Shown: positions 1 through 64,000 of the stretch, piece after piece
Layout: the number at the start of each line of letters is the position of its first letter
How positions within the stretch are numbered: the first letter of the stretch is position 1
From: Anaerolineae bacterium
Lineage (GTDB): Bacteria; Chloroflexota; Anaerolineae; Aggregatilineales; J027
DNA length: 64,000 nt
Assembly: GCA_021463865.1 (NCBI GenBank)
Contig: JAJTXY010000005.1
Coordinates: 62,001 to 126,000 of the forward strand
Direction: 5' to 3'
The notes under the pieces: generated by a model
Database searches by the model: none
What the model was told of the DNA's origin: nothing
Seen by the model: the letters and a program-made list of their open reading frames with translations, nothing else
Program-made: the position numbers and the translations under genes

Positions 1-718
1 CAAGTGTGATGAGTGCGGGTGGAGGTTCGAGTCCTGTAAACAGGGTTTCCCAATCGTCGGCACTTTTGAAATACTGCGGGCCAAAGGTAAACAATAACGG
101 TTGACCACTGGCTTTGATATAGTTTTCTTTTATGAACCACTGTTCCTGTGCAAAGGCCATATCAGCTTGCCCATAGTTGAGCCGTTCGCTTTCCTCAACA
201 TGACCGCCTTCAACCATATATTTGATGGTCTGGTCTTCGTAACATAAGGAAAACAGTAGCCCTGCCTTCTCGATATATTCAAACAGCTTAATCGTGGCAT
301 CGTTAAGGTCTGCATAGTCACGGAAATTTTCGACCCCATACCAATCTACAATGACCCCATCAATACCACTGAGTTTCATCAGCAGCACTTGATATTCCAA
401 TAAATCAGGATCGCTGGAATCATACGGGCCAGTCAAGGGCATATAATGGGAAGCGATCTCTGGGCGGCCATTTTCATGGGTGATGCGCGGATTAAAATGC
501 TCCATTGTCCAATGCCAACCCCAACGGAAACTGATTTCTGGCGTTTGGTACCACGGCATGTAATGAGCCATCAAAAGTGGACGACCTGCTGTTTGGCGCA
601 TGTTTCGGGCAGCCTTTGGTTCGTTGGTCGAAAACGCATAGCTCGTATTGTAATGCAGGGCTTGTCCAATGAGCAGTGCTCCAGCCCCTTTAAAAAATGT
701 TCGACGTGAAATGGACAT
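1..718 (-). CDS. GH99/GH71-like glycoside hydrolase, Tat-exported (3' end beyond the window)
   Basis: Only the first 239 codons are present; the gene runs off the left edge. The protein opens with a twin-arginine type signal (residues 4-11 read SRRTFFKG, followed by a hydrophobic stretch), so export by the Tat system is likely. The mature part has the look of the GH71/GH99-like family: an early HYMPWYQTP segment, a WHW segment, and then GIDGVIVDWYG, where a beta strand ends in acidic and aromatic residues as in these TIM barrels. That family includes endo-alpha-mannanases and alpha-1,3-glucanases; the substrate cannot be fixed here. The ATG at 718 follows an AAAGGA ribosome site. It is the last visible gene of the transporter/GH31 operon, 47 bases after the GH31 stop. 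Family assignment is by eye. Confidence 0.75.
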   Translation of the reverse strand, partial: MSISRRTFFKGAGALLIGQALHYNTSYAFSTNEPKAARNMRQTAGRPLLMAHYMPWYQTPEISFRWGWHWTMEHFNPRITHENGRPEIASHYMPLTGPYDSSDPDLLEYQVLLMKLSGIDGVIVDWYGVENFRDYADLNDATIKLFEYIEKAGLLFSLCYEDQTIKYMVEGGHVEESERLNYGQADMAFAQEQWFIKENYIKASGQPLLFTFGPQYFKSADDWETLFTGLEPPPALITL

Positions 719-765
719 GGTTTTTTCCTTTATTCACGATTAAACGAAAATGTGCTCCTGTCGGG

Positions 766-3489
766 TCACGGGGTATTTTCTCGATAGCCTTCCGATACCG
801 TCCACAAATTGAGATAGTCAATTTGGGCGTGCCATTGCGTGTGGTGTACCTGCTCCTCATATGCTCCATGCCGCCATACGTTGACCGGAGGAGTAAAGGT
901 CGTGAAATGTGGTAATACTCCGTTGGTGTGATTGGCCGCACGTAAAAATCCAAAATGGAGATAGGCATCCCGATAGCGATAGGTGATAAAGGGATTCTCG
1001 GTATTGTTCCACATCACTACCTGTACGGGTTTGTCCGTGTCGGCGATGGTATATAACCCGGCCTCGCAAAGCACCTCAAGCAACAACCGGCTTTGTGAAT
1101 CCGACAGTGTGATGATATAGGGGGCTAATTGAGCAGGGTCGGCTATGATAGCATCTATCTCATCAGCTATGCGGTTGCGTACCCCGGTATGCAGCTTAAA
1201 AAATCGCAGGTGATGGAGCAAAGTTTCACGTTTACGAGAGCGACGAGAGAGTAGAGAATCCGAAGGGCTTTCCAATGTCAATTGTAGGCCCGTTTGTCGG
1301 TGTAATTGAATCCCTGTTAGATGCAAGGTCTCGGTGTCTACATCATAGCGCTGATCAACGGAATGCCCATTGGCAGTGACCTTGACCCGTTCAGCGACCC
1401 CATGAATGTAAATATGGAAAAGTCGCTGTTCTGGAATGAGTGAAATATCGCCAGTAGGGGGGTCTATGTTCAATTCTAGCTTGTGACTGAGCCAACGCTG
1501 GGTAAAACGGGTCTCGCAAAAATGACCCTGAGCGAATGCGGTGGTCTCACCATCGTCCTCATATAAGGTAAAGCCATTATCCGCACCTGCGAAAACGTGG
1601 ATATGCAGTTCGCTTGGATTACCGACCCCATTGAGTCCATTCGCAAGGGGGATAATCGCACCTGCTTTGGCAAATAATGGGATGTCGCCTAATCTGCCAT
1701 AGATTGCGTGCCAGCAATTTCCTGCGAAGTGTTCCCCGCTAAAGAAGTGAACCCAATCGCCTTCGGGCAGCCATACCACTTGGCGACTCAGTTGGGTATC
1801 GGGGTCGGCGGGATGCACATACGGAGCCGCAATCAATTCTGTGCCAAATAGATATTGGTGTTGGCAGTGATAGGCTTCGTCATTTTCTGGATATTCATAA
1901 TACATCGGTTGCGTCAGCGGTAGACTGTCTTGGTGGGCGCGGCGGGCCATTGTATAGAGATAGGGGATAAAGGCATGGCGTAATTGCAGAGCTTCACGCA
2001 GCACCCTTAAGACTTCGGCATCTTCAAAAGCCCAAGGCCGCTGGTCATAATATTCACCTTTGCCAACATGCAAGCGCATAATGGGGCTAAAAACACCAAA
2101 CTGCACCCACCGTACAAACAGTTCGCTGTCCTGCACGCCGCCTGTATGCCCGCCAATATCGTGACTCCACCAACCATAAGCGATATTGGTTGCGGTGGGG
2201 GTCATATAGGTTTGGAAACGTAGCGAGTCCCATGTGCGGTAAGTGTCGCCGGAAAAGCCAATAGGATAGCGTTGGTGGCCTTCATTACCCCAGCGTGAAA
2301 AGATAAATGGACGGCGAGAACCATCACGGCCTAAATCATAAAAATGGAGATGATTAATTAGCCATAGTGGGTCAAGACCGGGCAGCGAACATTTTTGCCC
2401 CTGCTGCCAATCTACCCACCAGAAATCAATGCCCATCTTCTCATACGGGTGATGCAGAACTTCAAAATAGGCTTTGGCAAATTCCGGGTTGGCAATATCA
2501 AAAGCGACTGGCTGCTTGGTGGTAGGGTCAATGCCCATACGCCGAGCCATTTCGAGATATTGGGCTTCGTGGTCATGGATGCCTTCCGCAGGATGAAGAT
2601 TCAGGGCTGTTTTTAGACCCTTACGATGAAAAAATTCAATCAGGCCATCGGGGTCGGGGAATAACTCCCGATTCCATGTATAGCCTGTCCAGCCCGTACT
2701 GCCGTTGTGGGTTTCAGTGAGATGCCAATCCATGTCTACGATGCACACCGAAAACGGCAGTTGGTAATCCTCAAAATTTTCAATCAACTGCACAAGCTCG
2801 GCTTGGCTGTAATTCCAATAACGACTCCACCAATTTCCCAAAATCCAGCGTGGAATCATGGGCATTGGCCCGCTGATACGACAGTAATCGCGCAGGCAGG
2901 TTTTGTAATCATGCCCATAGCCGAAAAAATACCAATCTGTTCCCCCGGCAGCACGTGGCTCAATCCAAAAATCGTCATTAAAGACAAAGGTGGTCGAATC
3001 GTCAAGCACCGACCAGCCCTGCCGGGACATTAAACCCTGTGTCAGCGGCGTATAGCCATTGATGAAATCGAGGGTACGGGTAGTGCCACCCAGATTTCCT
3101 TGTGGGCTGTCACCGGGATGCCATACCACACCTGTTTCTTTGAGGGTGATTGTGAGATTATTCGTGCTGAATGATTCGCCGGTCTCGCAGTATTCGAGCC
3201 GCAGATGGGCCGTTTCGATTTCGACGGCATTGGCGCTGAAGCGCGAAGTGAATCCCGGCACAGGCTGATCCCGATACCAAAATGCTTGGCTTGCCCGGTC
3301 TTCAAAAATTCCGTCTGGGTGATACTCGAGTCGAATCAGACGATCCGTCAGCACAGAAAATCGCGCTGTGCCAAATTGGATGACGACCTCATCATTAGCG
3401 ATGGGGCTGAGATGGACATGAAAATGTTCGGGTAAAACCGACATAACGCTATTCTCCGAGAAAGTGGGTCGCTGCTGAATAATCACCAC
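766..3489 (-). CDS. GH31 family alpha-glycosidase
   Basis: A cytoplasmic-looking glycoside hydrolase of family 31 (alpha-glucosidase/alpha-xylosidase group) with no signal peptide. An N-terminal beta domain (about residues 25-200) precedes the catalytic barrel, which starts near GNWWSRYWNYS. The nucleophile is very likely Asp360 in WWVDWQQG, and the acid/base Asp415 in GFSGDTYRTW. C-terminal beta domains follow, then about 190 extra residues after position 715 that I cannot assign. The listed start is a GTG at 3489 with AAGGGG upstream; an ATG at 3444 (MSVLPEHF) has its own GGAG nine bases upstream and may be the true start. The gene lies 4 bases after the permease stop, so it is co-transcribed and probably hydrolyses the imported oligosaccharide. 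Substrate linkage is inferred only as alpha. Confidence 0.92.
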   Translation of the reverse strand: MVIIQQRPTFSENSVMSVLPEHFHVHLSPIANDEVVIQFGTARFSVLTDRLIRLEYHPDGIFEDRASQAFWYRDQPVPGFTSRFSANAVEIETAHLRLEYCETGESFSTNNLTITLKETGVVWHPGDSPQGNLGGTTRTLDFINGYTPLTQGLMSRQGWSVLDDSTTFVFNDDFWIEPRAAGGTDWYFFGYGHDYKTCLRDYCRISGPMPMIPRWILGNWWSRYWNYSQAELVQLIENFEDYQLPFSVCIVDMDWHLTETHNGSTGWTGYTWNRELFPDPDGLIEFFHRKGLKTALNLHPAEGIHDHEAQYLEMARRMGIDPTTKQPVAFDIANPEFAKAYFEVLHHPYEKMGIDFWWVDWQQGQKCSLPGLDPLWLINHLHFYDLGRDGSRRPFIFSRWGNEGHQRYPIGFSGDTYRTWDSLRFQTYMTPTATNIAYGWWSHDIGGHTGGVQDSELFVRWVQFGVFSPIMRLHVGKGEYYDQRPWAFEDAEVLRVLREALQLRHAFIPYLYTMARRAHQDSLPLTQPMYYEYPENDEAYHCQHQYLFGTELIAAPYVHPADPDTQLSRQVVWLPEGDWVHFFSGEHFAGNCWHAIYGRLGDIPLFAKAGAIIPLANGLNGVGNPSELHIHVFAGADNGFTLYEDDGETTAFAQGHFCETRFTQRWLSHKLELNIDPPTGDISLIPEQRLFHIYIHGVAERVKVTANGHSVDQRYDVDTETLHLTGIQLHRQTGLQLTLESPSDSLLSRRSRKRETLLHHLRFFKLHTGVRNRIADEIDAIIADPAQLAPYIITLSDSQSRLLLEVLCEAGLYTIADTDKPVQVVMWNNTENPFITYRYRDAYLHFGFLRAANHTNGVLPHFTTFTPPVNVWRHGAYEEQVHHTQWHAQIDYLNLWTVSEGYRENTP

Positions 3490-3493
3490 CGAG

Positions 3494-4363
3494 TTACCCC
3501 TTAATACTGCCCATCGTCAGGCCTGCTTTAAGATAACGCTGCATCAAAATGGCAATGAGCAGGGGTGGGAGCAGGGCCATAAATGCCGCCGCCATTTGAA
3601 GATTCACCCCATAATCTTTAGCAACATAGAACAGGCGCACCGTGATGGGTTGGCGTTCGGGGTCACTAATAACCAGCAGTGGCAGAAGATAATCTTTCCA
3701 AATATTCATGAACGACAGGATGCCCAAAATGATGATGATGGAGCGGGATAGGGGCAGGACAATGTAAACCAACGTTTGAAATGAAGACGCTCCATCAATT
3801 TTGGCGCTATCGGTGATGTCTGGTGGAATCCGATCAAAGAAACTCTTGAGGACAAAAATCCCAAAGGCATCCGCCGCATAGGGTATCCACAGTCCCCAAT
3901 AACTGTCCAAAATGCTTTTATGCACAATGGGTAGGTTGCCCAACGTCACAAATAGGGGCACAAGATAGGCAATGCTGGGAATCATTAAAGTTAGCAGAAA
4001 TGCCAGCATGACGAGTTGGCGACCAAATGGCTTGAGTTGGGACAACGAATAGGCCGCCATGACGGAGACCGTCAACCGCAGCAAGACGCTCACCGTGACA
4101 ATGATAAACGAGTTGCGGAACAACTTCAGCATTTTGAAGTCTTCCCATGCGTCACGGTAATTGTGCCACTGGGCTTTTTGGGGGATAAGGTTGAGGCCGG
4201 AGTTGAAGACCTCAAGACTCCCTTTTAGACCAGATGTGAAAGCATAGACGAAGGGAAATAGCACTATCAGGGCTAAGAGAGTGAGGATGACAACTGTGAC
4301 CCCATAATAAACTCGGCCTTTTAGTGTCTTTAATTCAATACTGGATAAAAATCCGCGATCCAT
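3494..4363 (-). CDS. ABC sugar transporter permease, MalG type
   Basis: Inner-membrane subunit of a CUT1-family carbohydrate ABC importer. Six hydrophobic helices are visible, the first at about residues 19-42. The cytoplasmic EAA-type loop that contacts the ATPase reads SAKIDGASSFQTLVYIVLPL (about 186-205), including the invariant G. The length of 289 residues is normal for MalG-like proteins. The ATG at 4363 follows GGGAGG by about five bases. It lies 12 bases downstream of the MalF-type gene and 4 bases upstream of GH31. No ATP-binding subunit is encoded in the operon, which is common where one MsiK/UgpC-like ATPase serves several importers. Confidence 0.93.
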   Translation of the reverse strand: MDRGFLSSIELKTLKGRVYYGVTVVILTLLALIVLFPFVYAFTSGLKGSLEVFNSGLNLIPQKAQWHNYRDAWEDFKMLKLFRNSFIIVTVSVLLRLTVSVMAAYSLSQLKPFGRQLVMLAFLLTLMIPSIAYLVPLFVTLGNLPIVHKSILDSYWGLWIPYAADAFGIFVLKSFFDRIPPDITDSAKIDGASSFQTLVYIVLPLSRSIIIILGILSFMNIWKDYLLPLLVISDPERQPITVRLFYVAKDYGVNLQMAAAFMALLPPLLIAILMQRYLKAGLTMGSIKG

Positions 4364-4375
4364 GTTTGGCCTCCC

Positions 4376-5317
4376 CTAATTTTCTTGCCGAGCGGCGATA
4401 CGGCGATTGACGATTTGATAGAAGGCGGAGAAGGCTACCAAGACAATGACTAGCACCACGCTCCATGCTGCCGCATACCCCATATCAGCGCGACCAAAGG
4501 CTCGGTTATAAATGTGCAGCACTGGTGTTAAAGTCTCACGTCGGCCCGGCCCCCCTTTGGTAAACAAGAAGGGTTCGGTAAACACCTGCACGACGGCCAA
4601 AATTTGCAGTACGAATAGCAACGACATGATGGGGAAAAGGTGGGGCAGGGTGATATGTCGAATCCGCATCAATGGGGATGCACCATCCAATTCTGCTGCC
4701 TCATACAATTCAGTAGGAATATCAAGCAGGCTGGACAAATAAATCAAGGTGGTCGTACCAAATGTCCCCCATGTCATGACTGCCACGATAGAGGGTTTTG
4801 CCAATTTGGGGTCGTACAACCACAGTTGGCCTTTGATGCCGAATAGCTCCAAAAACTCATTCAGTATGCCGGAGTCAGGATCATAAATAAAGCGCCACAC
4901 AATTACCGCGATGGATACGGGCACAACGCTGGGTAAGAAATAGACAATGCGAAAGAACCCTTTGCCAAAGCGTATTTCTCGTACCAGAATCGCTACAACG
5001 ACTGGCACAGCATACCCCAACAAAATACTCCACGAGGCGAATTCGATGCTGTTCTCAAAAATTATTTTGCGAGCAGGGTCTTTCTTCATGAGTTCATAAT
5101 TTTCAAACCCGACATTCTTAGATTCACCGATCAGGCTGACTTCTTGAAAACTCATCTGGAAGGCCCGCACAATGGGATACCACGCCACCAGCGCAAATAC
5201 GATAATCGCAGGCAGTAGGAACAAGTATCCGTTGAGATGCCGAGTGAGGCGATAGGGTAGCACCGAAAAAGGTCGTGTAATTGTGCGCGTAGTTTGCAAA
5301 GCGTAAGTAAGTTTCAT
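4376..5317 (-). CDS. ABC sugar transporter permease, MalF type
   Basis: Partner permease of the 3494-4363 protein. The N-terminus is a cytoplasmic tail of about 30 residues followed by a first helix (LFLLPAIIVFALVAWYPIV), then the usual six-helix core. The EAA-type loop reads AAELDGASPLMRIRHITLPH. Its length of 313 residues fits the short MalF/UgpA class without the large periplasmic loop. The ATG at 5317 is preceded by AAGGAG at good spacing. The gene starts just after the intrinsic terminator at 5332-5365, so its transcription must come from readthrough of the binding-protein transcript, which would keep permease levels below binding-protein levels. Confidence 0.93.
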   Translation of the reverse strand: MKLTYALQTTRTITRPFSVLPYRLTRHLNGYLFLLPAIIVFALVAWYPIVRAFQMSFQEVSLIGESKNVGFENYELMKKDPARKIIFENSIEFASWSILLGYAVPVVVAILVREIRFGKGFFRIVYFLPSVVPVSIAVIVWRFIYDPDSGILNEFLELFGIKGQLWLYDPKLAKPSIVAVMTWGTFGTTTLIYLSSLLDIPTELYEAAELDGASPLMRIRHITLPHLFPIMSLLFVLQILAVVQVFTEPFLFTKGGPGRRETLTPVLHIYNRAFGRADMGYAAAWSVVLVIVLVAFSAFYQIVNRRIAARQEN

Positions 5318-5331
5318 AAGTGGAACTCCTT

Positions 5332-5365
5332 AAAAAAAGTCGGGCAGGACCCCTTCCTACCCGAC
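5332..5365 (-). terminator. Intrinsic terminator between binding protein and permease genes
   Basis: Read on the minus strand, a 10-bp stem (GTCGGGTAGG pairing with CCTGCCCGAC, one G-U pair) closes a 7-base loop and is followed directly by seven T residues. It lies 12 bases after the binding-protein stop and about 15 bases before the MalF-type start. It probably attenuates transcription so that the binding protein is made in excess. Confidence 0.85.
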
Positions 5366-5377
5366 CTCGGACATCTC

Positions 5378-6781
5378 TTAGCGATCAAGCACGAAGGCTT
5401 GGAATTCTTCGGCAACCTCAGCGAGGCGGCTTTCAGGGTCGCTGTTTTCATCGCTCAAAATTTCGCTGACCAGCACACCCAGTTCCGCATAGTAATCCTG
5501 CGCTGCGGCGGGTGGTTCAGCTTGCAAGGTCACTTCACCAGCCTTAACTGTGTCGTTGAAGGCGGTATAGTTCTCAACGGGCAGCACATTGTATTGTGCT
5601 TCAAACGTCTCACGCGCGGTCTGATAGTCACCCACGTACAGCGGCAGAACGGGCTGACCGATGGCGCGGCCTTGTTCTGAAAGGGCGATTGTCGAGGTTT
5701 CATATTCAATAGGGTCGAATTGACGCCATGCTTGGAAGTAAAAAGCAGCCTCTTGTTCATCGGCGGACGCGCTACCATTGACCATCCACAAATTACCACC
5801 TGTCAGTGCCACGCGACCATTCGGGCCAGCAGGCATCGCAGCATAACCGAACTTGCTTAGATCGGCATCTGGGAATTGGTTGTTCATGAAGCCGAATTGA
5901 TCGCCTGCATAAATCACCATCGCCACGCGCTCAGAGGCCAATGCTTCGGTGATCGTGCCCCAATCAAGGGTTGCGCCGGGCAGCACATCATATTCCCAGC
6001 GCAGGTCATGAACGAAATTTAGGGCATCTACGGTTGGGCCTTCGCCGAATTGAGCACTATACTCGCCATCACCTTCGGGCTTGATGATGCCTTCGGGGGT
6101 CGCACCAAAGCCGTAGGCGATATTGGTATAATGCCAGCCCGTCGCGCCGGAGCCGTCATTGATGAAGGCAAAACCCGCGACGCCATTGTCGTGGTCAGTC
6201 AAAGCAACTGCCATTTCGGCCAGTTCTTCCCATGTCGCAGGGGGAGCGTCAAAACCCGCATCAGCCAGCATCTGGATGTTATAGGCCAAGCCAAGTGAAT
6301 AGGCGAAATCTGGAATTCCGTAGACTTTGCCATCTTGACTGGCAATCGCTAGGACATTAGGATTAAATACGCTGTCGAGGCCGGTCGCTTCATAATGGGC
6401 GGTTAAATCTGCTACCGCATTTTGACCGATGAATTTTTCGGGTTCGGTGAAGTAAGTCTTAAAGAGCGTGGGGAGTTGACCGCCTGCCACCAACGCAAGA
6501 TAAGCAATCGGATCATATTCCAATTCCAAGCCCTCGATAGTCACATTGGGATACATCGCTTGGAATTTGGCGACCTGTGCTTCATAGACTGCTAGTTCTT
6601 CCGCAAGGTCAGCCGGGGGTTTGTTGCTCACGGTGATATGAACGTCGCGGCCTTCCGCGATTTGGTCTGGCATGGTGAGAACCGCGGGGACTGACGGGCC
6701 ATCTTGCCCACGAGTAGGGGCTATGTGGAGGCTGGCGAGTGCCACCACTACGACCAAGAGTAGCGAAAACTTCAATTTCAT
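5378..6781 (-). CDS. Extracellular sugar-binding protein of ABC importer
   Basis: Family 1 solute-binding protein for a carbohydrate importer. The first 25 residues are a clear Sec signal (MKLKFSLLLVVVVALASLHI, small residues then GQ). There is no lipobox cysteine, so it is probably released by signal peptidase I rather than lipidated. The mature chain has the class's typical features: a conserved early segment on remote polymer positions (YPNVTIEGLELEYDPIAYLA), GKVYGIPDFAYSLGLAYN, and an ATWEEL segment. The length of 467 residues is normal. The ATG at 6781 is preceded by TTAGGAGA. It is the first gene of the minus-strand operon and the probable main target of the divergent LacI-type regulator. 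Confidence 0.93.
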   Translation of the reverse strand: MKLKFSLLLVVVVALASLHIAPTRGQDGPSVPAVLTMPDQIAEGRDVHITVSNKPPADLAEELAVYEAQVAKFQAMYPNVTIEGLELEYDPIAYLALVAGGQLPTLFKTYFTEPEKFIGQNAVADLTAHYEATGLDSVFNPNVLAIASQDGKVYGIPDFAYSLGLAYNIQMLADAGFDAPPATWEELAEMAVALTDHDNGVAGFAFINDGSGATGWHYTNIAYGFGATPEGIIKPEGDGEYSAQFGEGPTVDALNFVHDLRWEYDVLPGATLDWGTITEALASERVAMVIYAGDQFGFMNNQFPDADLSKFGYAAMPAGPNGRVALTGGNLWMVNGSASADEQEAAFYFQAWRQFDPIEYETSTIALSEQGRAIGQPVLPLYVGDYQTARETFEAQYNVLPVENYTAFNDTVKAGEVTLQAEPPAAAQDYYAELGVLVSEILSDENSDPESRLAEVAEEFQAFVLDR

Positions 6782-6831
6782 AATCTTATTTCTCCTAAAC
6801 TGATTATGATAGTGTTAGGTTGTTAGATTGT

Positions 6832-6862
6832 TACCGATAGTTTTTCACGGAAATTATCGGTA
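6832..6862. repeat. Inverted repeat TACCGATA-15-TATCGGTA in the binding-protein leader
   Basis: Perfect 8-bp inverted repeat with arms at 6832-6839 and 6855-6862, about 23 bases centre to centre, or close to two helical turns. It lies between the palindromic operator and the binding-protein gene. It may be a second regulator site or a leader hairpin; no T tract follows, so it is not a terminator. Confidence 0.5.
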
Positions 6863-6869
6863 CATGATT

Positions 6870-6889
6870 TTTTTGAGACGTCTCAAAAA
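6870..6889. promoter_or_regulatory. Palindromic operator, likely LacI-family site
   Basis: A perfect 20-bp palindrome, TTTTTGAGACGTCTCAAAAA, with the central CG typical of LacI-family operators. It sits in the 207-base region between the divergent binding-protein and LacI-type genes and overlaps the -35 hexamer of the promoter facing the regulator. Repression of both directions by the adjacent regulator is the simplest reading. Confidence 0.8.
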
Positions 6890-6900
6890 TAGTGTATACT
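6873..6900 (+). promoter_or_regulatory. Sigma70-type promoter for the LacI-type regulator
   Basis: TTGAGA (6873-6878), 16-base spacer, TATACT (6895-6900). The -35 is inside the palindromic operator, so autoregulation is expected. Because the operator is symmetrical, a TTGAGA also faces the binding-protein gene, but I see no good -10 at 16-18 bases on that side. Confidence 0.65.
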
Positions 6901-6988
6901 CAGACTATGGGTTTGTCAAGCAACTGACCCCAACGGTTTTTGGTATATTAATTTCGAATAGGCGTCAGCTAACGGTAGGAGAATTTGT

Positions 6989-8131
6989 ATGGCGACATTA
7001 AAAGAGGTAGCAGATTCAGCAGGTGTGTCAATGCTGACTGCGTTTCAGGCCCTAAGTCAGCACGACGCAGTAGACGAGGTAACACGCCGTTGTGTGCAAG
7101 AGGCTGCTGATAACCTCAATTACACTTTGAAAATCACCCAGATAGATATTGCCGATTTGGCAGGGGTCGCTAAAGGCACAGTGTCTTACGCGCTCAACAA
7201 TAGCGAATTGATTAAGCCTACCACGCGACAAAAAGTCTTGGAAGCAGCCCAAATATTGGGATACCACCTCAATATTTCGGCACGCAATTTGCGGATGAAT
7301 CGTACCGGAGTGGTGGGCTATTCATGGCACGTTGCGGATGACCCCAGCCGTATGAATAATTTGCTGGATCGCTTTATTTACCGTGTCACGATGGCAGCGG
7401 AGGAACGCAGCTTTCATCTCTTGACATTTGTGCAACCTCAGAAGAATGCGGATCGAGTCTATGAGTCACTAATCTCGACGAGTCGGGTGGATGGATTTAT
7501 CATCTCGGATGTAACCTATAACGACCCGCGCATTGCCCGCCTAACTGCTATGCGAGCACCCTTTGCAGCCTTCGGTGGGATGTATCTGGAAAATGCTGAT
7601 TTTGCCTATGTAGATGTAGATGGCAAAAAAGGCATCCGGTTGGTGATGGATCATTTATTAGAACAGGGACATGAACGGATCGGTCTCTTGGGTTGGCCGT
7701 CGGGTTGGCCTTTTGGTGATGCACGCGAGGCCAGTTATCGAGAGGCCATGCGTGATGCAGGGATTCATATCGAAAATGGCTGGATTGCTCACACGCCAAA
7801 TATCTTGGACTCAGCAGCGATGGCCGCCCAACAAATTATGAATTCCAAATATCCACCAACGGCGCTCGTCTGTGCAAATGATCTGATGGCGTTTGGTGCA
7901 AAATCCTATCTGGATAGTGTGAATTTACGTATACCCGACGACGTGGCCCTAACAGGTTACGATGATGACCCAACGGCCCAATTTCTTGGGATTACCTCAG
8001 TTCATCAGCCCATTGATGAGCTTGCCGAGGCCCTGTTCGAAATCTTGTTAGGAGACATCAACCAAGAACCACTCCCCAACCGACAAATCATTTTTAACCC
8101 GGAACTGGTCATCCGAAGAAGTACCCGATAG
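6989..8131 (+). CDS. LacI-family regulator with two tandem HTH domains
   Basis: Transcriptional regulator, 380 residues, cytoplasmic. The C-terminal part (about 105-380) is a normal LacI/PurR sugar-binding domain (GVVGYSW, DGFIISDV, VDGKKG, ALVCANDLMAFG). The N-terminus carries two complete LacI-type DNA-binding domains in a row. The first is residues 2-48 (ATLKEVADSAGVS then a recognition helix MLTAFQAL that lacks the usual TVSR). The second is residues 53-100 (IADLAGVAKGTVSYALNNSE, ending in the hinge SARNLRMNRTGVV). A normal family member has one. AGGAG lies seven to eight bases before the ATG at 6989. It is divergent from the sugar operon and probably represses it, with induction by the imported sugar or a breakdown product. 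Confidence 0.93.
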   Translation: MATLKEVADSAGVSMLTAFQALSQHDAVDEVTRRCVQEAADNLNYTLKITQIDIADLAGVAKGTVSYALNNSELIKPTTRQKVLEAAQILGYHLNISARNLRMNRTGVVGYSWHVADDPSRMNNLLDRFIYRVTMAAEERSFHLLTFVQPQKNADRVYESLISTSRVDGFIISDVTYNDPRIARLTAMRAPFAAFGGMYLENADFAYVDVDGKKGIRLVMDHLLEQGHERIGLLGWPSGWPFGDAREASYREAMRDAGIHIENGWIAHTPNILDSAAMAAQQIMNSKYPPTALVCANDLMAFGAKSYLDSVNLRIPDDVALTGYDDDPTAQFLGITSVHQPIDELAEALFEILLGDINQEPLPNRQIIFNPELVIRRSTR

Positions 8132-8146
8132 GTCATAGGAGCAAAA

Positions 8147-8275
8147 ATGACCAGCCTCATTAACTTAGCAGAATTACTTGGAGGCATTCGTGGTCGGGGA
8201 TTACGTCCACCCTACACGACCACCATGTTTTTGCTAAGTTTTGACCCACAGGAATTGGCTGCTCTCAACTGTTGA
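8147..8275 (+). CDS. Small ORF, 42 codons, unknown
   Basis: An ATG at 8147 with a strong AGGAG seven bases upstream opens a 42-codon frame (starts MTSLINLAELLGGIRG, ends LAALNC) directly after the regulator stop at 8131. It overlaps the 3' end of the convergent GMC gene by 11 bases. No family is recognised. The good ribosome site and short gap suggest translation with the regulator, but the length makes chance possible. Confidence 0.4.
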   Translation: MTSLINLAELLGGIRGRGLRPPYTTTMFLLSFDPQELAALNC

Positions 8276-11129
8276 TTTCCGCAAGCATCATGCCTGCTGC
8301 GTAGTCTGCCACTGTCATAATAGATAGTTGTGGATTGACCTGTACCGATGTTGGGAAAACACTGGCATCGCTGACCCACACATTTTGTAGCGTATGCGAG
8401 CGCAGATTTTCATTAATGACACCTTTATCGGGGTCACGATTGATGGCATTGCCGCCTTGGGGGTGTGCTGACGCAAAATACAGGTCTTCCGCCCGCTGAA
8501 TTTTATCCTCTATCATTTGGGCGATTTTGTCACTGTCATCTCCCGCCCGAAATTCCAAATCAACATAGGTCGAAGGCATCACCCGAATCGCACCCGCTGC
8601 CAAATAGACCTCCGACATCAGCCGGATACCATCTTTCAAGGCCTGATAGGTTGTTGAATCCTTTTCCAGTGAGTAACTGAATCCGGGGAGATAACGACCC
8701 ACAACGGGCAGAGGTGTTCGGACTTCTCCAATGGCGGCGCTTGGCACCATGACGCCACCGTTGGCAAGATAGGCATAGCGCTGCATGTTATAAAAGTGTT
8801 CCATAAACCACCCCGGCATTGCCATCGCAAACAGAGCAGGGGGATTAAACAGCGTTTCCAACATATACCCTTCGGCCTCAAGATAGCCACACATCTGTAC
8901 CCCATCATAACCACGCACGGGTTGCGGGAATTCCGCACTGACCGCCGCGCCGATGTTAAAGGATAGCCCTTTTCCAACCGGGCCTTTTAGCCCACTGTTG
9001 AGAAACAGAAGAGATGAAGCAATCGTGCCACCCGCCACCACAAAATAATCGGCATGGACATAAAAATCATGTTGGTCGTCCAATGTACATCGCAAGCCTA
9101 CCGCTCGACCATCTTGAATGTCAAAACGCAGCGCTTTGCAATTTGCAATCACCATCGCTCCATGTACTTCGGCGTCGGGAATGAAGGTCTCTAACATGGA
9201 CATTTTTCTTCCATAACGACAGCCAATATTGCAGTATCCACAACCCACGCACCCATCAAAATTCAGTTCAAACCATGCTGGCCCGCTCTTGATGCGCCCC
9301 TTGTCCAAACCATTTTGCTTCAATAAGTTTGCACCTTCGGCAAATTTGAATGACCCCGGCCCAATTACGGTCTCTGGAATAGGCTTGATATTGAGTCGCT
9401 GACGGACGCGCTGGGCAGATTCCTTTAGTTTAACCTCGTTGAGACTTGCTCCCATCAATTTCCAATTTGCTACCACCTTGTCTGGCAGGTCGAAACAAAT
9501 GCCGTTGTTATGAACCGTGCTGCCTCCTACACACGCTCCCTGCAAAACGGGCATGTTCAGTTCCATGCTGATCTGCATTCCGCCGTCTTTGTACAGGGCC
9601 GCGATCATGTCTGGTTCAGATTGCGTAAACTCTGATGCCTTGAGATAAGAACCCGCTTCCAAAATGGTTACTTCACCGGGGAATGCCTGTGCCAAGCGTG
9701 CTGCGGCAACCGCGCCACCCGCCCCGCTGCCAATCACACATATTTTGCAGTGGTGTTCTCGCTCTCGCACGACATTTAAGGCGTTTTCGGGTGGGGCTGC
9801 GGGGGTGATTGGAATGTCGGCGGTGATTAGGTTTTGGTAGCGAGGTCGCTTTGGAAATGGCTCAAAGCCGACTTGGGGATAGGTGCGCGGATCGGAATAA
9901 TAGCCTAAGACGATGAGTTGTTTAATTTGTATCATCGGACGATAAATGCCACGTCCCTGCCGAAAGACGTATTCGATAAACTGCCGTCGTTCCAAATAGC
10001 CCATGCGTGACATAGAGAGGTGCAGACCCCACAGTGGCCTCAGAAAGGTCACGAAGAGTAGCGAAATCATGGCGCTCAATTTACGCGGCGAATGTACACG
10101 CGAAAGATAGCGGTCAACGTTCATAGCAACGGCTTGTGGGGTGACGATCTCAGTGATGCCGTCACTGTTCCGCTGTTTTTCCGTCGAAAGTGGCCCTTCA
10201 ATGATGACCTCCGCGAACGCCTCTAGCTCTCTAAATAGCCAGAATGGGATATATAGCCCTGAATAAACCGACTGCTCGGCGGCGAGACGTACCCCGATCG
10301 TGATGACGGTGAGCGCCAACATGAGCCACATCACCGTGTTAGCAGAATCCCCTGTCCAATCGAAGGCTGTCGCAATAAACAGGGTTGCCGTGCTGGTCAC
10401 AATAACCGTTACCAGCATATCCCCCATCATCAAACGCCATTGAGGTCGCCATCGCACAAATAACCCCGATGCCATGACCAGCACCAACGCTATGGCACTG
10501 CCTGCCACGAAAAGGGGGTTGCCAATCCGACTCCATGCCCCGGATGAACCCAGTCGCAGCGCGATAATCAAGCTGATGGCAACTGCTCCAATGGCCGCAA
10601 TCAATCCCGCCCATTGACTGAGCCGTTTTTGGGCAGGGGTTAGGGCGGCTTGGCTTTCGCGTCTATAGGGAATGGGTTCGTGTGAGATAAACCCCCTTCC
10701 AATGCGGTAATCATAAATGGGTACTGCTAAAATCAATGTTAAGACGGCGCTTCCTAAACCGACCAATACACCGATTCCCAGAAGTGTTTTGGTCAGGGTG
10801 TCATCGGTTACACGCAAAAAGAGCGCCATAATGACCGCTGCCAAAAGCGTTGTCCCGATAAGGATGTCTGCAAAATAGGCGTTTTCCCGCACACCATCCC
10901 GCAGGGTTTGGATGGCATAGAACATCCCACTCAGGCCGCCAATCGTCAGCGCAAAAAAAATCGGATTACCCAGATAGGTGGTGCTTTTTAAACCCAGAGC
11001 CGCGATGAGCAGTGCCCCAATGAGTACAATGCCGATATAAGCACCCCAAACATTAATCCATTTTTTGAACGTTTTTTCGCGGGGTGTCAATTCATAAAAT
11101 TTTGCCGACGTGTCCATTGAATCTGGCAT
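8265..11129 (-). CDS. GMC oxidoreductase fused to an N-terminal eight-helix membrane domain
   Basis: A 954-residue two-part protein. Residues 26-285 hold about eight transmembrane helices. Residues 286-460 form a linker region (RYLSRVHSPRKLSA) like that of long-chain alcohol oxidase-type proteins. The FAD-dependent GMC domain starts with CVIGSGAGGAVAAARLAQ (glycines 467-472), continues through GGSTVHNNG, and ends with AHPQGGNAINRD and VNPQLSIMTVADYAAG, which carry the expected active-site His and Asn. A cysteine cluster CVGCGYCNIGC (627-637) has the CxxCxxCxxxC spacing of a [4Fe-4S] site. The ATG at 11129 has a strong AGGAGGT. It is the last gene of a three-gene operon with the OYE-type protein. 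Substrate unknown; a sterol, long-chain alcohol or other lipid at the membrane is inferred. Confidence 0.85.
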   Translation of the reverse strand: MPDSMDTSAKFYELTPREKTFKKWINVWGAYIGIVLIGALLIAALGLKSTTYLGNPIFFALTIGGLSGMFYAIQTLRDGVRENAYFADILIGTTLLAAVIMALFLRVTDDTLTKTLLGIGVLVGLGSAVLTLILAVPIYDYRIGRGFISHEPIPYRRESQAALTPAQKRLSQWAGLIAAIGAVAISLIIALRLGSSGAWSRIGNPLFVAGSAIALVLVMASGLFVRWRPQWRLMMGDMLVTVIVTSTATLFIATAFDWTGDSANTVMWLMLALTVITIGVRLAAEQSVYSGLYIPFWLFRELEAFAEVIIEGPLSTEKQRNSDGITEIVTPQAVAMNVDRYLSRVHSPRKLSAMISLLFVTFLRPLWGLHLSMSRMGYLERRQFIEYVFRQGRGIYRPMIQIKQLIVLGYYSDPRTYPQVGFEPFPKRPRYQNLITADIPITPAAPPENALNVVREREHHCKICVIGSGAGGAVAAARLAQAFPGEVTILEAGSYLKASEFTQSEPDMIAALYKDGGMQISMELNMPVLQGACVGGSTVHNNGICFDLPDKVVANWKLMGASLNEVKLKESAQRVRQRLNIKPIPETVIGPGSFKFAEGANLLKQNGLDKGRIKSGPAWFELNFDGCVGCGYCNIGCRYGRKMSMLETFIPDAEVHGAMVIANCKALRFDIQDGRAVGLRCTLDDQHDFYVHADYFVVAGGTIASSLLFLNSGLKGPVGKGLSFNIGAAVSAEFPQPVRGYDGVQMCGYLEAEGYMLETLFNPPALFAMAMPGWFMEHFYNMQRYAYLANGGVMVPSAAIGEVRTPLPVVGRYLPGFSYSLEKDSTTYQALKDGIRLMSEVYLAAGAIRVMPSTYVDLEFRAGDDSDKIAQMIEDKIQRAEDLYFASAHPQGGNAINRDPDKGVINENLRSHTLQNVWVSDASVFPTSVQVNPQLSIMTVADYAAGMMLAEINS

Positions 11130-11137
11130 ACGACCTC

Positions 11138-12460
11138 CTATTCAAATCCGGATGGGATGAATACCGACATAACTTGACGGATCATGGCATCATAATCACC
11201 GTCATAACGTGACACCTCATAGCAGCCAAGCGGGTTTTCAATCACGTTTGCCAAACACTTGTTGCAGTGGGTACAAGGTTTTTCGGGACGATCCTTGCCT
11301 TGTGCGAAAATGTTCACGAGATCGTTGTTGGCGACCAGCGCACGGGCGATACTGACTCCATCACACGCCCCGGTGTTAATCGCTTGGCGGATAAACGAGG
11401 CGGTTTGGAAGCCACCTGTACACAGGACTGGGATTTGAACATTCTTTTTGATTGCTCGGCTGTCTTCAAGATTGACTCCTTCAATCACCTTGCCACGTTG
11501 CCGGTTCCATAACAAGCGGAAGATGGGACGCAGCAACCGATAGCGCATTAGTAGAAAGTTGCGGAAGGTAAACACGCCACTCGAAATCATGCTGTCATAG
11601 GTTTGGGCGATCATTTCGGCGGGCAGGCCACCAATCGGATTTCGGGGGTGGGGGAACAGACTGCCTGTTGAAACATGAATGGCATCTGCACCTGCCTCCT
11701 CCACCCAACGACAAATCTGGAGTGTATCTTCGAGCGTGTTGCCCTTCTTTTCCCACGGAATGACAGCGGCGTTGAAATCTACTGCGCTGATTTTGACCTG
11801 CAAATGAAAATCGTTACCCACTTCGCGGCGAATGGCCCGAATAACATCCAACAGAAACCGCGCTCGATTCTCCAACGACCCACCATATTCGTCCGTTCGG
11901 TCATTGACCCCTGAACTGAGAAATTGGGTAATCAGATAGCCGTTTGCTCCATGCAATTCGACGCCATCCAATCCGGCTTGGCGGGCACGTCTGGCCCCAT
12001 CGGCAAAATGCTGCACCGTCTCTTGAATTTCGGCGTGGGTCATGGCCTGTGGACGAAAACCATGAAAAGATTCGATTTTGCTGGTCGAACTCAGCGGCTT
12101 GCGTTTCAGATTTTCGATCCCGGCGATGTCTTGTTGCCGCCCTGAATGACTCAACTGCATAATAAATTTGCAGTCGTATTCATGCACTTTTTCGCCCAGT
12201 TTGCGCCAAAATGGGATGCGTTCATCGCGGTCAATCGTGGCGTAATTGGGCACAATGCGCCCCCGGATGGACACAGGGACAAATGAGGAGATAATGCCGC
12301 CGACGCCGCCCCGCGCAAACTTTTCTTCCCAATTAATGCGCGTTTGGGTGCCAGAACCATCATAGTTATCAAAGCGACCTGAGATATTGGAGCGAAAAAT
12401 ACGGTTTTTGACGGTGAGGTTACGAAAATTCAGCGGTTGAAAAATGATGTCGGGTTCCAT
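11138..12460 (-). CDS. Old yellow enzyme family NADH:flavin oxidoreductase
   Basis: FMN-dependent TIM-barrel oxidoreductase of the OYE/2,4-dienoyl-CoA reductase family, 440 residues, cytoplasmic. Family motifs visible are FQPLNFRNLTVKNRIFRS at the start, FIMQLSHSGRQ, the DGVELHGANGYLITQFLS segment with the conserved His and Gly, and the phosphate-binding end region (GGFQT, GVSIARALVANNDL). Near the C-terminus CTHCNKCLANVIENPLGC resembles the [4Fe-4S] cluster site of dienoyl-CoA reductases, but the FAD/NADPH domain of those enzymes is absent because the protein stops 20 residues later. GGAGAG precedes the ATG. It is 8 bases upstream of the GMC gene, so the two redox enzymes are co-expressed. 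Confidence 0.9.
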   Translation of the reverse strand: MEPDIIFQPLNFRNLTVKNRIFRSNISGRFDNYDGSGTQTRINWEEKFARGGVGGIISSFVPVSIRGRIVPNYATIDRDERIPFWRKLGEKVHEYDCKFIMQLSHSGRQQDIAGIENLKRKPLSSTSKIESFHGFRPQAMTHAEIQETVQHFADGARRARQAGLDGVELHGANGYLITQFLSSGVNDRTDEYGGSLENRARFLLDVIRAIRREVGNDFHLQVKISAVDFNAAVIPWEKKGNTLEDTLQICRWVEEAGADAIHVSTGSLFPHPRNPIGGLPAEMIAQTYDSMISSGVFTFRNFLLMRYRLLRPIFRLLWNRQRGKVIEGVNLEDSRAIKKNVQIPVLCTGGFQTASFIRQAINTGACDGVSIARALVANNDLVNIFAQGKDRPEKPCTHCNKCLANVIENPLGCYEVSRYDGDYDAMIRQVMSVFIPSGFE

Positions 12461-12545
12461 GCGGCGCTCTCCAATGGCGATGTTTAGCCCTTATGCGATC
12501 TTTGCCCCCTAACATGTTTGACGGGTAAATAGTCATGAGTGCCTA

Positions 12546-13112
12546 CTACCACGGCTTGTATTCAATTGGTTGGCGATGGCCCAACAGAAAATAGCAGTAA
12601 AAAACATTGAGCCGGGGCAAAAATTGGAGATACGCCTTACAGAGAACAAGGCTGTGGTCGCCCTCATTGGGCAGCACTACAAAGTCGCGGATGACCCGAA
12701 AAATGAAATTGAAGCCCTTATTCATGGGGATGTTGTAGTTGTAATGCGCCAGATGTTGATAGGGTTGGCTCAGTTTTTGGGGTGGCTCATCTTGAACGAG
12801 CGAGGTGCGAAAATAGCCGACTTGGATGGGCCGATTGTTTTTCATGCGAGATTGCCATTCGCCGCGATAGCCCTTGCCATCTTGGACGACCAGTTCATTA
12901 TAGCCATACACTTTGTCGTCTTTTTGGTAGAAGCCCTTCTTAAATTTTCTGCCAGAAAGCGTCCCGACCCATTCATGATTCCAGCCACAGTAGATATAGC
13001 CATTCATCTGTTCCACGTCCGGAGGTTTTCCGGTGAGAAGGATTTGCTCAAGTGTAGAACGATTGGCTTGCGCGAGGGTTTCATAGGTCCATGTCTGTCC
13101 GAGTGCGGTCAT
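12546..13112 (-). CDS. Conserved-looking unknown protein, first gene of the GMC operon
   Basis: 188 residues, no signal peptide or membrane helix, not recognised. It is rich in aromatic and basic residues (GWNHEWVGTLSGRKFKKGFYQ, GKGYRGEWQSR, HYNYNIPMNKGFNFIF). CGGAGG five to six bases before the ATG at 13112 supports it as a real gene. It precedes the OYE-type gene by 85 bases with no terminator between, so it is probably part of the same transcript. A role with the membrane GMC enzyme, for example handling its substrate, is inference from position only. The long reading frame on the opposite strand here has no such start signal. Confidence 0.7.
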   Translation of the reverse strand: MTALGQTWTYETLAQANRSTLEQILLTGKPPDVEQMNGYIYCGWNHEWVGTLSGRKFKKGFYQKDDKVYGYNELVVQDGKGYRGEWQSRMKNNRPIQVGYFRTSLVQDEPPQKLSQPYQHLAHYNYNIPMNKGFNFIFRVIRDFVVLPNEGDHSLVLCKAYLQFLPRLNVFYCYFLLGHRQPIEYKPW

Positions 13113-13668
13113 CTTGTCCTCCGATGCTGCGTTGATGTCGTGAACCGACTGATGCTCCGAGGTTGCCTATGGATGTTGGATTGCTCTAATAGCAATAAAT
13201 GTATGATAAACCCAAATTGTCACATCGTAAACAAAAGTAGTCCAAGCCGCACTTATTTCCGAGCCGGAAACGCGAAAACCATACCGAAAAATGTGTGGGG
13301 TTAGGTTAATCAGAGGGGTTTTATGGAGATGTTAAACACAGCTAAATTTAGGCTAATCCCAAGACGATTCCCAGTGAAATAATCACCGCAAGAAGCAATG
13401 CGGCAATGTTAGCCACAAGACAAGCAATGGCTAGGATGTTGTTGAGTGTGTTTGATTGATTCATGGCGTCGCCCAGTGTGAGACTACATTGTTCGATACT
13501 CTGAGGATAGAGCATCGTTAAGCTTGACTAAAGTACCTTTAGTCCGCTAAGAATGGATAGATGGCACAAAAATCATTTGTCCGTCTTGCAGGGTTGTAAA
13601 TTGGTGGTGAAAACAGGGGGCAAGACTGCCAATGCAGGAATTTTATAGAAGCAAGCTTCAAATTCCAA
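13113..13668. other. Sparse intergenic region
   Basis: Between the GMC operon start and the broken gene. It holds one plausible 38-codon ORF (13348-13464, minus) and a short inverted repeat ATTGCT/AGCAAT at 13179-13195. I see no convincing promoter, RNA gene or longer repeat. Confidence 0.5.
13348..13464 (-). CDS. Possible 38-residue single-helix membrane protein
   Basis: An ATG at 13464 opens 38 codons to a TAA at 13348. After a short polar start (MNQSNTLNN) nearly all residues are hydrophobic (ILAIACLVANIAALLLAVII then SLGIVLGLA), which would make one or two close membrane helices. There is no good ribosome site, so support comes only from the consistent hydrophobic pattern. Unknown function. 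Confidence 0.3.
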   Translation of the reverse strand: MNQSNTLNNILAIACLVANIAALLLAVIISLGIVLGLA

Positions 13669-14165
13669 TCAAAAGTCATCAGATGGTAACGTAATAAGGC
13701 TGGGTTCTCCTTTTACCCGCATGATCCATGCTTTGCCATCTTTGAAATAGATTAAGTCTGGATGGTCTCCATAATTGCCTTGAAAGTAACCTGCGAAACC
13801 TTGCGTTTCACTATATCCGGCGATCCAGTCCAAGAAGAAGTATGTCGCTCATAGAATACGTCATCATGCACACCAACCCGGACACTAAAGGTGATACGGG
13901 TCATAGGTCAATTACCATTTTCATCAGGGTGGCCTGCATAGACCGGGGCATTTCTTAAGACGGCCCCATATTCACCGGGAAAAAGGTTTATGCTGTAGGT
14001 GAACCAAGATTTCCAATAGGTATGTATTCTAAAAAATGGATGATTAGGGGGATTATCAAACTCAAAATCCTCTTTGCGAATCATATAACGTAAAGTGTCG
14101 AGGACTTGTTGAGGAGTGTCGGGCTTCAAATCACAAGCAAGCGAAAAGTCGAATGTCTGGCTCAT
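13669..14165 (-). pseudogene. Broken unknown gene with in-frame stop and a frameshift
   Basis: A reading frame starts at ATG 14165 (MSQTFDFSLACDLKPDTPQQ; an upstream in-frame TTG at 14201 is less likely) and meets a TGA at 13908-13910. The same frame continues without a gap as CCT ATG, then ITFSVRVGVHDDVFYERHT. Near 13850, in a TTC repeat, the sensible frame shifts by one base to FFLDWIAGYSETQGFAGYFQ, ending at TGA 13669. Joined up this gives a protein of about 165 residues with a compact mixed alpha/beta look. I recognise the C-terminal style (YFxD-GKAW ending) as that of unknown proteins but cannot name a family. It lies 23 bases after the toxin-like gene. A sequencing error could explain the frameshift but hardly both lesions. 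Confidence 0.6.
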
Positions 14166-14188
14166 TAGAATTTCTAAGTGTCCATTCT

Positions 14189-14530
14189 TTATTTCAGCCA
14201 AAAAACCACATTGGCGCTGTCTTCGGGGTCGTGATTTTCTGCAAAACTGCCCAAAGCCGTTACCATTCCACCGATGTCATTTTGTTTGCCTGTCCAGCAA
14301 ACAACACCAGTATGATCGGATAATTCATTAGCTCGTCCTGTAAAGGGTCTATCTTGTGTCACTAGGGTAAGATTATGTTCCGTAGCGTATTGCAGATGTT
14401 CTAGGAGGTCGTTTTTGCCCACCATTTCAACATCTACCGCCATCACGATTTCAAAACCACGTTTTTGTAGCTGTTCAGCAACTTTACGGGGCATCATTTC
14501 ATCAAAGTAGAAGCTAATCTTGTTTGCCAT
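14189..14530 (-). CDS. DUF5615-type PIN-like toxin
   Basis: 113 residues from the ATG at 14530 (MANKISFYFDEMMP). The start FxxDExxP, then RGFEIVMAVDVEMVGKNDLLEHLQYA and LTLVTQDRPF, matches the PIN-like DUF5615 (Mut7-C-like) fold, whose acidic residues (Asp/Glu at 9-10, Asp in VTQDRPF) form a predicted nuclease site. It overlaps the DUF433 gene upstream by 17 bases, so the two are translationally coupled. DUF433/DUF5615 pairs are regarded as toxin-antitoxin-like modules; the toxin role here is inferred from that pairing. Confidence 0.85.
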   Translation of the reverse strand: MANKISFYFDEMMPRKVAEQLQKRGFEIVMAVDVEMVGKNDLLEHLQYATEHNLTLVTQDRPFTGRANELSDHTGVVCWTGKQNDIGGMVTALGSFAENHDPEDSANVVFWLK

Positions 14531-14813
14531 ACAGACGGTGCATTTCGTCAAGTTTGGCCTGTTCAGCAACTTCTAAGAGATCAATTTCCTCTTTATGTTC
14601 CTGATAATAGAGAAGTGCCGCCAAAACTTGGGTTTCAGTGAGGGTAAATTGGAAGGCTAACTCGGATACACTCCACTGTTCGCCATCATAGGCATTATAC
14701 GCAATACCTGCGACAGGAACACGGCGATCTCGAATATGGGGGCGGTCTCCAAAAAACCGTTTTTCGATAAACTCCGTTAGGTCAATTGTGGCGACAGGAT
14801 TCTGATTGGTCAT
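14514..14813 (-). CDS. DUF433 family antitoxin
   Basis: 99 residues from ATG 14813 (MTNQNPVATIDLTEFIEKRF). Typical DUF433 features are RPHIRDRRVPVAGIAYNAYDGEQWSV, which folds as a small winged helix, and SELAFQFTLTETQVLAALLYY with the 'ALxYYxxH' helix. An upstream in-frame GTG/TTG would run into the kinase gene, so the ATG at 14813 is chosen. It lies 14 bases after the histidine kinase stop and 17 bases overlap the toxin gene. It likely binds the PIN-like protein and its own promoter. Confidence 0.85.
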   Translation of the reverse strand: MTNQNPVATIDLTEFIEKRFFGDRPHIRDRRVPVAGIAYNAYDGEQWSVSELAFQFTLTETQVLAALLYYQEHKEEIDLLEVAEQAKLDEMHRLYGKQD

Positions 14814-14827
14814 TAGCTCTGCTGACC

Positions 14828-16075
14828 TCACTCTAGCGGCTTGACTTCCGTGCGGGGCAGGGTGAAAAAGAAGGTCGAGCCGGCCCCCAATTTGCTTTCT
14901 AGCCACATATTGCCCTCGTGTGCTTCGACAATGCGTTTGGCAATGGCTAGACCAAGACCTGTGCCTTGTGTATACCCGGCGGTATCTGGCACGCGGAAGA
15001 ATTTATCAAACATGCGCTTCTGATTTTCCTCAGAAATGCCCAAGCCAGTATCCTGCACGGCAATGCGCACAAATTTGATTTCGACCAATGCCTTAATATG
15101 ACAGTGAATTTCGCCGCCTTCACGATTATATTTGATGCCATTGGTCAACAGATTCAGCAGCACTTGTTTAATCTTGCCGCGATCTGCCAATACCGCCACT
15201 TCATCGCCCTGTGCAAAGAGATTGATGTGCCGATCTTGGGCTTGGTGGCGCACTACATCAAGGCTTTCCTCAATCAATTCCTTAATGCCAAAGGCTTCGG
15301 TTTCAAGGCGAGTGCGCCCCGATTCCAAGCGGGCCAAATCAAGGAAATCAGTTGCCAGACGGCTAAGGCGTTCAGTCTCGCGCTGCATGGTCTGGATAAT
15401 TTCGGTGCGGCGGTCATCCTGCATATTGGGCTTAAGCAGCAAAACCGTGCTGGCTTTGAGGGCCGCCAGTGGGGTACGTAATTCATGCACCATCTCGGCG
15501 ATAAAGTCGCTTTGTTGGAACAGACGGGCGTTTTCAATCGCAATGGCCGCTTGAGAGGCCAATGTACTGAGTGTGTTGATGTCGTCTTCGGTCCAAGGCG
15601 CATCATCTACCTTATTGATGGCTTCCAATACACCAATCGTTTTGCCGTGTACAATCATCGGCACACCCAACAGACTGCGCGTGTTAAAGCTCAAAATCTG
15701 GTCAACCTTGCTAAAGAACCGCTTATCACTGCGGGTATCTTCCACTAGTACAGGTTCACCGTTGGTCGCCACCCAACCTGCTAGACTGCCTTCCATCGGC
15801 ACAGGCATGGACGCCATCGCCCCCGCTGTCAAGTTTGAGGACGCCTCAAAACGCAGTTCACCGCTGCTTGGGTCAACCAACAAGATAGAAGCCTGCTCGG
15901 TGGTCGTCAATTCCGTCGAGGCCCGAATAATGCGTGATAATAGGGTGCCAACGTCGAGCGTTGAGTTTAATTGACGGCTTATTTCCATAAGGCGTTCATA
16001 ACGTGCCATCAATTGAAGATATTTACGCACCGGGTCATCATTTGAATAGGATGCGATTTGCGGGTCGCTGGTCAT
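14828..16075 (-). CDS. GAF-domain sensor histidine kinase
   Basis: 415 residues, cytoplasmic, no membrane helix. A GAF domain covers about 45-185 (TEQASILLVDPSSGELRF, GSLAGWVATNGEPVLVED, SLLGVPMIVHGKTIGVLEAINK). The HisKA helix follows with the phospho-acceptor His198 in MVHELRTPL, then an ATPase domain with N box (LLNLLTNGIKYN), G1 (DTGLGIS) and G2 (GTGLGLAIAKRIVEAHEG). The start overlaps the sirtuin stop as ATGA, so the two are translationally coupled. There is no receiver in the protein; the nearest is the receiver-ParA fusion at 16943-18097 upstream on the same strand. The signal bound by the GAF domain is unknown. Confidence 0.93.
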   Translation of the reverse strand: MTSDPQIASYSNDDPVRKYLQLMARYERLMEISRQLNSTLDVGTLLSRIIRASTELTTTEQASILLVDPSSGELRFEASSNLTAGAMASMPVPMEGSLAGWVATNGEPVLVEDTRSDKRFFSKVDQILSFNTRSLLGVPMIVHGKTIGVLEAINKVDDAPWTEDDINTLSTLASQAAIAIENARLFQQSDFIAEMVHELRTPLAALKASTVLLLKPNMQDDRRTEIIQTMQRETERLSRLATDFLDLARLESGRTRLETEAFGIKELIEESLDVVRHQAQDRHINLFAQGDEVAVLADRGKIKQVLLNLLTNGIKYNREGGEIHCHIKALVEIKFVRIAVQDTGLGISEENQKRMFDKFFRVPDTAGYTQGTGLGLAIAKRIVEAHEGNMWLESKLGAGSTFFFTLPRTEVKPLE

Positions 16076-16842
16076 GAAGCCGCACCTTCCAGTTGGTTGA
16101 CAATTCGCGGGAGGATGTCTGCGACATCGGCATGAATCACCACGTCTGCCATTGTATCATAACTTGTTGGCTCAAGATTAATCAACACCAGACTGCCCCC
16201 ATGTTCCTTTACACGACGGGGTAAATCCGCGACGGGAAAAACTTCGAGTGACGACCCTGCAACGATCATCATATCCGCCCGTCGTGTATCTTGTTCGGCC
16301 CGCAGCAAAATTTGAGCCGGAAGCTGCTCCCCGAACAGGATCACATTGGGTTTCAACACCCCGCCACACTTGGGACAGCGTGGAATATCGGCCTGATCAT
16401 TATTTAAAAATGGGGGCAAAAAATCTTGGGCCGGATAGATCGTGAAACAAGAAATACAGGTGACTTCGCGGATATGACCATGCACTTCATACACCGTTTT
16501 CGAGCCAGCCCTGCCATGTAAAAGATCAATATTTTGGGTAATCACACTTTTAAGAATGCCAATAGTTTCTAACCGTGCCAATGCTAAGTGGGCCGGATTG
16601 GGCTGGGCGTTGAGAATCAGGGTTGCGAGTGGGCGAATCCAATCATAGAAGCGGGCAGGTTGATAGCGAAACCCTTGAATACTGCCCACTTCATAAGGAT
16701 TGTGCCGTGACCACAATCCTGAATCAGGACTGCGATAATCAGGTATTCCCGATGGTCGGCTAATTCCAGCCCCTGTCAGCGCAACGGCATACGCAGCATG
16801 ATGTAATAATTCAACTATTTGTAAAATTTCTTTTTCATACAT
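16072..16842 (-). CDS. Sir2-type NAD-dependent protein deacylase
   Basis: 256 residues. The NAD-binding motifs GAGIS (24-28) with PDYRSPDSGLW, ITQNIDLLHG (101-110) and the catalytic His121 in YEVHGH are all intact. Four zinc ligands are seen as C129xxC132 and C156xxC159, and FGEQLP and VAGSSLEVFPVADLP complete the fold. It removes acetyl or other acyl groups from lysines using NAD. A perfect TATAAT lies at 16881-16886 on the minus strand, about 40 bases upstream, although a -35 is not clear. It overlaps the histidine kinase gene downstream by 4 bases. Confidence 0.94.
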   Translation of the reverse strand: MYEKEILQIVELLHHAAYAVALTGAGISRPSGIPDYRSPDSGLWSRHNPYEVGSIQGFRYQPARFYDWIRPLATLILNAQPNPAHLALARLETIGILKSVITQNIDLLHGRAGSKTVYEVHGHIREVTCISCFTIYPAQDFLPPFLNNDQADIPRCPKCGGVLKPNVILFGEQLPAQILLRAEQDTRRADMMIVAGSSLEVFPVADLPRRVKEHGGSLVLINLEPTSYDTMADVVIHADVADILPRIVNQLEGAAS

Positions 16843-16942
16843 TGTCGTAAAACAGTCTCACCAAATTAACAGTGTGGTTTATTATAGCCAAGAACACTGC
16901 AATTCGTGACACGCAATTTAGGGCTGGCTCAAAATTGAGTGC

Positions 16943-18097
16943 TTAGGCGAGTTCCCCCCTTGTCCGCTTGATGAGTTCCTCCACCAATTTAACATGCTGG
17001 CTTGCCATAATGGAATCTGGAGAGTATAGCACCATCGGTTCTGCCGCTTCGGTGGCTTCAAACGCCAAATCAGGATTTGAGGAAATCATGGCGGTAATCT
17101 CATGATCGAGAATTTGCTCGGCATCTTGCCAAGGGATTTGTGTGCTTGACGGGGCGCGTTGAATCACCACTACGCTAATGCTGGCAGGGTTAAGGCCTAT
17201 CTGTTTAAGTTCCTGCAAAATCCCACGTGCCATAATGAGGGCAATGCGACTGGGTTCAACCGTAACAATCACATGATCCACTTCACGTACCAAGCGGGCA
17301 CTCAGACGATTTAGCCCTGCTCCCAGATCAGCAATGACGTTTGTGGCGAGGTTGCGGAGATGGCCTAAAATTAACGCGGCTGCATCTTGGGACATATTGA
17401 TCTGGTTTTCCCGCGGACGGGAGGTCGAAAGCAACAACTGCATTCCAGATTTGTGCCCGACGAGTTCCGACTCAACTTTTTGGGGAGTAATTTCATTAGG
17501 CGGTAGGCTTAACAAATTGGCTAGCCCAGTAGATTTGACCTGACCCAAACCTAAGCCGATTGTGCCCTGCCCAAGTCGGAAATCGGTCACAATGGTTCTT
17601 TCGCGGGTTGCTAACAGTGCCCCAATATTTACGGCCAGTGTGCTAGTGCCAAGTCCGCCCTTTGTCCCAAGTAAGGCAATCACGGTGGTTTGTGCTTCAC
17701 CACCACCCGATTCTTTTTTGCGGGCGATGCTGCGAGCCAAAACTGCTTTCACCCGTGAGGCCAGTTCAGCGGGGTGGGTGGGTTTGGTCAAATAGTCGTC
17801 CGCACCCGCTTCAAAGCCCGCTACCTTATCATCAATCAATGTTTTTGCTGTAAACATGATGATGGGAATATCCCGGGTGCGGCTCTCACTACGAAGCTGC
17901 CGACAGACCTGATACCCATCCATATCTGGCATCATCACGTCCAGAATAATGAGGTCGGGTTGCTCGGCACTGGCTTTTTCGATGGCTCTAAGCCCCGAAT
18001 CAGCCGATATGACTTCATGCCCTTGACGTTGGAGCATCAAGGAAATCAACTTCAGACTATCTACATCATCATCAACGACTAGAATTGTGGTGCCCAT
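16943..18097 (-). CDS. Receiver domain fused to ParA/MinD-like ATPase (CpaE/TadZ-like)
   Basis: 384 residues. Residues 1-120 are a full response-regulator receiver (VVDDD, phospho-acceptor Asp53 in LDVMMPDMDG, Lys85). A short linker follows (RKKESGGGEAQ), then a deviant Walker A ATPase at 144-152 (GTKGGLGTS) with later motifs DFRLGQG and VIADLGAGLN. In the switch motif the usual catalytic Asp (DxD after the strand) seems kept as TDFRLG. This layout matches CpaE/TadZ proteins that place pilus machinery at the pole, but no tad/cpa gene is in the window. GAGAGG precedes the ATG. A TATAAT lies at 18145-18150 upstream. It could be the output partner of the kinase at 14828-16075. Confidence 0.9.
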   Translation of the reverse strand: MGTTILVVDDDVDSLKLISLMLQRQGHEVISADSGLRAIEKASAEQPDLIILDVMMPDMDGYQVCRQLRSESRTRDIPIIMFTAKTLIDDKVAGFEAGADDYLTKPTHPAELASRVKAVLARSIARKKESGGGEAQTTVIALLGTKGGLGTSTLAVNIGALLATRERTIVTDFRLGQGTIGLGLGQVKSTGLANLLSLPPNEITPQKVESELVGHKSGMQLLLSTSRPRENQINMSQDAAALILGHLRNLATNVIADLGAGLNRLSARLVREVDHVIVTVEPSRIALIMARGILQELKQIGLNPASISVVVIQRAPSSTQIPWQDAEQILDHEITAMISSNPDLAFEATEAAEPMVLYSPDSIMASQHVKLVEELIKRTRGELA

Positions 18098-18373
18098 AGA
18101 TGCGCCTCTCTGAAATGAGAGTTTGCTGAATTTTGCTCTTGTTAATTATATTCTTATTGTGGGCAGTGTAGCATGGTTACTAGGAACGTGCAACACATTT
18201 GGCTTGCAGTGGGAGCAGTCCGTGTGAATTGGGTTTGCTGACTTTAGTTATTTGCTCCATTGTCGAATGGCTGAGAATTTTGCAGAATTGCGAACGGGAC
18301 AACAACCTTGCGGGTAAATCCATAAATGAGGCTTGTACTTCCCATAGCCGAAAATCCATGAGAGGGGCTTATT

Positions 18374-19405
18374 TTGAAGATCGAATGTTTTACCACCGCA
18401 GCGGCATTTGACATTTTACATGCGGAATGGTCTGAATTGTTGACCCATGTTCATCACAACCGGATTTTTTTAACATGGGAATGGCAGTCTACATGGTGGA
18501 CGGCCTATCACCCCGGTGATTTGTGGGTACTGGCGATACGCAATGATGAAGATCAATTGGTCGGACTTGCTCCTTGGTTTATTGAACAGCGCGTCAAAAC
18601 AGGCCGGACAATCCGCAGTGTGGGTTGTGTGGATGTGACCGACTATCTCGAAGTGATTGTACACCAAGATTATGAATCAGCCGTCTTTGAAGCATTAGCG
18701 GCTTATGTAGATGAAAATCAATCATGTTATGACTTTATTGACTTATGTAATATCCCAGAAGGCTCACCTGTCTTGAAATACTTTCCCCCATTGCTTCAGG
18801 CACGTGGCCTTTCGGTAGAGATTAAACCCCAAGAAGTTTGCCCGGTCATCGAATTACCCTCTGAGTGGGATGCCTACCTCGAAAGTCTTGATAAGAAACA
18901 ACGCCATGAACTCCGCCGCAAACTCCGCCGCAGTGAGGAAAGTGCCGCCGATTGGTATAGTGTTGGGCCAGAACATGATTTGACGACTGAAACCAACATT
19001 TTCTTGCGCTTGATGGCGAGTGCCTCCCCGGAAAAGGCGGAATTTCTGGCAAATCCTAAGAATGTAACTTTCTTTAAGCGGTTGGTTCCGCTGTTGACGG
19101 AACGGGGGTGGCTGCAAATTGCCTTCCTGACGGTTGAGGGTCGCCACGCTGCTGCCTACATGAATTTCCTCTATAACAACGAGGTGCAAATCTACAATTC
19201 TGGCCTAGATGTTGAAGCCGCCAATGGTATAAGTGCGGGGATTGTGTTGTTGGGGCGGCTCATTCAATATGCCATTGAACACAACTATCAACGTTTTGAT
19301 TTCCTGCGTGGCAACGAGGAATACAAATATCGCATGGGGGCGGTGGATACCCATGTCTTTATGCTCATGGCATCCTATGCCGTAGTACCCGCTACTTCTA
19401 ATTAG
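18374..19405 (+). CDS. CelD/BcsL-type GNAT acyltransferase
   Basis: 343 residues with a TTG start (18374) preceded by GAGAGGGG. Two GNAT halves are visible, as in the CelD/BcsL and FemAB-like family: an N-terminal part with FLTWEWQSTWWTAY and GLAPWFIEQR, and a C-terminal part with KKQRHELRRKLRRSEE, AFLTVEGRHAAAYMNFLYNNEVQIYNSGLD and RFDFLRGNEEYKYRMG. Such proteins transfer acyl or aminoacyl groups, often during exopolysaccharide or cell-surface glycan synthesis. It lies 16 bases before a GT4 glycosyltransferase on the same strand, which agrees with a glycan-modifying role. Substrate not known. Confidence 0.88.
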   Translation: MKIECFTTAAAFDILHAEWSELLTHVHHNRIFLTWEWQSTWWTAYHPGDLWVLAIRNDEDQLVGLAPWFIEQRVKTGRTIRSVGCVDVTDYLEVIVHQDYESAVFEALAAYVDENQSCYDFIDLCNIPEGSPVLKYFPPLLQARGLSVEIKPQEVCPVIELPSEWDAYLESLDKKQRHELRRKLRRSEESAADWYSVGPEHDLTTETNIFLRLMASASPEKAEFLANPKNVTFFKRLVPLLTERGWLQIAFLTVEGRHAAAYMNFLYNNEVQIYNSGLDVEAANGISAGIVLLGRLIQYAIEHNYQRFDFLRGNEEYKYRMGAVDTHVFMLMASYAVVPATSN

Positions 19406-19421
19406 TTGTTGAGGCTCAGTC

Positions 19422-20762
19422 GTGAACGATCTTTTGATTCCATTAACCACATGTAGCTACCTCCCACGTCGCGTTGCCATGTTAAGCATCCATACCTCAC
19501 CGATGGCTTCGTTGGGAGGCAAAAAAACGGGCGGCATGAATGTCTATGTCCGCGAAATCGCCTGTGCGATGGGACGGCGGGGTATCAAAGTAGATGTTTT
19601 TACCCGCGAAAACGCGCCCGAAACCATTGGGGCGATGGTGCCGATGGGTGACAATGCACGGCTGATTTATCTGCCTGCTGGCCCAACCGAGGTACTTGAT
19701 CCCGATGCCGTCTATCCCTATCTCTCCGATTTTCGGGATGCCTTGCTTGATTTTGCACGTGCTAATGGCCTCCACTATGACTTGATCTACAGCCACTATT
19801 GGTTGAGTGGAGTTGTGGCATATGAATTGAAACAGATTTGGAAAGTGCCCTTTATCCAAATGTTCCATACACTGGGCCATATGAAAACACGCATTGATAC
19901 ACCACGTCAGCCCTCCGCACGCACAACCCAAGTGTCTTTGCAAGCCAATCGGCGGGTCATGATGGAGACAGAGATTATCAATCGGGCGGATCGGCTGATT
20001 GCCGCCACCCCCGCTGAACGGATGCAAATGCTGTGGCTCTATCGGGCCAATCGCCGCCGCATCGAAACCGTGTCACCGGGGGTGGATTTAGTCCGTTTTC
20101 ATCCTTTGGATAAGGAATTGGCCCGTCAAAAAATCGGCCTCCATCCGAATGAAAAAATGCTGCTGTTTGTTGGCCGTATCGAGCCGCTCAAAGGGGTGGA
20201 TACCATTTGTGAGGCATTGGCGCATCTAAAATCGAACGCCCCAGACACATTGCAAGGCGTCAAAATGGTGATTATCGGCGGCGACCCAATGGATATGACC
20301 CATCAAGAAATGCAGCGTGTTCGCACTAAATGTTGTGACTTGGGGCTTGAGGAGACAATGGTTTTTGTTGGGGCCAAAGATCAGGATGCCTTGCCCTATT
20401 ATTACAATGCTGCCGAAGCCCTGATTATGCCCTCGGATTATGAAAGTTTTGGCATGGTCGCATTGGAGGCCATGGCCTGTGGTACACCTGTGATCGCTTC
20501 ACAGGTCGGAGGACTGGCATTTTTGGTGCGCGATGGCGAGACAGGGTATCTGGTGCCGGTGCGCGAACCTGCTGCCTTAGCCGAGGCGATCTGCAAAATA
20601 GTGACCAGTCCTGAGCATCGCACCAAAATGAGCGAGGCCGCTGCCGAGGTTGCCGAGCAATATAGTTGGGGGCGGATTGTAGATCAACTGTTGGTGGTAT
20701 TTTCCGAACTTTTGGAACAAATGCGGCCTATTCCCTGTACGACTTGTGTCTGTGGGCAATAG
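19422..20762 (+). CDS. GT4 glycosyltransferase, MshA/sucrose-synthase-like
   Basis: 446 residues with a GTG start at 19422 behind GAGG. GT-B fold retaining glycosyltransferase. The donor/acceptor N-terminal domain has ISTSPMASLGGKKTGGMNVYVRE-like sequence (GGMNVY is the hallmark loop). The C-terminal domain has LFVGRIEPLKGVDT and the EX7E motif in PSDYESFGMVALEAMACGTPVIAS. The N-terminal motif is like that of MshA and actinobacterial/Chloroflexota sugar transferases that use UDP- or GDP-sugars. It acts in the cytoplasm, perhaps making a glycolipid or small glycoside. It is coupled to the CelD-type gene; the convergent gene at 20771-21103 ends 8 bases after its stop. Confidence 0.92.
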   Translation: MNDLLIPLTTCSYLPRRVAMLSIHTSPMASLGGKKTGGMNVYVREIACAMGRRGIKVDVFTRENAPETIGAMVPMGDNARLIYLPAGPTEVLDPDAVYPYLSDFRDALLDFARANGLHYDLIYSHYWLSGVVAYELKQIWKVPFIQMFHTLGHMKTRIDTPRQPSARTTQVSLQANRRVMMETEIINRADRLIAATPAERMQMLWLYRANRRRIETVSPGVDLVRFHPLDKELARQKIGLHPNEKMLLFVGRIEPLKGVDTICEALAHLKSNAPDTLQGVKMVIIGGDPMDMTHQEMQRVRTKCCDLGLEETMVFVGAKDQDALPYYYNAAEALIMPSDYESFGMVALEAMACGTPVIASQVGGLAFLVRDGETGYLVPVREPAALAEAICKIVTSPEHRTKMSEAAAEVAEQYSWGRIVDQLLVVFSELLEQMRPIPCTTCVCGQ

Positions 20763-20770
20763 GCCCTTCA

Positions 20771-21103
20771 CTATCCACCGTAGGCTTGTACCGAGTTGAT
20801 GCTTGACGCTTTGATATACGGCTCTTTGCTTTGAATCTCAAGCGCCTTTTCTTCGTCAATAAGTTCTTGGCCCTTGTGATACAGCACATCCGTTACCACA
20901 TCATACGCATAACGGCGGTTGACCCAGCCATACTGTGGGTGATGGAATACGATGTTGAAATAGAGAGTGTCAATATTCAACGCAGGTTCTTCTGTCACCA
21001 ACCAAACCGGGGCATACTGCACAAAATGCTCATGTGACTTTTTGTCACGGCCCTCTTTCATTGCTTTGATGCGCTGTTTGTCTATCGTGGACTCTTTTGC
21101 CAT
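20771..21103 (-). CDS. Unknown 110-residue protein
   Basis: Soluble, charged N-terminus (MAKESTIDKQRIKAMKEGRDKKS), then a beta-rich section (APVWLVTEEPALNIDTLYFNIVFHHPQYGWVNRRYAYDVVTDVLYHKG). Not recognised. It is convergent with the glycosyltransferase (8 bases between the stops, no terminator visible) and divergent from the 21262 gene, so it sits alone. GGGGATAT lies before the ATG. A real gene is likely because the frame fills the space and the composition is protein-like; a regulatory or binding role cannot be told. Confidence 0.65.
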   Translation of the reverse strand: MAKESTIDKQRIKAMKEGRDKKSHEHFVQYAPVWLVTEEPALNIDTLYFNIVFHHPQYGWVNRRYAYDVVTDVLYHKGQELIDEEKALEIQSKEPYIKASSINSVQAYGG

Positions 21104-21261
21104 AGTTTTATATCCCCGAATTTGCTGGATGCAATTTCGTCAAAAATTCGCAGTTCCTTGTGAAAAAACGCAATCACTTTTAGACTCAATAAAATATTGT
21201 AATCGGTGAGACGCAGTTAGCAAACTGCAAATTTTGCCTTTTAGCGAGATTTGCCAATCAT

Positions 21262-23196
21262 ATGCCAAAACGTTCTGGGATGGACTCACTCAATTTAGGT
21301 CATTTCAGGCCCATTTATTTATGGGGTGGGCCGGGTACGCGGCGCATGTTGCGTATCAAATTTATGAACGCACCTGTAGACGACAAAATCTACGATCTCG
21401 CTCACTCGATTGAGGGGGCGGAGATGGTGGCGCAAATGGGCTTCAATTGGGCTTTCCTTGCCTTCAATTGGGGTTTCCCGCCGGAGATTGAAGAACAAGA
21501 CTGGGAATCGTTTCGCTCGGCGGTGATCCATTATCACAAAGCCGGGGTGAAAATCTTTGGTTATATCCAATCGTCCAATTGTGTCTATCAAGGCAGCTAT
21601 TTAGAAAAAGATTGGTATGCCCTTGATCCCTATGGTCGCAAAATCCCCTATTTTCGCGGACGCTATTACACCTCCCTCTCCAATGCCACATGGTTAGCCG
21701 AAGTGCGCGAGCGGGTACGGAAAATTATCGAAGCGGAGGCGGACGGTATCTTTTTTGATAACGCATGGGTTGGCGGCACGGGTGTAGATGTGGCCGAAAT
21801 GCCGCTTGGCCCGATTGGGGCCTATGACGAACACAGCCGTCGGGCCTATTCCAATGCGTTTAACGGTGCGGAGATCCCGCTGGTCTTGGATACCCGCGAT
21901 GCAGCAACCCGCCAATATTTGCGCTGGCGTGCCGATATTGCAGTGGCGGCTGTGCGTGATTGGTCACAGACTGCCCGTGATCTCAACCCTTCCGTCGTTA
22001 TCACTGCCAACAACTATGATGTGATTGCCAGCAACAGCTATGTGGCGATGGGTGTGGATATTGAAAACATGGCCTCGGTGCAAGATGTCATGGTCGTGCC
22101 GGATTTTGCGCTACCGCGCCTCCAAGAAGATAACTCGGTGGTGGCAAACGCCATTACCATCGGTGCGGTGCAATCGCGCGTCGGCAATAAAACCGTCGCC
22201 ACCCTGCCACAGCGTGATGGGGTAGGGGTCGAGCGCATGGCAACCGCCAAGCAGTTAAGCCGCGCAATGGCTGAGTCGGCTGCCCTCAATGCACCGATGG
22301 TGGTCAACGGCACGGGCTATCTGCATCGAAATGAATTCACTTCGCTTCTGCACAGTCGCTATGAACCTCAGCGCCGAGTGATTGGGGCGATGAATCATTG
22401 GTTAGAGGAGCATCATGCTTGGTTAAGTGAGCGTGTGCCGATTAGCCCCCTTGCTATTTATCACCCCTATGAGGCGGTGCGTTGGGATTGGATAAAAATC
22501 GCGCCTATCTTTTTTGCCGCATGTGAGGCACTTATTCAAAATGGCTATCCCCTGCGTATCGTCAGTGACGATGATGACTGGTCAGGTGTCAAGATTTTGC
22601 TCGTTCCCCCCGGTCAGGTAGATGGCCTCGACCAGCGTCTAGCCCAACTTGTTGAGCAGGGTGGACGGGTGATTGCGTTGGGTCAATCGCGTCCAGCCGC
22701 CACTAAAACGATTTGGGAAGGCTGGCGACCCCTGCGCCATCGCATTCCGCACATCCGCCAATTACGGATTCGTGTCAATCAGGGCGCGATGATTTGTTGG
22801 CGGGCTTATCATCGACATCGGCTTTCGCGCTGGTTGGCAGTCCGATTAAAATTACAGGAGGCAATGAATCATTCACCTTTATATATCGTGCCGCCGCCAG
22901 CCCTGCAATCGGCTTTATTGGATGCGATTGGTCGGGATTTCTACCCGCGTTTGGAAAGCGACGGCCCTATCTTGCTGACCCTATGGGAAGAAAAAGACGG
23001 GACGCACCAGTTACATCTGGTGAATTATCAAGATACGCCGCAGCGAGTCACGGTTCATCTGGATGAATTAACGGGGACGTGGGTTTATACACCCGGCGTC
23101 AGTGAACCCCCCAACAAAGTCGTTGGCTCATCTATCATGTTGGGGGTGGATGTTGCGAAGGTGCTGCGTGCGCCGCATGAAGAAATCGAACAATAG
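21262..23196 (+). CDS. Glycosidase-like TIM-barrel protein with a C-terminal GATase-like part
   Basis: 644 residues, no signal peptide. The first 400 residues look like a glycosyl-hydrolase TIM barrel: GFNWAFLAFNWGFPPE, then GVKIFGYIQSSN, and EADGIFFDNAWVGG, where the strand end FFDN is placed like the acidic end of 'hypothetical glycosyl hydrolase' (GHL-type) barrels. Residues 440-560 (YPLRIVSDDDDWSGVKILLVPP, RLAQLVEQGGRVIALG) resemble the trimerisation/GATase-like domain of GH42-type proteins. The final part is beta-rich (LHLVNYQDTPQRVTVHLDELTG). Catalytic residues cannot be assigned. The ATG at 21262 lacks a strong ribosome site; M7 at 21280 is an alternative. It is 12 bases before the next gene, so co-transcribed. 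Intracellular action on a glycoside is inferred. Confidence 0.7.
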   Translation: MPKRSGMDSLNLGHFRPIYLWGGPGTRRMLRIKFMNAPVDDKIYDLAHSIEGAEMVAQMGFNWAFLAFNWGFPPEIEEQDWESFRSAVIHYHKAGVKIFGYIQSSNCVYQGSYLEKDWYALDPYGRKIPYFRGRYYTSLSNATWLAEVRERVRKIIEAEADGIFFDNAWVGGTGVDVAEMPLGPIGAYDEHSRRAYSNAFNGAEIPLVLDTRDAATRQYLRWRADIAVAAVRDWSQTARDLNPSVVITANNYDVIASNSYVAMGVDIENMASVQDVMVVPDFALPRLQEDNSVVANAITIGAVQSRVGNKTVATLPQRDGVGVERMATAKQLSRAMAESAALNAPMVVNGTGYLHRNEFTSLLHSRYEPQRRVIGAMNHWLEEHHAWLSERVPISPLAIYHPYEAVRWDWIKIAPIFFAACEALIQNGYPLRIVSDDDDWSGVKILLVPPGQVDGLDQRLAQLVEQGGRVIALGQSRPAATKTIWEGWRPLRHRIPHIRQLRIRVNQGAMICWRAYHRHRLSRWLAVRLKLQEAMNHSPLYIVPPPALQSALLDAIGRDFYPRLESDGPILLTLWEEKDGTHQLHLVNYQDTPQRVTVHLDELTGTWVYTPGVSEPPNKVVGSSIMLGVDVAKVLRAPHEEIEQ

Positions 23197-23208
23197 CAGG
23201 AATAATTT

Positions 23209-25593
23209 GTGGATTCAGGAACCGATTTAGAAAATGCCCAGCGCTTGACGATGCGTAAACTCATGAGCGTGCTCAACACGACTGAGGAATTTACCCATCT
23301 CAATCTGCGTGATGTCACCGAACTGGCCGAGGAAGTCTCGCGTATTTTGCCAGCCGGTAACGTGGTGACAATGGTCTGGTCACAGCTTGCCAATATCAAG
23401 GGCCGCCGTGTTAATGAAAACGAGACACGGAAGATGTTGGCCCTGCTTAATCAAGGCATGGCGACATTTTTGGATCGTGCCGCCTACTTAACTTTCTACA
23501 CCACGCCAGCAATTTTAATCAGCGGCTATTCCAAAATGCTCCAAGCGGTAGGGCGCGACCCCAGCGAAGCATTTCCGAATGGCACATGGCAGTTTTATTT
23601 AGAATTTGGTCTGCGCGAAGATACGGGCCGTCATGCCTGTGAAACGATTGGCTTTCAGCAGGCAGCCCGCCAAGAGCAATTTCCCCCCAATGAGGCTGAC
23701 AATTTAGCTGCATGGATTCTCGCCACGTCTGATTTGATGCTATTATATGACGACCTGCTGCTGCAAGAATGGCATGAGCGTAACCATTTGCATCGGCTTG
23801 ATGAAAAAATCGGCGCGGGCAGCAATCTCATTTCGGAATGGGTCAAGCGCCGGCCCTATGGTGTTCCGTCCCCGCTATCTCAAGATTATGTAACCTACCG
23901 TCAAGCCCAGTTTCGCATCTTTGTACAGGAATCCTTAGAGCGTAAACTCAAGGGCGGGCAGATTGACAAAATTATTCAGGCATGGGAAAAAGACGAAACC
24001 ATGCAGGTTGGGCGGCGCAGAGCCTATCAAGAGCAAATGTCGCTTTTGGCAATGCTCGACCCCGGTGAATTTAATGACACCCGTACCCCCATTTCCCTCG
24101 AATCGGCCCAAGTCGCGGTGCAGTATCATGGCGATTATTACCTGATTCCTGTGCAGCATCATGGGCACCGCCTCGATGTGGAGACCATTCGCGCTTTTGC
24201 CCAATCTATTCTCAATGCCAAAACAGGCCGTGACAAAGCCACCCTTGACCAATACCTTGTCGTCATTCCCCGTCAGCATCAGCGCGGGGTACGTAATCGT
24301 CTGCCCCGTGATATTGCCGATCAACTGGAACGTCTGCGGTATGCCCCGATTCTGATTAATTGGGATGAAGCCGATTCGACCCAAGTTCTCTCTGAAATTC
24401 GACGAGGGCGGCGGGGTATTGGCGATCATGCCCTCACCATTTTCCGCACCAACAAGAGCATGGTCTTTGACCAATCCCACATATTCTTTGACGCTATTTG
24501 GGGCATGGCGGTAGCCGAAATTCTGACGAATCAGGCTGTTACCACCCGCCGCAAGATGAACCATTTACCAGCGATTGAAAAGCCGAGTTTGCGTCCAGCG
24601 CAAGTCGAAATGGTTGCACCTTCTGCGATTATGGCTCCGCTTCGTAAAGAGGCTGTTGAACCGTTTGAGATGAACGCGGAAGTCACTCTACCGCTGGTGC
24701 GCGAAATGAATGAACTACGCCGTCTGCTGCTCAAGCGCAATCAGGAACTCAAGCTGACCATTAATGATTTCTTGATACTCTACCGTGCCCTCTATAACCA
24801 ATATTACGAACCCAGTCAAAATCTGCGGCAGGCGCTTGAAACATTGGAAATGGGCAGTGCCAATCAGCGTAAGGCCGTCGCGGGGATGTGGGATGCCCTG
24901 CGTGAACTTAATTTGGATGTCCCGGCCTTTCTCATCCCGATTGATGCCAGTGTGCATAATCCGCAAGACCGCATTTTTCCGGTCACTTTCCGCCCCTTGC
25001 CTCCTTGGACGGACATTGGCCCTCAACATGAAAAAACCTATGCGTGGATGTTGCAGGTCAATGACCCGAATAATGGCAACAAGAAGGGTGCTGCCAAAGA
25101 ATTTAACGAGGCCCGCACCTATTATCTTGAAATGCTCAAGATGTTTTCGGCGCTGATAGCTCGCTACAAAGAGGTGGCTTTGATGGGGGAGAGCTTTAGC
25201 ACCGTCACGCTCAAAATTTTGGCAAGCGTCCCCAAGAAATTACAGCCGATGCTCCGCAGCATCCCAGATCGCATTGATATTTTGAACGATATGTTGAAAG
25301 GGACGGAGGTCTTTAGCAATGTAGGGCAGGTCTCCTCAACTTCGTCTTTGACTCGGTTTATGACCGCCAAAGATGATAACGAGAAGAAAGTGCTATGTTG
25401 GGGAATCATGACCCGCGCCGATGGCACCATGGTCATCTCCCTGCGGGATTTCCGTCCTCAAGTTGAAGCGCTGCATCGTGCCGGGGCAGGGGATGTGGCC
25501 CGCCTTGTTACCCAAGATTTTCTAAATGGCTATGCCGATGGGCTGCGCCGCTATATTTTTGAACTGATCGAAATCGTCCGCGTTAGAAGGTAA
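23209..25593 (+). CDS. Large unknown protein, possibly a CoA-dependent acyltransferase relative
   Basis: 794 residues, soluble, GTG start with AGGA eight bases upstream. No family is certain. Helical N-terminal 250 residues are followed by a segment (SAQVAVQYHGDYYLIPV ... RQHQRGVRNRLPRDIADQLERLRYAPILINWDEAD ... KSMVFDQSHIFFDAIWGMAVAE). Its order recalls choline/carnitine-type acyltransferases, and SHIFFDA gives the HxxxD motif of that superfamily (His424, Asp428). The C-terminal third has MNELRRLLLKRNQELKLTINDF, which is helical. It is placed between the glycosidase-like gene and purB with gaps of 12 and 5 bases, so it is part of a plus-strand operon. The acyltransferase idea is a hypothesis from motif order. 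Confidence 0.6.
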   Translation: MDSGTDLENAQRLTMRKLMSVLNTTEEFTHLNLRDVTELAEEVSRILPAGNVVTMVWSQLANIKGRRVNENETRKMLALLNQGMATFLDRAAYLTFYTTPAILISGYSKMLQAVGRDPSEAFPNGTWQFYLEFGLREDTGRHACETIGFQQAARQEQFPPNEADNLAAWILATSDLMLLYDDLLLQEWHERNHLHRLDEKIGAGSNLISEWVKRRPYGVPSPLSQDYVTYRQAQFRIFVQESLERKLKGGQIDKIIQAWEKDETMQVGRRRAYQEQMSLLAMLDPGEFNDTRTPISLESAQVAVQYHGDYYLIPVQHHGHRLDVETIRAFAQSILNAKTGRDKATLDQYLVVIPRQHQRGVRNRLPRDIADQLERLRYAPILINWDEADSTQVLSEIRRGRRGIGDHALTIFRTNKSMVFDQSHIFFDAIWGMAVAEILTNQAVTTRRKMNHLPAIEKPSLRPAQVEMVAPSAIMAPLRKEAVEPFEMNAEVTLPLVREMNELRRLLLKRNQELKLTINDFLILYRALYNQYYEPSQNLRQALETLEMGSANQRKAVAGMWDALRELNLDVPAFLIPIDASVHNPQDRIFPVTFRPLPPWTDIGPQHEKTYAWMLQVNDPNNGNKKGAAKEFNEARTYYLEMLKMFSALIARYKEVALMGESFSTVTLKILASVPKKLQPMLRSIPDRIDILNDMLKGTEVFSNVGQVSSTSSLTRFMTAKDDNEKKVLCWGIMTRADGTMVISLRDFRPQVEALHRAGAGDVARLVTQDFLNGYADGLRRYIFELIEIVRVRR

Positions 25594-25598
25594 TACTC

Positions 25599-26999
25599 TT
25601 GAACGACTCCTTTGAACAATTCCAATCCCCCTTTAGTTGGCGCTATGGCTCGGCTGAGATGCGCCGTATTTGGAGTGAGGTCTATAAACGTCAGCTTTGG
25701 CGACGGCTGTGGGTGGCTTTAGCCGAGGCCCAAATCCCGGCTGGTTTTGTGACCCCAGCCCAAGTCGCGGAACTTCGAGCGCATGTGGACGAGGTGGATA
25801 TGACCCAAGCGCACGCCATCGAAGCCGAAATTCATCATGACCTGATGGCGGAAGTGCGGGTATTTGCTAGTCAATGCCCAACCGCTGGTGGCATTATCCA
25901 TCTCGGCGCAACCAGCATGGATATTGAGGACAATGCGGATGCTCTTCGCCTGCGCGAAAGTCTTGCTTTGATAATCGAGGCGATGCGAAAACTGCTTGCA
26001 ACGCTTTCGGCACAAGTCGAAATATATGCCGACACGCCCTGCATGGCTTACACCCACATCCAACCCGCTGAAATCACCACCGTTGGTTATCGGTTGGCTC
26101 AATACACGCAGGATTTGCTGGTAGATTTTGGTGAGTTGCAGCGTGTTCATGCTGATATTCGGGGTAAGGGTTTTACCGGGGCGGTGGGCACATCGGCCTC
26201 CTATCGGGAATTGATGTCGGGCACGCATCTGATTTTGAGCCATTTTCAACAGCGGGTCATGCAATCCGCTGGAATTGAGGCCTTTGCCGTCTCGACCCAA
26301 ACCTATCCGCGCAAGCAGGATTGGCGGGTACTGACGGCGCTGGCCGGGGTCGCCTCAAGCCTCTATAAATTCGCCCTCGATCTGCGGATTTTACAGTCGC
26401 CCCCCTTTGGCGAAATGGCCGAACCCTTTGGTGCAAAACAGGTCGGTTCATCCGCCATGCCTTTTAAGCGCAACCCTATTAACGCCGAGAAAATTTGTAG
26501 TCTGGGGCGATTGGTCGTGTCACAGGTGCAAGTCGCTTGGGAAAATGCTTCCCATTCGATTTTAGAACGCACCCTTGATGACTCTGCCAATCGCCGCACT
26601 ATGCTGCCAGAAGCGTTTTTGGCAGTGGATGAAATGATCGCCGTTGCCACCCGGATTATCAAAAACCTGCGGGTGGATGAGGCCACCATAGCCCGTAATT
26701 TAGCCATTTATGGGCGATTCAGTGCGGTGGAGCGGGTATTGATGGCTTTGGGCAAGGCGGGGGCGAATCGTCAAGAGATGCACGAGGTCTTACGTGAACA
26801 TTCGTTAGTGGCATGGTCGGCGATTTCGCAGGGCGCGGCTAACCCATTGGTTGACCAATTGGCGGAGGATGAGCGTCTGTTACAATACCTGCCCGCTGAT
26901 ACCATTCGCCAGTTGATGGATTATAGTACCTATGTGGGCGATGCTCCCCTGCGTGCGAAACAGATGGCAAAGCAAACTTTGGATGCTCTTGTCGAGTAG
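25599..26999 (+). CDS. purB: Adenylosuccinate lyase
   Basis: 466 residues, TTG start with AAGGT eight bases before. Fumarase/aspartase superfamily lyase. The family signature SSAMPFKRNPINAE is complete with the catalytic-loop serine, and the other conserved blocks are HLGATSMDIEDNAD, YTHIQPAEITTVGYR and GAVGTSASYREL. It cleaves succinylaminoimidazole carboxamide ribotide and adenylosuccinate, releasing fumarate, in purine synthesis. purH is in the same window (43731-45278) but not linked. Placement at the end of the glycan-related operon is odd and may only reflect readthrough. Assignment to purB rather than a related lyase rests on these blocks. Confidence 0.88.
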   Translation: MNDSFEQFQSPFSWRYGSAEMRRIWSEVYKRQLWRRLWVALAEAQIPAGFVTPAQVAELRAHVDEVDMTQAHAIEAEIHHDLMAEVRVFASQCPTAGGIIHLGATSMDIEDNADALRLRESLALIIEAMRKLLATLSAQVEIYADTPCMAYTHIQPAEITTVGYRLAQYTQDLLVDFGELQRVHADIRGKGFTGAVGTSASYRELMSGTHLILSHFQQRVMQSAGIEAFAVSTQTYPRKQDWRVLTALAGVASSLYKFALDLRILQSPPFGEMAEPFGAKQVGSSAMPFKRNPINAEKICSLGRLVVSQVQVAWENASHSILERTLDDSANRRTMLPEAFLAVDEMIAVATRIIKNLRVDEATIARNLAIYGRFSAVERVLMALGKAGANRQEMHEVLREHSLVAWSAISQGAANPLVDQLAEDERLLQYLPADTIRQLMDYSTYVGDAPLRAKQMAKQTLDALVE

Positions 27000-27037
27000 A
27001 ACCATTGTTGGTGATTCACTGCAACGGAGGAAATCAG

Positions 27038-28378
27038 ATGCGAAAAATAGGCGTTCTTTTGTGGAGTACCTGCTTAATTTTGGGATTATTGCCGTTAACC
27101 CCGATTTTTGCCCAAGGGGGTGATGGCCCAACCGCCCCCCCCGATGGCACGGATTTGCCGCTGGTTCAGGTCGTCTATGAAGCCGATTTCACCGACAGTG
27201 AGCAGTGGCCCGAAGGCACGATTACAGGCATGGAATTTGCTGCTGCTGATGGTGGCTATCAAATCACCAGCATCAATGCCGATGCCGGGATTGGCCTTGC
27301 TCCGCCGATTGCCCTTTCCATAGATAACTTTTACAGCGAGGTCAATTTCACCATTGAAAGCTGCCAAGTACCCGAAAGCGCCTTCCTCTTTTTAACGCGC
27401 CTGACACCAAATGCCCAAACCGCCGCACAGTTGGATACCTACGCCTATGTGCTGCAATGCTCCGGGGATTATCGTTCCCGCAGCATCACCGCAGGCAACC
27501 CCGGTGATATTGATGTGCAGGGACGCGCTCCGGCAGCATTGGATGAAGGGTCGCAGCACGTCTTGGGGGTCTTGATGGTCAACAACTCCGTGACGTGGTA
27601 TCTCGATGGTACGGAACTCGCCACCTATGACGTGCTTTCTCCCCTGCGCGTGGACGGTGTTTTGGCGATAGGAGCACAGCGCGGTTTGGGTTATGTTGCG
27701 ACTTCTTGGCGAGTGTGGAGTCTGGATTCGACGACAGCCGTCAATACCATTGAACCTAGCACTGACACGGGTACAATTACCGGTGGTGGGTCGGAAGGCC
27801 CGTTAAGCGAATTTGGGGTGGGGGACTTCATTTATAATCCCGATTTAAACCAACCCGGTTCAATTCCCAGCGGATTAAGCCAACCCGTCGCTGCATTGTA
27901 CTTGGCCGGGGGACAAGTGGGCATGTATAACCGCGAGAGTTCAGCGATTCTACCCTTTGAAGGGGTACAAGCCAGCGACTATTATGCTGAGATCGTCTTT
28001 GGGACTCGCGCTTGTGATGATGCCTCACTTGTCGGGGTGATTTGGCGTGCGGCGGGCGAATTTGGTTCCTATTACGCCTTTGGAATGCAGTGTGATGGCA
28101 GCTATCGGGCATGGCTAGAAACTCCCGATGGCCCAAGTGAACCATTGGTGAGTGGTGAGGCAAGCCAACCCCCCGTTCCCGACACGGGTGCTCATTCATT
28201 GGGTGTGTATGTGAAGGGTGATACCGCATGGCTTTATTATGACGATACCGTTTTGGGGTCATTCTCCGATTCGACCTTAACCGAAGGGGGGGCGGGCTTG
28301 CTGCTCCAGTCCGACCCCGAAACATCCAAAGCGATGGATATTGTCGCGGTAAGTTTGACCGTCGCCGAGGCCAGATAG
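27038..28378 (+). CDS. Secreted protein with two LamG/DUF1080-like repeats
   Basis: 446 residues from the ATG at 27038, chosen because ACGGAGG lies seven bases upstream and the residues after it form a signal peptide (MRKIGVLLWSTCLILGLLPL ... IFAQG). Two halves of about 150 residues repeat the same pattern: DNFYSEVNFTIESCQVPES ... YVLQCSGDYRSRSI ... VTWYLDGTEL, and YYAEIVFGTRACDDAS ... FGMQCDGSYRAWLE ... TAWLYYDDTVLGSFSD. Each half keeps one Cys pair. This is the concanavalin-like jelly-roll fold of LamG/DUF1080-type domains, which often bind sugars. It is 38 bases after purB; a hairpin at 28399-28426 ends the operon. Confidence 0.78.
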   Translation: MRKIGVLLWSTCLILGLLPLTPIFAQGGDGPTAPPDGTDLPLVQVVYEADFTDSEQWPEGTITGMEFAAADGGYQITSINADAGIGLAPPIALSIDNFYSEVNFTIESCQVPESAFLFLTRLTPNAQTAAQLDTYAYVLQCSGDYRSRSITAGNPGDIDVQGRAPAALDEGSQHVLGVLMVNNSVTWYLDGTELATYDVLSPLRVDGVLAIGAQRGLGYVATSWRVWSLDSTTAVNTIEPSTDTGTITGGGSEGPLSEFGVGDFIYNPDLNQPGSIPSGLSQPVAALYLAGGQVGMYNRESSAILPFEGVQASDYYAEIVFGTRACDDASLVGVIWRAAGEFGSYYAFGMQCDGSYRAWLETPDGPSEPLVSGEASQPPVPDTGAHSLGVYVKGDTAWLYYDDTVLGSFSDSTLTEGGAGLLLQSDPETSKAMDIVAVSLTVAEAR

Positions 28379-28398
28379 GATTTTCGCAATGCTTTAGG

Positions 28399-28426
28399 AA
28401 GGTGTGCTGATAATTCGGTACACCTT
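28399..28426. terminator. Hairpin between the LamG-like gene and mutL
   Basis: AAGGTGT (28399-28405) pairs with ACACCTT (28420-28426) around a 14-base loop. It lies between convergent genes and may end both transcripts, but T tracts are short. Confidence 0.45.
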
Positions 28427-28472
28427 TCAACCCAGATTCAGCACGGCGGCCTTAGCCCTGTGTGATAAGGGA

Positions 28473-30386
28473 CTAGGTGCGCCCGAATTCTTTTTCCAAC
28501 TGCTTATTGCTTAAATGAATCATAATCGGGCGACCATGTGGGCAGGTGTGTGGATTTTCGCAGCGCTCCAACTGATGAATCAATCCCTGCATTTCAGTAT
28601 GGCTGAGAATCTGCCCCGCCTTAACCGCCGCCGCTTTGCACACCCGCCGCAGAATTTTATCCTCAATCGTCTGTACACCGGGGATTTTGCCGCTTTCCGA
28701 ATCTTGCAAAAGCAGATGCAGCACTTGATGGGGGTCTTGATCGGCCAAAATTGCGGGAACGCTTCGCACCCGATAGGTATTGACACCAAAGGCTTCAATT
28801 TCAAATCCCATCTCGGCAAGGACGGGCTGAATTTCTTCGAGCAATTGCGCCTCGGTAGGATTTAAGCTCACACTTCCGCCGTCCAATACCTGCTGCACGG
28901 TCAATTCACGCGCTTGATACTGCTCCAGAAACTGCTCAAATAAAATGCGTTCGTGGGCGGCGTGCTGGTCAATCAAGTACATCCCGACTGGCCCTTCCGC
29001 CACGATATAACTGGCGCTGATTTGACCAACCACCCGCAAAATGGGCAGTGTGCGCGGCTTTTTGGGGCGTCCCGCGCCTTCGGGAATTGCCGTTGGGTCG
29101 TCGGGTTGGACAGCGGGGCGTATGGTCGGCGGAGTTGGGGCTTCATAATGCGGATAGAAGGCGTCTGCGTCTGTATCCGCTTCGTATTCGGACTCTGCTT
29201 CATCCGCGGGCCGCTGTTGGCTATACCGACCCGGCGCAGGTGTATCAAAATCAAAATCCATCTGCGCTGGATATTGGCGTGGCGGGGGCAAACTGGCGGC
29301 TCGATTTTGCGGCACATCCTCATCCGCCGAATACGATGGGCTGCCTTCATAGTCTTCGGAGTAGTAAATCGCCGCTGTGCCTGCCTGTGAAATAACCGCC
29401 CGCCGCACGCCCCGTTGAACAGCTGTAAACACCGCTTCGGGGTGTCGAAACCGGACTTCGGCTTTGGTAGGGTGGACGTTAACATCCACATCATCGGGCG
29501 GTACTTGAATCAACAGCACACTGACTGGGTAGCGACTGGCGGGCAACAGGGTATGATAGGCTTGAACCACCGCAAAGGTGAGTCGCTGGTCATTGATGGC
29601 CCGTCCGTTCACAAACAGCGTGATTTGGGTACGATTGGCACGATGCAAAGCGGGTGTGGTCGTAAATCCAAACACCTCAATCGGTGGCAAATCAGGTCGA
29701 GCGGGGGGCAGCGGACTGACCTCAACCATTTCCCGAAAAGTCTCTAGCCCCAATGCCTGTACCAGCACATCCGTCAAATTTCCACTGCCTGTGCTGTGAA
29801 AAGCCTCACGTCCATCCAGTGTCAATTGAAAGCGCACCTGTGGATAGGCCATCGCATATTGGCTCACCAACGCAATGACATGGCGACGTTCGGTGGCATC
29901 ACTTTTGAGGAATTTTCGTCGGGCGGGCACATTAAAAAATAATTCGGCCACTTCGATAATCGTACCAATTGGTGCGCCGACAGGTCGAACTTCCAATACC
30001 TTGCCACCTTCGACTAAAATCCGCGCTCCCACGCTTTCTTTTTGGTGGCGCGAGGTCAAGGTCAAGCGGCTAACTGACGCGATACTGTGCAGGGCCTCTC
30101 CGCGAAAGCCAAGCGTATGTAGGTTATAAATGTCGTCCAGTGTGCTGATTTTGCTGGTGGCGTGCCGTTCGAGGGCGAGGGGGATTTCATCGGCGGGGAT
30201 ACCATGCCCATTGTCGCTAATGCGGATTAAACGACTGCCTGTGCCGCGAATCTCGATGTTGATGCTGGTGGCCCCGGCATCTAATGAATTTTCGAGCAGT
30301 TCTTTGACAACCGAAGCAGGTCGTTCAACGACTTCCCCCGCCGCAATTTGGGCGGCGATAGTTTCGGAGAGAACTCGGATTGGCAT
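28473..30386 (-). CDS. mutL: DNA mismatch repair protein MutL
   Basis: 637 residues. The N-terminal GHKL ATPase is complete (ENSLDAGAT, ISDNGHGIP, TLGFRGEAL), followed by the transducer domain (FVNGRAI, DVNVHPTKAEVRF). After a Pro/Ala/acidic-rich linker (about 340-440) the dimerisation domain carries the DQHAxxExxxxE-type endonuclease motif (IDQHAAHERILFEQF) and CPHGRP near the end. So this is the nicking type of MutL used where no MutH exists. It recognises MutS bound at mismatches and nicks the strand. It follows a sensor kinase by 35 bases; the start ATG 30386 has no strong ribosome site. Confidence 0.97.
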   Translation of the reverse strand: MPIRVLSETIAAQIAAGEVVERPASVVKELLENSLDAGATSINIEIRGTGSRLIRISDNGHGIPADEIPLALERHATSKISTLDDIYNLHTLGFRGEALHSIASVSRLTLTSRHQKESVGARILVEGGKVLEVRPVGAPIGTIIEVAELFFNVPARRKFLKSDATERRHVIALVSQYAMAYPQVRFQLTLDGREAFHSTGSGNLTDVLVQALGLETFREMVEVSPLPPARPDLPPIEVFGFTTTPALHRANRTQITLFVNGRAINDQRLTFAVVQAYHTLLPASRYPVSVLLIQVPPDDVDVNVHPTKAEVRFRHPEAVFTAVQRGVRRAVISQAGTAAIYYSEDYEGSPSYSADEDVPQNRAASLPPPRQYPAQMDFDFDTPAPGRYSQQRPADEAESEYEADTDADAFYPHYEAPTPPTIRPAVQPDDPTAIPEGAGRPKKPRTLPILRVVGQISASYIVAEGPVGMYLIDQHAAHERILFEQFLEQYQARELTVQQVLDGGSVSLNPTEAQLLEEIQPVLAEMGFEIEAFGVNTYRVRSVPAILADQDPHQVLHLLLQDSESGKIPGVQTIEDKILRRVCKAAAVKAGQILSHTEMQGLIHQLERCENPHTCPHGRPIMIHLSNKQLEKEFGRT

Positions 30387-30421
30387 TATGAGACTTGAAT
30401 CACTGTTCTATTCGACTCAAT

Positions 30422-32011
30422 CTAATCCCCACCACCACGCAAATTTTCGTCAGTCAGAGGGATCAAAATTTCAAAACGGCTACCTTTGCCTTCTTCGCTT
30501 TGGACTTGTGCATCCCCACCATGCTGTTGGGCGACATTCCGCACGATAAATAGTCCCAGTCCAGAGCCGCGAATGCCTTTGTGTTCTTTGCGTCGCACTC
30601 GTTCGCCACGTTCAAAAAGCCGCTGTTGATCTTCGGGCGCGATGCCTAAGCCGTTATCGGTCACAGCAAAGATCAGGGTATCGTTTTTCAACTCGACTTC
30701 GACCACCACCTCGCCATTTTCTGGTGTGTATTTGATGGCGTTCTCGACCAGATTTTGCAGGGCACGTTCTATCATCATCTCGTCAAGATACATAATGGGT
30801 ATATTCGAGGCCGAACGCGAACGCAGGTTAATTTGTTTTTTCTGGGCCGCGCTCGAAAGCGTCGAGACCACCTTCGAGATGATATCTGATGGGTCAATGG
30901 ATTCGCGCCGCAGTTGGTACGTGCCCATCATCGGGTCAAGCCGTCCCGCATCCAATACTTTTTCGACTAGATTGGTCATATCTTGGATGCTGGTGACAAT
31001 CTTGCCCATCATGGTTTCTTGTTTATCATTGACCTCTCCAACCATCGGCAGCATGTCCAAATAACCTTTGGCGGCGGTAAGAGGCGAGCGCAAATCATGC
31101 GAGACCGTATGCAAAAAGGTACTCATATTTTCGTTCAGTCGCTTAAAACGACTCACATCTCGCACTGCCAATAACCAGCCATCGGTATTGCCGTTTTCAC
31201 CGATTACTTCCGAAACGTGCGGCGCAAAAATTCGTCCATCCGGTGCGACATATTCAACAATATTCTCGGCCCCGTCGTTCTGTTCGTCGGGGTACACCAA
31301 TTTGAGCAGGGTTTCGCTTTTGATAATATTCTTAAAGGGTTGCCCAACCGCAGCTTTGGCGGTGACTTGGAATAGGGCTTCGGCGGCAGGATTAAACACG
31401 CGGATTTTGCGCTGTTTGTCCACCATAATAATTGCATCAGCAACGCTAGCAAGAATAGCCGCCAATTGTTCTCGGCCACTCTTGGCCTCTTCAAAGGTGC
31501 GGGCATTCGTAATGGCAATGGTGGCTTGTAAGGCCAAAAGCTCCACAAAATCGCGTTCATCTTGTGCCATTTGATGCGCTTGCTCAAACGCAACCCACAA
31601 TATCCCTACCTGCATTTTTTGAGCTTGCAAGGGCAGAATCAAAATTGAAGAGACTGCTCCCGTCAATTCACTCAAGTCGAGGTCACTTGGAGGGGTACTG
31701 ACATCCAAAATATCAACAGGGCTAAGTTGATTTTGCCCATAGTTGAAGATGGGGCTGTCGGCGGCTTCAAATTTGCCTCCTGCCAACCCGCTGGCAAAAG
31801 AAATCGTCCCGCCATTTTCACGCATAACGACCCGTGCGGAGACCGCTCTTGTCGCTTGACAAATGCCATTCAAAATATGGGGTAGTGTCTCGGCTAGACC
31901 AGCGCTCGCAGCGATTCGGCGGCTGACCTCGCTTAACAATCGCCTTTGGTCAAGGTAGCGTTGTAGGGTCGAATATAGTTCGGATGTGGGTAAGGTCTCT
32001 TGCGCGGTCAC
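30422..32011 (-). CDS. GAF-PAS sensor histidine kinase
   Basis: 529 residues, soluble. GTG start at 32011. A GAF domain comes first (about 20-170: ICQATRAVSARVVMRENGG ... ILILPLQAQKMQVGILWVAF), then a PAS domain (LAAILASVADAIIMVDKQRKIRVFNPAAEALF, about 180-300). The HisKA motif follows as FLHTVSHDLRSPLTAAKGYLDML, and the ATPase domain has LVENAIKYTPENGEV, DNGLGI and GIRGSGLGLFIVRNVAQQHGG. It should autophosphorylate on the SHDLRSP histidine. No receiver gene is adjacent. It is divergent from the DUF5060 gene and runs into mutL. Confidence 0.92.
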   Translation of the reverse strand: MTAQETLPTSELYSTLQRYLDQRRLLSEVSRRIAASAGLAETLPHILNGICQATRAVSARVVMRENGGTISFASGLAGGKFEAADSPIFNYGQNQLSPVDILDVSTPPSDLDLSELTGAVSSILILPLQAQKMQVGILWVAFEQAHQMAQDERDFVELLALQATIAITNARTFEEAKSGREQLAAILASVADAIIMVDKQRKIRVFNPAAEALFQVTAKAAVGQPFKNIIKSETLLKLVYPDEQNDGAENIVEYVAPDGRIFAPHVSEVIGENGNTDGWLLAVRDVSRFKRLNENMSTFLHTVSHDLRSPLTAAKGYLDMLPMVGEVNDKQETMMGKIVTSIQDMTNLVEKVLDAGRLDPMMGTYQLRRESIDPSDIISKVVSTLSSAAQKKQINLRSRSASNIPIMYLDEMMIERALQNLVENAIKYTPENGEVVVEVELKNDTLIFAVTDNGLGIAPEDQQRLFERGERVRRKEHKGIRGSGLGLFIVRNVAQQHGGDAQVQSEEGKGSRFEILIPLTDENLRGGGD

Positions 32012-32105
32012 AGGAGTGAAAATTGCCTTTAACTGAGTTGTGCAAAATGGGTCATTCTACCACCTGTCATTATAGCACTGTCAGTAATGTGGGCAAGTTT
32101 GCAAA

Positions 32106-34457
32106 TTGTCTGTCCAGAGGCACCCCCTGCTGATGCCCCTCTTGCTACGAATGCCATCGCTCGTTAAACTTTCTCCCATGCGAAACAAACAGATGCGAAC
32201 CCTCAACCTCTCATTGGCACTTTTGGCGCTTGCTGTCATGACGATTGGCCCCTTATGGTGGCCTGCACAAGCACAGGATAATCCCACCCTGACGCCAGAC
32301 CGTCAGGAAATTCAAACCGTCGATATTTATGAAAAATTTGAAATTATCCTTGAAGTGGCGGGCGAAATCACCAATCCCTATGACTGGGGCGAGGTGCAGG
32401 TGTGGGGTAATTTTACGGCCCGCAGCGGACAAACCTACCAAATCCCGGCCTTTTATATGCAACCCTATGAACAGACCTGCCAAGAGGATTGCCAGACGGA
32501 AATTCTCGCCCCCGTTGGCGAGGGTGAATGGCGGCTGCGTTTTGCTCCCACTGAGTTAGGTTTATGGCGCTACAATGTGCGGGCTAAAGTTGGAGATGCT
32601 ACTGAAGTAAATCTCACAGCGGGCAGTTTTGAGGCGGTGGAATCGGCAAACCCCGGTTTCGTGCGAACAGCCGGACGCTATTTTGAATTTGAAGACGGCA
32701 CGCCCTATTTCCCCATCGGTCATAATTTGGGATGGTCTTGGTCGCAGGGTGGGGGCATTTTTACCTATCTGGCTTGGCTTGATAAACTAGCCGCTGCGGG
32801 TGGCAATTATGCCCGTCTTTATATAGATACCCCTTGGTTTATCGGCCTCGAATGGAATGCTCCGGCTGGACAATATGCTGATGAGGGTCAGCAATCGGCA
32901 TGGCGTTTGGATACTTTACTAGAGGCGGCCCAAGCGCGTGGTATCTATCTGCAATTGATCTTGGTGTGGAGCCAAGCCTTTACCCAATATACGGGTGTGC
33001 CCGTCGCCGTTCCTCCTACGCCTGCTCGCCCTGCCATTGATGCCGATTTTGACAACAACCCCTACAACAAAACCTATGGCGGCGTAATTAGCGAACCCGA
33101 TGATGTATGGACGGATCGTAATGCTGAGGCCCTTTTGACGAACCGCCTGCACTACATCGCGGCGCGTTGGGGTTATAGCACCACTGTTTTTGCATGGGAA
33201 ATCACCGACGCACTGGATTCGATTGAGGGATTTAGTGCGACCACTGCCAACACTTGGTTGGATCGTATGATTGTGGCTCTGCGTGAAGGCGATGCTTACA
33301 GCCATTTGGTGACAGTCGGCACAGATAAAGTCCAGCCTGATATTTTAGCCAACCCACTACTGGATTTTGTGCAGGCTCAAGTCTACCAAGCCCGCCCGAT
33401 TGAACAGGCCAAAGATCAGGTGGTGGCGGTTCTCAATGGCTTGACGGATGTGACAACCTTCACAGACCGCCCCGTGCTGCTGACCGAGTTTTCGCTAAAC
33501 CCTTGGTTTGAACCAACTGCCGATGATCCAAGTGGTGTCCACATTCAAAACATCATTTGGCCTGCTGCTCTGTCAGGATCGGCGGGTGGAGCGATGTCAT
33601 GGTGGTGGGACACTTATCTTGACCCGCAAGACCTCTATCACCTTTATACCCCCCTGCGAAGGTTTACCGATGGCATTGCATGGAACAGTCTCAATCTACA
33701 ACCTGTTGATGCCGCTCTTGTTGCCCAATCCGACGTAACTTATGAACCATTGCGTATTGAAGAATTTAACCGCATTTTTCGGGATGGTTCGGCCTCAGCC
33801 GAGGTCTATCGCATGACGGGGGATGGTGTTTTCCCGCCCTCGACCCAGCTTTCCAGCTATCTCTATGGCAGCAAATTTAATGCCGAAAATCGTCAGCCCC
33901 AGACTTACCTCATTTTCCCTCCGGTGGATACCACGATGCGGATTGGTATTCAAAACGTCTCAACCGCCGCTGGAGCGCAGTTGGTCGTAACCGTAGATGG
34001 GCAGGTGGCAACTCAAGTGGATTTAGCCGCTGGCACACAGGCACTGACCATTACTTTACCCTTAAAGGCAGGCCAGCACACACTGATTTTGGATAATTTG
34101 GGGGAAGATTGGCTGCAAATTGAATATCTCGAAATTGAGGCTTACACGTCACCGATGCGTGCCATTGCGTTGACCGATCCTGCTGCTGGCATTGCCCTTG
34201 CATGGGTGCATCACCGCGACTATACATGGGAATCAGCGCTGGCGGGGGATACCATTATGCCCTTACTCTATGAACTTCACCTGCCGGGGATGGATGTTGG
34301 CGAATATCGTGTGGAATATTGGGATACGACGACGGGTAATGTGGTAGGTGAGGAGCGCGTTCTGCTGACCACCGAAGGCAACACGCTTAATTTAAACCTG
34401 CCTTTGATAAACACTCAATTAGCCCTGCGGGTTTTCCGTATCGCTGGCCCTACATAG
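32106..34457 (+). CDS. Secreted DUF5060 glycosidase-like protein
   Basis: Listed from a TTG at 32106; ATGs at 32178 (MRNKQMRT) or 32193 are more likely because the signal peptide (LNLSLALLALAVMTIGPLWWPAQAQ) starts there. After the signal a DUF5060 beta domain (about 55-150: VDIYEKFEIILEVAGEITNP ... LGLWRYNVRA) is followed by FVRTAGRYFEFEDGTPYFPIGHNLGWSW, the entry to a GH5/DUF4038-like TIM barrel. A possible catalytic acid is in VFAWEITDALD and another in PVLLTEFSLNPW, the two glutamates expected for a clan GH-A fold. The C-terminus is a carbohydrate-binding-type beta domain (LVVTVDGQVATQVDLAAGTQ, LILDNLGEDWLQIEYLEI). It probably acts on polysaccharide outside the cell. Confidence 0.8.
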   Translation: MSVQRHPLLMPLLLRMPSLVKLSPMRNKQMRTLNLSLALLALAVMTIGPLWWPAQAQDNPTLTPDRQEIQTVDIYEKFEIILEVAGEITNPYDWGEVQVWGNFTARSGQTYQIPAFYMQPYEQTCQEDCQTEILAPVGEGEWRLRFAPTELGLWRYNVRAKVGDATEVNLTAGSFEAVESANPGFVRTAGRYFEFEDGTPYFPIGHNLGWSWSQGGGIFTYLAWLDKLAAAGGNYARLYIDTPWFIGLEWNAPAGQYADEGQQSAWRLDTLLEAAQARGIYLQLILVWSQAFTQYTGVPVAVPPTPARPAIDADFDNNPYNKTYGGVISEPDDVWTDRNAEALLTNRLHYIAARWGYSTTVFAWEITDALDSIEGFSATTANTWLDRMIVALREGDAYSHLVTVGTDKVQPDILANPLLDFVQAQVYQARPIEQAKDQVVAVLNGLTDVTTFTDRPVLLTEFSLNPWFEPTADDPSGVHIQNIIWPAALSGSAGGAMSWWWDTYLDPQDLYHLYTPLRRFTDGIAWNSLNLQPVDAALVAQSDVTYEPLRIEEFNRIFRDGSASAEVYRMTGDGVFPPSTQLSSYLYGSKFNAENRQPQTYLIFPPVDTTMRIGIQNVSTAAGAQLVVTVDGQVATQVDLAAGTQALTITLPLKAGQHTLILDNLGEDWLQIEYLEIEAYTSPMRAIALTDPAAGIALAWVHHRDYTWESALAGDTIMPLLYELHLPGMDVGEYRVEYWDTTTGNVVGEERVLLTTEGNTLNLNLPLINTQLALRVFRIAGPT

Positions 34458-34464
34458 GAAACAA

Positions 34465-34494
34465 AAAGAGGCCAACGCGCTGGTTAGCCTCTTT
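34465..34494. terminator. Bidirectional terminator between DUF5060 gene and htrA
   Basis: AAAGAGGC (34465-34472) pairs with GCCTCTTT (34487-34494), with A-rich sequence on the left and TTTAAATTT on the right. It lies between two convergent stops (34457 and 34513) and can serve both strands. Confidence 0.75.
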
Positions 34495-34512
34495 AAATTT
34501 ATCGAAGTGTGG

Positions 34513-35622
34513 TTAGGGCCGTGCCTCTAGGGTGATTTCAACGTTTTGGGTTGCTCCGTCGCGGATAATCGTTACCGTGACCACATCTCCCGGTTGAGTT
34601 GTATCCAGAAAACTGACCAAATCGCTCATGCTGGCGATGGGTGTGCCATTAATCGCGGTAATCACGTCGCCTGATATGCTCAAACGCCCCAGCGACGTTC
34701 GGATTTCATTACTCGAACCGCGAATTCCGGCTTCGGCTGCTGGGCCACCTCGTTGAAGATCGCCCACCAATACGCCTTTGGTATCAGCAGGCAGGTTCAT
34801 CGCCTCGATTTGCTCAGGGCGCAGTGTATTGCCTGTGATGCCAAGCCATGTATGTTCATAACTGCCATATTGAATTAAATACGGCACAACCCGCCGCACT
34901 GTGTTGGAGGGCACTGAAAAACTCACGCCGGAGCTACTGCCGGATTCCGTATTGATGGCGGTGTTGACCCCAATCACATTACCCGACATATCCAGTAGGG
35001 GGCCGCCGCTGTTACCGGGATTAATGGCCGCATCGGTCTGGATGACTTCGGGGATGCTAAAATTGCTTTCGGCGGTCAGACTGCGGTCTAGGGCACTGAC
35101 GATACCCGTAGTCAGGGTAAACGATTGTCCGAATGGATTGCCAATTGCCAAGACCTGTTGCCCGACGAACACCTGATCCGAATCGCCGAGAGTAACAGGG
35201 TATAAAGTCAGCCCGGAAGGATCAATTTTGATGACCGCCAAATCGGAATCGGGATCACGCCCGACCACCGACGCCTCCCGAATCGTGCCATCCGCGAAGG
35301 TGACTTCGATATATTGAGCGCCTTCGGCCACATGGTTGTTGGTGACGATATGGCCGTCAGTGTCAATCACAAAACCGCTACCTTCACCAAACGCATTGGC
35401 TTTGACGACGGATATGTTGACGACAGATTGTATTGCCTGTTCATAAAGTTGATTGAGGCTCAACTCAGTGGTATTGGGTTGATAGGGTGCGCCCGAAGGC
35501 AGAGGGTCGAGACGATTGCGGTTATCTTGGGCCTGTACCCCAACGACGACTCCGATGGCGAACACCGAAGCGAATACCATAACAATAACACTCACCCACA
35601 TGAGACGCTTCATCGCGTTCAT
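34513..35622 (-). CDS. HtrA/DegP-like serine protease with PDZ domain
   Basis: 369 residues. An N-terminal helix (MWVSVIVMVFASVFAIGVVVGV) acts as anchor or signal. The trypsin-like domain has the triad His in TNNHVAEGAQ, Asp in DPDSDLAVIKID and Ser in INPGNSGGPLLD. A PDZ domain covers about 270-369 (GVLVGDLQRGGPAAEAGIR, GDVITAINGTPIASMSDL). It degrades or refolds damaged proteins in the envelope. GGAGG lies 11 bases before the ATG at 35622. The protein is complete and of normal length for one-PDZ HtrA. Confidence 0.95.
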   Translation of the reverse strand: MNAMKRLMWVSVIVMVFASVFAIGVVVGVQAQDNRNRLDPLPSGAPYQPNTTELSLNQLYEQAIQSVVNISVVKANAFGEGSGFVIDTDGHIVTNNHVAEGAQYIEVTFADGTIREASVVGRDPDSDLAVIKIDPSGLTLYPVTLGDSDQVFVGQQVLAIGNPFGQSFTLTTGIVSALDRSLTAESNFSIPEVIQTDAAINPGNSGGPLLDMSGNVIGVNTAINTESGSSSGVSFSVPSNTVRRVVPYLIQYGSYEHTWLGITGNTLRPEQIEAMNLPADTKGVLVGDLQRGGPAAEAGIRGSSNEIRTSLGRLSISGDVITAINGTPIASMSDLVSFLDTTQPGDVVTVTIIRDGATQNVEITLEARP

Positions 35623-35769
35623 ACCAATTCATTCCTCCCTATACATCACTTGCGAATTGGAAACCAATAATCAAGCATAGCCAGATTTTGTTATCACTTT
35701 AGATGCGATTTGTAAAAAATCTATTACCCGAAGGTTGTGAGTACCTTAAAACTTCTTGAGGAACAAGTG

Positions 35770-35909
35770 ATACCAAATTCGCCTGATTGACTTACAAAAA
35801 AACTGGTGGAGTCACAGACTCCACCCTACGAAAATGCGGTGAATTTCGCGTAGGGAGGGGTCACAGACCCCTCCTCTTGAAAAGCGAATCATTTATCCGA
35901 ATCTGGTAT
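35770..35909. mobile_element. 140-bp MITE-like element with two look-alike hairpins
   Basis: Ends are 12-bp inverted repeats with one mismatch, ATACCAAATTCG (35770-35781) and CGAATCTGGTAT (35898-35909). Inside are two hairpins with the same 5-base loop CACAG and 8-bp stems of different sequence: GGTGGAGT/ACTCCACC (35805-35825) and GGAGGGGT/ACCCCTCC (35854-35874). A central CCCTACG/CGTAGGG pair (35824-35830, 35849-35855) joins them. There is no coding potential. It sits between htrA and the LysM gene. Mobility is inferred from structure, and no copy elsewhere can be shown here. Confidence 0.6.
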
Positions 35910-35922
35910 GAGCAAAGAAAAA

Positions 35923-35954
35923 GCCCCCTGGACCCGTTCAGTAGGCAAGGGGGC
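35923..35954 (-). terminator. Terminator of the LysM-glycosidase gene
   Basis: On the minus strand GCCCCCTT pairs with AGGGGGC across a 17-base loop, followed by TTTTTCTTTG. It lies 28 bases after the LysM gene stop. Confidence 0.8.
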
Positions 35955-35981
35955 TGTTGAAATTCCGCTATTCAGTCGAAG

Positions 35982-37670
35982 TTACTTCTCGATCCCCTCG
36001 ACGGCAAAGAAGACAGGTTTGGGATTGCCAGCGGGGTCGAGCAAACTCCAATAGCATTCCGTCGAGCCGATGCCAAAGACCTCACAGAAATTCAGGTTCC
36101 ACAGGAACATTGGCCCAACAAAGCCGAGTTCGTTGCCAGTCTGGAAGGCGCGGATCGTATATTGGGATTGTTCGTCTAAGCTGGTGAATTCCACAAATCC
36201 CAAGTTCGGATTGACATCACCGGGTAGATTTTCCGAACTGGCCCAACCAAATTCCGTCACCCACAAGAAGCGCCCGCTGTCATTAAATTCACCCATAATG
36301 GCGCGGTAATCTTGCAGGGTGTTTTGGAAGAAGAAACTGGGGTGATCGTCCCAACCCGTAATTTGAGGATTGGTTTCGCAACAGGTCGAATCAGGTGGGT
36401 TGCCAAAACCAAATGGATGGATGCCGATAGCATCAGCCACGTTATTGACGCCCGCCTGATACATCTGGCGCAGGAAGTTGCGGTCACTAATGGCATTATC
36501 GGCGCTGTCCAAGCCCGTCGGAGCGAGGCCCGCACTCACCACCACCGCTGCTGAATCGGCAGCCTTGACGGCAGTATAACCGGCCCGCAGCAGATCAACA
36601 TAACCTGCCGCGCTGAGGGGTTTGCCATAGGCCTTGCCGTTCCATTCCCGGCGCAAATTCGGTTCTTTCCAGATTTCATAGGCATCTACACGACCAGCAT
36701 AACGACTGGCGAGTACGGTCATGAAATTGGCGAAATCCTGATTATCGGTGGGGGGGCCATTTTCTTCTGTCGCGCCGCGTGCCCAATCGGGAGCATCATA
36801 CACGGTCAGCATAATGTTAAAGCCCGCGCCGTCGAGTGCATCAATCACCGTGTCAATATCATCAAAATTGATATTGCCTTTGGTTGGTTCAAAGGTGGCC
36901 CATGAAATTTCCTGTTTTACCCAACGCACCCCCAATTGGGTCAGTTTATCCACCACGACGGCGGTATCCTGCCCAAATAGCTGGACTTGGATGCCATAGT
37001 CGAAGGGTACTGCCGAGGCTGGGGCGCCAGACGGTGGGGCCGGGGTGGTCGCTTCTTCGGTTACTTCACCTCCGGTTGCTTCAGAAGTAGCGGCGGGTGC
37101 GGGTGTCGTGGGTGCAGGGGTAGTTGCCGCTGGGGTGGTCGCTACAACAGCCGGGGTCGTGGCAGCAGGCAAAACCGCCCCCGGAGCAGGAATCTGAAGC
37201 TGCATCCCCACAAAAATCAGATTGGGATCCGTGATGCCATTGACTTGGCTAATGGCTTGAACGGTTGTCCCGTACTGTAAGGCGATACGATAAAGATTTT
37301 CCCCGGCTTTCACCACATGTACCGTTGGGCCTGCGGGTGGTGGGGTCGTGGGAGCGGGGGTAGTTGCCACTGGGGTAGTTGGCACAGGCGTTGTAGGGGT
37401 AACAGTGGGCGTTGTGCCTACCGGAATTTTTAAGACCTGCCCCACGTAGATAAGATTTGGGTTGCTGATATTGTTGGCTTGAGCGATGGCATAAACTGTC
37501 ACCCCATATTGACGGGCGATTCCGTACAGGCTTTCGCCGCGCTGAACCACATGTTGCGTAGGCTGTTGCCCACCATCTTGGGCCGATGCGAGACGGGGTG
37601 CAAGGATAAGAACGCTCACCATTATCGCCAACAACCCGATGGCGATGAATAAACGGTAGACACGTTGCAT
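35982..37670 (-). CDS. Secreted LysM-repeat protein with a glycosidase-like TIM barrel
   Basis: 562 residues, signal peptide 1-30 (RVYRLFIAIGLLAIMVSVLI ... ASAQ). Two LysM repeats follow, HVVQRGESLYGIARQYGVTV (about 40-85) and HVVKAGENLYRIALQYGTTV (about 118-162), each ending in LKIPVG/LQIPAPG. Thr/Pro/Ala-rich linkers join them (TPTVTPTTPVPTTP). The C-terminal 320 residues are a GH39/GH5-like barrel with IWKEPNLRREW and VTEFGWASSENL, whose glutamates are the expected acid/base and nucleophile. LysM binds peptidoglycan or chitin-like glycans. AGGAGG lies seven bases before the ATG. Target polymer unknown. Confidence 0.85.
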   Translation of the reverse strand: MQRVYRLFIAIGLLAIMVSVLILAPRLASAQDGGQQPTQHVVQRGESLYGIARQYGVTVYAIAQANNISNPNLIYVGQVLKIPVGTTPTVTPTTPVPTTPVATTPAPTTPPPAGPTVHVVKAGENLYRIALQYGTTVQAISQVNGITDPNLIFVGMQLQIPAPGAVLPAATTPAVVATTPAATTPAPTTPAPAATSEATGGEVTEEATTPAPPSGAPASAVPFDYGIQVQLFGQDTAVVVDKLTQLGVRWVKQEISWATFEPTKGNINFDDIDTVIDALDGAGFNIMLTVYDAPDWARGATEENGPPTDNQDFANFMTVLASRYAGRVDAYEIWKEPNLRREWNGKAYGKPLSAAGYVDLLRAGYTAVKAADSAAVVVSAGLAPTGLDSADNAISDRNFLRQMYQAGVNNVADAIGIHPFGFGNPPDSTCCETNPQITGWDDHPSFFFQNTLQDYRAIMGEFNDSGRFLWVTEFGWASSENLPGDVNPNLGFVEFTSLDEQSQYTIRAFQTGNELGFVGPMFLWNLNFCEVFGIGSTECYWSLLDPAGNPKPVFFAVEGIEK

Positions 37671-37884
37671 GGCGCTGGCCTCCTGAAGAGTTTTCGCAAA
37701 AAATCACAATTCGCTTTTAATGAATAATAGACTAACTTTACCCATAACGCCATTTTTCGCAACATGCTATTTATCCCCTGTTTGAATGTTATTTAAGTGC
37801 TAAAATTTTTTAGATGAGCGCCGAAGTGCGCTTACAATTATTAGGTAAGTGTTGTGATCTCCCACCAATTGATAAGGAATTTCT

Positions 37885-38751
37885 GTGCTGCACACTGATG
37901 ACTCCACCCTAGAAGTCCGTCCGCCGCTGCTGCGAATTGTCGAACTCGACCATGTATTGCCGCATGAAGAACACGATCTTCAACGTTCCCAACCCTTGAT
38001 GCGTCGTATTGAGGCCTCTGGTATTTGGCTGCATCCACCATTAGTCGCCCCCTTGCCGGACGTTGAAGATAAATATGTTGTACTGGATGGAGCCAATCGC
38101 TGTCATTCGCTTAAGCATTTGGGGTATCCGCATATTTTGGTCCAAATCGTGGATTACGAATCCGGCCAAGTCAAGCTGGACACATGGAATCATGTCATCT
38201 CCGAATTGCCATTTTCGTCCATGCTGCCTCTTATTGAAGTCCTGCCCAATGTGGAGGTGCAGGAATCGGACATTTTGACGGCACGTGCAACGTTGGCCCG
38301 ACGTGAAGCTTTGGCCTATGTGGTCGAAATTTCATCGCGCATGGCCTATCTTTTGACCACTCCCGATCTCAGCCTAAAGGCGCGTAATCGCCACCTGATT
38401 GACCTTGTGGACTGTTATCGCCAAGCCGGAAAATTAGATCGTCTGAACAGTCACGACCCCGGTCTTGTGCGTCAAATGTTCCCGACCTCAACTGCCCTGA
38501 TTGTCTTTCCACATTACGAACCCGCCGAGATTATGGTGGCGGCGCGTGACCAGATTTTGCTGCCCCCCGGCATTTCTCGGCATATTATTCAGGGGAGGGC
38601 GATGCGTCTGAATTATCCCTTGGAGGCGTTACACGACCCGCACCTCTCAATCACTGAGAAAAATGCTGCGCTTGAAAAATGGGTCATTGAAAAGATTTCA
38701 CACCGCGCCGTGCGTTTTTATGCTGAGTCTACCTATTTGTTTGATGAGTAG
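37885..38751 (+). CDS. ParB-fold protein of the SbnI/SerK (serine kinase) type
   Basis: 288 residues, GTG start with AAGGA upstream. The N-terminal 120 residues are a ParB/Srx-like fold (RIVELDHVLPHEEHDLQRSQPLMRRIEASG, VVLDGANRCHSLKHLGYPHILVQIVDY). The LDGANRCHSL motif matches the DG-H/N-R motif of this fold. The second half (MLPLIEVLPNVEVQESDIL, HRLSHDPG-type sequence, VAARDQILLPPGISRHIIQGRAMRLNYPLEAL) resembles SbnI and archaeal SerK, which phosphorylate free L-serine. There is no DNA-binding HTH as in chromosomal ParB. It heads a cluster of five genes on the plus strand. Serine kinase activity is inferred from resemblance. Confidence 0.75.
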   Translation: MLHTDDSTLEVRPPLLRIVELDHVLPHEEHDLQRSQPLMRRIEASGIWLHPPLVAPLPDVEDKYVVLDGANRCHSLKHLGYPHILVQIVDYESGQVKLDTWNHVISELPFSSMLPLIEVLPNVEVQESDILTARATLARREALAYVVEISSRMAYLLTTPDLSLKARNRHLIDLVDCYRQAGKLDRLNSHDPGLVRQMFPTSTALIVFPHYEPAEIMVAARDQILLPPGISRHIIQGRAMRLNYPLEALHDPHLSITEKNAALEKWVIEKISHRAVRFYAESTYLFDE

Positions 38752-38769
38752 TATCTATTGGAGGCTGTC

Positions 38770-39990
38770 ATGAAACGTTTTTGCTTATCGGTCTTGGTGC
38801 TGATGGCAGTGTCGTCGTTTCCATTGTCGGTGCCCAATCTGCACGCCCAAGAAAATCCATTGCCTTACGCTACTTTTGCTCAATTCCAAACCGCCCTCGA
38901 TCAGGCCGTCGCTAGTGGAGACATTGATCCGTTTTGGGAGACAATACTTGCCACTGGTCAAATGCCCCTCATATGGGATCATATCTGTGTGTTTCTCTAT
39001 CGTGGGGATGCCAGCAAGGTCGAATGGCGCGGCGATTTTAGCGGTTGGGAAAGTACCCCCATGACCCTCGGTGAACGCCAAGGCGATACCGAGTTATGGA
39101 TGTTAGTAAAATTATTCCCCATAAATGCCCGCCTCGATTACAAAATCGTGTTGAACGACTCAGAATGGATTCTCGATCCGCTTAATCCCTATCAGCAGTT
39201 AGGTGGTTTTGGGCCAAATTCCGAACTACGGATGCCAGAATATGTCTATCCAGTGGATACCATTCCGCGTGATGATATAGAAAAGGGCACTCTCAATGAG
39301 CAGGTCATTGTGACCAGCAGCAATATGGGCAATAAGAACGCCTACTGGGTCTATACTCCTGCTAATTACGCCAACCTCGACACCCTGCCCGTCATTTATG
39401 TCACCGACGGACACGAATATGCCAACGACCAGATGGGCAGTATGGTGACGGTACTAGACAATCTAATTGCCGATGGCAGAATTCGGCCTGTGATAGCTGT
39501 TTTTGTTGATCCGCGTAATCCCGATAGCCCGATAATCAATCGGCGCGAATCCCAATACATTACCAACAGTAAATTCGGAGCATTTTTAGCAGAAGAACTC
39601 GTGCCAATCATTGACACGGAATATAAAACGGATGCCCGCCCCGAAGCCCGTGTCATTCTGGGCACGTCACTCGGCGGCCTTAATTCAGCCTACATGGGTC
39701 TAAATCGCTCAGATATTTTTGGCCTGCTGGCGATCCAATCTCCGGCCTTGTGGGTAGCTACAAGAGTAGTTGATGGCTATGAAAAGTCAGACCGCTTGCC
39801 TCTGAGAATCTTCATGAGTCAGGGGTCTATTTGGGATGACATCGAAAACACCCGCCGTCTACGGGATATTTTTGAAGCCAAAGGGTATCCTATGCTGTTT
39901 ATTGAAACCCCCGATGGTCATTCATGGGGCAATTGGCGAGCGCTGTTGGATGATATGCTGATTTATTTCTTTGGTACAGAAAATAGCTGA
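38770..39990 (+). CDS. Secreted alpha/beta-hydrolase esterase, enterochelin-esterase-like
   Basis: 407 residues from ATG 38770 (GGAGG five to six bases before). Signal peptide about 1-27 (MKRFCLSVLVLMAVSSFPLS ... LHAQ). An N-terminal E-set beta domain (about 75-140: FRG-like DFSGWESTPMTL, then YKIVLNDSEWILDPLNP) precedes the esterase_D fold. The nucleophile Ser is in LGTSLGGLNSAYMGL, the His near the end in DGHSWGNWRALL, and an Asp in between. The layout is as in Fes/IroE-type and feruloyl esterases. With the signal peptide it should act outside the membrane. Substrate unknown. Confidence 0.85.
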   Translation: MKRFCLSVLVLMAVSSFPLSVPNLHAQENPLPYATFAQFQTALDQAVASGDIDPFWETILATGQMPLIWDHICVFLYRGDASKVEWRGDFSGWESTPMTLGERQGDTELWMLVKLFPINARLDYKIVLNDSEWILDPLNPYQQLGGFGPNSELRMPEYVYPVDTIPRDDIEKGTLNEQVIVTSSNMGNKNAYWVYTPANYANLDTLPVIYVTDGHEYANDQMGSMVTVLDNLIADGRIRPVIAVFVDPRNPDSPIINRRESQYITNSKFGAFLAEELVPIIDTEYKTDARPEARVILGTSLGGLNSAYMGLNRSDIFGLLAIQSPALWVATRVVDGYEKSDRLPLRIFMSQGSIWDDIENTRRLRDIFEAKGYPMLFIETPDGHSWGNWRALLDDMLIYFFGTENS

Positions 39991-39997
39991 GGAAAAC

Positions 39998-40423
39998 ATG
40001 AATCATTCTGCGAAAGAAGTTTTATCCCAAACCCCTCTGTATACTGACGAGGTGATATACACCCTCATCAAACTGCCTGCCAGCGCGATTTGGGCCGGAG
40101 CAGGTGTCTTGGCGGATTTAGGTGAATCCTTTAGCGCCCTAATCGCCGACAAAGATGAGGTCACGTTGGTAATGGCACTCGAGGCATGGCAGGAAGAATA
40201 TTTCAAACGACTGCCGGGCGCCGAACAGCACGGCGAATTTCGCCTCATCACGTTTGACATGATATTGGAGTTTTCACTGACAGGGTTTATGGCACTGGTC
40301 GCCACAATTCTAGCCGATGCTGGGGTGTCGGTGATCCCCCTCGGCGCGTTCTCGCGTGACCATGTGCTGGTTCCAGCCGATTCTTTTGAAAAAGCATGGA
40401 CCGCTCTGCAAGCATCGAAGTAA
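39998..40423 (+). CDS. ACT-domain-like protein (CASTOR-ACT type)
   Basis: 141 residues from ATG 39998, whose TGAGGA ribosome site overlaps the stop of the esterase gene. Residues about 75-141 (FRLITFDMILEFSLTGFMALVATILADAGVSVIPLGAFSRDHVLVPADSFEKAWTALQ in four pieces) match the ACT pattern, with 'L-F-T-G-ha-hla--gvsv-p-gaf-rdhhlvp'. The N-terminal half is a second, weaker repeat. ACT proteins sense amino acids. No catalytic domain is joined, so it may be a free sensor or regulator. It fits with the serine-kinase-like gene 1.2 kb upstream. Confidence 0.65.
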   Translation: MNHSAKEVLSQTPLYTDEVIYTLIKLPASAIWAGAGVLADLGESFSALIADKDEVTLVMALEAWQEEYFKRLPGAEQHGEFRLITFDMILEFSLTGFMALVATILADAGVSVIPLGAFSRDHVLVPADSFEKAWTALQASK

Positions 40424-40436
40424 GGATAAAAGCGCT

Positions 40437-40811
40437 ATGACCATCAATTTTTTTGAGCCGGGGGACGTACCACAACCGCCAGACAAGGTGAAAATCGAGC
40501 TATTAGAGGTTGAACCTTATCCCGATAAATGGCGGGTCAAACTCCGTATCCATGTGACCCCATTTTTGCAGCGGCCCAACCTCGAAATTGTGATGTGGCG
40601 TGAAGAACGGCCTGTCGCCACCCTAAGCATCATTGAAACGATGCACCCCCGCATGGAATTTACCATGCACATTCGTGGGGTGTCTGATCCAGCGGGTGAT
40701 TATCGTGTTTCAGCCAGCCTTTATTATCGGGATGAGATGAAAGAGGGCGAGGACGAGCCGCCGCCGCCCGTCCAAAAAGATGCCCGTGAATTGAAACTGA
40801 CCATAAGCTGA
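40437..40811 (+). CDS. Unknown 124-residue beta-rich protein
   Basis: ATG 40437 behind AAGGA. No signal peptide. The core (KVKIELLEVEPYPDKWRVKLR ... NLEIVMWREERPVATLSIIET ... DYRVSASLYYRDEMKE) looks like an Ig-type beta sandwich, followed by an acidic and Pro-rich tail. Not recognised. It lies between the ACT-like and CoA-binding genes at 13 and 23 bases, so it belongs to the same transcript. Function not assigned. Confidence 0.65.
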   Translation: MTINFFEPGDVPQPPDKVKIELLEVEPYPDKWRVKLRIHVTPFLQRPNLEIVMWREERPVATLSIIETMHPRMEFTMHIRGVSDPAGDYRVSASLYYRDEMKEGEDEPPPPVQKDARELKLTIS

Positions 40812-40834
40812 ATCAACCTCATGAGGAGGTCAGA

Positions 40835-41239
40835 ATGTTAACCGATACCCAAATGCGCGAATTGCTGACCCGCTCAAAGGTCATTGCTGTTGTGGGCCAT
40901 TCGGATAATCCGGGGCGAACCAGTTATCAAATCGCCCAATATCTGAAGCGGGTAGGCTACAAAGTCTATCCCGTGAACCCCACCCTAAGCGAAATTGATG
41001 GCGAAAAATGTTATCCCGATCTGGCCTCCGTCCCCGAACCGATAGATATTGTCAACGTGTTCCGCCGTTCGGAACATTTGGCAGGCGTATTTGATGAGGC
41101 CGTCGAGGTCGGCGCGAAATCCGTTTGGGCACAGTTGGGCGTGGTAGATATTTTGCTGGAAGCCAAAGCTGAAGATATGGGCTATCCACTGGTGATGGAT
41201 TCGTGTATTAAGGTCGTTCATGCGCGACTGGTAAGGTAA
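40835..41239 (+). CDS. CoA-binding domain protein (YccU-like)
   Basis: 134 residues. The fold is a Rossmann-like CoA-binding domain: SKVIAVVGHSDNPGRTSYQIAQYLKRVGYKVYPVNP, VDIVNVFRR, KSVWAQLGV and VMDSCIKVVHARL. The motif VVGHSDNPGRTS corresponds to the loop that binds the CoA phosphate in the YccU family. Function in cells not well defined. Strong AGGAGGT ahead of the ATG. Part of the plus-strand cluster. Confidence 0.9.
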   Translation: MLTDTQMRELLTRSKVIAVVGHSDNPGRTSYQIAQYLKRVGYKVYPVNPTLSEIDGEKCYPDLASVPEPIDIVNVFRRSEHLAGVFDEAVEVGAKSVWAQLGVVDILLEAKAEDMGYPLVMDSCIKVVHARLVR

Positions 41240-41246
41240 TTTGACG

Positions 41247-41795
41247 ATGGGAATAGTTGAGTTTTCAACTGAAAAATATATATTCACCACTTCTAGGGCA
41301 CTCAAGATATCCGATTTGCATTCAACTCGAATCCAAAGTCCCCCGGTTTTTGAGGCCATTGACCTAGAGCTATTCGGTTTAGATGAGTATCGAGAGTATT
41401 TTTGTGTTTCGGTTGCTGACCATATCAAAACTCAAATGGTGGTGGTTCAGTGTTTCAAATCATATGGCAGTGTCTTCAATCCGGGCATCTTATATGTTCC
41501 CGAAACGGATATTTTTTTTGTTGGCGCAGGTGAACGCATTTCAGCCTTCCATATCAACCCCTATGAAAAACTTTGGTTGGATACTGCTGATACTGGCTTT
41601 TGGTTCTGGGCGCGATTTGGGGAATATGTGGTCATGTCTGCTGAATTGGAATTGGCGGCATGGCGCATTACAGGCGAAAAACTCTGGACTCGGTTTGTAG
41701 AACCTCCTTGGGATTATAACGTGGTAAATGGAGAGGTAAATCTTGATATCATGGGCGATAAATCCACGTTTTCACTAGAAAAAGGGCCAATCTGA
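41247..41795 (+). CDS. Unknown protein, possibly of a small defence or immunity-type family
   Basis: 182 residues from ATG 41247 (an in-frame TTG at 41241 is the other option). Not recognised with certainty. It is beta-rich with many aromatic residues (DIFFVGAGERISAFHINPYEKLWLDTADTGFWFWARFGEYVVMSAELELAAWR in pieces), resembling a single propeller-like blade that ends in GDKSTFSLEKGP. Such proteins are often seen as orphan immunity-like genes, but I have no direct proof. It ends just before a terminator at 41805 and is the last gene of the cluster. Confidence 0.6.
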   Translation: MGIVEFSTEKYIFTTSRALKISDLHSTRIQSPPVFEAIDLELFGLDEYREYFCVSVADHIKTQMVVVQCFKSYGSVFNPGILYVPETDIFFVGAGERISAFHINPYEKLWLDTADTGFWFWARFGEYVVMSAELELAAWRITGEKLWTRFVEPPWDYNVVNGEVNLDIMGDKSTFSLEKGPI

Positions 41796-41804
41796 ACCAA
41801 AAAA

Positions 41805-41833
41805 CGCACGGGTCGCCCCCCATGCGTCTTTTG
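41805..41833. terminator. Terminator after the plus-strand cluster
   Basis: ACGCACGGG (41805-41813) pairs with CCCATGCGT (41819-41827) with one mismatch and a 5-base loop, then CTTTTG. The upstream A run gives it a T tract on the minus strand too, so it can also end the polyprenyl synthase transcript. Confidence 0.7.
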
Positions 41834-41896
41834 TTGGTATTCGCTCTGCTGGAGACTTCCAGTAAGCTAAGATTATTATAACATAAATAGATGCCC

Positions 41897-42910
41897 CTAA
41901 AAGTCACGGGCTACGGCGTAGTGGGCCAGATCAAGCAGCAAATCCAAGTCTGGTGACCATTCAACGCCACTCAACGCTGCTTCCGCTTTTGCCACATAAT
42001 CCCGTGCCAATTCATAGGCTTGACGGGCCGCTCCGGTTTCACGCACAGCTTTGATGACCGCTTCGAGTTTGTCCGGGTTATCGAGGCTCTTGAGGAAGGC
42101 AATATCATCCGTGACGCCTTCATTCTGCAAATAGTACAGCACCGGCAGGGTAATAATCCCTTGCCGCAGGTCATTTCCGGCGGGTTTGCCCAATTTTTCA
42201 GTAGTGCTGACAAAATCCAGCGCGTCATCAATCATCTGGAAAGCCAAGCCGAGTTCACGCCCAAATGTGCCAAATGCTTGTATTTCATCTTCTGAGATAT
42301 GCTTGCCCAACAACGCACCCGAAACCGCTGCTGCTTCAAACAGAGCCGCCGTCTTGCCATAGATGCGCTCAATATAGGTGTCCATCGTCGGGATTTGCCA
42401 TTTCGTCTGGGCCTGCAAAATTTCGCCGCGACAAATGCTCACCAGCGTCCGCGAAAAAACCTTGACGACCTCAACATGATTGGCTTCTGCCGCCAATGCT
42501 GCTGCTTGGGCAAATAGAAAATCGCCTGTCAGCACTGTCACGCCGAGAGGCAGGGCGGTATGGAGGGTTGGAGCGCCGCGACGTTCTTTGGCGCTGTCAA
42601 TCAAATCATCATGCACCAAAGTGGCAGTGTGCAGTAATTCTACCGAAGCCGCTACCGATAGTGTGGGGTCAAAGGCAGCATTGACGATCCGACCCACCAA
42701 CATCGTAATGGCAGGGCGCATCCGTTTGCCCCCATTTGAAATAATCTTATCAATGGCACTATCCAACAAGGGATTGTCCAAAAATGAGACGGAGCGAATT
42801 TTGTCCGTCACTTTTTCGAGGTCTGCCCGAACCCCTTGCACCCAATCTTGCCGCTGCAAGTGGGACACGGGAGCTTGTGTGTCAACAGCTATGTTACTGG
42901 GGGCGGTCAT
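41897..42910 (-). CDS. Polyprenyl diphosphate synthase
   Basis: 337 residues from ATG 42910 (GAGG seven bases before). Trans-isoprenyl diphosphate synthase family. The first aspartate-rich motif is in LVHDDLIDSAKERRG and the second in FQMIDDALDFV; the GGKRMRP motif and the chain-length region upstream of the first motif (VAASVELLHTATL, small residues) suggest a long-chain product. It probably makes the side chain of a quinone (menaquinone) or the C40-C55 carrier. Promoter at 43024-43052. The exact chain length cannot be read here. Confidence 0.9.
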   Translation of the reverse strand: MTAPSNIAVDTQAPVSHLQRQDWVQGVRADLEKVTDKIRSVSFLDNPLLDSAIDKIISNGGKRMRPAITMLVGRIVNAAFDPTLSVAASVELLHTATLVHDDLIDSAKERRGAPTLHTALPLGVTVLTGDFLFAQAAALAAEANHVEVVKVFSRTLVSICRGEILQAQTKWQIPTMDTYIERIYGKTAALFEAAAVSGALLGKHISEDEIQAFGTFGRELGLAFQMIDDALDFVSTTEKLGKPAGNDLRQGIITLPVLYYLQNEGVTDDIAFLKSLDNPDKLEAVIKAVRETGAARQAYELARDYVAKAEAALSGVEWSPDLDLLLDLAHYAVARDF

Positions 42911-43023
42911 GTGAATTCCTCTTTGGATATGAATTGCTCTCAGCATGGATGCTGCCATGCGAGCAACTAAGCTACCAGCAGTCGGGTGCGCTTGTGAACT
43001 ATTGCACTAATTTACGTAATTAA

Positions 43024-43052
43024 AGTATACCTGAATGGTTACGGTACGTCAA
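43024..43052 (-). promoter_or_regulatory. Sigma70-type promoter for the polyprenyl synthase gene
   Basis: On the minus strand TTGACG (43052-43047), a 17-base spacer, then TATACT (43029-43024). It is 114 bases upstream of the start at 42910, nearly consensus. Confidence 0.7.
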
Positions 43053-43111
43053 CAACTTTCAGAACTTTCAAAAAACATTGAAAGATATTTTTCGCACCTA
43101 TAAATGTTTTA

Positions 43112-43149
43112 AACAGGCATAAATAGCTATAACCCCATCTATGCCTGTT
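43112..43149. terminator. Perfect inverted repeat after the OsmC gene
   Basis: AACAGGCATA (43112-43121) and TATGCCTGTT (43140-43149) pair perfectly around an 18-base loop. It lies 9 bases after the OsmC stop on the minus strand and is likely its terminator, although the following T tract is broken (TTTAAAACATTTA). Confidence 0.6.
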
Positions 43150-43157
43150 AGTTGCAG

Positions 43158-43610
43158 TTACATTTGAGACTGTGGTTCGGGCTGATGAACTTCGAAGCGA
43201 TATTCGATTTGGGCACTGAGTTTGAGCATCCCATTGACCGAGCAATATTTCGTTTCCGAAAGCTCAATAGCGCGGGCAACGGCTTCTTCACTGACGTTAT
43301 TGCCCCAGACATGATAAACGATGACGATGTGGTTATAGACGCGCGGGTGCTCGTCCACCTGTTCGCCCTCGACCTCGATTTCAAACGCGGTCACTTCTTG
43401 TTTCTTCTTTTTTAGGATGCTCATCACATCCATCGCCGTGCAACCCGCCAGTGCCAATAGGACCATCCCCAGTGGCGAATGACCGTTATCGTATTCCGCG
43501 AGATTTTCGCTTCCAGAGGCAAATGTGACGGGGAGGTGGCTTTTACCATCGGTATATCCCTCAAAGGTCATCCCCTGTTTCCATGTTAATTTGGCATTAT
43601 GATCTGCCAT
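43158..43610 (-). CDS. OsmC/Ohr family peroxide-reducing protein
   Basis: 150 residues from ATG 43610 behind AAAGGA. OsmC/YhfA-type fold with both cysteines: the first in LALAGCTAMDVMSILKKKK and the second in KYCSVNGMLK. They reduce organic peroxides using reduced lipoyl or thiol partners. Small soluble protein, normal length. A TTGAGA-16-TATTGT promoter at 43651-43678 lies upstream. Confidence 0.9.
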   Translation of the reverse strand: MADHNAKLTWKQGMTFEGYTDGKSHLPVTFASGSENLAEYDNGHSPLGMVLLALAGCTAMDVMSILKKKKQEVTAFEIEVEGEQVDEHPRVYNHIVIVYHVWGNNVSEEAVARAIELSETKYCSVNGMLKLSAQIEYRFEVHQPEPQSQM

Positions 43611-43650
43611 GCGTGTGTCCTTTCGTAATAAATGCAGTGGCCCTAGCTCC

Positions 43651-43678
43651 ACAATATTCGACGCTGCGGCCTTCTCAA
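43651..43678 (-). promoter_or_regulatory. Likely promoter for the OsmC gene
   Basis: On the minus strand TTGAGA (43678-43673), a 16-base spacer, then TATTGT (43656-43651), about 40 bases before the ATG. The -10 is weaker than consensus. Confidence 0.45.
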
Positions 43679-43730
43679 ATATTCCGCACTAGGACATTTA
43701 TCACGGGAAAACATGCCAAATGTCTATATT

Positions 43731-45278
43731 CTAATGCCGGAAATGGCGGCTCTTCGTAAAGACCATCGCCATGCCTGCCGCATCTACAGCCGCAATCACT
43801 TCTTGGTCACGAATGGAGCCACCCGGCTGAATAATAGCGGAAACACCCGCCGCCGCTGCGACCTGTACGCCATCGGCAAATGGGAAAAACGCATCCGAGG
43901 CCAAGACCGCCCCGCGTGCCCGACTGCCAGCTTTCTCAACCGCCAAGCGTGTCGCATCTACCCGGCTCGGTAGACCCCCGCCAATCCCAAATGTCATATT
44001 GATGCCTGCGATCACAATCGCGTTGCTTTTGACATGCTGGCACGCCACCCACGCAAATTTGAGCGCCTTAATTTCGTCTTGGGTTGGACGGCGCTGGCTG
44101 ACAACCTGCCATTCCGTACCTTCGGGATCACCCAAATCGCGTTCTTGCGCCAACACTCCCCCTAAAATACTGCGAATCTCAATTCCCGGCTGGGTACTGA
44201 AATGGGGGATTTCTAAAACTCGGCAGTTCTTGCGTCCGGTTTCCAACATCCTTCGGGCGGCGTTATCCACTTTGGGCGCAATCAATACCTCAACAAAGAG
44301 ACTGCCCAACGCTTCAACAAAGGCTGCGTCTACCGTTCGGTTGACCGCGATGACCCCGCCAAAAGCTGACACTGGATCGCTTTCCAATGCTGCTGCGAAC
44401 GCCCCCGCTGTGTTTTCGGCCACTGCAATGCCTGTTGGATTCAGATGTTTAACAATAACCACGGCTGCCGATTCTTTGGGGGGAAATGACGACACCGCCC
44501 GCCACGCCGAATCCGCATCGAGCAGATTGTTATAGGACAATTCCTTACCTTGTAACAACATGCCACCTAACGGCCCAACCCCTTCATGCGCGGCATATAA
44601 GCCCGCCTTTTGATGAGGGTTTTCGCCATAACGCAAGGATTGAATCTGCTTAACGCCAATCGCCAGCGAATCACCAAGCCCTGTTTCACCCACTTCGAGC
44701 ATATCTTCGCCAGCGAGGTAAGCGTAAATCGCGGTGTCGTAGTTGCGAGTGTGGTCAAAGGCTTTGGTGGCAAGCCGTCGCCGTTCGTCTACAGATAGCT
44801 TGCCCTCTAATACAATTTTTTCTGCGACACCGCCATAATCCGCCGGGTCAACCAAGACCGTTACCCGTGCAAAATTCTTTGCCGCCGCCCGCAGCAGTGT
44901 TACCCCGCCGATGTCAATATTTTCGATGGCATCTTCTAATTTGACATCTGGTTTTGCCACTGTTTGCTGGAAGGGATAGAGATTGCACACTACCAAATCA
45001 ATCGGGGCATAACCGAGTTCGGTTAATTCTTGTAGGTCTTTGGAGTGGTCTCGTGCCAAAATCGGGGCATGAATCGCGGGGTGGAGGGTTTTGACCCGTC
45101 CCCCCAACATCTCTGGCAGCCCTGTTAACTGCTCAATCGGGGTCACACGCAACCCTGCATCACTGAGGACATTTGCCGTTCCCCCACTGGCGACCAAATC
45201 CCACCCGATGGTGGCAAGGGCCTGACCAAGCTCAATAATTCCGGTTTTATCAGATACGCTGAATAAAGCGCGTGGCAT
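43731..45278 (-). CDS. purH: Bifunctional AICAR formyltransferase/IMP cyclohydrolase
   Basis: 515 residues from ATG 45278 behind GGGAGC. The N-terminal MGS-like IMP cyclohydrolase domain runs to about 195 (SVSDKTGIIELGQAL, ASGGTANVL, GGRVKTLHPAIHAPILARD). The AICAR transformylase follows (SLRYGENPHQ, NNLLDADSAW, VKHLNPTGIAVAENT, and the conserved SNAIVIAG and SDAFFPFADGV). It does the last two steps of IMP synthesis. The convergent position to purB elsewhere in the window is not an operon. A terminator after secF (45303-45329) sits between secF and this gene, so purH may have its own promoter or rely on readthrough. Confidence 0.97.
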   Translation of the reverse strand: MPRALFSVSDKTGIIELGQALATIGWDLVASGGTANVLSDAGLRVTPIEQLTGLPEMLGGRVKTLHPAIHAPILARDHSKDLQELTELGYAPIDLVVCNLYPFQQTVAKPDVKLEDAIENIDIGGVTLLRAAAKNFARVTVLVDPADYGGVAEKIVLEGKLSVDERRRLATKAFDHTRNYDTAIYAYLAGEDMLEVGETGLGDSLAIGVKQIQSLRYGENPHQKAGLYAAHEGVGPLGGMLLQGKELSYNNLLDADSAWRAVSSFPPKESAAVVIVKHLNPTGIAVAENTAGAFAAALESDPVSAFGGVIAVNRTVDAAFVEALGSLFVEVLIAPKVDNAARRMLETGRKNCRVLEIPHFSTQPGIEIRSILGGVLAQERDLGDPEGTEWQVVSQRRPTQDEIKALKFAWVACQHVKSNAIVIAGINMTFGIGGGLPSRVDATRLAVEKAGSRARGAVLASDAFFPFADGVQVAAAAGVSAIIQPGGSIRDQEVIAAVDAAGMAMVFTKSRHFRH

Positions 45279-45302
45279 GATTTTTTTGCTCCCTATAAGT
45301 AA

Positions 45303-45329
45303 CAAAAAGGGGCGGTAAGTGCGCCCCTT
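45303..45329 (-). terminator. Intrinsic terminator between secF and purH
   Basis: On the minus strand AAGGGGCG pairs with CGCCCCTT around a 7-base loop, followed by TTTTTG. It starts 5 bases after the secF stop. Confidence 0.85.
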
Positions 45330-45333
45330 CGGT

Positions 45334-46299
45334 TTATTCGTTTACATCCCCACGTATAATGGGGAGTTCACCCTTTGACCATGAGACCAACAGTGGCACG
45401 GCAATGAAAATCGAGGAATACGTACCGCTGGTGAGGCCGATTAGCAGAATGAGCACGAATTGTCGGACGGTTTCGCCGCCAAACAGCACAATGGCGATCA
45501 TGACAAACACCGCGTTCAACTGCGTGGCAAACGAACGGTGAATCGTCTCCAACACGCTGCGGTTGACAATGAGTTCATAGGATTCATCACGGCGTTTGGG
45601 AATATTTTCGCGGATACGATCAAACACCACAATTGTATCTTGCACCGAGTACCCAACGACGGTGAGTAGGGCGGTCAAGAATAGGGCATCTACTTCCCAA
45701 CCTAAGATCAATCCTAAGATGGAGATTGCGGAAACGATAATCAAAATATCGTGAATCATGGCGATAATCGCACAGACCCCATAACGAACGGCATGAGGTA
45801 CTTTGCGGAAGGCGATCCAGATGAAAAACAACACCACAATGGTGGCTACCAGAATGGCAAGGAATGAGGCGCGGGTGACTTCATCACCAACCGACCCCGA
45901 AACCTGAGAAGTCGAGGTGGCTTCCATGTCCAGTGGGGCCAGTTCGCTGTCCAATACATCTAGCAGTTGGGTAACTTCTGCTGCACTTAGTTCTTCGGTA
46001 CGGACTGACCACCGACTCCCTTCAGGATAGGTGGCTTCACCATCTTCCCGTTCAATCGCCTGTAGTTCTTGGACAATAATTTCATCAAGTCCAAAATCCT
46101 CTAGCGAGGTTCGCAGATTTTCTTCCTCAACCGCCTCAGTGAATTGAGCCGAAAGCAAAGTGCCGCCAGTGAAATCAATGCTGACTTGCAGCAAACTGCC
46201 AGTGTCAACAAGGGAGAATCCCATTGCAGCAATACCAATGCTAATCAGTATTGCCGAAAATATGTAATAAACGCGACGCCGTTCTACCAGATTAAACAT
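45334..46299 (-). CDS. secF: Protein translocase subunit SecF
   Basis: 321 residues. Six membrane helices with a large periplasmic loop after the first. SecF signatures are YYIFSAILISIGIAAMGFSL, QVSIDFTGGTLLSAQF (usual GxDFxGG motif) and SVQDTIVVFDRIREN. With SecD it uses the proton-motive force to pull exported proteins across. Three bases after secD, so translationally coupled. Confidence 0.96.
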   Translation of the reverse strand: MFNLVERRRVYYIFSAILISIGIAAMGFSLVDTGSLLQVSIDFTGGTLLSAQFTEAVEEENLRTSLEDFGLDEIIVQELQAIEREDGEATYPEGSRWSVRTEELSAAEVTQLLDVLDSELAPLDMEATSTSQVSGSVGDEVTRASFLAILVATIVVLFFIWIAFRKVPHAVRYGVCAIIAMIHDILIIVSAISILGLILGWEVDALFLTALLTVVGYSVQDTIVVFDRIRENIPKRRDESYELIVNRSVLETIHRSFATQLNAVFVMIAIVLFGGETVRQFVLILLIGLTSGTYSSIFIAVPLLVSWSKGELPIIRGDVNE

Positions 46300-46302
46300 A
46301 GC

Positions 46303-48063
46303 TTATGCCCCCATCAAGCGCTTATTGCTGCGCAGTGAGTCGCCGAATATGTCAAGAATGAACGAAAGGAAAGTCCGGGTAACGATCAGCGCAGTGAACA
46401 GGTTAATCATTAACCCAAGCCCTAGTGTGATCGCAAAGCCTTGTACGGCACTTGCCCCGAAATTACGACCAAAGAACCAAAGAATTGTGCAGATGATACC
46501 TGTCGAAAGGTTGGAATAGAAAATGGACGAGAAAGCTCGTGCAAAACCTTGCTCAACCGCACGTTCGAGTGGTCGTCCTGCTCGAAGTTCTTCTTTCATA
46601 CGTTCAAAGATCAGAATATTACCGTCAACGGCTGTCCCAATGGAAATCAGAAAACCTGTAATTGCCGATAGGGTAAGCGTGACAGGGATGGTTTTATACA
46701 ACGCGAAGTTGATTAGACCAAAGACCAACAACGCTAAGACCGCAGCGATACCCGGCACACGATAGTAAATCAGCATGAATAGCAATACCACAATCACGCC
46801 GATGACCCCCGCACGAATGGAGCGATCAATCGAAATCTTACCAAGTGTTGGCCCAACGTTATCGAATGCATCCACCTCGAGTGGGACAGGTAGCGCACCA
46901 TAACGCAGTTGAGTTGCCAGTACGCGGGCACGTTCGCGGGTAAAATTACCTGTAATCTGTCCTTCACCTGTCGTAATGGCCTGTTGAATATTCGGTGCAG
47001 AAATAACCACGCCGTCCAATACAATCGCCAACCGCTGATTGACATGGCTGCTGGTGAAATCACCAAAAATCTGATCGCCTTCTTCATTCAGCGTGAAACT
47101 GATCGTCCACTGCGAGAAATTCCCCGCAACGGCAGCGGCATCTTTAAGGCCTGCTCCGGTCATCACGGTGGTAAAAGCGGGGCCGCCGGGTTGACCATTG
47201 GTGCCAATCGGGAAACTTCCATCCGGGCACGGGCCACGCTCGGCGTCATCCTCTTGGGCCGGCGCTTCCGGTGTCGTGGTCGCTTCGGGTGTCACCTCAG
47301 CGGTGGGTTCCGCCGTTGGTTGTTCTGTTGGCACTTCGGTGGGTTCTGGCGTCGCCTCAATCATTGTCTCAGCGGTTGCCTGTTCTGTGGCTTCAGCCGT
47401 CACTGCTTCGGTGGGTTCAATCTCCTCAGTCGGCTCTGGGGTTGGCGTTCCTTCACCACCCTGCGACAAACTGCTGCCGCCATTGACATCTACCTTCCCA
47501 AATGGACGAGGGTCAGGCGTTCTTTCTGTAGCGGGTTCAGTGGTGGGTTGCACATCTGGCGGCAGGGGGGTCGGCGTCAACTGTTGATTTTGAGCGTCTT
47601 GGGAAGTTTGTTGACGTTCCTGCTCGATACGCTGCTGTTCGGTTGTGAGAATGCACGCACCCTCATCAATCGAAGTCGAGATGCCGGAGAAATCCACGAA
47701 TTCCAGTAATCCAGTGCCTTGCACAGTTTGGAGCGCCACGTCGCGGTCACTCACCCCCGGTAATTCGACCAGAATGCGATCATTGCCCTGCAACTGAACG
47801 GTTGTTTCTGCCAAACCCAGCCCATTGACACGCCGTTCTACGATGTCTCGGGCCACTTCCATATCTTCACTTTCATATTGATCGGGGTCGAGTGCGGCTT
47901 TGAGGAGTACCCGTGAGCCACCTTGCAAATCTAGCCCCTGCACCACTTCAAAATCCCAGTCGGTATCCCCAACGTGGACACCGGGGCTATCGGGTAAGTC
48001 AATATAGGCGCATACCAGCGTAATTACGAGAATTACCGCCAGCCAATAACGGTATCCTGTCAT
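46303..48063 (-). CDS. secD: Protein translocase subunit SecD with a Thr/Pro/Glu-rich insertion
   Basis: 586 residues from ATG 48063; the upstream in-frame ATG 48072 abuts AAGGA too closely. SecD motifs: QGLDLQGGSRVLLKAA, GLAETTVQLQGNDRILVELPG, GQITGNFTRERARVLATQLRYGALPVPL, and SIGTAVDGNILIFERMKEELRAG. Between about 155 and 290, in the periplasmic P1 part, there is a low-complexity insertion of TPEPTE/TEQPTAEPTAE-type repeats with a nearby Cys, which lengthens the protein by over 100 residues. Chloroflexota membrane proteins often carry such linkers. Works with SecF and YajC. Confidence 0.96.
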   Translation of the reverse strand: MTGYRYWLAVILVITLVCAYIDLPDSPGVHVGDTDWDFEVVQGLDLQGGSRVLLKAALDPDQYESEDMEVARDIVERRVNGLGLAETTVQLQGNDRILVELPGVSDRDVALQTVQGTGLLEFVDFSGISTSIDEGACILTTEQQRIEQERQQTSQDAQNQQLTPTPLPPDVQPTTEPATERTPDPRPFGKVDVNGGSSLSQGGEGTPTPEPTEEIEPTEAVTAEATEQATAETMIEATPEPTEVPTEQPTAEPTAEVTPEATTTPEAPAQEDDAERGPCPDGSFPIGTNGQPGGPAFTTVMTGAGLKDAAAVAGNFSQWTISFTLNEEGDQIFGDFTSSHVNQRLAIVLDGVVISAPNIQQAITTGEGQITGNFTRERARVLATQLRYGALPVPLEVDAFDNVGPTLGKISIDRSIRAGVIGVIVVLLFMLIYYRVPGIAAVLALLVFGLINFALYKTIPVTLTLSAITGFLISIGTAVDGNILIFERMKEELRAGRPLERAVEQGFARAFSSIFYSNLSTGIICTILWFFGRNFGASAVQGFAITLGLGLMINLFTALIVTRTFLSFILDIFGDSLRSNKRLMGA

Positions 48064-48206
48064 AAAAAGCATTCCTTAGTGCGTATTCAAACGCGAGAAA
48101 CGGACAACACAAATGTTACTTTAGCGGCGTGGAATGTTACCCCAAAACAAACCTGCCAACAAGGTTGCATGTCACCAAATTTCGACGCTGCATTTAAACG
48201 CGGCGC

Positions 48207-48533
48207 TTATTGCGTGGTCGTCGTGTCATCAACGCCGCGTGCCATGCGAATATTATGGGCCAATTCTTCCGGGTCAAATTTTTGATGCAGAGCCGCCGTC
48301 AAAATCTTGACTTCAACACCCTCGGCAATCCGCAAAACGGCTGTGCCAATATCGTCATTTAGTTCCACCACCGTCCCGATGATGCCGCCGTAGGACACCA
48401 CTTCATCGCCCACTTGGAGGGTTTGGACATACTGCTGATGTTTTTTGAAATCGCGCTGTTTGGGGAAAACGGCCAGTGACCAATAGCCCACAATGAAAAT
48501 TAGGATGATGGTCGCTGAAAAAATGAATTCCAT
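48207..48533 (-). CDS. yajC: Preprotein translocase subunit YajC
   Basis: 108 residues. One N-terminal helix (FIFSATIILIFIVGYWSLAVF) and the YajC domain (QRDFKKHQQYVQTLQVGDEVVSYGGIIGTVVELNDD). AGGAG precedes the ATG at 48533. First gene of the yajC-secD-secF block; a TATAAT lies at 48571-48576 on the minus strand. It binds SecDF at the membrane. Confidence 0.95.
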   Translation of the reverse strand: MEFIFSATIILIFIVGYWSLAVFPKQRDFKKHQQYVQTLQVGDEVVSYGGIIGTVVELNDDIGTAVLRIAEGVEVKILTAALHQKFDPEELAHNIRMARGVDDTTTTQ

Positions 48534-48654
48534 CGTTTGTTTAGACTCCTCTTATGAAAACTCCTCGTGAATTATAGCGCAAGCCATCTCGATTACCGCT
48601 AGATTTTGTGATACCATCACACCCAAAATTCGTCTACATCATAGGGAAGTCTTT

Positions 48655-49386
48655 ATGCGCGTGGTAACAAACGAGGCGCTAATTCGGCGCAATCGTAGTC
48701 TGGCACAAATGAGCTTTTTTGTCGCCATTGGTGGCCTAGTCTTTAGTTTTTTGATGAGCAATCGTCTTGCGGGTGAGGAGTCCGCCTTTACTTTTAACTG
48801 CCTCATTGTCCCGATTCTGTTCGGTGCAGTGATTTTTTCTGTCCGCATGGCAAACCATTGGGTACGGGAACCCCTTGCATGGACATCTATTCAAGAGGGT
48901 GTACGGGGTGTGACCAATCAGGGCGTGTTATATCATTTTGTTTTCCCCGCTCGTCACGTCTTGATAATTCCACAGGGCGTCTATGTCTTGTTCCCTCTAT
49001 TTCATGACCGCCCCATTATCGTCAAGGATGATAAATGGCGTATTCCGGGTGGGATGTTAACCGCGCTTGTCAGTTTTATGCGCCAAGAGAATATCGGCAA
49101 CCCTATCCGCGATGCTCAATCCGAAGCGGCCCAACTCCAAAAATATCTGGACAAGCATTTGCCCGACAGCGGCGTCACGGTGAATCCGGTCATTGTGTTT
49201 ACCCACCCCAACGCACGGGCTGTTTTAGAAGGTGAACAGAGTGTTCCGGTGGTGTTTGTCAAATCCAAAGACAAGACCGAGCGTCTCACCCTACAGGAAT
49301 TTTTGAAAAATCAAAAAGAGGTCGGTCACGCCAGCCTGTCCGCGTCCCAAATTGAGGAACTCAACGAAGAACTGATTTACGCTTAG
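48655..49386 (+). CDS. Membrane protein with NERD-like nuclease-related domain
   Basis: 243 residues. Two N-terminal helices (MSFFVAIGGLVFSFLMSN and FNCLIVPILFGAVIFSV) are followed by a cytoplasmic NERD-like domain (VLYHFVFPARHVLIIPQGVYVLFPLFHDRPIIVKDDKWR, PVIVFTHPNARAVLEGE, VPVVFVKSKDK). NERD domains are related to restriction-type nucleases, but many such proteins lack the active site, and the catalytic residues are not clear here. A start at ATG 48655 behind GGGAAG. It is 9 bases before the GT39 gene. Confidence 0.65.
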   Translation: MRVVTNEALIRRNRSLAQMSFFVAIGGLVFSFLMSNRLAGEESAFTFNCLIVPILFGAVIFSVRMANHWVREPLAWTSIQEGVRGVTNQGVLYHFVFPARHVLIIPQGVYVLFPLFHDRPIIVKDDKWRIPGGMLTALVSFMRQENIGNPIRDAQSEAAQLQKYLDKHLPDSGVTVNPVIVFTHPNARAVLEGEQSVPVVFVKSKDKTERLTLQEFLKNQKEVGHASLSASQIEELNEELIYA

Positions 49387-49395
49387 TCAACGGGT

Positions 49396-51258
49396 ATGAA
49401 TCCCTTGCGCTGGCAATTGATTTCGGCGAGAGCAGCCCTGTGGCTTATTCTCGTCGGTTTGTTTCTTATGGCATTTGCCCTGCGCGTTTACCGACTGGAT
49501 GCGGTGGATTTGCGGGGTGACGAGGCCTATACGGTTATGCTTTGGACGGTTACGCCATTCAGCAAGGCATGGATGGAATTGGCCCGTGAGGAACCCCACC
49601 CAGTCGGCGCGTTTGTCCTCTATTGGGCATGGACGGGCGTGGTAGGGCATTCCGTTTTCGCTGTGAGGCTGTTATCGGTTTTAGGTAACCTAGTGGGTAT
49701 GGCTGTATTCGTCACACTGGCACGGCGGTTCTTTAGACGATGGTCGCTAGGGTGGGTGTTGGCCCTCTTATGGCTCATCAATCCTTTTTTTCTGTGGCAC
49801 GCCCAAGATGCCCGTACCTATAGTATTTTGAGCGGCCTTAGCCCCCTGTGTTTTTACCTTTTCTTGCGCCTCACCGATCAGCCAGATACCCCTTTCCGTA
49901 GATGGATTCCCTATATCATAGTCCAGACTGTACTTCTCTATCTGCATTATTTTGAAGTGCTGTGGTTAGTGGCACAGGGCCTCTATCTACTCAGCCTCCG
50001 CAACCACACCCTCTTGTGCCGCACCCTCAAAGCATGGGCCATCATTGGTGTATTGGCGATACCTGTCGCCGTCCAAGCCTATTATTTGGTGTTTGTCAGC
50101 CGATTTCAAAGCACGCTTGTCGAAGCCGATTGGCGGTTCTTGTTTTCAAATTTCTTGCCGACTTTGTTGTTCGGGGATAATACGATTTCACTGGCGCTGG
50201 GTATCCTATTGGCGGTCTTGATTTTTGGCGGCCTTGCCTACACAAGTATCAGGCAAAAGAGTCCTCATCTACGCCTTGTGTTTTTATGGGCTGTCATCCC
50301 GCCCCTGTTGTTGTATCTCGTTTCCAAATGGACGAATCCCAACTTTCTGCCGCGCTACATGATAACGATCACCCCGGCCCTGCTGATTGCCATAGTCGCT
50401 ATTGTGGACAACCTACCCCCACCCAAATTTCGACCCTATCTGCTCATAGGTGTCACGATAGGCTTAAGTGTGATCTCCTTGCATGAAATCAATGATTATT
50501 TTTTTAACGACCCGCCCAAGTCCCCCCGCTGGCACACGCTGGCGACCTATCTGGAATCGCGCACCACGACGCACGATGTCATCATGAGCGGTTCGGCTGA
50601 TCCTGCCCTAGATTACTATTACAATGGCCCTGCTGATATTTACAATGTTCCCATCAGCAACGCCAACCCGGTTGATGAATTCACATGGTTAACCGAACAC
50701 TACAGCGGCTTCTATTTGCTTGCCAGTGACCGTACCAACTTTGCCGATGCCTATCTACGCGAGCATACCCAAGCGATTTATGGCGATTCCTATCCCGGTG
50801 TGGTGCAATATCGAAATTGGGTCGTGCCGCCTACTGAAATTGAACATCCGCTGGCGATTCAATTTGGAGATGTAGCTATTTTGCGTGGCTATACGCTGCT
50901 GGATGGAGCAGGGGATAGCATAATTATTTTGCTCTATTGGGAAGCCCTTCGCCAAACGGCCACCCAGCACAGCGTTTTGGTACATGTTGTGACAGAGGCC
51001 AGCGAACCCGACTCACCTCCGCTTGTGGTGTTAGATCATGGCATAGCCAACGCCATCATTTCAACGACAGCGTGGCAATCCGGCGGTCTCTATCGTGATC
51101 CGGTGATTGTGCCTATAGACAATATCCCCCCCGGTCAATATACCCTCCGCATCGGCCTCTATGAAACCCACACTGGCATAAAACTATTAATTGATGATGA
51201 TATTGCCGAATCTACCTATCAAGGCCGTTATCCCATCGGCGAAATCACCATCCGATAA
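49396..51258 (+). CDS. GT39-type membrane glycosyltransferase
   Basis: 620 residues. Eleven or so helices in the first 370 residues, with the GT39/ArnT signature in the first loop (RLDAVDLRGDEAYTVMLW, in which the DE pair takes the catalytic place). It uses a polyprenyl-phosphate sugar to glycosylate a lipid or protein on the outer face of the membrane. The C-terminal 250 residues are soluble and extracytoplasmic (ESRTTTHDVIMSGSADPALDYYYNG, then a beta domain GDVAILRGYTLLDGAGDSI). Terminator at 51263-51298. Acceptor unknown; the polyprenyl-phosphate made by a synthase such as the one at 41897 could be its donor. Confidence 0.88.
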   Translation: MNPLRWQLISARAALWLILVGLFLMAFALRVYRLDAVDLRGDEAYTVMLWTVTPFSKAWMELAREEPHPVGAFVLYWAWTGVVGHSVFAVRLLSVLGNLVGMAVFVTLARRFFRRWSLGWVLALLWLINPFFLWHAQDARTYSILSGLSPLCFYLFLRLTDQPDTPFRRWIPYIIVQTVLLYLHYFEVLWLVAQGLYLLSLRNHTLLCRTLKAWAIIGVLAIPVAVQAYYLVFVSRFQSTLVEADWRFLFSNFLPTLLFGDNTISLALGILLAVLIFGGLAYTSIRQKSPHLRLVFLWAVIPPLLLYLVSKWTNPNFLPRYMITITPALLIAIVAIVDNLPPPKFRPYLLIGVTIGLSVISLHEINDYFFNDPPKSPRWHTLATYLESRTTTHDVIMSGSADPALDYYYNGPADIYNVPISNANPVDEFTWLTEHYSGFYLLASDRTNFADAYLREHTQAIYGDSYPGVVQYRNWVVPPTEIEHPLAIQFGDVAILRGYTLLDGAGDSIIILLYWEALRQTATQHSVLVHVVTEASEPDSPPLVVLDHGIANAIISTTAWQSGGLYRDPVIVPIDNIPPGQYTLRIGLYETHTGIKLLIDDDIAESTYQGRYPIGEITIR

Positions 51259-51262
51259 AAAC

Positions 51263-51298
51263 CCCTCACTCGAAGATTGGGAATGAGGGACTTTTTTT
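51263..51298 (+). terminator. Intrinsic terminator after the GT39 gene
   Basis: CCCTCA (51263-51268) pairs with TGAGGG (51284-51289), and a run of seven T residues lies at 51292-51298, just after the GT39 stop. Confidence 0.75.
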
Positions 51299-51344
51299 GT
51301 GTCGAGTACGACGACAAGAAAATCGGATTTGCCGATGACTCACT

Positions 51345-51374
51345 CCCCCTCTCTAAAAGCCTTTGGAGAGGGGG
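51345..51374. repeat. GC-rich perfect hairpin at the end of the SPFH gene
   Basis: CCCCCTCTC (51345-51353) pairs with GAGAGGGGG (51366-51374) around a 12-base loop, flanked by more C/G-rich sequence. It is 20 bases after the SPFH stop on the minus strand and may act as its terminator or be a dispersed intergenic repeat; T tracts are lacking. Confidence 0.55.
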
Positions 51375-51394
51375 TTGGGGGGTGAGGTCACGTG

Positions 51395-52495
51395 CTACTG
51401 CCCCCCGCGCAATTCCTTGAGACGGGTTTCCCATTTTTCAACCAGACGGTTATAGGCCGTCTCGCTGATCTTGCCCTGCGCCAACTGCATATCGAGATTA
51501 TCCAACAGCGCCTGAATTTCTTCGGGAGTCTGTGGATTCGCGGGCGCACCAGCAGCGGGGGCTTGCGCTGCGGGTTGCTGGGCTTGACCGCTGTTCTGCA
51601 TCTTTTCCATCATCTGCTGCATCATCTGCATCATCATCATTTGTTGTTGATTTTGCATGGCCTGTTGCTGTGGATTCATCGCTCCACCCAACTGCTGCCC
51701 GATGCCAAATCCGATGCCTGCACCTGCCAGATCACCTGCTGTGCCGGGGTTATTGGCGGCGGCGCGGGCCACATCCAGTTGCTCCATACGGAAGAAGTCT
51801 TCTTTGCTGCCGACCAGATTCATCGCTTCTTCGCGGCTGATCTGCTTACGTTGGAACGGCTTGGCCTCAAACGCTTTAATACGCATACCGAGTGCCCTAA
51901 AGCCTTCATTCAACAGCGCCAGCGATGCCCCTTCCAATTGGGTCAGCATGGCATTGGCTTCTTGCTCATTCTGTACTTTCAATTGGCTCAGAATTTGTGC
52001 CATCTCACCCAGTAGCAGGGTTTGAATGCGTTCCTTAATATCATCCAAACGCAACACAGGTTTTCCAACGCCATACTGTTTCACAAAACGCACTGGATCA
52101 TCAATGCCAATATCTACGACGCCATTGCTCATCAACTGCATCACGCCGATGCCCTGTGTTGTAAAAATGGTGACGGGGGGATTGGTGCCCCAGCGCACTT
52201 GTGGCAAGTCTTTGAGGTTCACATAATAAACTTCGGCCGGGAATGGATTTTTGCCATCCGTGACCTTGCCAATCAAATTCGATAACAGTGGCAGGTTGGC
52301 GGTACTGAGGGTGTGTCTGCCGGGGCCAAGCGCATCCAATACCTGCCCTTGACTCACAAACACTGCGGCTTGGCTTTCCTGCACAATACATTGTGATCCC
52401 ATGCGGAAATCACCAGCCCCGCCCTGTGGTTCGCGCCAGACGAGTTCTTCGTCCGCCACATTGGGGTGCTGAACAACATCAATAATACGTGCCAT
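51395..52495 (-). CDS. SPFH-domain protein with C-terminal SHOCT-like domain (YdjI-like)
   Basis: 366 residues, no membrane helix. The SPFH part covers about 20-240 (SQAAVFVSQGQVLDALGPGRHTLSTANLPLLSNLIG, PVTIFTTQGIGVMQLMSNG, and helical KVQNEQEANAMLTQLEG). This matches the group called 'virion core protein-like' or YdjI. A Gln/Met-rich stretch (QQQAMQNQQQMMMMQMMQQ) follows, then a SHOCT-like helix pair at the end (IQALLDNLDMQLAQGKISETAYNRLVEKWE). In Bacillus YdjI works with the PspA/YdjG membrane-stress system; a similar stress role here is inference. The gene 52524-53045 upstream is its likely partner, 28 bases apart. Confidence 0.87.
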   Translation of the reverse strand: MARIIDVVQHPNVADEELVWREPQGGAGDFRMGSQCIVQESQAAVFVSQGQVLDALGPGRHTLSTANLPLLSNLIGKVTDGKNPFPAEVYYVNLKDLPQVRWGTNPPVTIFTTQGIGVMQLMSNGVVDIGIDDPVRFVKQYGVGKPVLRLDDIKERIQTLLLGEMAQILSQLKVQNEQEANAMLTQLEGASLALLNEGFRALGMRIKAFEAKPFQRKQISREEAMNLVGSKEDFFRMEQLDVARAAANNPGTAGDLAGAGIGFGIGQQLGGAMNPQQQAMQNQQQMMMMQMMQQMMEKMQNSGQAQQPAAQAPAAGAPANPQTPEEIQALLDNLDMQLAQGKISETAYNRLVEKWETRLKELRGGQ

Positions 52496-52523
52496 CTCAA
52501 ATTGCTCCTTTAGTCGAAATTAT

Positions 52524-53045
52524 TTACGCGATGCCCTTGAGGATATCCTCACGCAAATCATAGGCAGCGTTGGCCTCTTGCATCAAGGTATCCAGATTGC
52601 TAATAGCTTGGCTGATACCATCATTGGCACTGACGGCTTTGCTCAATTGATCGAGTGCCGCCCCAATTGATTCCACATAACGCAGCATGGCCTCATCAAA
52701 AGCATAGATATTTTCGAGTTCGTCTCCTCCAATACGTACCGCTGCGAAAAATCCTGAATAGCCGGGGGCGTCGGTGGCAATGCGATCAATTAGAGTTTGG
52801 AACTTGGTCTTCGCGCTTTTGGTTGCCGACATATACCCGATGCCACCCCCGCGAATCATATCCGTCTCGATGCTGGCAAGTTTGGCGATCAGGGGCTTCA
52901 ATTGACCTGCCACATGGTCACGAATGAGGCGGTCAGCCGTGCGCCGCGAGGTCATTTCCATGTAGCCAGCAAATCCCGGTAGTTTGCCTGCCAGCCATGT
53001 GAAGCCCCGGCGGTCTTTGACAATACGCTGATAGAGATCATCCAT
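52524..53045 (-). CDS. Unknown helical protein paired with the SPFH protein
   Basis: 173 residues, no signal, mainly alpha-helical with heptad-like stretches (DRLIRDHVAGQLKPLIAKLASIETDMIRGG, YVESIGAALDQLSKAVSANDGISQAISNLDTLMQEANAAYDLREDILKGI). Not recognised. Position and spacing (28 bases to the SPFH gene) make it a co-transcribed partner, perhaps a membrane-stress protein like PspA-type helices. No promoter was clear in the 200-base region up to the aldolase gene. Confidence 0.7.
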   Translation of the reverse strand: MDDLYQRIVKDRRGFTWLAGKLPGFAGYMEMTSRRTADRLIRDHVAGQLKPLIAKLASIETDMIRGGGIGYMSATKSAKTKFQTLIDRIATDAPGYSGFFAAVRIGGDELENIYAFDEAMLRYVESIGAALDQLSKAVSANDGISQAISNLDTLMQEANAAYDLREDILKGIA

Positions 53046-53245
53046 TATGCTTTTGCTCCTGAAAATTTAGTGACTGTTGAATTTCACGGAAAGTCTAGCC
53101 AAATGGGTTCGTTCAATGATAAAAACAATGGCTACATTTTAGCATATTACAGGGCGGCCCATTCGACAATCCAAAGAATTAGGGGCTTATCCTGTAATCC
53201 AATCATTCCTGCAATGACAAGCGCGTATAAAGGGGTTCGTTTTCA

Positions 53246-54664
53246 ATGTCTCAGACGATGCAGCAAGTGTTAGATCAATTAAACAATACGCTCTGGCTGG
53301 ATGGCAAACGGGTAATCGTGGATGCCAAAGCCTTTCCCAATGGCCCGATTGATACCCTCATTCATCTGGCGGTATTTGGTAGCGAAGAAGAAAAAGCCAT
53401 TGCCCGCTGGCTGATTTGGGAATCGGCACTTGAATTGGGCGTCTATCCCGCCAGTATTCATGAACTGTATATGGCTCGCGGACGGGGCGAAACCCCGATT
53501 AATTTCACTGTCCCCGCCATGAACCTGCGTGCAATGACCTATGATCTGGCCCGCAGTGCCTTTGCCGCCGCCAACGCGCTCAAGGTCGGCGCGATGATTT
53601 TTGAAATCTCACGTGGCGAAATGCAATACACCGCTCAACGTCCGGCTGAGTACGTCGCTTGCCTTTTGGCAGCCGCGATTAAAGAGGCCTTTCGTGGCCC
53701 AGTCTATATTCAAGGCGACCATTTCCAAGTCAGCCACAAGAATTTCCTAAAAGACGCACAGGCGGAAGTCCAGACCGTCAAAGATTTGTCGGTAGAAGCG
53801 ATTACAGCGGGTTACTATAACATTGACATTGATACCAGCACGTTGGTGGATTTGAGCAAGGCCACGCTGGAAGAACAACAGTATCTGAATGCCCACCACT
53901 GTGCCGAAATCACCGCCTTTATCCGTGAAATCCAACCCGACGGTGTGATGATCTCCCTCGGTGGCGAGATCGGTGAAGTCGGTGAGAAAAATTCAACCGT
54001 CGAAGAATTGCACGCTTTTATGTCGCTATATCTGAAGGAAGTCGCCAAATTTGGGGATATGCCCGGTATCAGCAAAATCAGCGTCCAAACGGGCACCAGT
54101 CACGGCGGTGTCGTCCTTCCCGATGGCAGCATTGCCGATGTTTCGGTAGATTTCGGTACGCTTGAACGCCTTAGCCAAGTGTCCCGTGCCGAATATGGCC
54201 TTGCGGGTGCGGTGCAGCACGGCGCAAGTACCCTGCCCGAATCGGCATTTGGCAATTTTGCCACCTCCACCGCCTGCGAAATTCACCTTGCGACGGGGTT
54301 CATGAACATGCTGTATGACCATGAAGCCTTCCCCGCCGATCTCAAAGCCGAGATGTACGCATGGGTAGATGCCAATCACGCCGAAAGTCGTGGCAAGCAG
54401 ACAGTTGAGCAGTTCCATTATAAGGAACGCAAACGCGCCATCGGCCCGTTCAAACAAAAACTGTGGAGCTTGGATGAATCCCTGCGGGCGACTTTCCGCG
54501 CCACATGGCAGGCCCGTTTCAGCTTCCTATTCCAGCAATTGAACGTCGGCAATACCCTCGATTTGGCGGCGAAACACACCACACCCGTTCTCATTCACAA
54601 AACCCTCGCGGATTTCGGCGTGGCAGAAGTGATCGAGGAAGACGTGTCAGACTTGGCGGATTAA
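53246..54664 (+). CDS. Class II fructose-bisphosphate aldolase-like protein
   Basis: 472 residues, longer than a normal class II aldolase of about 290-350. The metal site region has IQGDHFQVSHKNF (catalytic Asp and zinc His), a second HHCAEI, GGEIGEVGEKNST (zinc Glu and loop) and GTSHGGVVLPDG (zinc His with the phosphate-binding turn). An extra N-terminal 80 residues and a C-terminal tail (KQTVEQFHYKERKRAIGPFKQKLW) are added. It should perform aldol cleavage of a ketose bisphosphate, most likely fructose-1,6-bisphosphate in glycolysis, but the substrate may differ. AAAGGGG lies before the ATG at 53246. Confidence 0.87.
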   Translation: MSQTMQQVLDQLNNTLWLDGKRVIVDAKAFPNGPIDTLIHLAVFGSEEEKAIARWLIWESALELGVYPASIHELYMARGRGETPINFTVPAMNLRAMTYDLARSAFAAANALKVGAMIFEISRGEMQYTAQRPAEYVACLLAAAIKEAFRGPVYIQGDHFQVSHKNFLKDAQAEVQTVKDLSVEAITAGYYNIDIDTSTLVDLSKATLEEQQYLNAHHCAEITAFIREIQPDGVMISLGGEIGEVGEKNSTVEELHAFMSLYLKEVAKFGDMPGISKISVQTGTSHGGVVLPDGSIADVSVDFGTLERLSQVSRAEYGLAGAVQHGASTLPESAFGNFATSTACEIHLATGFMNMLYDHEAFPADLKAEMYAWVDANHAESRGKQTVEQFHYKERKRAIGPFKQKLWSLDESLRATFRATWQARFSFLFQQLNVGNTLDLAAKHTTPVLIHKTLADFGVAEVIEEDVSDLAD

Positions 54665-54667
54665 TCA

Positions 54668-55069
54668 ATGCCGACGCGCTACCATATCACACCTTATGAC
54701 CCGCAGGCTTGGCAGTCCGATAACGACACCATACCCAAGCCTACCAGCGACCTGCATATCTTCTTTAGTGATTTTATGCGGCAAGCAAGGCTTGTATGAC
54801 CTGATATGGGAGTTCACCCGCCGATGGGTTGGGTAATCTATTACAATCAAGAATCTGGAGTAAGTGGCTCATTTTCGGGTGACTTGTTCCAGATTCTTAC
54901 CATTGAAGGAGTGGATCGCGGTTTTGCCGAATTTGTGGTTTTGCACCGGACTTATATCCCGTCTCAATATCGCTTGTTCTTGTTTCAAGAGGGAGATTGG
55001 GATAGGCTAGAACTAGCCAGCAAAATTACAGAGGCAGACATCATATCCTTTCTGGGGATTGACTACTGA
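54668..55069 (+). pseudogene. Unknown small gene interrupted by an in-frame TGA
   Basis: ATG 54668 opens 43 codons (MPTRYHITPYDPQAWQ, ending MRQARLV) to a TGA at 54797. The same frame continues with CCT GAT ATG (54806) for another 87 codons with protein-like composition (GWVIYYNQESGVSGSFSGD, EFVVLHRTYIPSQYRLFLFQEGDWD) to the stop at 55069. So one base change separates two halves of a possible 133-residue gene. Not recognised. It may instead be two small genes, the second starting at ATG 54806. It begins four bases after the aldolase stop. Confidence 0.5.
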
Positions 55070-55169
55070 AGATCGGATTTTGATTCTATGGCCTGTCCTC
55101 ATTTCGAGGACATTGACTTTGTAGCCGGGGAATTCTATTCCTCGGCGTTTAAGAATAGCGAGCGCAATC

Positions 55170-55709
55170 ATGGGTGCAAAAGAACAAGGCGCAGACATCA
55201 CCTCTACCGCCAACCGTTGGCAGGTCGTCGCCCGTACTCTCAATTTCATCACCTATCAAGGCGATTTACTGTTGATGAAACGTGCCATGCACAAGCGTAT
55301 TTTCCCCGGCTTTTATAATGGGGTGGGGGGACACATTGAGCGCGATGAAGACCCCTTGACCAGTGCCCGCCGTGAGATTTTGGAAGAGACGGGCCTGCAT
55401 GTGCCCCAATTGCGGTTTTGCGGCAGCACCCATATTGACGCGGGTCAAGCTACGGGCATTATTTTGTATATTTTCACTGGTGAGGCCGATTCGCGTGAGG
55501 TGATAGATTGTGAAGAGGGCACATTGGAATGGCTACCACTTGCGCCGCTGCTGGCAAGCCTACGCAATGGCACAAATCAATTACCTCTGGTCGAAGATTT
55601 GCCAATTACCCTGCCGCGCATTTTTGGTAAGGACGCACCACCCCTACCATTTTTCGCCCACGTGAGTTATGACTCCACCGACCAGATTATTTTTCGTGCG
55701 GCTGAATAG
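55170..55709 (+). CDS. Nudix hydrolase
   Basis: 179 residues. The Nudix box is canonical, GHIERDEDPLTSARREILEETGL in two parts (residues 54-76: G x5 E x7 REUxEExGU). It cleaves a nucleoside diphosphate linked to another group, with metal held by the REILEE glutamates. The N-terminal strand NRWQVVARTLNFITYQGDLLLMKR and the end VEDLPITLPRIFG are typical of the general group; substrate unknown. Its stop abuts the stop of the convergent kinase with no gap and no terminator between. Confidence 0.92.
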   Translation: MGAKEQGADITSTANRWQVVARTLNFITYQGDLLLMKRAMHKRIFPGFYNGVGGHIERDEDPLTSARREILEETGLHVPQLRFCGSTHIDAGQATGIILYIFTGEADSREVIDCEEGTLEWLPLAPLLASLRNGTNQLPLVEDLPITLPRIFGKDAPPLPFFAHVSYDSTDQIIFRAAE

Positions 55710-56960
55710 TTATTCTTCCAGCAAATTACCCAGCGATGGGCCAGTTTCGGGCATATCTACCCAACCCTTTTCTTCGATATTGATTTCCGTCGTGGCCCGC
55801 CTTGCATCAAGCGGTAGATGAATCGTGAAGGTGCTGCCTTCATTCGGCGTCGAATCCACCGTAATCGTGCCGCCGTGACTTTCGACGATATGTTTGACAA
55901 TCGGCAGCCCAAGCCCAACCCCGCCAAATAAGTGTCCTTCGTGGCTTTCGATGCGTTCAAATCGTTTAAACAGACGTGGCATAAATTCGGGCGGGATGCC
56001 GATGCCCTGATCGGTAATGTCTACCAAAACCGCCTGACCTTCGGGGTAGGCCGCAATCAAAACTTCGCCTCCCTCTGGGCTGAATTTCAGCGCATTATCA
56101 ATCAAATGTCGGAACACGCGCACCATGCCGTCGTGGTCAGCTAAAATCGTCGGCAAATTCTCGGCAAATTGAAAGCGCAGCGTAGCCCGATACTCACTTA
56201 GATTGGGCGATAGCTGCTCCATAACTTCATCAAAGACCTCGCGCAAATCCACTTTGGAAAACCCAAAATCGAGCAAGTCCATCTCTTGCACAAACAACAA
56301 GTCGTTGACCAAGCTAATGATGCGGTTAAACGAAAAGTTGATCTTATCAATCGCCATGTTCAACGCCGGGCCAGTCATCATGCCCGCCTTGACCAGTTGA
56401 ATGTAGCCTTTGGCACCTGTTAAGGGGGTGCGTAGTTCATGCGCCAGCGTATCCAAGAATTCATTACGCTGTTGTTCTTGGCGTTTAAGTTCGGCATAGG
56501 CTTCTTCAACGATCTCTTTTTGGCGGCGCAGTTCATCCATTGCCAATTGGTCGTTGGCCCGCATCCGGTTAATCATGGTGCGCACCAACGTCAGCACCAT
56601 GCGCGGGTTTTGCTCAATCGCCCCTTCAAAGGTGGTGCGGTCTAGCTCCAAAATCGTGGAGGGCACAAGGGTTTTGACCGTCGCACTTCGAATGGCATTC
56701 CCATGCAGCAACGCCATTTCGCCAAAAAATTCACCCGCCTCCAAGACACGCAGCAGTCGTTCTTCGTCCTCACTCATGCGCTTGGTAATGGCGATTTGTC
56801 CGCTGCCAACCATATAAAAGGTATCGCCGCGATCCCCCTCATAACACAACACCCAACCCGCCGGATAATTTTTAATGAGGGCTAACCGTGCGAGATGGGC
56901 AATAACTTTTTGATCTATATTAGGGAAGACGTTGCTTAAGAGTGCTACTGGGTCAATCAT
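55710..56960 (-). CDS. Cyclic-nucleotide-binding domain histidine kinase
   Basis: 416 residues from ATG 56960 behind GAGG. An N-terminal cNMP-binding domain (about 10-135: GWVLCYEGDRGDTFYMVGSGQIAIT, GEFFGEMALLHGNAIRSATVKTLVPSTILELDR) precedes a helix and the HisKA domain with FLDTLAHELRTPLTGAKGYIQLV. The ATPase follows with HLIDNALKFSPEGGEV, DQGIGIP and GGVGLGLPIVKHIVESHGG. The cNMP domain may sense cAMP or c-di-GMP, or another ligand. A receiver is not nearby. The fusion is a common Chloroflexota architecture but the signal is not known. Confidence 0.92.
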   Translation of the reverse strand: MIDPVALLSNVFPNIDQKVIAHLARLALIKNYPAGWVLCYEGDRGDTFYMVGSGQIAITKRMSEDEERLLRVLEAGEFFGEMALLHGNAIRSATVKTLVPSTILELDRTTFEGAIEQNPRMVLTLVRTMINRMRANDQLAMDELRRQKEIVEEAYAELKRQEQQRNEFLDTLAHELRTPLTGAKGYIQLVKAGMMTGPALNMAIDKINFSFNRIISLVNDLLFVQEMDLLDFGFSKVDLREVFDEVMEQLSPNLSEYRATLRFQFAENLPTILADHDGMVRVFRHLIDNALKFSPEGGEVLIAAYPEGQAVLVDITDQGIGIPPEFMPRLFKRFERIESHEGHLFGGVGLGLPIVKHIVESHGGTITVDSTPNEGSTFTIHLPLDARRATTEINIEEKGWVDMPETGPSLGNLLEE

Positions 56961-57088
56961 GGCTCGCCTCAAATTTCTGCCCAAAGGGATTGGTATGGAG
57001 TGTAACATGTGCCAATCAGTCGGCGCTACTCGTGGGTTAAAAAAGCGTTATACTGGTCTCCCAAAAGACACAAAGGGGAATTGAATCT

Positions 57089-58294
57089 ATGCGGCGCGTT
57101 GGAGTTCTCTTGCTCATTGGAATAGTGCTGTTGGTCGGGTGTGGAAACAAGGATGATGCTCAAAGCCAATCCGATTCTCCACGCCAGCGAACCCTTGCGC
57201 CGCGTGTGACCCCAACGTTTACCGGGCCTGTTAGTCTGTCGTTGTGGCATCCCTATCAAGGGCCGAATGCCGATGCGCTGCAATCCGCCGCCGCAAAATT
57301 TACCGAAGCGAATCCTACCCTAACCCTTACGCTTGAATATCATGCCCCCGATACCCTACTGGCAGAGTATCAACAAGCCGTTCGTCAGGGAGGTGGGCCG
57401 GATATTTTGGTTACACAGCCAGAATGGGTGGGGGGCTTGGTCGAAAATCGCCTTATCTTGCCACTTGATACAGCGCTGATTGATGAAGTCGGTACACGCA
57501 CCGATTCGCCGCTTTTCCAAAGTCTAGATTATCAAGGCCAATACTGGGCCAGCCCACTTACCGCCGATTTGCTGGTGATGTATTCCAAGATCGCCGACAT
57601 CACCCTCGTGCCACGTGGCATTGACGATTTGTTGGTGGTCGCAGGGGAAAATGGCATGATCTTTCCTTCTGACCCCATGAACCTACTCAGCCTCTATCCG
57701 TCGGGCGCATTTTTTGATGCTGGCGGGCGTCCGGTGGTGGATGAAGAGGGGTTGACAATAGTGGGTACGGTGCTGCAAACGCTGGCGGCCAATCCGAATG
57801 TCACATTTAGCGACGATCCAGCGACTTTTGTCACTGGGAACGCCTCCGCCTTAATTGCCCCTGCCAGTCTTTATCCAACACTTGCCGCTGCGTTGGGCGA
57901 TCAACTGCGTATCTCGCTTTTACCGGAAGTGACAGCCGGAGTAGCGTGGCGACCAGTCCTTGATCTCACCCTGCTCACGGTAAATGTCAATGTAACCGAT
58001 GAATCGCTGCGGGCGGCCTCGTTGTTTATGGGGTATCTGATAAGCCCCGAAGTACAGGCCCAGCTTGCCGAACAGGGCGATTTTATGCCACTTATGAACA
58101 TTACTTCGACTACAGACAGCGCCACACGCTTGTACATCCAGCAAATGCGGAGCGCCCAATCCACCACGCTTGACCCGGATTTCTATACCACCTTCTTACC
58201 GGATTTTGCCAACTTCTTGACCCAGATGCGCCAACCGGGTGCGGATATTCCAGCGTTAATTGGAGCATGGCTGGCGGAATCGGTAGCTCAATAG
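57089..58294 (+). CDS. Sugar-binding lipoprotein of ABC importer (no permease nearby)
   Basis: 401 residues with a lipobox (LLVGC) ending the signal MRRVGVLLLIGIVLLVGCGN, so the Cys is lipidated and the protein is anchored outside the membrane. Family 1 solute-binding fold (VSLSLWHPYQGPNADALQSA, PDILVTQPEWVGGLVEN, VNVTDESLRAASLFMGYLISPEVQAQ). AAAGGGG lies before the ATG and a TATACT at 57049-57054. No permease or ATPase gene is adjacent, so it must work with transporter parts encoded elsewhere. It faces the convergent alpha-amylase gene, which fits maltodextrin capture. Confidence 0.9.
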   Translation: MRRVGVLLLIGIVLLVGCGNKDDAQSQSDSPRQRTLAPRVTPTFTGPVSLSLWHPYQGPNADALQSAAAKFTEANPTLTLTLEYHAPDTLLAEYQQAVRQGGGPDILVTQPEWVGGLVENRLILPLDTALIDEVGTRTDSPLFQSLDYQGQYWASPLTADLLVMYSKIADITLVPRGIDDLLVVAGENGMIFPSDPMNLLSLYPSGAFFDAGGRPVVDEEGLTIVGTVLQTLAANPNVTFSDDPATFVTGNASALIAPASLYPTLAAALGDQLRISLLPEVTAGVAWRPVLDLTLLTVNVNVTDESLRAASLFMGYLISPEVQAQLAEQGDFMPLMNITSTTDSATRLYIQQMRSAQSTTLDPDFYTTFLPDFANFLTQMRQPGADIPALIGAWLAESVAQ

Positions 58295-58302
58295 GGCAAC
58301 AA

Positions 58303-58335
58303 AGCCCCCTCTACCACGTTCTGGCGAGGAGGGCT
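58303..58335 (-). terminator. Probable terminator of the alpha-amylase gene
   Basis: On the minus strand AGCCCTCCTC pairs with GAGGGGGCT (nine pairs, one bulge, one G-U) followed by TTTGTTG. It lies 24 bases after the amylase stop, between convergent genes. Confidence 0.55.
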
Positions 58336-58359
58336 AATGACATTGAATATGGATTTTGA

Positions 58360-59916
58360 CTACCCGCCGACCTGTAAAATGGCAAACCCGGCTGGTTCAA
58401 TGGTGAACTCAGCCCCTTCAAGGCTGAATTTCTCGCTCAAAATCACGGTTGCGGTGGAGATGTCTGAGAAGGAACTTGTGACCGGCGCGTCGCTGAAATT
58501 AATCACGACCACGTTGTAATTGCCCGAATCCACATCCCCCAGTGCTAGGGTATAGAGATCATCCTCGCCTGCTGTAAGATCAACTTTGGTGGCAAGGTCG
58601 GATTCTAGGGCAGGGGTGGAATTGCGGATTTGGGCAAGGGTGCGATAGAAATTCAGCAAAGAGGCCGGGTCGCTGTCTTGCTCCTCGACACTGATCAGGT
58701 CATCCGGTTCATTATAGCCATTGGCTGGGGCAAACCATGTTGGCATCCCGTCGCCTGATTCGCTGGTATACCAATCCATCGGCTCACGGCGGTACTCATC
58801 CCAATAGGGTGCCCCTGTGCCTTTGCTCCCGAACATGCCGATTTCTTCGCCATAATAAATCATCGGTGTGCCGGGGGCGGTCATCAACAGCACGGCGGCG
58901 GCACGGGCACGCTCAAAATCACCTTCGATTTCACTCATGACACGGTTGGTGTCGTGATTATTCACAAACTTGACCAGATGCGCCCCTTCTGGGAAAAGTT
59001 TGACGGAAGCCAGCATCGCCGTTTCGACTAAGGTGGTGGAAGATACCCCAACCAGTGCATTATCCCCGTTCGCGTTGTTGTCCACTTCAATTGCGTGGTA
59101 GGTCGGGAAGTCAAAGACGGCATTGAAGGCATCCCCTTCCAGATAGGGCCGTAGTTCTGACGCGGTACGCAGCCATGCCTCGGCTAACAATAGGGCATCC
59201 GGGTTGACTTTTTCAATTGCCGTCCGTACTTCGACCCAGAAATTTAAGGGTGGGCCAACGGCCACATCACAGCGCAGGCCGTCAAACCCATCGGAGGTAT
59301 CACCATCATCATTTGGGTCAAGCCAATAGGTAGCGATATCAATCATATAGTTGCGGGCAAAGCGGCTGTTATAGTTGATGAGTGGCATCGAATCAAGCCC
59401 AGCGAAACCGCGATAGTCCGTTTGGGCATCGTTCGTCCAGCTATAAAAATTTCCTTGTGTTACCTCGGGATGACCAAATCGCTCTAGGAACATAGGATGC
59501 TGGTTTGACGTATGATTGGCGATGTAATCCATAATGATATACATGCCCCGTTCATGCACGGCTTGAATGAGTGCCAATAGGTCGTCTTTCGTGCCGAAAT
59601 CGGGGTTGACCTCATAATAATCTGTCACATCATAACCGTGATAACTGGGGCTGGGGTGGATGGGGGAGAGCCAGATGATATTCGCACCGAGGCTTTGAAT
59701 ATAGTCCAGTTTCTCTTCGACGCCTTTTAGATCGCCGATGCCGTCGCCATCTGAGTCATAAAAGCTCCGCACAAACACTTGATACATAATGCCGTCTCCA
59801 AACCACTCCGCGCCAAAGGGATCATCTTGGGCTTGGGTGGGTTGCGAGGGGCTACTCAGCGTAAAAGCTGAGATGAGTAGTGCAATGCAAAGGATACCAC
59901 TGAGCAAATGTCGCAT
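58360..59916 (-). CDS. Secreted GH13 alpha-amylase
   Basis: 518 residues, signal peptide about 1-29 (RHLLSGILCIALLISAFTLSS). GH13 conserved regions: I in IMDYIANHTSNQHP, II in GFDGLRCDVAVGPP (nucleophile Asp), III in LLAEAW (acid/base Glu) and IV in VKFVNNHDTNRVMS (transition-state Asp). A small C-terminal beta domain follows (VDLTAGEDDLYTLALGD, ILSEKFSLEGAEFTIEPAGFAIL). It hydrolyses starch or related alpha-1,4 glucans outside the cell, giving oligosaccharides for the sugar importers. AGGAC lies before the ATG. Confidence 0.95.
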   Translation of the reverse strand: MRHLLSGILCIALLISAFTLSSPSQPTQAQDDPFGAEWFGDGIMYQVFVRSFYDSDGDGIGDLKGVEEKLDYIQSLGANIIWLSPIHPSPSYHGYDVTDYYEVNPDFGTKDDLLALIQAVHERGMYIIMDYIANHTSNQHPMFLERFGHPEVTQGNFYSWTNDAQTDYRGFAGLDSMPLINYNSRFARNYMIDIATYWLDPNDDGDTSDGFDGLRCDVAVGPPLNFWVEVRTAIEKVNPDALLLAEAWLRTASELRPYLEGDAFNAVFDFPTYHAIEVDNNANGDNALVGVSSTTLVETAMLASVKLFPEGAHLVKFVNNHDTNRVMSEIEGDFERARAAAVLLMTAPGTPMIYYGEEIGMFGSKGTGAPYWDEYRREPMDWYTSESGDGMPTWFAPANGYNEPDDLISVEEQDSDPASLLNFYRTLAQIRNSTPALESDLATKVDLTAGEDDLYTLALGDVDSGNYNVVVINFSDAPVTSSFSDISTATVILSEKFSLEGAEFTIEPAGFAILQVGG

Positions 59917-59977
59917 AAGCCTATCCTAACTGTCCTAAGTAAGAATGGCTTCGACTATACCACGAAAATGGCCGGGT

Positions 59978-60002
59978 GGAGGGGTGATCTTGTATCCCCT
60001 CC
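59978..60002. repeat. Hairpin between small membrane gene and alpha-amylase
   Basis: GGAGGGG (59978-59984) pairs with CCCCTCC (59996-60002), 11-base loop, no T tract. It may stabilise or weakly stop the small membrane protein transcript before amylase. Confidence 0.35.
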
Positions 60003-60014
60003 GATAGATCGAGT

Positions 60015-60377
60015 CTATATGATGGTATGGCGTTTGGCGCGTTGTATCGTTGGCAGTTTGCGGCTGGCGAAGAAGGCCATCGCAATCACCCCGCCAACAA
60101 TGGTGATAAGCGTTAGGGTCGAGAAAACACCCCATAAGCCAACCCACGTGTCATGATCATTGTTGTAATCGCCATAATAGCGTGGGTGTGCTGGCTCGAC
60201 TGGAGCTTCTGGGGCAACCGCATCTCCAATTGGGGCCTTGATTTCAAAGTCATTTGACCCCTCATCCCACGAACTGTTGTCGTCACTGGCAATGGCGGCG
60301 ATCCCTGAACAAACACACATACACGCAAATACCGCGCCGACCATGATTAAACATAATGCAACTGGTTTTTTCATCAT
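60015..60377 (-). CDS. Small membrane protein, unknown
   Basis: 120 residues. Cys-rich hydrophobic start (LCLIMVGAVFACMCVCSGIAA), an acidic middle (DDNSSWDEGSNDFEIKAPIGDAVAPEAPVEPAHPRYYGDYNNDHDTW) and a second helix near the end (WGVFSTLTLITIVGGVIAMAFFA), followed by a basic tail. The middle is probably outside. Not recognised. Start at ATG 60377 behind GGGAG; ATG 60374 next to it is equally possible. The AT-rich 60378-60510 region with the palindrome at 60512 lies upstream. Confidence 0.65.
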   Translation of the reverse strand: MMKKPVALCLIMVGAVFACMCVCSGIAAIASDDNSSWDEGSNDFEIKAPIGDAVAPEAPVEPAHPRYYGDYNNDHDTWVGLWGVFSTLTLITIVGGVIAMAFFASRKLPTIQRAKRHTII

Positions 60378-60511
60378 CCACTACTCCCAATAGCTGGTTG
60401 GTGCTCCTAAACTCTATACGCGGTATCCCCAATCCGGTTGCAGACGGAGTTTCGGGTTTCTGTTTTAGAATATACGTTCTATAACTATAGATTATATAAT
60501 TGATATGTGTA

Positions 60512-60535
60512 AATCCGTAACCATGGTTACGGATT
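60512..60535. promoter_or_regulatory. Perfect 24-bp palindrome (possible operator)
   Basis: Half-site AATCCGTAACCA (60512-60523) and its exact reverse complement TGGTTACGGATT (60524-60535). It lies in an AT-rich region between the small membrane gene and the tRNA-Thr promoter, 60 bases upstream of that promoter's -35. It is too long for chance and has no T tract, so a dimeric regulator site is likely. Confidence 0.65.
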
Positions 60536-60594
60536 CAAATTCGGCGCATATAATTCAGAGCCATGCAGAATAGGCTTTACTTCCAAAGTCGGAC

Positions 60595-60623
60595 TTGATT
60601 CAGATAGGGGCAAATGCTACAAT
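60595..60623 (+). promoter_or_regulatory. Sigma70-type promoter for tRNA-Thr and the downstream T-box operon
   Basis: TTGATT (60595-60600), a 17-base spacer, then TACAAT (60618-60623). The tRNA starts 15 bases later. There is only about 12 bases between the tRNA end and the T-box leader, so no room for a separate leader promoter. Confidence 0.75.
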
Positions 60624-60637
60624 GACTAACATCAAGT

Positions 60638-60709
60638 GCCGTTGTAGCTCAATGGCAGAGCATTCGCTTCGTAAGCGAGAGGTTATGGGTTCAACTCCCA
60701 TCAACGGCT
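60638..60709 (+). tRNA. tRNA-Thr, anticodon CGU
   Basis: Complete cloverleaf: acceptor GCCGTTG/CAACGGC, D arm GCTC/GAGC, anticodon stem TTCGC/GCGAG around the loop TTCGTAA with anticodon CGT at 60670-60672, T arm ATGGG/CCCAT. Reads ACG. The CCA end is not encoded. Confidence 0.95.
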
Positions 60710-60721
60710 CAACAACATACT

Positions 60722-60977
60722 CCACTGCAATGATGGCGAGGAGTAGGTGATTTGAGATGTGCAGAGAGGGTTATGATTGGTGCAAGTAACCCCATCATCA
60801 CCGCCGAAGGTCGCGCCAGAGCAGATGCCCCGAAAATTGAGTAAGGGTATCCGGGTTTGCCCGTTACAGCATGAATGAGTGCTCTACCTGCTGAACTAGG
60901 GGTAGGGAACTAAGGTGGTACCGCGAAAGTAACAGCCCTTTCGTCCTTTAGCAATATTGTGACGGAAGGGTTTTTTT
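60722..60977 (+). ncRNA. T-box leader, predicted to sense tRNA-Val
   Basis: The T-box element AAGGTGGTACCGCG is at 60912-60925, and the AGTA (60742-60745)/GAA (60806-60808) pair forms the loop E part of Stem I. The specifier after GAAG is GUC (60810-60812), a Val codon, with helix GGTGAT/ATCACC above and TGGCG/CGCCA below. The TGGT of the T-box pairs with an ACCA end, as in tRNA-Val (discriminator A). When tRNA-Val is uncharged the antiterminator forms. The next genes are a methyltransferase and valS, in agreement. Boundaries of the leader are approximate. Confidence 0.92.
60936..60977 (+). terminator. T-box regulated intrinsic terminator
   Basis: CCCTTTCGTC (60936-60945) pairs with GACGGAAGGG (60961-60970), one G-U pair, followed by TTTTTTT. 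The left arm overlaps the antiterminator region just after the T-box element. Confidence 0.9.
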
Positions 60978-61024
60978 GTTTGGATTTGAGGCGATTGTTC
61001 GGTAAGGTAATGGGATAAGCACAA

Positions 61025-61819
61025 ATGTTTCGAGCGATAGGCAGGACAGCCATGACACAAGATAACTGGCAACCCGCCAACACCATTGAGGTTGACCTCT
61101 GGTACAGCGATTGGGACGCCCAACTGGATCGTGAGGGGATGCAAATTCGCCGCTGGATGCGGGATCGGAATGTGACATCGGTTTTGGATGCCTCCTGTGG
61201 GGCGGGAACCTATGCCGTCGCATTGGCCCAGCAGGGTTTCCAAGTCACTGCTGCCGATGGACGCGCCCGTTTATTGGAGCAGGCGCGTGTCAATGCCCAC
61301 CAATACAATCTGGCCCGTAAGATCAAATTTGTCGAGGCGGGCTTTCTGGAACTGCTGCAAAAAGTCGGTGGGGAGGGTCAATTTGACGCTGTGTTGACCA
61401 AAGGCAATGCGGTGCCCCGTCTGATTTCGGATGAAGATATTGCGGCGACGCTGGCGAATTTTCATCAACTGCTGCGCCCCGGCGGTACGGTCATGATCGG
61501 GATGCAGGATTTCGAGCCATTTGTAGAAGACCGCCCTCGTTTTATCCCAATTGGGGTGGAAGATGACGACGAAGAAGCCCCCCAGCGGGTCAAGTTCCAA
61601 GTTTGGGATTGGGAAGATGGCCCGCCGCTCATGGTCAAGATTAATCATTTTCTCGTTACGGGACGGGGTCTGGATTACCTGACCTATAAACGCGAAGAAC
61701 GCTGTCGGGCGATTACGGCGGTAGAGATGCAGGTCGGGCTGCTTGAAGCGGGTTTTGAAAATATCGAGATTATCCGTGACCGCCTTGAAGTGGTCATGAT
61801 TGCTACCAAACCACAATAG
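61025..61819 (+). CDS. Class I SAM-dependent methyltransferase
   Basis: 264 residues from ATG 61025, or 255 from ATG 61052 (MTQDNWQPAN), which has AGGACA close by and looks more natural. SAM site motif I is VTSVLDASCGAGTYAVALA (motif I with GxGxY-like), then acidic D in VTAADGRARLLEQAR, FDAVLTKGNAVPRL and the LLRPGGTVMIGM step. Similar to GlyA-N-methyltransferase-like enzymes in the first part but the acceptor is not clear; small molecule is possible. It lies 48 bases after the T-box terminator, so it is under tRNA-Val control together with valS 169 bases on. Confidence 0.88.
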   Translation: MFRAIGRTAMTQDNWQPANTIEVDLWYSDWDAQLDREGMQIRRWMRDRNVTSVLDASCGAGTYAVALAQQGFQVTAADGRARLLEQARVNAHQYNLARKIKFVEAGFLELLQKVGGEGQFDAVLTKGNAVPRLISDEDIAATLANFHQLLRPGGTVMIGMQDFEPFVEDRPRFIPIGVEDDDEEAPQRVKFQVWDWEDGPPLMVKINHFLVTGRGLDYLTYKREERCRAITAVEMQVGLLEAGFENIEIIRDRLEVVMIATKPQ

Positions 61820-61909
61820 ACCTCAGATTTGAAAGGGGGTGATGGTGCATGTCACTTGTAGGAAAACCTAGCGATGACCCTGCGGTAGTCCGTTTAAGCC
61901 GATTTGATC

Positions 61910-61946
61910 GGGGTAGGGCACTGTTGCATTGGCATGACCTTGCCCC
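61910..61946 (+). other. Hairpin in the leader of valS
   Basis: GGGGTAGGG (61910-61918) pairs with CCTTGCCCC (61938-61946) with two wobble pairs and a 19-base loop, no T tract. It lies in the 169-base gap between the methyltransferase and valS and has no known match. Confidence 0.35.
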
Positions 61947-61988
61947 ACTGAACAAAGCAATTCTCTAACACTGAGGAACAAAAACCTA

Positions 61989-64000
61989 ATGACCGAAAAA
62001 CTGACCAAGAACTTCCATTTTCAGGAGGCCGAGAGCCGCCTGTATGACTGGTGGTGGCAGTCGGGCTATTTTAAACCCGAAATCGCCCCCAAAGATGCCG
62101 AGCCGTATGTTATCAGTATGCCGCCACCAAACGTGACCGGAGCACTGCATAACGGCCATGCCATGTTTGTCAGCTTAGAAGACATGATGATTCGTCATGC
62201 CCGAATGAAGGGTCGCGCCGCGTTGTGGGTCCCGGGGGCGGATCATGCCGGAATTGCCACACAGTTACAGGTCGAAAAGATGCTGCGGGATGAAGGCAAG
62301 AGCCGCGAAGAAGTGGGCCGCGAAGAATTCCTATACCGCACATGGGAATGGAAAGAAAAGTATGGCGGCGAGATTCAAAATCAACTGCGTAAACTCGGCG
62401 CATCCTGTGATTGGGATCGTGACCGCTTTACGCTGGATGATGGCCTGTCTGTTGCGGTGCGTGAGGCCTTTGTTCGCCTGTGGGAACAGGGTTTGATTTA
62501 CAAGGGCACACGTCTCATCAACTGGTCACCGGGATTGAAAACGGCGGTCAGCGATTTGGAGGTGGAAGACAAAGAAATTGAGGGCAAACTCTATTTCTTT
62601 AAATACCCTGTTGAAGGTGGCGAGTATATTCCAGTGGCGACGACCCGCCCCGAAACCATCTTGGGGGATACGGCGGTGTGTGTCCATCCCGAAGACGAAC
62701 GCTATCAACGGTTTATCGGCAAGATGGCGTATGTGCCGATGCTGAATCGCTCGATTCCGGTGATCGCCGATGAATACGTCACCCGCGAATTTGGTACGGG
62801 GGCACTCAAGGTGACACCGGGCCATGACTTTAACGACTATGAATTGGGTCAAAAACATAGGTTGGAGATTATCAGTATCCTCAATCGTGACGCCAGCCTA
62901 AACGAAAATGCTGGCCCCTATGCCGGGATGGATCGGTTTGAGGCGCGTAAAAAGCTGTGGCAGGATATGGAAGCGGCGGGGTTGACCATTGAGACCAAGC
63001 CCTATTCGATGGTCGTCCCCGTTAGTCAGCGGGGCGGAGAGATCATTGAGCCGATGATTTCCGAACAGTGGTTTGTCAAAATTCAGCCGCTGGCCGACAA
63101 AGCGATTGCAGCCGTGCGTGATGGTCGCATCAAGATCGTGCCGGAACATTTTGAGAAGGTCTATTTCCACTGGCTGGAAAACATCCAAGACTGGTGTGTC
63201 AGCCGTCAGTTGTGGTGGGGACACCGTATCCCAGCGTGGACACACCGCGAAACAGGGGAAATCCGTGTGACTCGTGACGGCCCACCGGATGTGTCGGGCA
63301 AGTGGGAACAGGACGAAGACGTGTTGGATACGTGGTTCAGCAGTGGGTTGTGGCCGTTTAGCACGCTCGGCTGGCCCAACAACACGGCGGATTTGCAGCG
63401 GTTCTACCCGACCCATATGATGGAAACGGGCTATGACATCCTGTTTTTCTGGGTGGCCCGTATGATTATGATGGGCTTGTGGTTCACCGATGAACCGCCC
63501 TTTGAGACGGTCTATCTGCATGGCCTCGTGCGCGACGAGCAGGGCCGTAAGATGAGCAAGACCACTGGGAATGTGATTGACCCACTGGAAATCGTGCAGG
63601 AATTTGGTGCGGATGCCTTGCGGTTTACCTTGCTGACAGGCGGCGCCCCCGGCAGTGACATGAATCTGGCGATGAGCCGTATCGAACACAGCCGCAATTT
63701 CGGAAACAAGCTGTGGCAGATTGCCCGGTTCATTCTGAGCAATCTTGAAGACGATCAGCCGCTAGATTTGCCCAAGCCTGCCACGTTAGATCTGCCGAGT
63801 CGCTGGATTCTCAGCCGCTTGACTGAACTGATTCAGAATGTGGATCGGTTATTCGAGGGGCATAATTATGGAGAGGCCGGACGCCAAATTCTTAGCTTTG
63901 TGTGGGACGAATTTGCCGACTGGTATGTGGAAATCAGCAAGGCAGCATTGTATGGTGGTGATCTGGAAGCCAAAGCCAGCACACGTGCTACGCTCCTCTA
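61989..64000 (+). CDS. valS: Valyl-tRNA synthetase (3' end beyond the window)
   Basis: About 670 of an expected 880-950 codons are present. Class I synthetase: start MTEKLTKNFHFQEAESRLYDWW, signature PPPNVTGALHNGHA (HNGH variant of HIGH, 62148-62159), WVPGADHAGIATQ, editing domain (VATTRPETILGDTAVCVHP, GTGALKVTPGHDFNDYELG) and GRKMSKTTGN near 63549 (KMSKS). It attaches valine to tRNA-Val and edits Thr. CTGAGGA precedes the ATG at 61989. Control by the T-box at 60722 is expected because the specifier is Val. Confidence 0.97.
   Translation, partial: MTEKLTKNFHFQEAESRLYDWWWQSGYFKPEIAPKDAEPYVISMPPPNVTGALHNGHAMFVSLEDMMIRHARMKGRAALWVPGADHAGIATQLQVEKMLRDEGKSREEVGREEFLYRTWEWKEKYGGEIQNQLRKLGASCDWDRDRFTLDDGLSVAVREAFVRLWEQGLIYKGTRLINWSPGLKTAVSDLEVEDKEIEGKLYFFKYPVEGGEYIPVATTRPETILGDTAVCVHPEDERYQRFIGKMAYVPMLNRSIPVIADEYVTREFGTGALKVTPGHDFNDYELGQKHRLEIISILNRDASLNENAGPYAGMDRFEARKKLWQDMEAAGLTIETKPYSMVVPVSQRGGEIIEPMISEQWFVKIQPLADKAIAAVRDGRIKIVPEHFEKVYFHWLENIQDWCVSRQLWWGHRIPAWTHRETGEIRVTRDGPPDVSGKWEQDEDVLDTWFSSGLWPFSTLGWPNNTADLQRFYPTHMMETGYDILFFWVARMIMMGLWFTDEPPFETVYLHGLVRDEQGRKMSKTTGNVIDPLEIVQEFGADALRFTLLTGGAPGSDMNLAMSRIEHSRNFGNKLWQIARFILSNLEDDQPLDLPKPATLDLPSRWILSRLTELIQNVDRLFEGHNYGEAGRQILSFVWDEFADWYVEISKAALYGGDLEAKASTRATLL

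Follow-up and report, generated by a model that had tools for sequence, protein, structure and literature searches.

Repressors of the LacI type are described as carrying one HTH per chain (PMC4052901). Camas et al. 2010 met three proteins with two HTH-LacI (SM00354) domains among 5597 domain sequences; the three were left unnamed and discarded without analysis, and this remark was all that was found in the literature on tandem LacI HTHs (PMC2978694). An earlier note on the DNA described here had stated that known members carry one HTH, which, apart from these three two-domain proteins, is nearly right. The regulator of this study resembles the LacI/GalR repressors (PurR, RbsR, CcpA, CytR; PF00356 with PF13377) in its second HTH (HTH2), which matches PF00356, in a hinge helix with the conserved Leu, in a periplasmic-binding-protein-like effector domain (Peripla_BP) and in a CG-centred palindromic operator that adjoins a sugar transporter operon. 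Unlike these repressors, it has two HTHs in place of the usual one, the added N-terminal headpiece (HTH1) being without a hinge helix and having Tyr or Phe in place of Ser21. Membership of the LacI family is clear, and the two HTHs are a variant feature compatible with it, the second headpiece being a stable variant. Two HTH units per chain are likewise present in the DNA-binding domain of AraC/XylS proteins (MarA, Rob), an unrelated domain family where each HTH reads one of two neighbouring major grooves. No AraC-type Pfam match was obtained in the regulator, both of whose HTHs are LacI-type, and no sign of adjacent-groove reading was seen. The nearest solved relative of the ligand domain was 3bbl, a LacI-family regulator of Chloroflexus aggregans (E 3.5e-47); the solved chain comprises 281–287 residues without the N-terminal region, and the comparison covers the ligand domain.

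The window, that is, the whole stretch of DNA that was analysed, comprises 64,000 nucleotides of Anaerolineae bacterium (Aggregatilineales; J027), assembly GCA_021463865.1, contig JAJTXY010000005.1, positions 62,001–126,000 of the forward strand; position 1 of the window is contig position 62,001. The regulator gene and the parts of its product are as follows.

6989..8131, plus strand: gene of the tandem-HTH LacI-family regulator, 380 aa, ATG start, Shine-Dalgarno sequence AGGAG at 6977–6981
6995..7126, plus strand: HTH1, residues 3–46, a LacI headpiece with the rebuilt recognition helix VSMLTAFQAL and without hinge helix (Pfam, AlphaFold2, residue survey)
7121..7144, plus strand: short linker YTLKITQI leading directly from HTH1 to HTH2, family motif Y-x-L-[NK]-[IV]-T (alignment)
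7145..7270, plus strand: HTH2, residues 53–94, a canonical LacI headpiece with the recognition helix VAKGTVSYALN (Pfam)
7274..7297, plus strand: sole hinge helix, residues 96–103, ISARNLRM region, with conserved Arg99 and invariant Leu101
7304..8125, plus strand: sugar-binding/dimerisation domain, residues 106–379 (PF13377, PF00532)

A start-site artefact was rejected as the origin of HTH1 on the grounds of the ATG with its Shine-Dalgarno sequence, the conservation of HTH1 at the protein level and the lack of a strong internal start. After the regulator gene, a 42-aa ORF with a Shine-Dalgarno sequence was seen (8147–8275, plus strand); since it is broken in loci L094 and L095, it is probably not a gene.

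The protein pieces were scanned separately with the Pfam LacI profile PF00356, the curated cut-off of which is 27 bits. Residues 1–50 alone scored 41.7 bits (E 9.8e-11) and residues 51–104 alone scored 51.3 bits (E 9.9e-14), while the ligand domain matched PF13377 (Peripla_BP_3, 108.3 bits) and PF00532 (Peripla_BP_1, 61 bits), and its fold matched PurR, RbsR and CelR in a structure comparison. AlphaFold2 was run on the full-length protein with 16 relatives and on residues 1–105 alone, and both HTH1 and HTH2 were predicted to fold as three-helix headpieces. The predicted helices of HTH1 (residues 1–48) spanned residues 4–11, 15–22 and 30–42, the pLDDT of this block was 86–95 in the 105-aa model and 78–93 in the full-length model, and the HTH1 model matched the headpieces of CcpA and CelR at 0.8–0.9 Å over 47–48 residues (Z 9.4–9.9). 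Among the matches listed, there was no solved structure covering both headpieces. The proposal of the earlier note that the protein has two tandem LacI-type HTHs, which hung on residues 2–48 being an HTH, was borne out, since each HTH exceeded the Pfam cut-off alone and each was modelled as a headpiece. The note had also described each HTH as being followed by a hinge. This holds for HTH2 and fails for HTH1, which runs straight into HTH2: the third helix of HTH1 (30–42) is followed by a loop and then by the first helix of HTH2 (51–58) in the AlphaFold2 model, and both the model and the alignment place the hinge helix once, at residues ca. 96–103, after HTH2.

The recognition helices were compared in a residue survey by LacI position numbering, which covered 53 single HTHs, 32 HTH2s and 32 HTH1s. 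Position 21 was Ser in all single HTHs (53/53) and all HTH2s (32/32), whereas every HTH1 had Tyr (19) or Phe (13) there; position 25, Asn in 40 of the 53 single HTHs and in all 32 HTH2s, was variable in HTH1s. We take both positions (Ser21 and Asn25) to be phosphate- or base-contact positions. At other positions, the HTH1s shared Pro16 (24/32), Leu18 (26/32), Ala20 (29/32) and Leu49 (31/32); the recognition helix presents a conserved hydrophobic/aromatic face (M/I/L-L-x-A-Y/F-H/Q), and the core residues Leu6, Ala10, Leu24, Ala42 and Tyr47 were invariant. The mean net charge was −1.0 for HTH1 (−3 in the protein of the window) versus +0.8 for HTH2. The divergence of the HTH1 recognition helix (MLTAFQAL) pointed out in the earlier note is therefore real, and this survey found it to be common to all relatives.

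Searching 61 related genomes yielded full-length tandem homologs at 97, 97, 96, 84, 72, 70, 51, 50, 47 and 46% identity and on down to 42%, and the tandem layout was common to orthologs and paralogs over this range (97–42%). In its own genome, the regulator was the only tandem LacI protein, the 17 other LacI matches being separate single-HTH frames. Within the order, a two-headpiece profile identified tandem proteins in 27 of 154 genomes and 13 of 61 genera. In an even sample of 400 genomes from across the phylum, 4 had tandem proteins; there, tandem matches scored at least 127 bits and single matches at most 82.5 bits. A species-wide scan with one linker pattern gave 17 tandem loci. Their records bear the names of Chloroflexota groups, with the exception of L099, a tandem-HTH regulator on a contig of a 'Bacteroidetes' MAG (JAPUDW010000044.1). 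Since the neighbours of L099 are the same SBP-MalF-MalG genes as those of the Chloroflexota locus L098, mis-binning was suspected, and L099 is probably mis-binned. A search of plasmids returned only low-scoring partial matches. Short matches at L027, L100 and L132 were considered as pseudogene or partial copies of HTH1 and rejected; they start at or beside contig ends.

A tree was built from HTH2 and the ligand domain, with the HTH1 columns excluded, for 32 tandem, 3 contig-end-truncated and 54 single-HTH proteins. The 32 tandem and 3 truncated proteins formed one clade (SH-aLRT 97) versus the 54 single-HTH proteins; HTH1 was present in all 32 complete members, one change of state sufficed and no loss of HTH1 was seen. 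Since a single tandem clade was recovered without the use of HTH1, the sequences trace HTH1 to one acquisition in an ancestor within Chloroflexota and to its retention since then. The search for two-HTH architectures in Chloroflexota that the earlier note had suggested thus led to a conserved tandem clade. The HTH1 sequences were themselves monophyletic (SH-aLRT 94, from few columns), and an HTH1 profile scored HTH2s and single HTHs alike (means of 43.9 and 41.0 bits), so the source may be either the protein's own duplication or another LacI protein. Mean pairwise identity was 54% for HTH1, 54% for the ligand domain and 62% for HTH2, and dN/dS within the genus was 0.04–0.36 for HTH1 versus 0–0.05 for HTH2, with few substitutions per pair. 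These substitution patterns indicate that HTH1 is under purifying selection, looser than that on HTH2; the faster evolution of HTH1 could also mean a partly relaxed function.

The genes of the divergent operon are the following.

5378..6781, minus strand: sugar ABC transporter solute-binding protein, putative first gene of the operon (PF01547; synteny in orthologs)
4376..5317, minus strand: MalF-type permease (PF00528)
3494..4363, minus strand: MalG-type permease (PF00528)
766..3489, minus strand: GH31 glycoside hydrolase, 907 aa (PF01055, PF21365)

The SBP-MalF-MalG-GH31 arrangement was kept in orthologs as far as their contigs reach, and other clade members lie beside a GH65 phosphorylase or are co-directional with SBP-MalF-MalG. 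The effector is likely to be a glucoside or a related disaccharide. On the other side of the regulator (8265–12460, minus strand), a GMC oxidoreductase of 954 aa, the N-terminal region of which is long and hydrophobic, adjoins an old-yellow-enzyme-type flavin oxidoreductase, and this pair stays beside the regulator in L094–L096 only. Elsewhere in the window, a tRNA gene (60638–60709, plus strand) stands directly before a strong T-box leader (60721–60951, 131 bits).

The intergenic region between the regulator and the transporter operon contained the following features.

6870..6889, no strand: predicted operator, a CG-centred palindrome of 20 bp, TTTTTGAGACGTCTCAAAAA; its central 14 bp (6873–6886) do not vary among 11 orthologous loci
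6891..6919, minus strand: divergent promoter serving the transporter operon, with TTGACA and TACACT separated by a 17-bp spacer; the operator is centred 11 bp past its −10 box
6873..6900, plus strand: candidate promoter of the regulator, TTGAGA, 16-bp spacer, TATACT, with the −35 box inside the operator
6832..6862, no strand: inverted repeat/hairpin, present in the genus only and judged not to be part of the regulator's operator

The palindrome TTTTTGAGACGTCTCAAAAA contains the only exact TTGAGACGTCTCAA of the genome. The operator survey covered regulator-proximal sites. In 11 non-redundant loci whose HTH2 reads V[AG]KGTVSYALN, this 14-bp core was invariant. Each locus has a TTGACA-N17 promoter directed away from the regulator, and the operator centre always lay 11–13 bp past its −10 box. 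The information content of these loci was 1.8 bits at positions 1–7 and 0.7–1.0 at positions 8–9, and averaged ca. 0.1 bits beyond position 10 on the promoter-free side; on that side, neither an HTH1 half-site nor a conserved block was found beyond ±10 bp in the 11 loci. Upstream of the regulator gene, clade members whose HTH2 reads VS[IV]ATVSY had sites with a AAACGTTT core instead, and the HTH1 helix was alike in both HTH2 subclasses. Because the sites differ between the subclasses while the HTH1 helix stays constant, the operator follows the recognition residues of HTH2. Even, CG-centred palindromes of 16–22 nt are the norm for operators of the LacI family (PMC4052901), and in a published recognition code HTH residues 15/16 pair with operator NT-5/NT-4 (PMC2978694), a code that agrees with an operator following HTH2; on this basis, one ordinary HTH per half-site explains the whole operator. 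That HTH2 and the hinge read the operator is well supported by these comparisons. Since the −35 box of the regulator promoter lies inside the palindrome, autoregulation is likely. In L101, L123 and L128, all from a single sub-branch whose HTH2 reads VGKGTVSY, a second full-palindrome GAGACGTCTC was seen 55–56 bp from the first, the two operators flanking the divergent promoter; the extra copy is an ordinary auxiliary operator.

The earlier note had proposed that one dimer could contact both the 6832–6862 repeat and the 6870–6889 palindrome, and this could not be upheld. The repeat was found only in the same genus, more distant orthologs having retained the palindrome without the repeat, and the spaced-arm pattern of the repeat occurred 4 times in the genome versus 5 times for the reversed control, showing no enrichment; as a second site of the regulator it was rejected on both counts. 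Its outer pairs change together within the genus (ACCGATA..TATCGGT versus GCCGATA..TATCGGC), and it scores as a terminator-like hairpin, with a 3-base loop closed by 14 pairs, which is stronger on the plus strand. It reads better as an RNA/DNA hairpin than as a regulator site. The transporter mRNA is presumed to carry the repeat in its 5′ leader. A half-site read by HTH1 itself, with one dimer on an extended four-part operator or on two separate sites, would fit the conservation of the HTH1 recognition helix and the second GAGACGTCTC copy of the three loci; these copies are, however, full palindromes, as for an ordinary second operator, the operators vary between HTH2 subclasses despite a constant HTH1 helix, and the repeat outside the genus and any conserved block on the promoter-free side of the 11 loci are missing, and we regard such reading as improbable. 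The 'different half-site' and 'dimer clamp' of the earlier note are possible in a loose sense that involves no reading of sequence. The note had also offered a decaying duplicate. Although HTH1 evolves faster than HTH2, its presence in all 32 complete clade members without a loss on the tree, its invariant core residues, a dN/dS well under 1 and the shared derived substitution at position 21 (32/32) speak for a conserved clade instead; a decaying or neutral duplicate is largely refuted and we give it hardly any credence.

The best explanation of the data as a whole, which we favour with reserve, is that HTH2 and the hinge bind the operator and that HTH1 is a repurposed accessory module. The regulator would be a sugar-responsive member of the LacI/GalR family that represses both the divergent SBP-MalF-MalG-GH31 operon and its own gene, and its HTH2 and single hinge helix would read one CG-centred palindrome (TTGAGACGTCTCAA) just downstream of the −10 box of the transporter promoter. 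HTH1 would fold normally, read no half-site beside the operator and work by protein contact, be it between the N-terminal arms of the presumed dimer, between dimers or with HTH2, and this contact would tune the stability of the repression complex. Since the recognition helix of HTH1 has taken on a conserved hydrophobic/aromatic face, we infer that it most likely acts by protein contact, and a protein-contact module is more likely than a DNA reader. HTH1 could alternatively lie in the next outward major groove as a backbone clamp that reads no sequence, giving a longer footprint and a higher affinity. Its normal headpiece fold, a short linker that would put it near the outer end of HTH2 and the A/T-rich operator flanks at ±8 to ±10 in the V[AG]KGTVSYALN subclass agree with such a clamp, but HTH1 is acidic on average whereas HTH2 is not, Ser21 and Asn25, which contact DNA in LacI structures, are lost from it and the A/T flank is absent from the AAACGTTT subclass, which makes the clamp rather unlikely. 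As for the accessory module, a more specific form of it, in which the aromatic residue in place of the invariant Ser21 turned HTH1 from a DNA reader into a protein–protein module coupling the N-terminal arms of repressor dimers, is put forward tentatively. If true, LacI repressors would have gained cooperativity or oligomerisation by a route that does not use the C-terminal tetramerisation helix of LacI.

Tandem HTH-LacI proteins were noticed in 2010 (PMC2978694), and no analysis of such proteins was found in the literature. LacI repressors serve as a textbook model and are widely used in synthetic biology. With its spare headpiece, its clear predicted operator and its many orthologs, this stable natural variant makes it possible to ask directly what becomes of a DNA-binding domain that has ceased to read DNA.

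Follow-up and report, generated by a model that had tools for sequence, protein, structure and literature searches.

A TNA-duplicating MITE with a GTAG REP dimer at its core, probably driven by an IS630 transposase, in an uncultured genus of Chloroflexota

The window, by which we mean the whole stretch of 64,000 nucleotides that was analysed, lies on contig C45 of a 4.9-Mb draft genome (G000, here the host genome) belonging to an uncultured genus of Chloroflexota. Between an HtrA-like protease gene with trypsin-like and PDZ domains (34513–35622, minus strand) and a LysM/cellulase-like gene (35982–37670, minus strand) we found a MITE of 138 bp, which adjoins a terminator-like site downstream of the LysM/cellulase-like gene. 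It is short and non-coding, with terminal inverted repeats (TIRs) of 11–12 bp and no open reading frame of at least 80 amino acids overlapping it in the ORF list. On the minus strand the first of its two hairpins, together with a run of T, has the score of an intrinsic terminator, and through this insertion the HtrA-like gene may have gained a terminator on its upstream side. A preliminary description of this DNA had raised the possibility of RNA binding or processing, for which we found no evidence. A scan of the window against Rfam at the gathering threshold gave no family at the MITE, and only a T-box and a tRNA elsewhere. This tRNA-Thr (anticodon CGT) ends about 11 bases ahead of the T-box leader on the same strand (60638–60951).

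The features of the element are listed in Table 1. The preliminary description had proposed 12-bp TIRs with one mismatch, ATACCAAATTCG and CGAATCTGGTAT, which are present, and had placed the ends at 35770 and 35909, each of which is one base too far outward; comparison with empty sites sets the limits and gives a length of 138 bp instead of 140, with a 3-bp target-site duplication, TGA, on each side. The two plus-strand hairpins with identical loops were also found as described, GGTGGAGTC-ACA-GACTCCACC and GGAGGGGTC-ACA-GACCCCTCC, but the loop is ACA and not CACAG, the flanking C and G being paired with each other, and between the stems there are two paired differences (T:A/A:T and A:T/G:C) where three had been counted. 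There is extra pairing, CTACG with CGTAG, between the hairpins. The fold is far from chance, at −53.8 kcal/mol as RNA (z = −5.9) and with z = −5.2 as DNA; none of 200 shuffled sequences was equally stable in either case. CGTAG stands at the foot of each hairpin with the tails facing inward (a TT dimer), and both hairpins are GTAG-tagged REP palindromes.

Table 1 Position, strand and basis of the features of the MITE in the window
Feature	Position	Strand	Basis
Left copy of the target-site duplication, TGA	35768–35770	+	Sequence, empty sites, TNA rule
Whole MITE, TACC...GGTA, 138 bp	35771–35908	+	Sequence, copies, empty-site alignment, flank triplets
Left TIR, TACCAAATTCG	35771–35781	+	Sequence and genome-wide counts of the terminal repeat
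First GTAG-type REP palindrome, 9-bp stem, loop TGT relative to its tail	35805–35825	−	GTAG tail on the minus strand
CTACG, the CGTAG tail of the first REP	35826–35830	−	
CGTAG tail of the second REP	35849–35853	+	
Second GTAG-type REP palindrome, 9-bp stem, loop ACA (TGT in the copies on C49 and C52)	35854–35874	+	
Right TIR, CGAATCTGGTA	35898–35908	+	Sequence and genome-wide counts of the terminal repeat
Right copy of the target-site duplication, TGA	35909–35911	+	
Terminal repeat of the MITE family, in two forms, TACCAGATTCGG and TACCAGATTCGGGTGT			

A sequence search identified two close copies in the host genome (E = 5e−61 and 2e−41), one on C49 (95% identity over 149 bp) and one on C52 (98% over 96 bp, cut by the contig end), as well as a diverged copy on C35 and partial matches. 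Matches were found in 3 of 61 genomes including the host, all three within the genus. The terminal repeat is more widespread: with up to two mismatches it was counted 54 + 48 times in the host genome, versus 25 + 32 for a reversed control, and with one mismatch 51 + 59 times in G002 (control 2 + 4), which holds the most copies, and 8 + 10 times in G003 (control 2 + 3), while G001 (5 + 5 versus 3 + 2) and G004 (5 + 4 versus 2 + 4) were near the control level. Several types of interior lie behind these common ends, including a 90-bp type around AACAATGGGTTTAAACCCATTGTT, a 131–149-bp type with CCCCATCCC, a 111/123-bp type with GGGTCAG hairpins and the type seen in the window. One insertion of the 90-bp type is orthologous in two species (G000:C43:12240 and G002:C17:11367), the host copy being 8 bp shorter in the hairpin. 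At two G002 loci (L135 and L146) copies of the 111/123-bp type are split by another element, whose ends are GAGGGTGTCTAAAAAG. A 215-bp element of the same genome (L120, 842–1056 of the locus, G002:C211) has a REP pair within the central hairpin of the 90-bp type, an arrangement which suggests stepwise nesting.

We compared the flanks of 45 end pairs from the loci collected in the genus, and an identical TNA triplet stood on both sides in 36. Among the 45 pairs, none of which was removed, two share a right end (L145), two are orthologous (L048 and L084) and a few are probably chance pairs (L079, L175). The remaining nine comprise four with unequal TNA triplets and five without TNA on both sides. 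The window site itself lacks the MITE in all four relatives searched in the genus (G001 to G004), its flanks adjoining in G002, G003 and G004 and lying 38 bp apart in G001. Alignment of the junction is informative for G003 and G004 only, the rows of G001 and G002 being on the opposite strand; G003 has the length of a site with a single TNA, reading TAA, and G004 is one base shorter. For three of five further insertion sites in the host genome the exact pre-insertion sequence with a single triplet was found in relatives: TCA (in G002), TGA (in G004 and G002) and TTA (in G003). Of the other two, one is empty but diverged (L029) and one was matched on the right side only (L033). At L043 the site has an 8-bp deletion in G003 and gave only a partial match in G001. 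A 2-bp TA duplication is ruled out, since the exact empty sites carry a single TNA. The shared TNA flanks and the empty sites in relatives therefore identify the element as a MITE, one that is real, has moved in the past and has defined ends and a target duplication. Its earlier characterisation as a MITE-like mobile repeat thus holds, further copies, conservation of the structure and target-site duplications all having been found.

The duplication normally ascribed to IS630 elements is one of 2 bp, TA, and our literature search, which was limited in coverage, found no report of TNA duplication by this family. It is an IS630 element which we consider the likeliest partner of the MITE, one resembling ISAva6 and known here only from fragments at contig ends. 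In the host genome (C57; C36 and C51) and in G003 the terminal repeat borders the start or the end of a transposase at contig ends. The start peptide is MNRIKITPHLTLEELEAGYRQATEATERTHYQI in G003, and its counterpart in the host genome matches it at 78% over 23 residues; the end peptide beside the terminal repeat is ...QDHPELVRSATCFHWWPAYA. In tblastn searches against plasmids, the start peptide matched cyanobacteria, best of all an unannotated stretch of Cyanobacterium aponinum (59%, E = 2e−5) and also ISAva6 of the IS630 family (45%, E = 0.2), and the end peptide matched a Thermus IS630 protein (68% over 22 residues, E = 9e−4, the best E value to an annotated protein). A profile search of the 32–33-residue transposase ends against Pfam and NCBIfam gave no match, these pieces being very short. 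Three of the four IS630 relatives that were inspected have equal TNA flanks (ISAva6 TGA/TGA, Thermus TGA/TGA and Stanieria TAA/TAA) and the fourth, Cyanobacterium aponinum, has unequal ones (TTA/TAA). The left flank on C57 and the right flank on C36 are both TGA, as for the two ends of one insertion. The IS630-like ends of G003 have the left flanks TCA, TGA and TTA and the right flanks TGA, TAA and TCA, so that two of the three left flanks have an equal right flank. A peptide search of 154 genomes of the order and a pattern scan of a contig collection, which returned three contigs, gave no complete autonomous copy, and the IS630-like peptide was not found in G002, where copies are most numerous.

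GTAG dimers without the MITE terminal repeats were found at one locus of the host genome (L192) and at seven loci of sister genomes (L178, L186, L188, L195, L199, L203 and L205). In a 464-kb sample of the host genome GTAG stood at the foot of 2 of 47 hairpins, both from the MITE in the window, and no other hairpin in that sample adjoined GTAG; a pattern search of the whole host genome gave eight sites, and the high copy number expected of GTAG REPs was not seen there. G002 encodes a RAYT of 180 residues (NF047646, REP-associated tyrosine transposase; 89.6 bits against a cut-off of 80), flanked by CGTAG hairpins of the form GGGATGGC-loop-GCCATCCC, whose stem is other than those of the MITE in the window. 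The same hairpins also lie inside elements with the ends of this MITE, at L120 and at L158, where the right end alone was recognised. PF01797 was matched at four places in G002, one with flanking GTAG hairpins (L073), two without (L061 and L066) and one within an open frame of 1254 residues (L070). A second RAYT-like protein, below the cut-off at 70.8, stands beside TAG-tagged hairpins in G005, from another genus of the family. No RAYT reached the cut-off in the host genome, where the sole PF01797 match (21.4 bits, sub-cut-off, inside an open frame of 783 residues) was rejected as a candidate. The REP/RAYT system appears to have been lost from the host genome, and we infer that the REP dimer inside the MITE derives from such a system.

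Comparison of near-identical copies revealed that the loops of these hairpins invert. The copy in the window differs from that on C49 by four substitutions and one gap, and three of the four substitutions turn the second loop from ACA into TGT. Between C58 and each of the copies on C15, C39 and C57, which contig ends truncate, there are just three substitutions, and together they invert a 7-base loop. Four substitutions separate C75 from C228 in G002, three of which invert the 7-base loop, and four separate C58 from C1, three of which are in the loop. Among 54 non-redundant hairpins with GTAG at the foot in the fetched loci, GTAG itself having been the search term, both loop orientations occur for several stems: GGGTCAG (10:3), GGAGGGGTC (4:2), GGAGGAGTC (2:1) and GGGATGGC (loops CCTGT and ACAGG, 3:1). 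It should be noted that these are comparisons of draft assemblies without reads. Template switching between inverted repeats has been described as inverting loops and giving compensatory changes in one step (PMC8794818, PMC8604942), with bacterial examples of loop inversion in PMC8794818. As template switching is known both to invert loops and to restore pairing, it explains both features without selection, and we infer it to be the cause of the loop inversions and of the paired changes. A literature search of limited coverage found no report of loop inversion in REPs; the fresh point here is the loop flipping, REP dimers inside longer palindromes being already in print.

The pairing of the differing stems had earlier been taken to point to selection on the RNA or DNA structure. 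Among six copies of the window type, hairpin 1 keeps its pairing throughout and has changed on both sides of the stem at two positions, hairpin 2 at one; altogether 4 of 34 stem pairs are changed on both sides. The covariation value was 0.112, versus 0.013–0.035 when the structure was slid along; one shuffle in 500 reached it, while 94 of 500 reached the number of doubly changed pairs, so the covariation is real in outline but small in number. Selection could keep the hairpins folded either as single-stranded REP DNA bound by a RAYT or as an RNA hairpin in a transcript (a terminator or stabiliser). The covariation is consistent with this, as is the terminator score of hairpin 1, and RAYTs bind folded single-stranded REPs, GTAG being important for cleavage (PMC8266576). 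However, the counts come from only six copies, no RAYT was found in the host genome, the loops invert between near-identical copies and in one case a stem pair has gone from A:T to T:A between copies which differ at only 5 of 123 positions (96% identical). The inversions also occur despite the loop sensitivity reported for one RAYT, that of S. maltophilia, whose cleavage is severely reduced with a reverse-complemented loop, although the E. coli RAYT keeps binding and cleavage after a loop swap (PMC8266576). Template switching likewise yields pairing and suffices for these changes. We therefore regard selection as a minority possibility, within which a requirement at the DNA level, with a RAYT recognising the folded single-stranded REP, is possible. 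That the loop inversions are artefacts of assembly or library preparation seems distinctly improbable: the genomes are fragmented, these are repeat copies and those on C15, C39, C57 and C52 lie at contig ends, but the copy in the window and that on C58 lie inside long contigs, and the same classes of inversion appear in the independent assemblies G000 and G002.

The identity of the moving transposase is also open to rival readings. TNA duplications are made by the IS1031 group of IS5, and in G002 the C-terminus of an IS5-type transposase (NF033580, 5e−5; PF13586, 0.0026) ends 27 bp inside the terminal repeat of the MITE family (L134, 968–1127 of the locus, G002:C305). As the IS630 peptide was not found in this genome, another transposase may be involved. 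The locus may represent two transposase families with one set of ends in common, or one nested in the other; the 44-residue IS5 peptide had no match among plasmids. An IS5-family element in place of IS630 is nonetheless doubtful as the partner, this being a single example in which an IS5 element may have landed within a MITE, a nesting of the kind that the chimeric ends at L135 and L146 suggest, and IS630-like ends are present in the host genome. If the element were an ordinary REPIN mobilised by a RAYT, its outer repeats being incidental, the inverted REP doublet and the RAYT and REPs of a sister species would be accounted for. This reading is hardly credible: the outer repeats form the exact limits of the insertions, where TNA is duplicated in the manner of a DDE transposon; members of the 90-bp type, which have no REP, insert in the same way; and the tails are inside. 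The empty sites contradict it, the limits of the mobile unit being the outer TIRs.

Our preferred reading, to which we give a probability of about 0.75, is that of a non-autonomous, TNA-duplicating MITE moved in trans, most likely by an ISAva6-like IS630 element, with a captured or locally formed TT GTAG REP dimer whose stems are kept paired and whose loops are flipped by template switching. The MITE would transpose by cut and paste, duplicating a 3-bp TNA target, and its ends, common to the other interior types and to the ISAva6-like element, would most likely be acted on by the IS630 transposase. The tail-to-tail dimer at its core would go back to a REP/RAYT system that persists in a sister species, and would have been either captured from that system or produced by it. 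During replication, template switching within the short inverted repeats would copy one arm onto the other and invert the spacer, which is why the stems would stay paired while changing and the loops would flip. The element, its ends, duplication and past mobility, the REP architecture and the loop inversions are direct observations. A further idea is that template switching flips REP loops often enough to decouple loop orientation from the rest of the element. As the S. maltophilia RAYT cleaves a reverse-complemented loop poorly, flipping would toggle a REP between recognised and unrecognised states. We think this unlikely; if true, homogenisation of the stems would keep REPs perfectly paired, and stems in mobile palindromes could come to covary through mutation, without selection. 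Clean natural cases of inverted loops in bacterial hairpins, such as these, warn that the stems of mobile palindromes can covary without selection on RNA, and, as loop flips can be counted, it could be possible to separate mutation from selection directly.

GTAG repeats have been reported in Chloroflexi by Di Nocera 2013 (PMC3733652), where dimers with the tails inside are named TT, alternative complementary stem residues are described in GTAG REPs and the dimers of Anabaena variabilis lie regularly within long palindromes, so the architecture of the REP dimer is known in kind. Compared with the TT dimers in that account, the MITE in the window is alike in its GTAG tail, 9-bp stem, short loop, inside tails and alternative complementary stem residues, and unlike in its low copy number, its position inside a TIR element with a target duplication and the lack of a RAYT found in the same genome. 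The GTAG-15 dimers of A. variabilis are alike in being regularly embedded in a longer inverted repeat, although the flanking palindrome differs from that of our MITE and, as far as that account goes, no target duplication is described for them (PMC3733652). QMITE2 of Coxiella is alike by description as a MITE containing a GTAG REP; its description in a MITE review (PMC10969869) mentions a GTAG palindrome and, as far as that description goes, no inverted pair. REPINs (Bertels and Rainey 2011, PMC3116915) share the folding inverted REP doublet, and compensatory spacer changes are reported for them, but the MITE has its tails inside, and what moves is the outer TIR element. ISAva6-like members of the IS630 family resemble the contig-end fragments in their terminal peptides and TNA-flanked ends, whereas the MITE in the window carries no gene. 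The REP dimer here travels as the passenger of a DDE-type MITE, which brings together two kinds of small mobile DNA that are usually separate.
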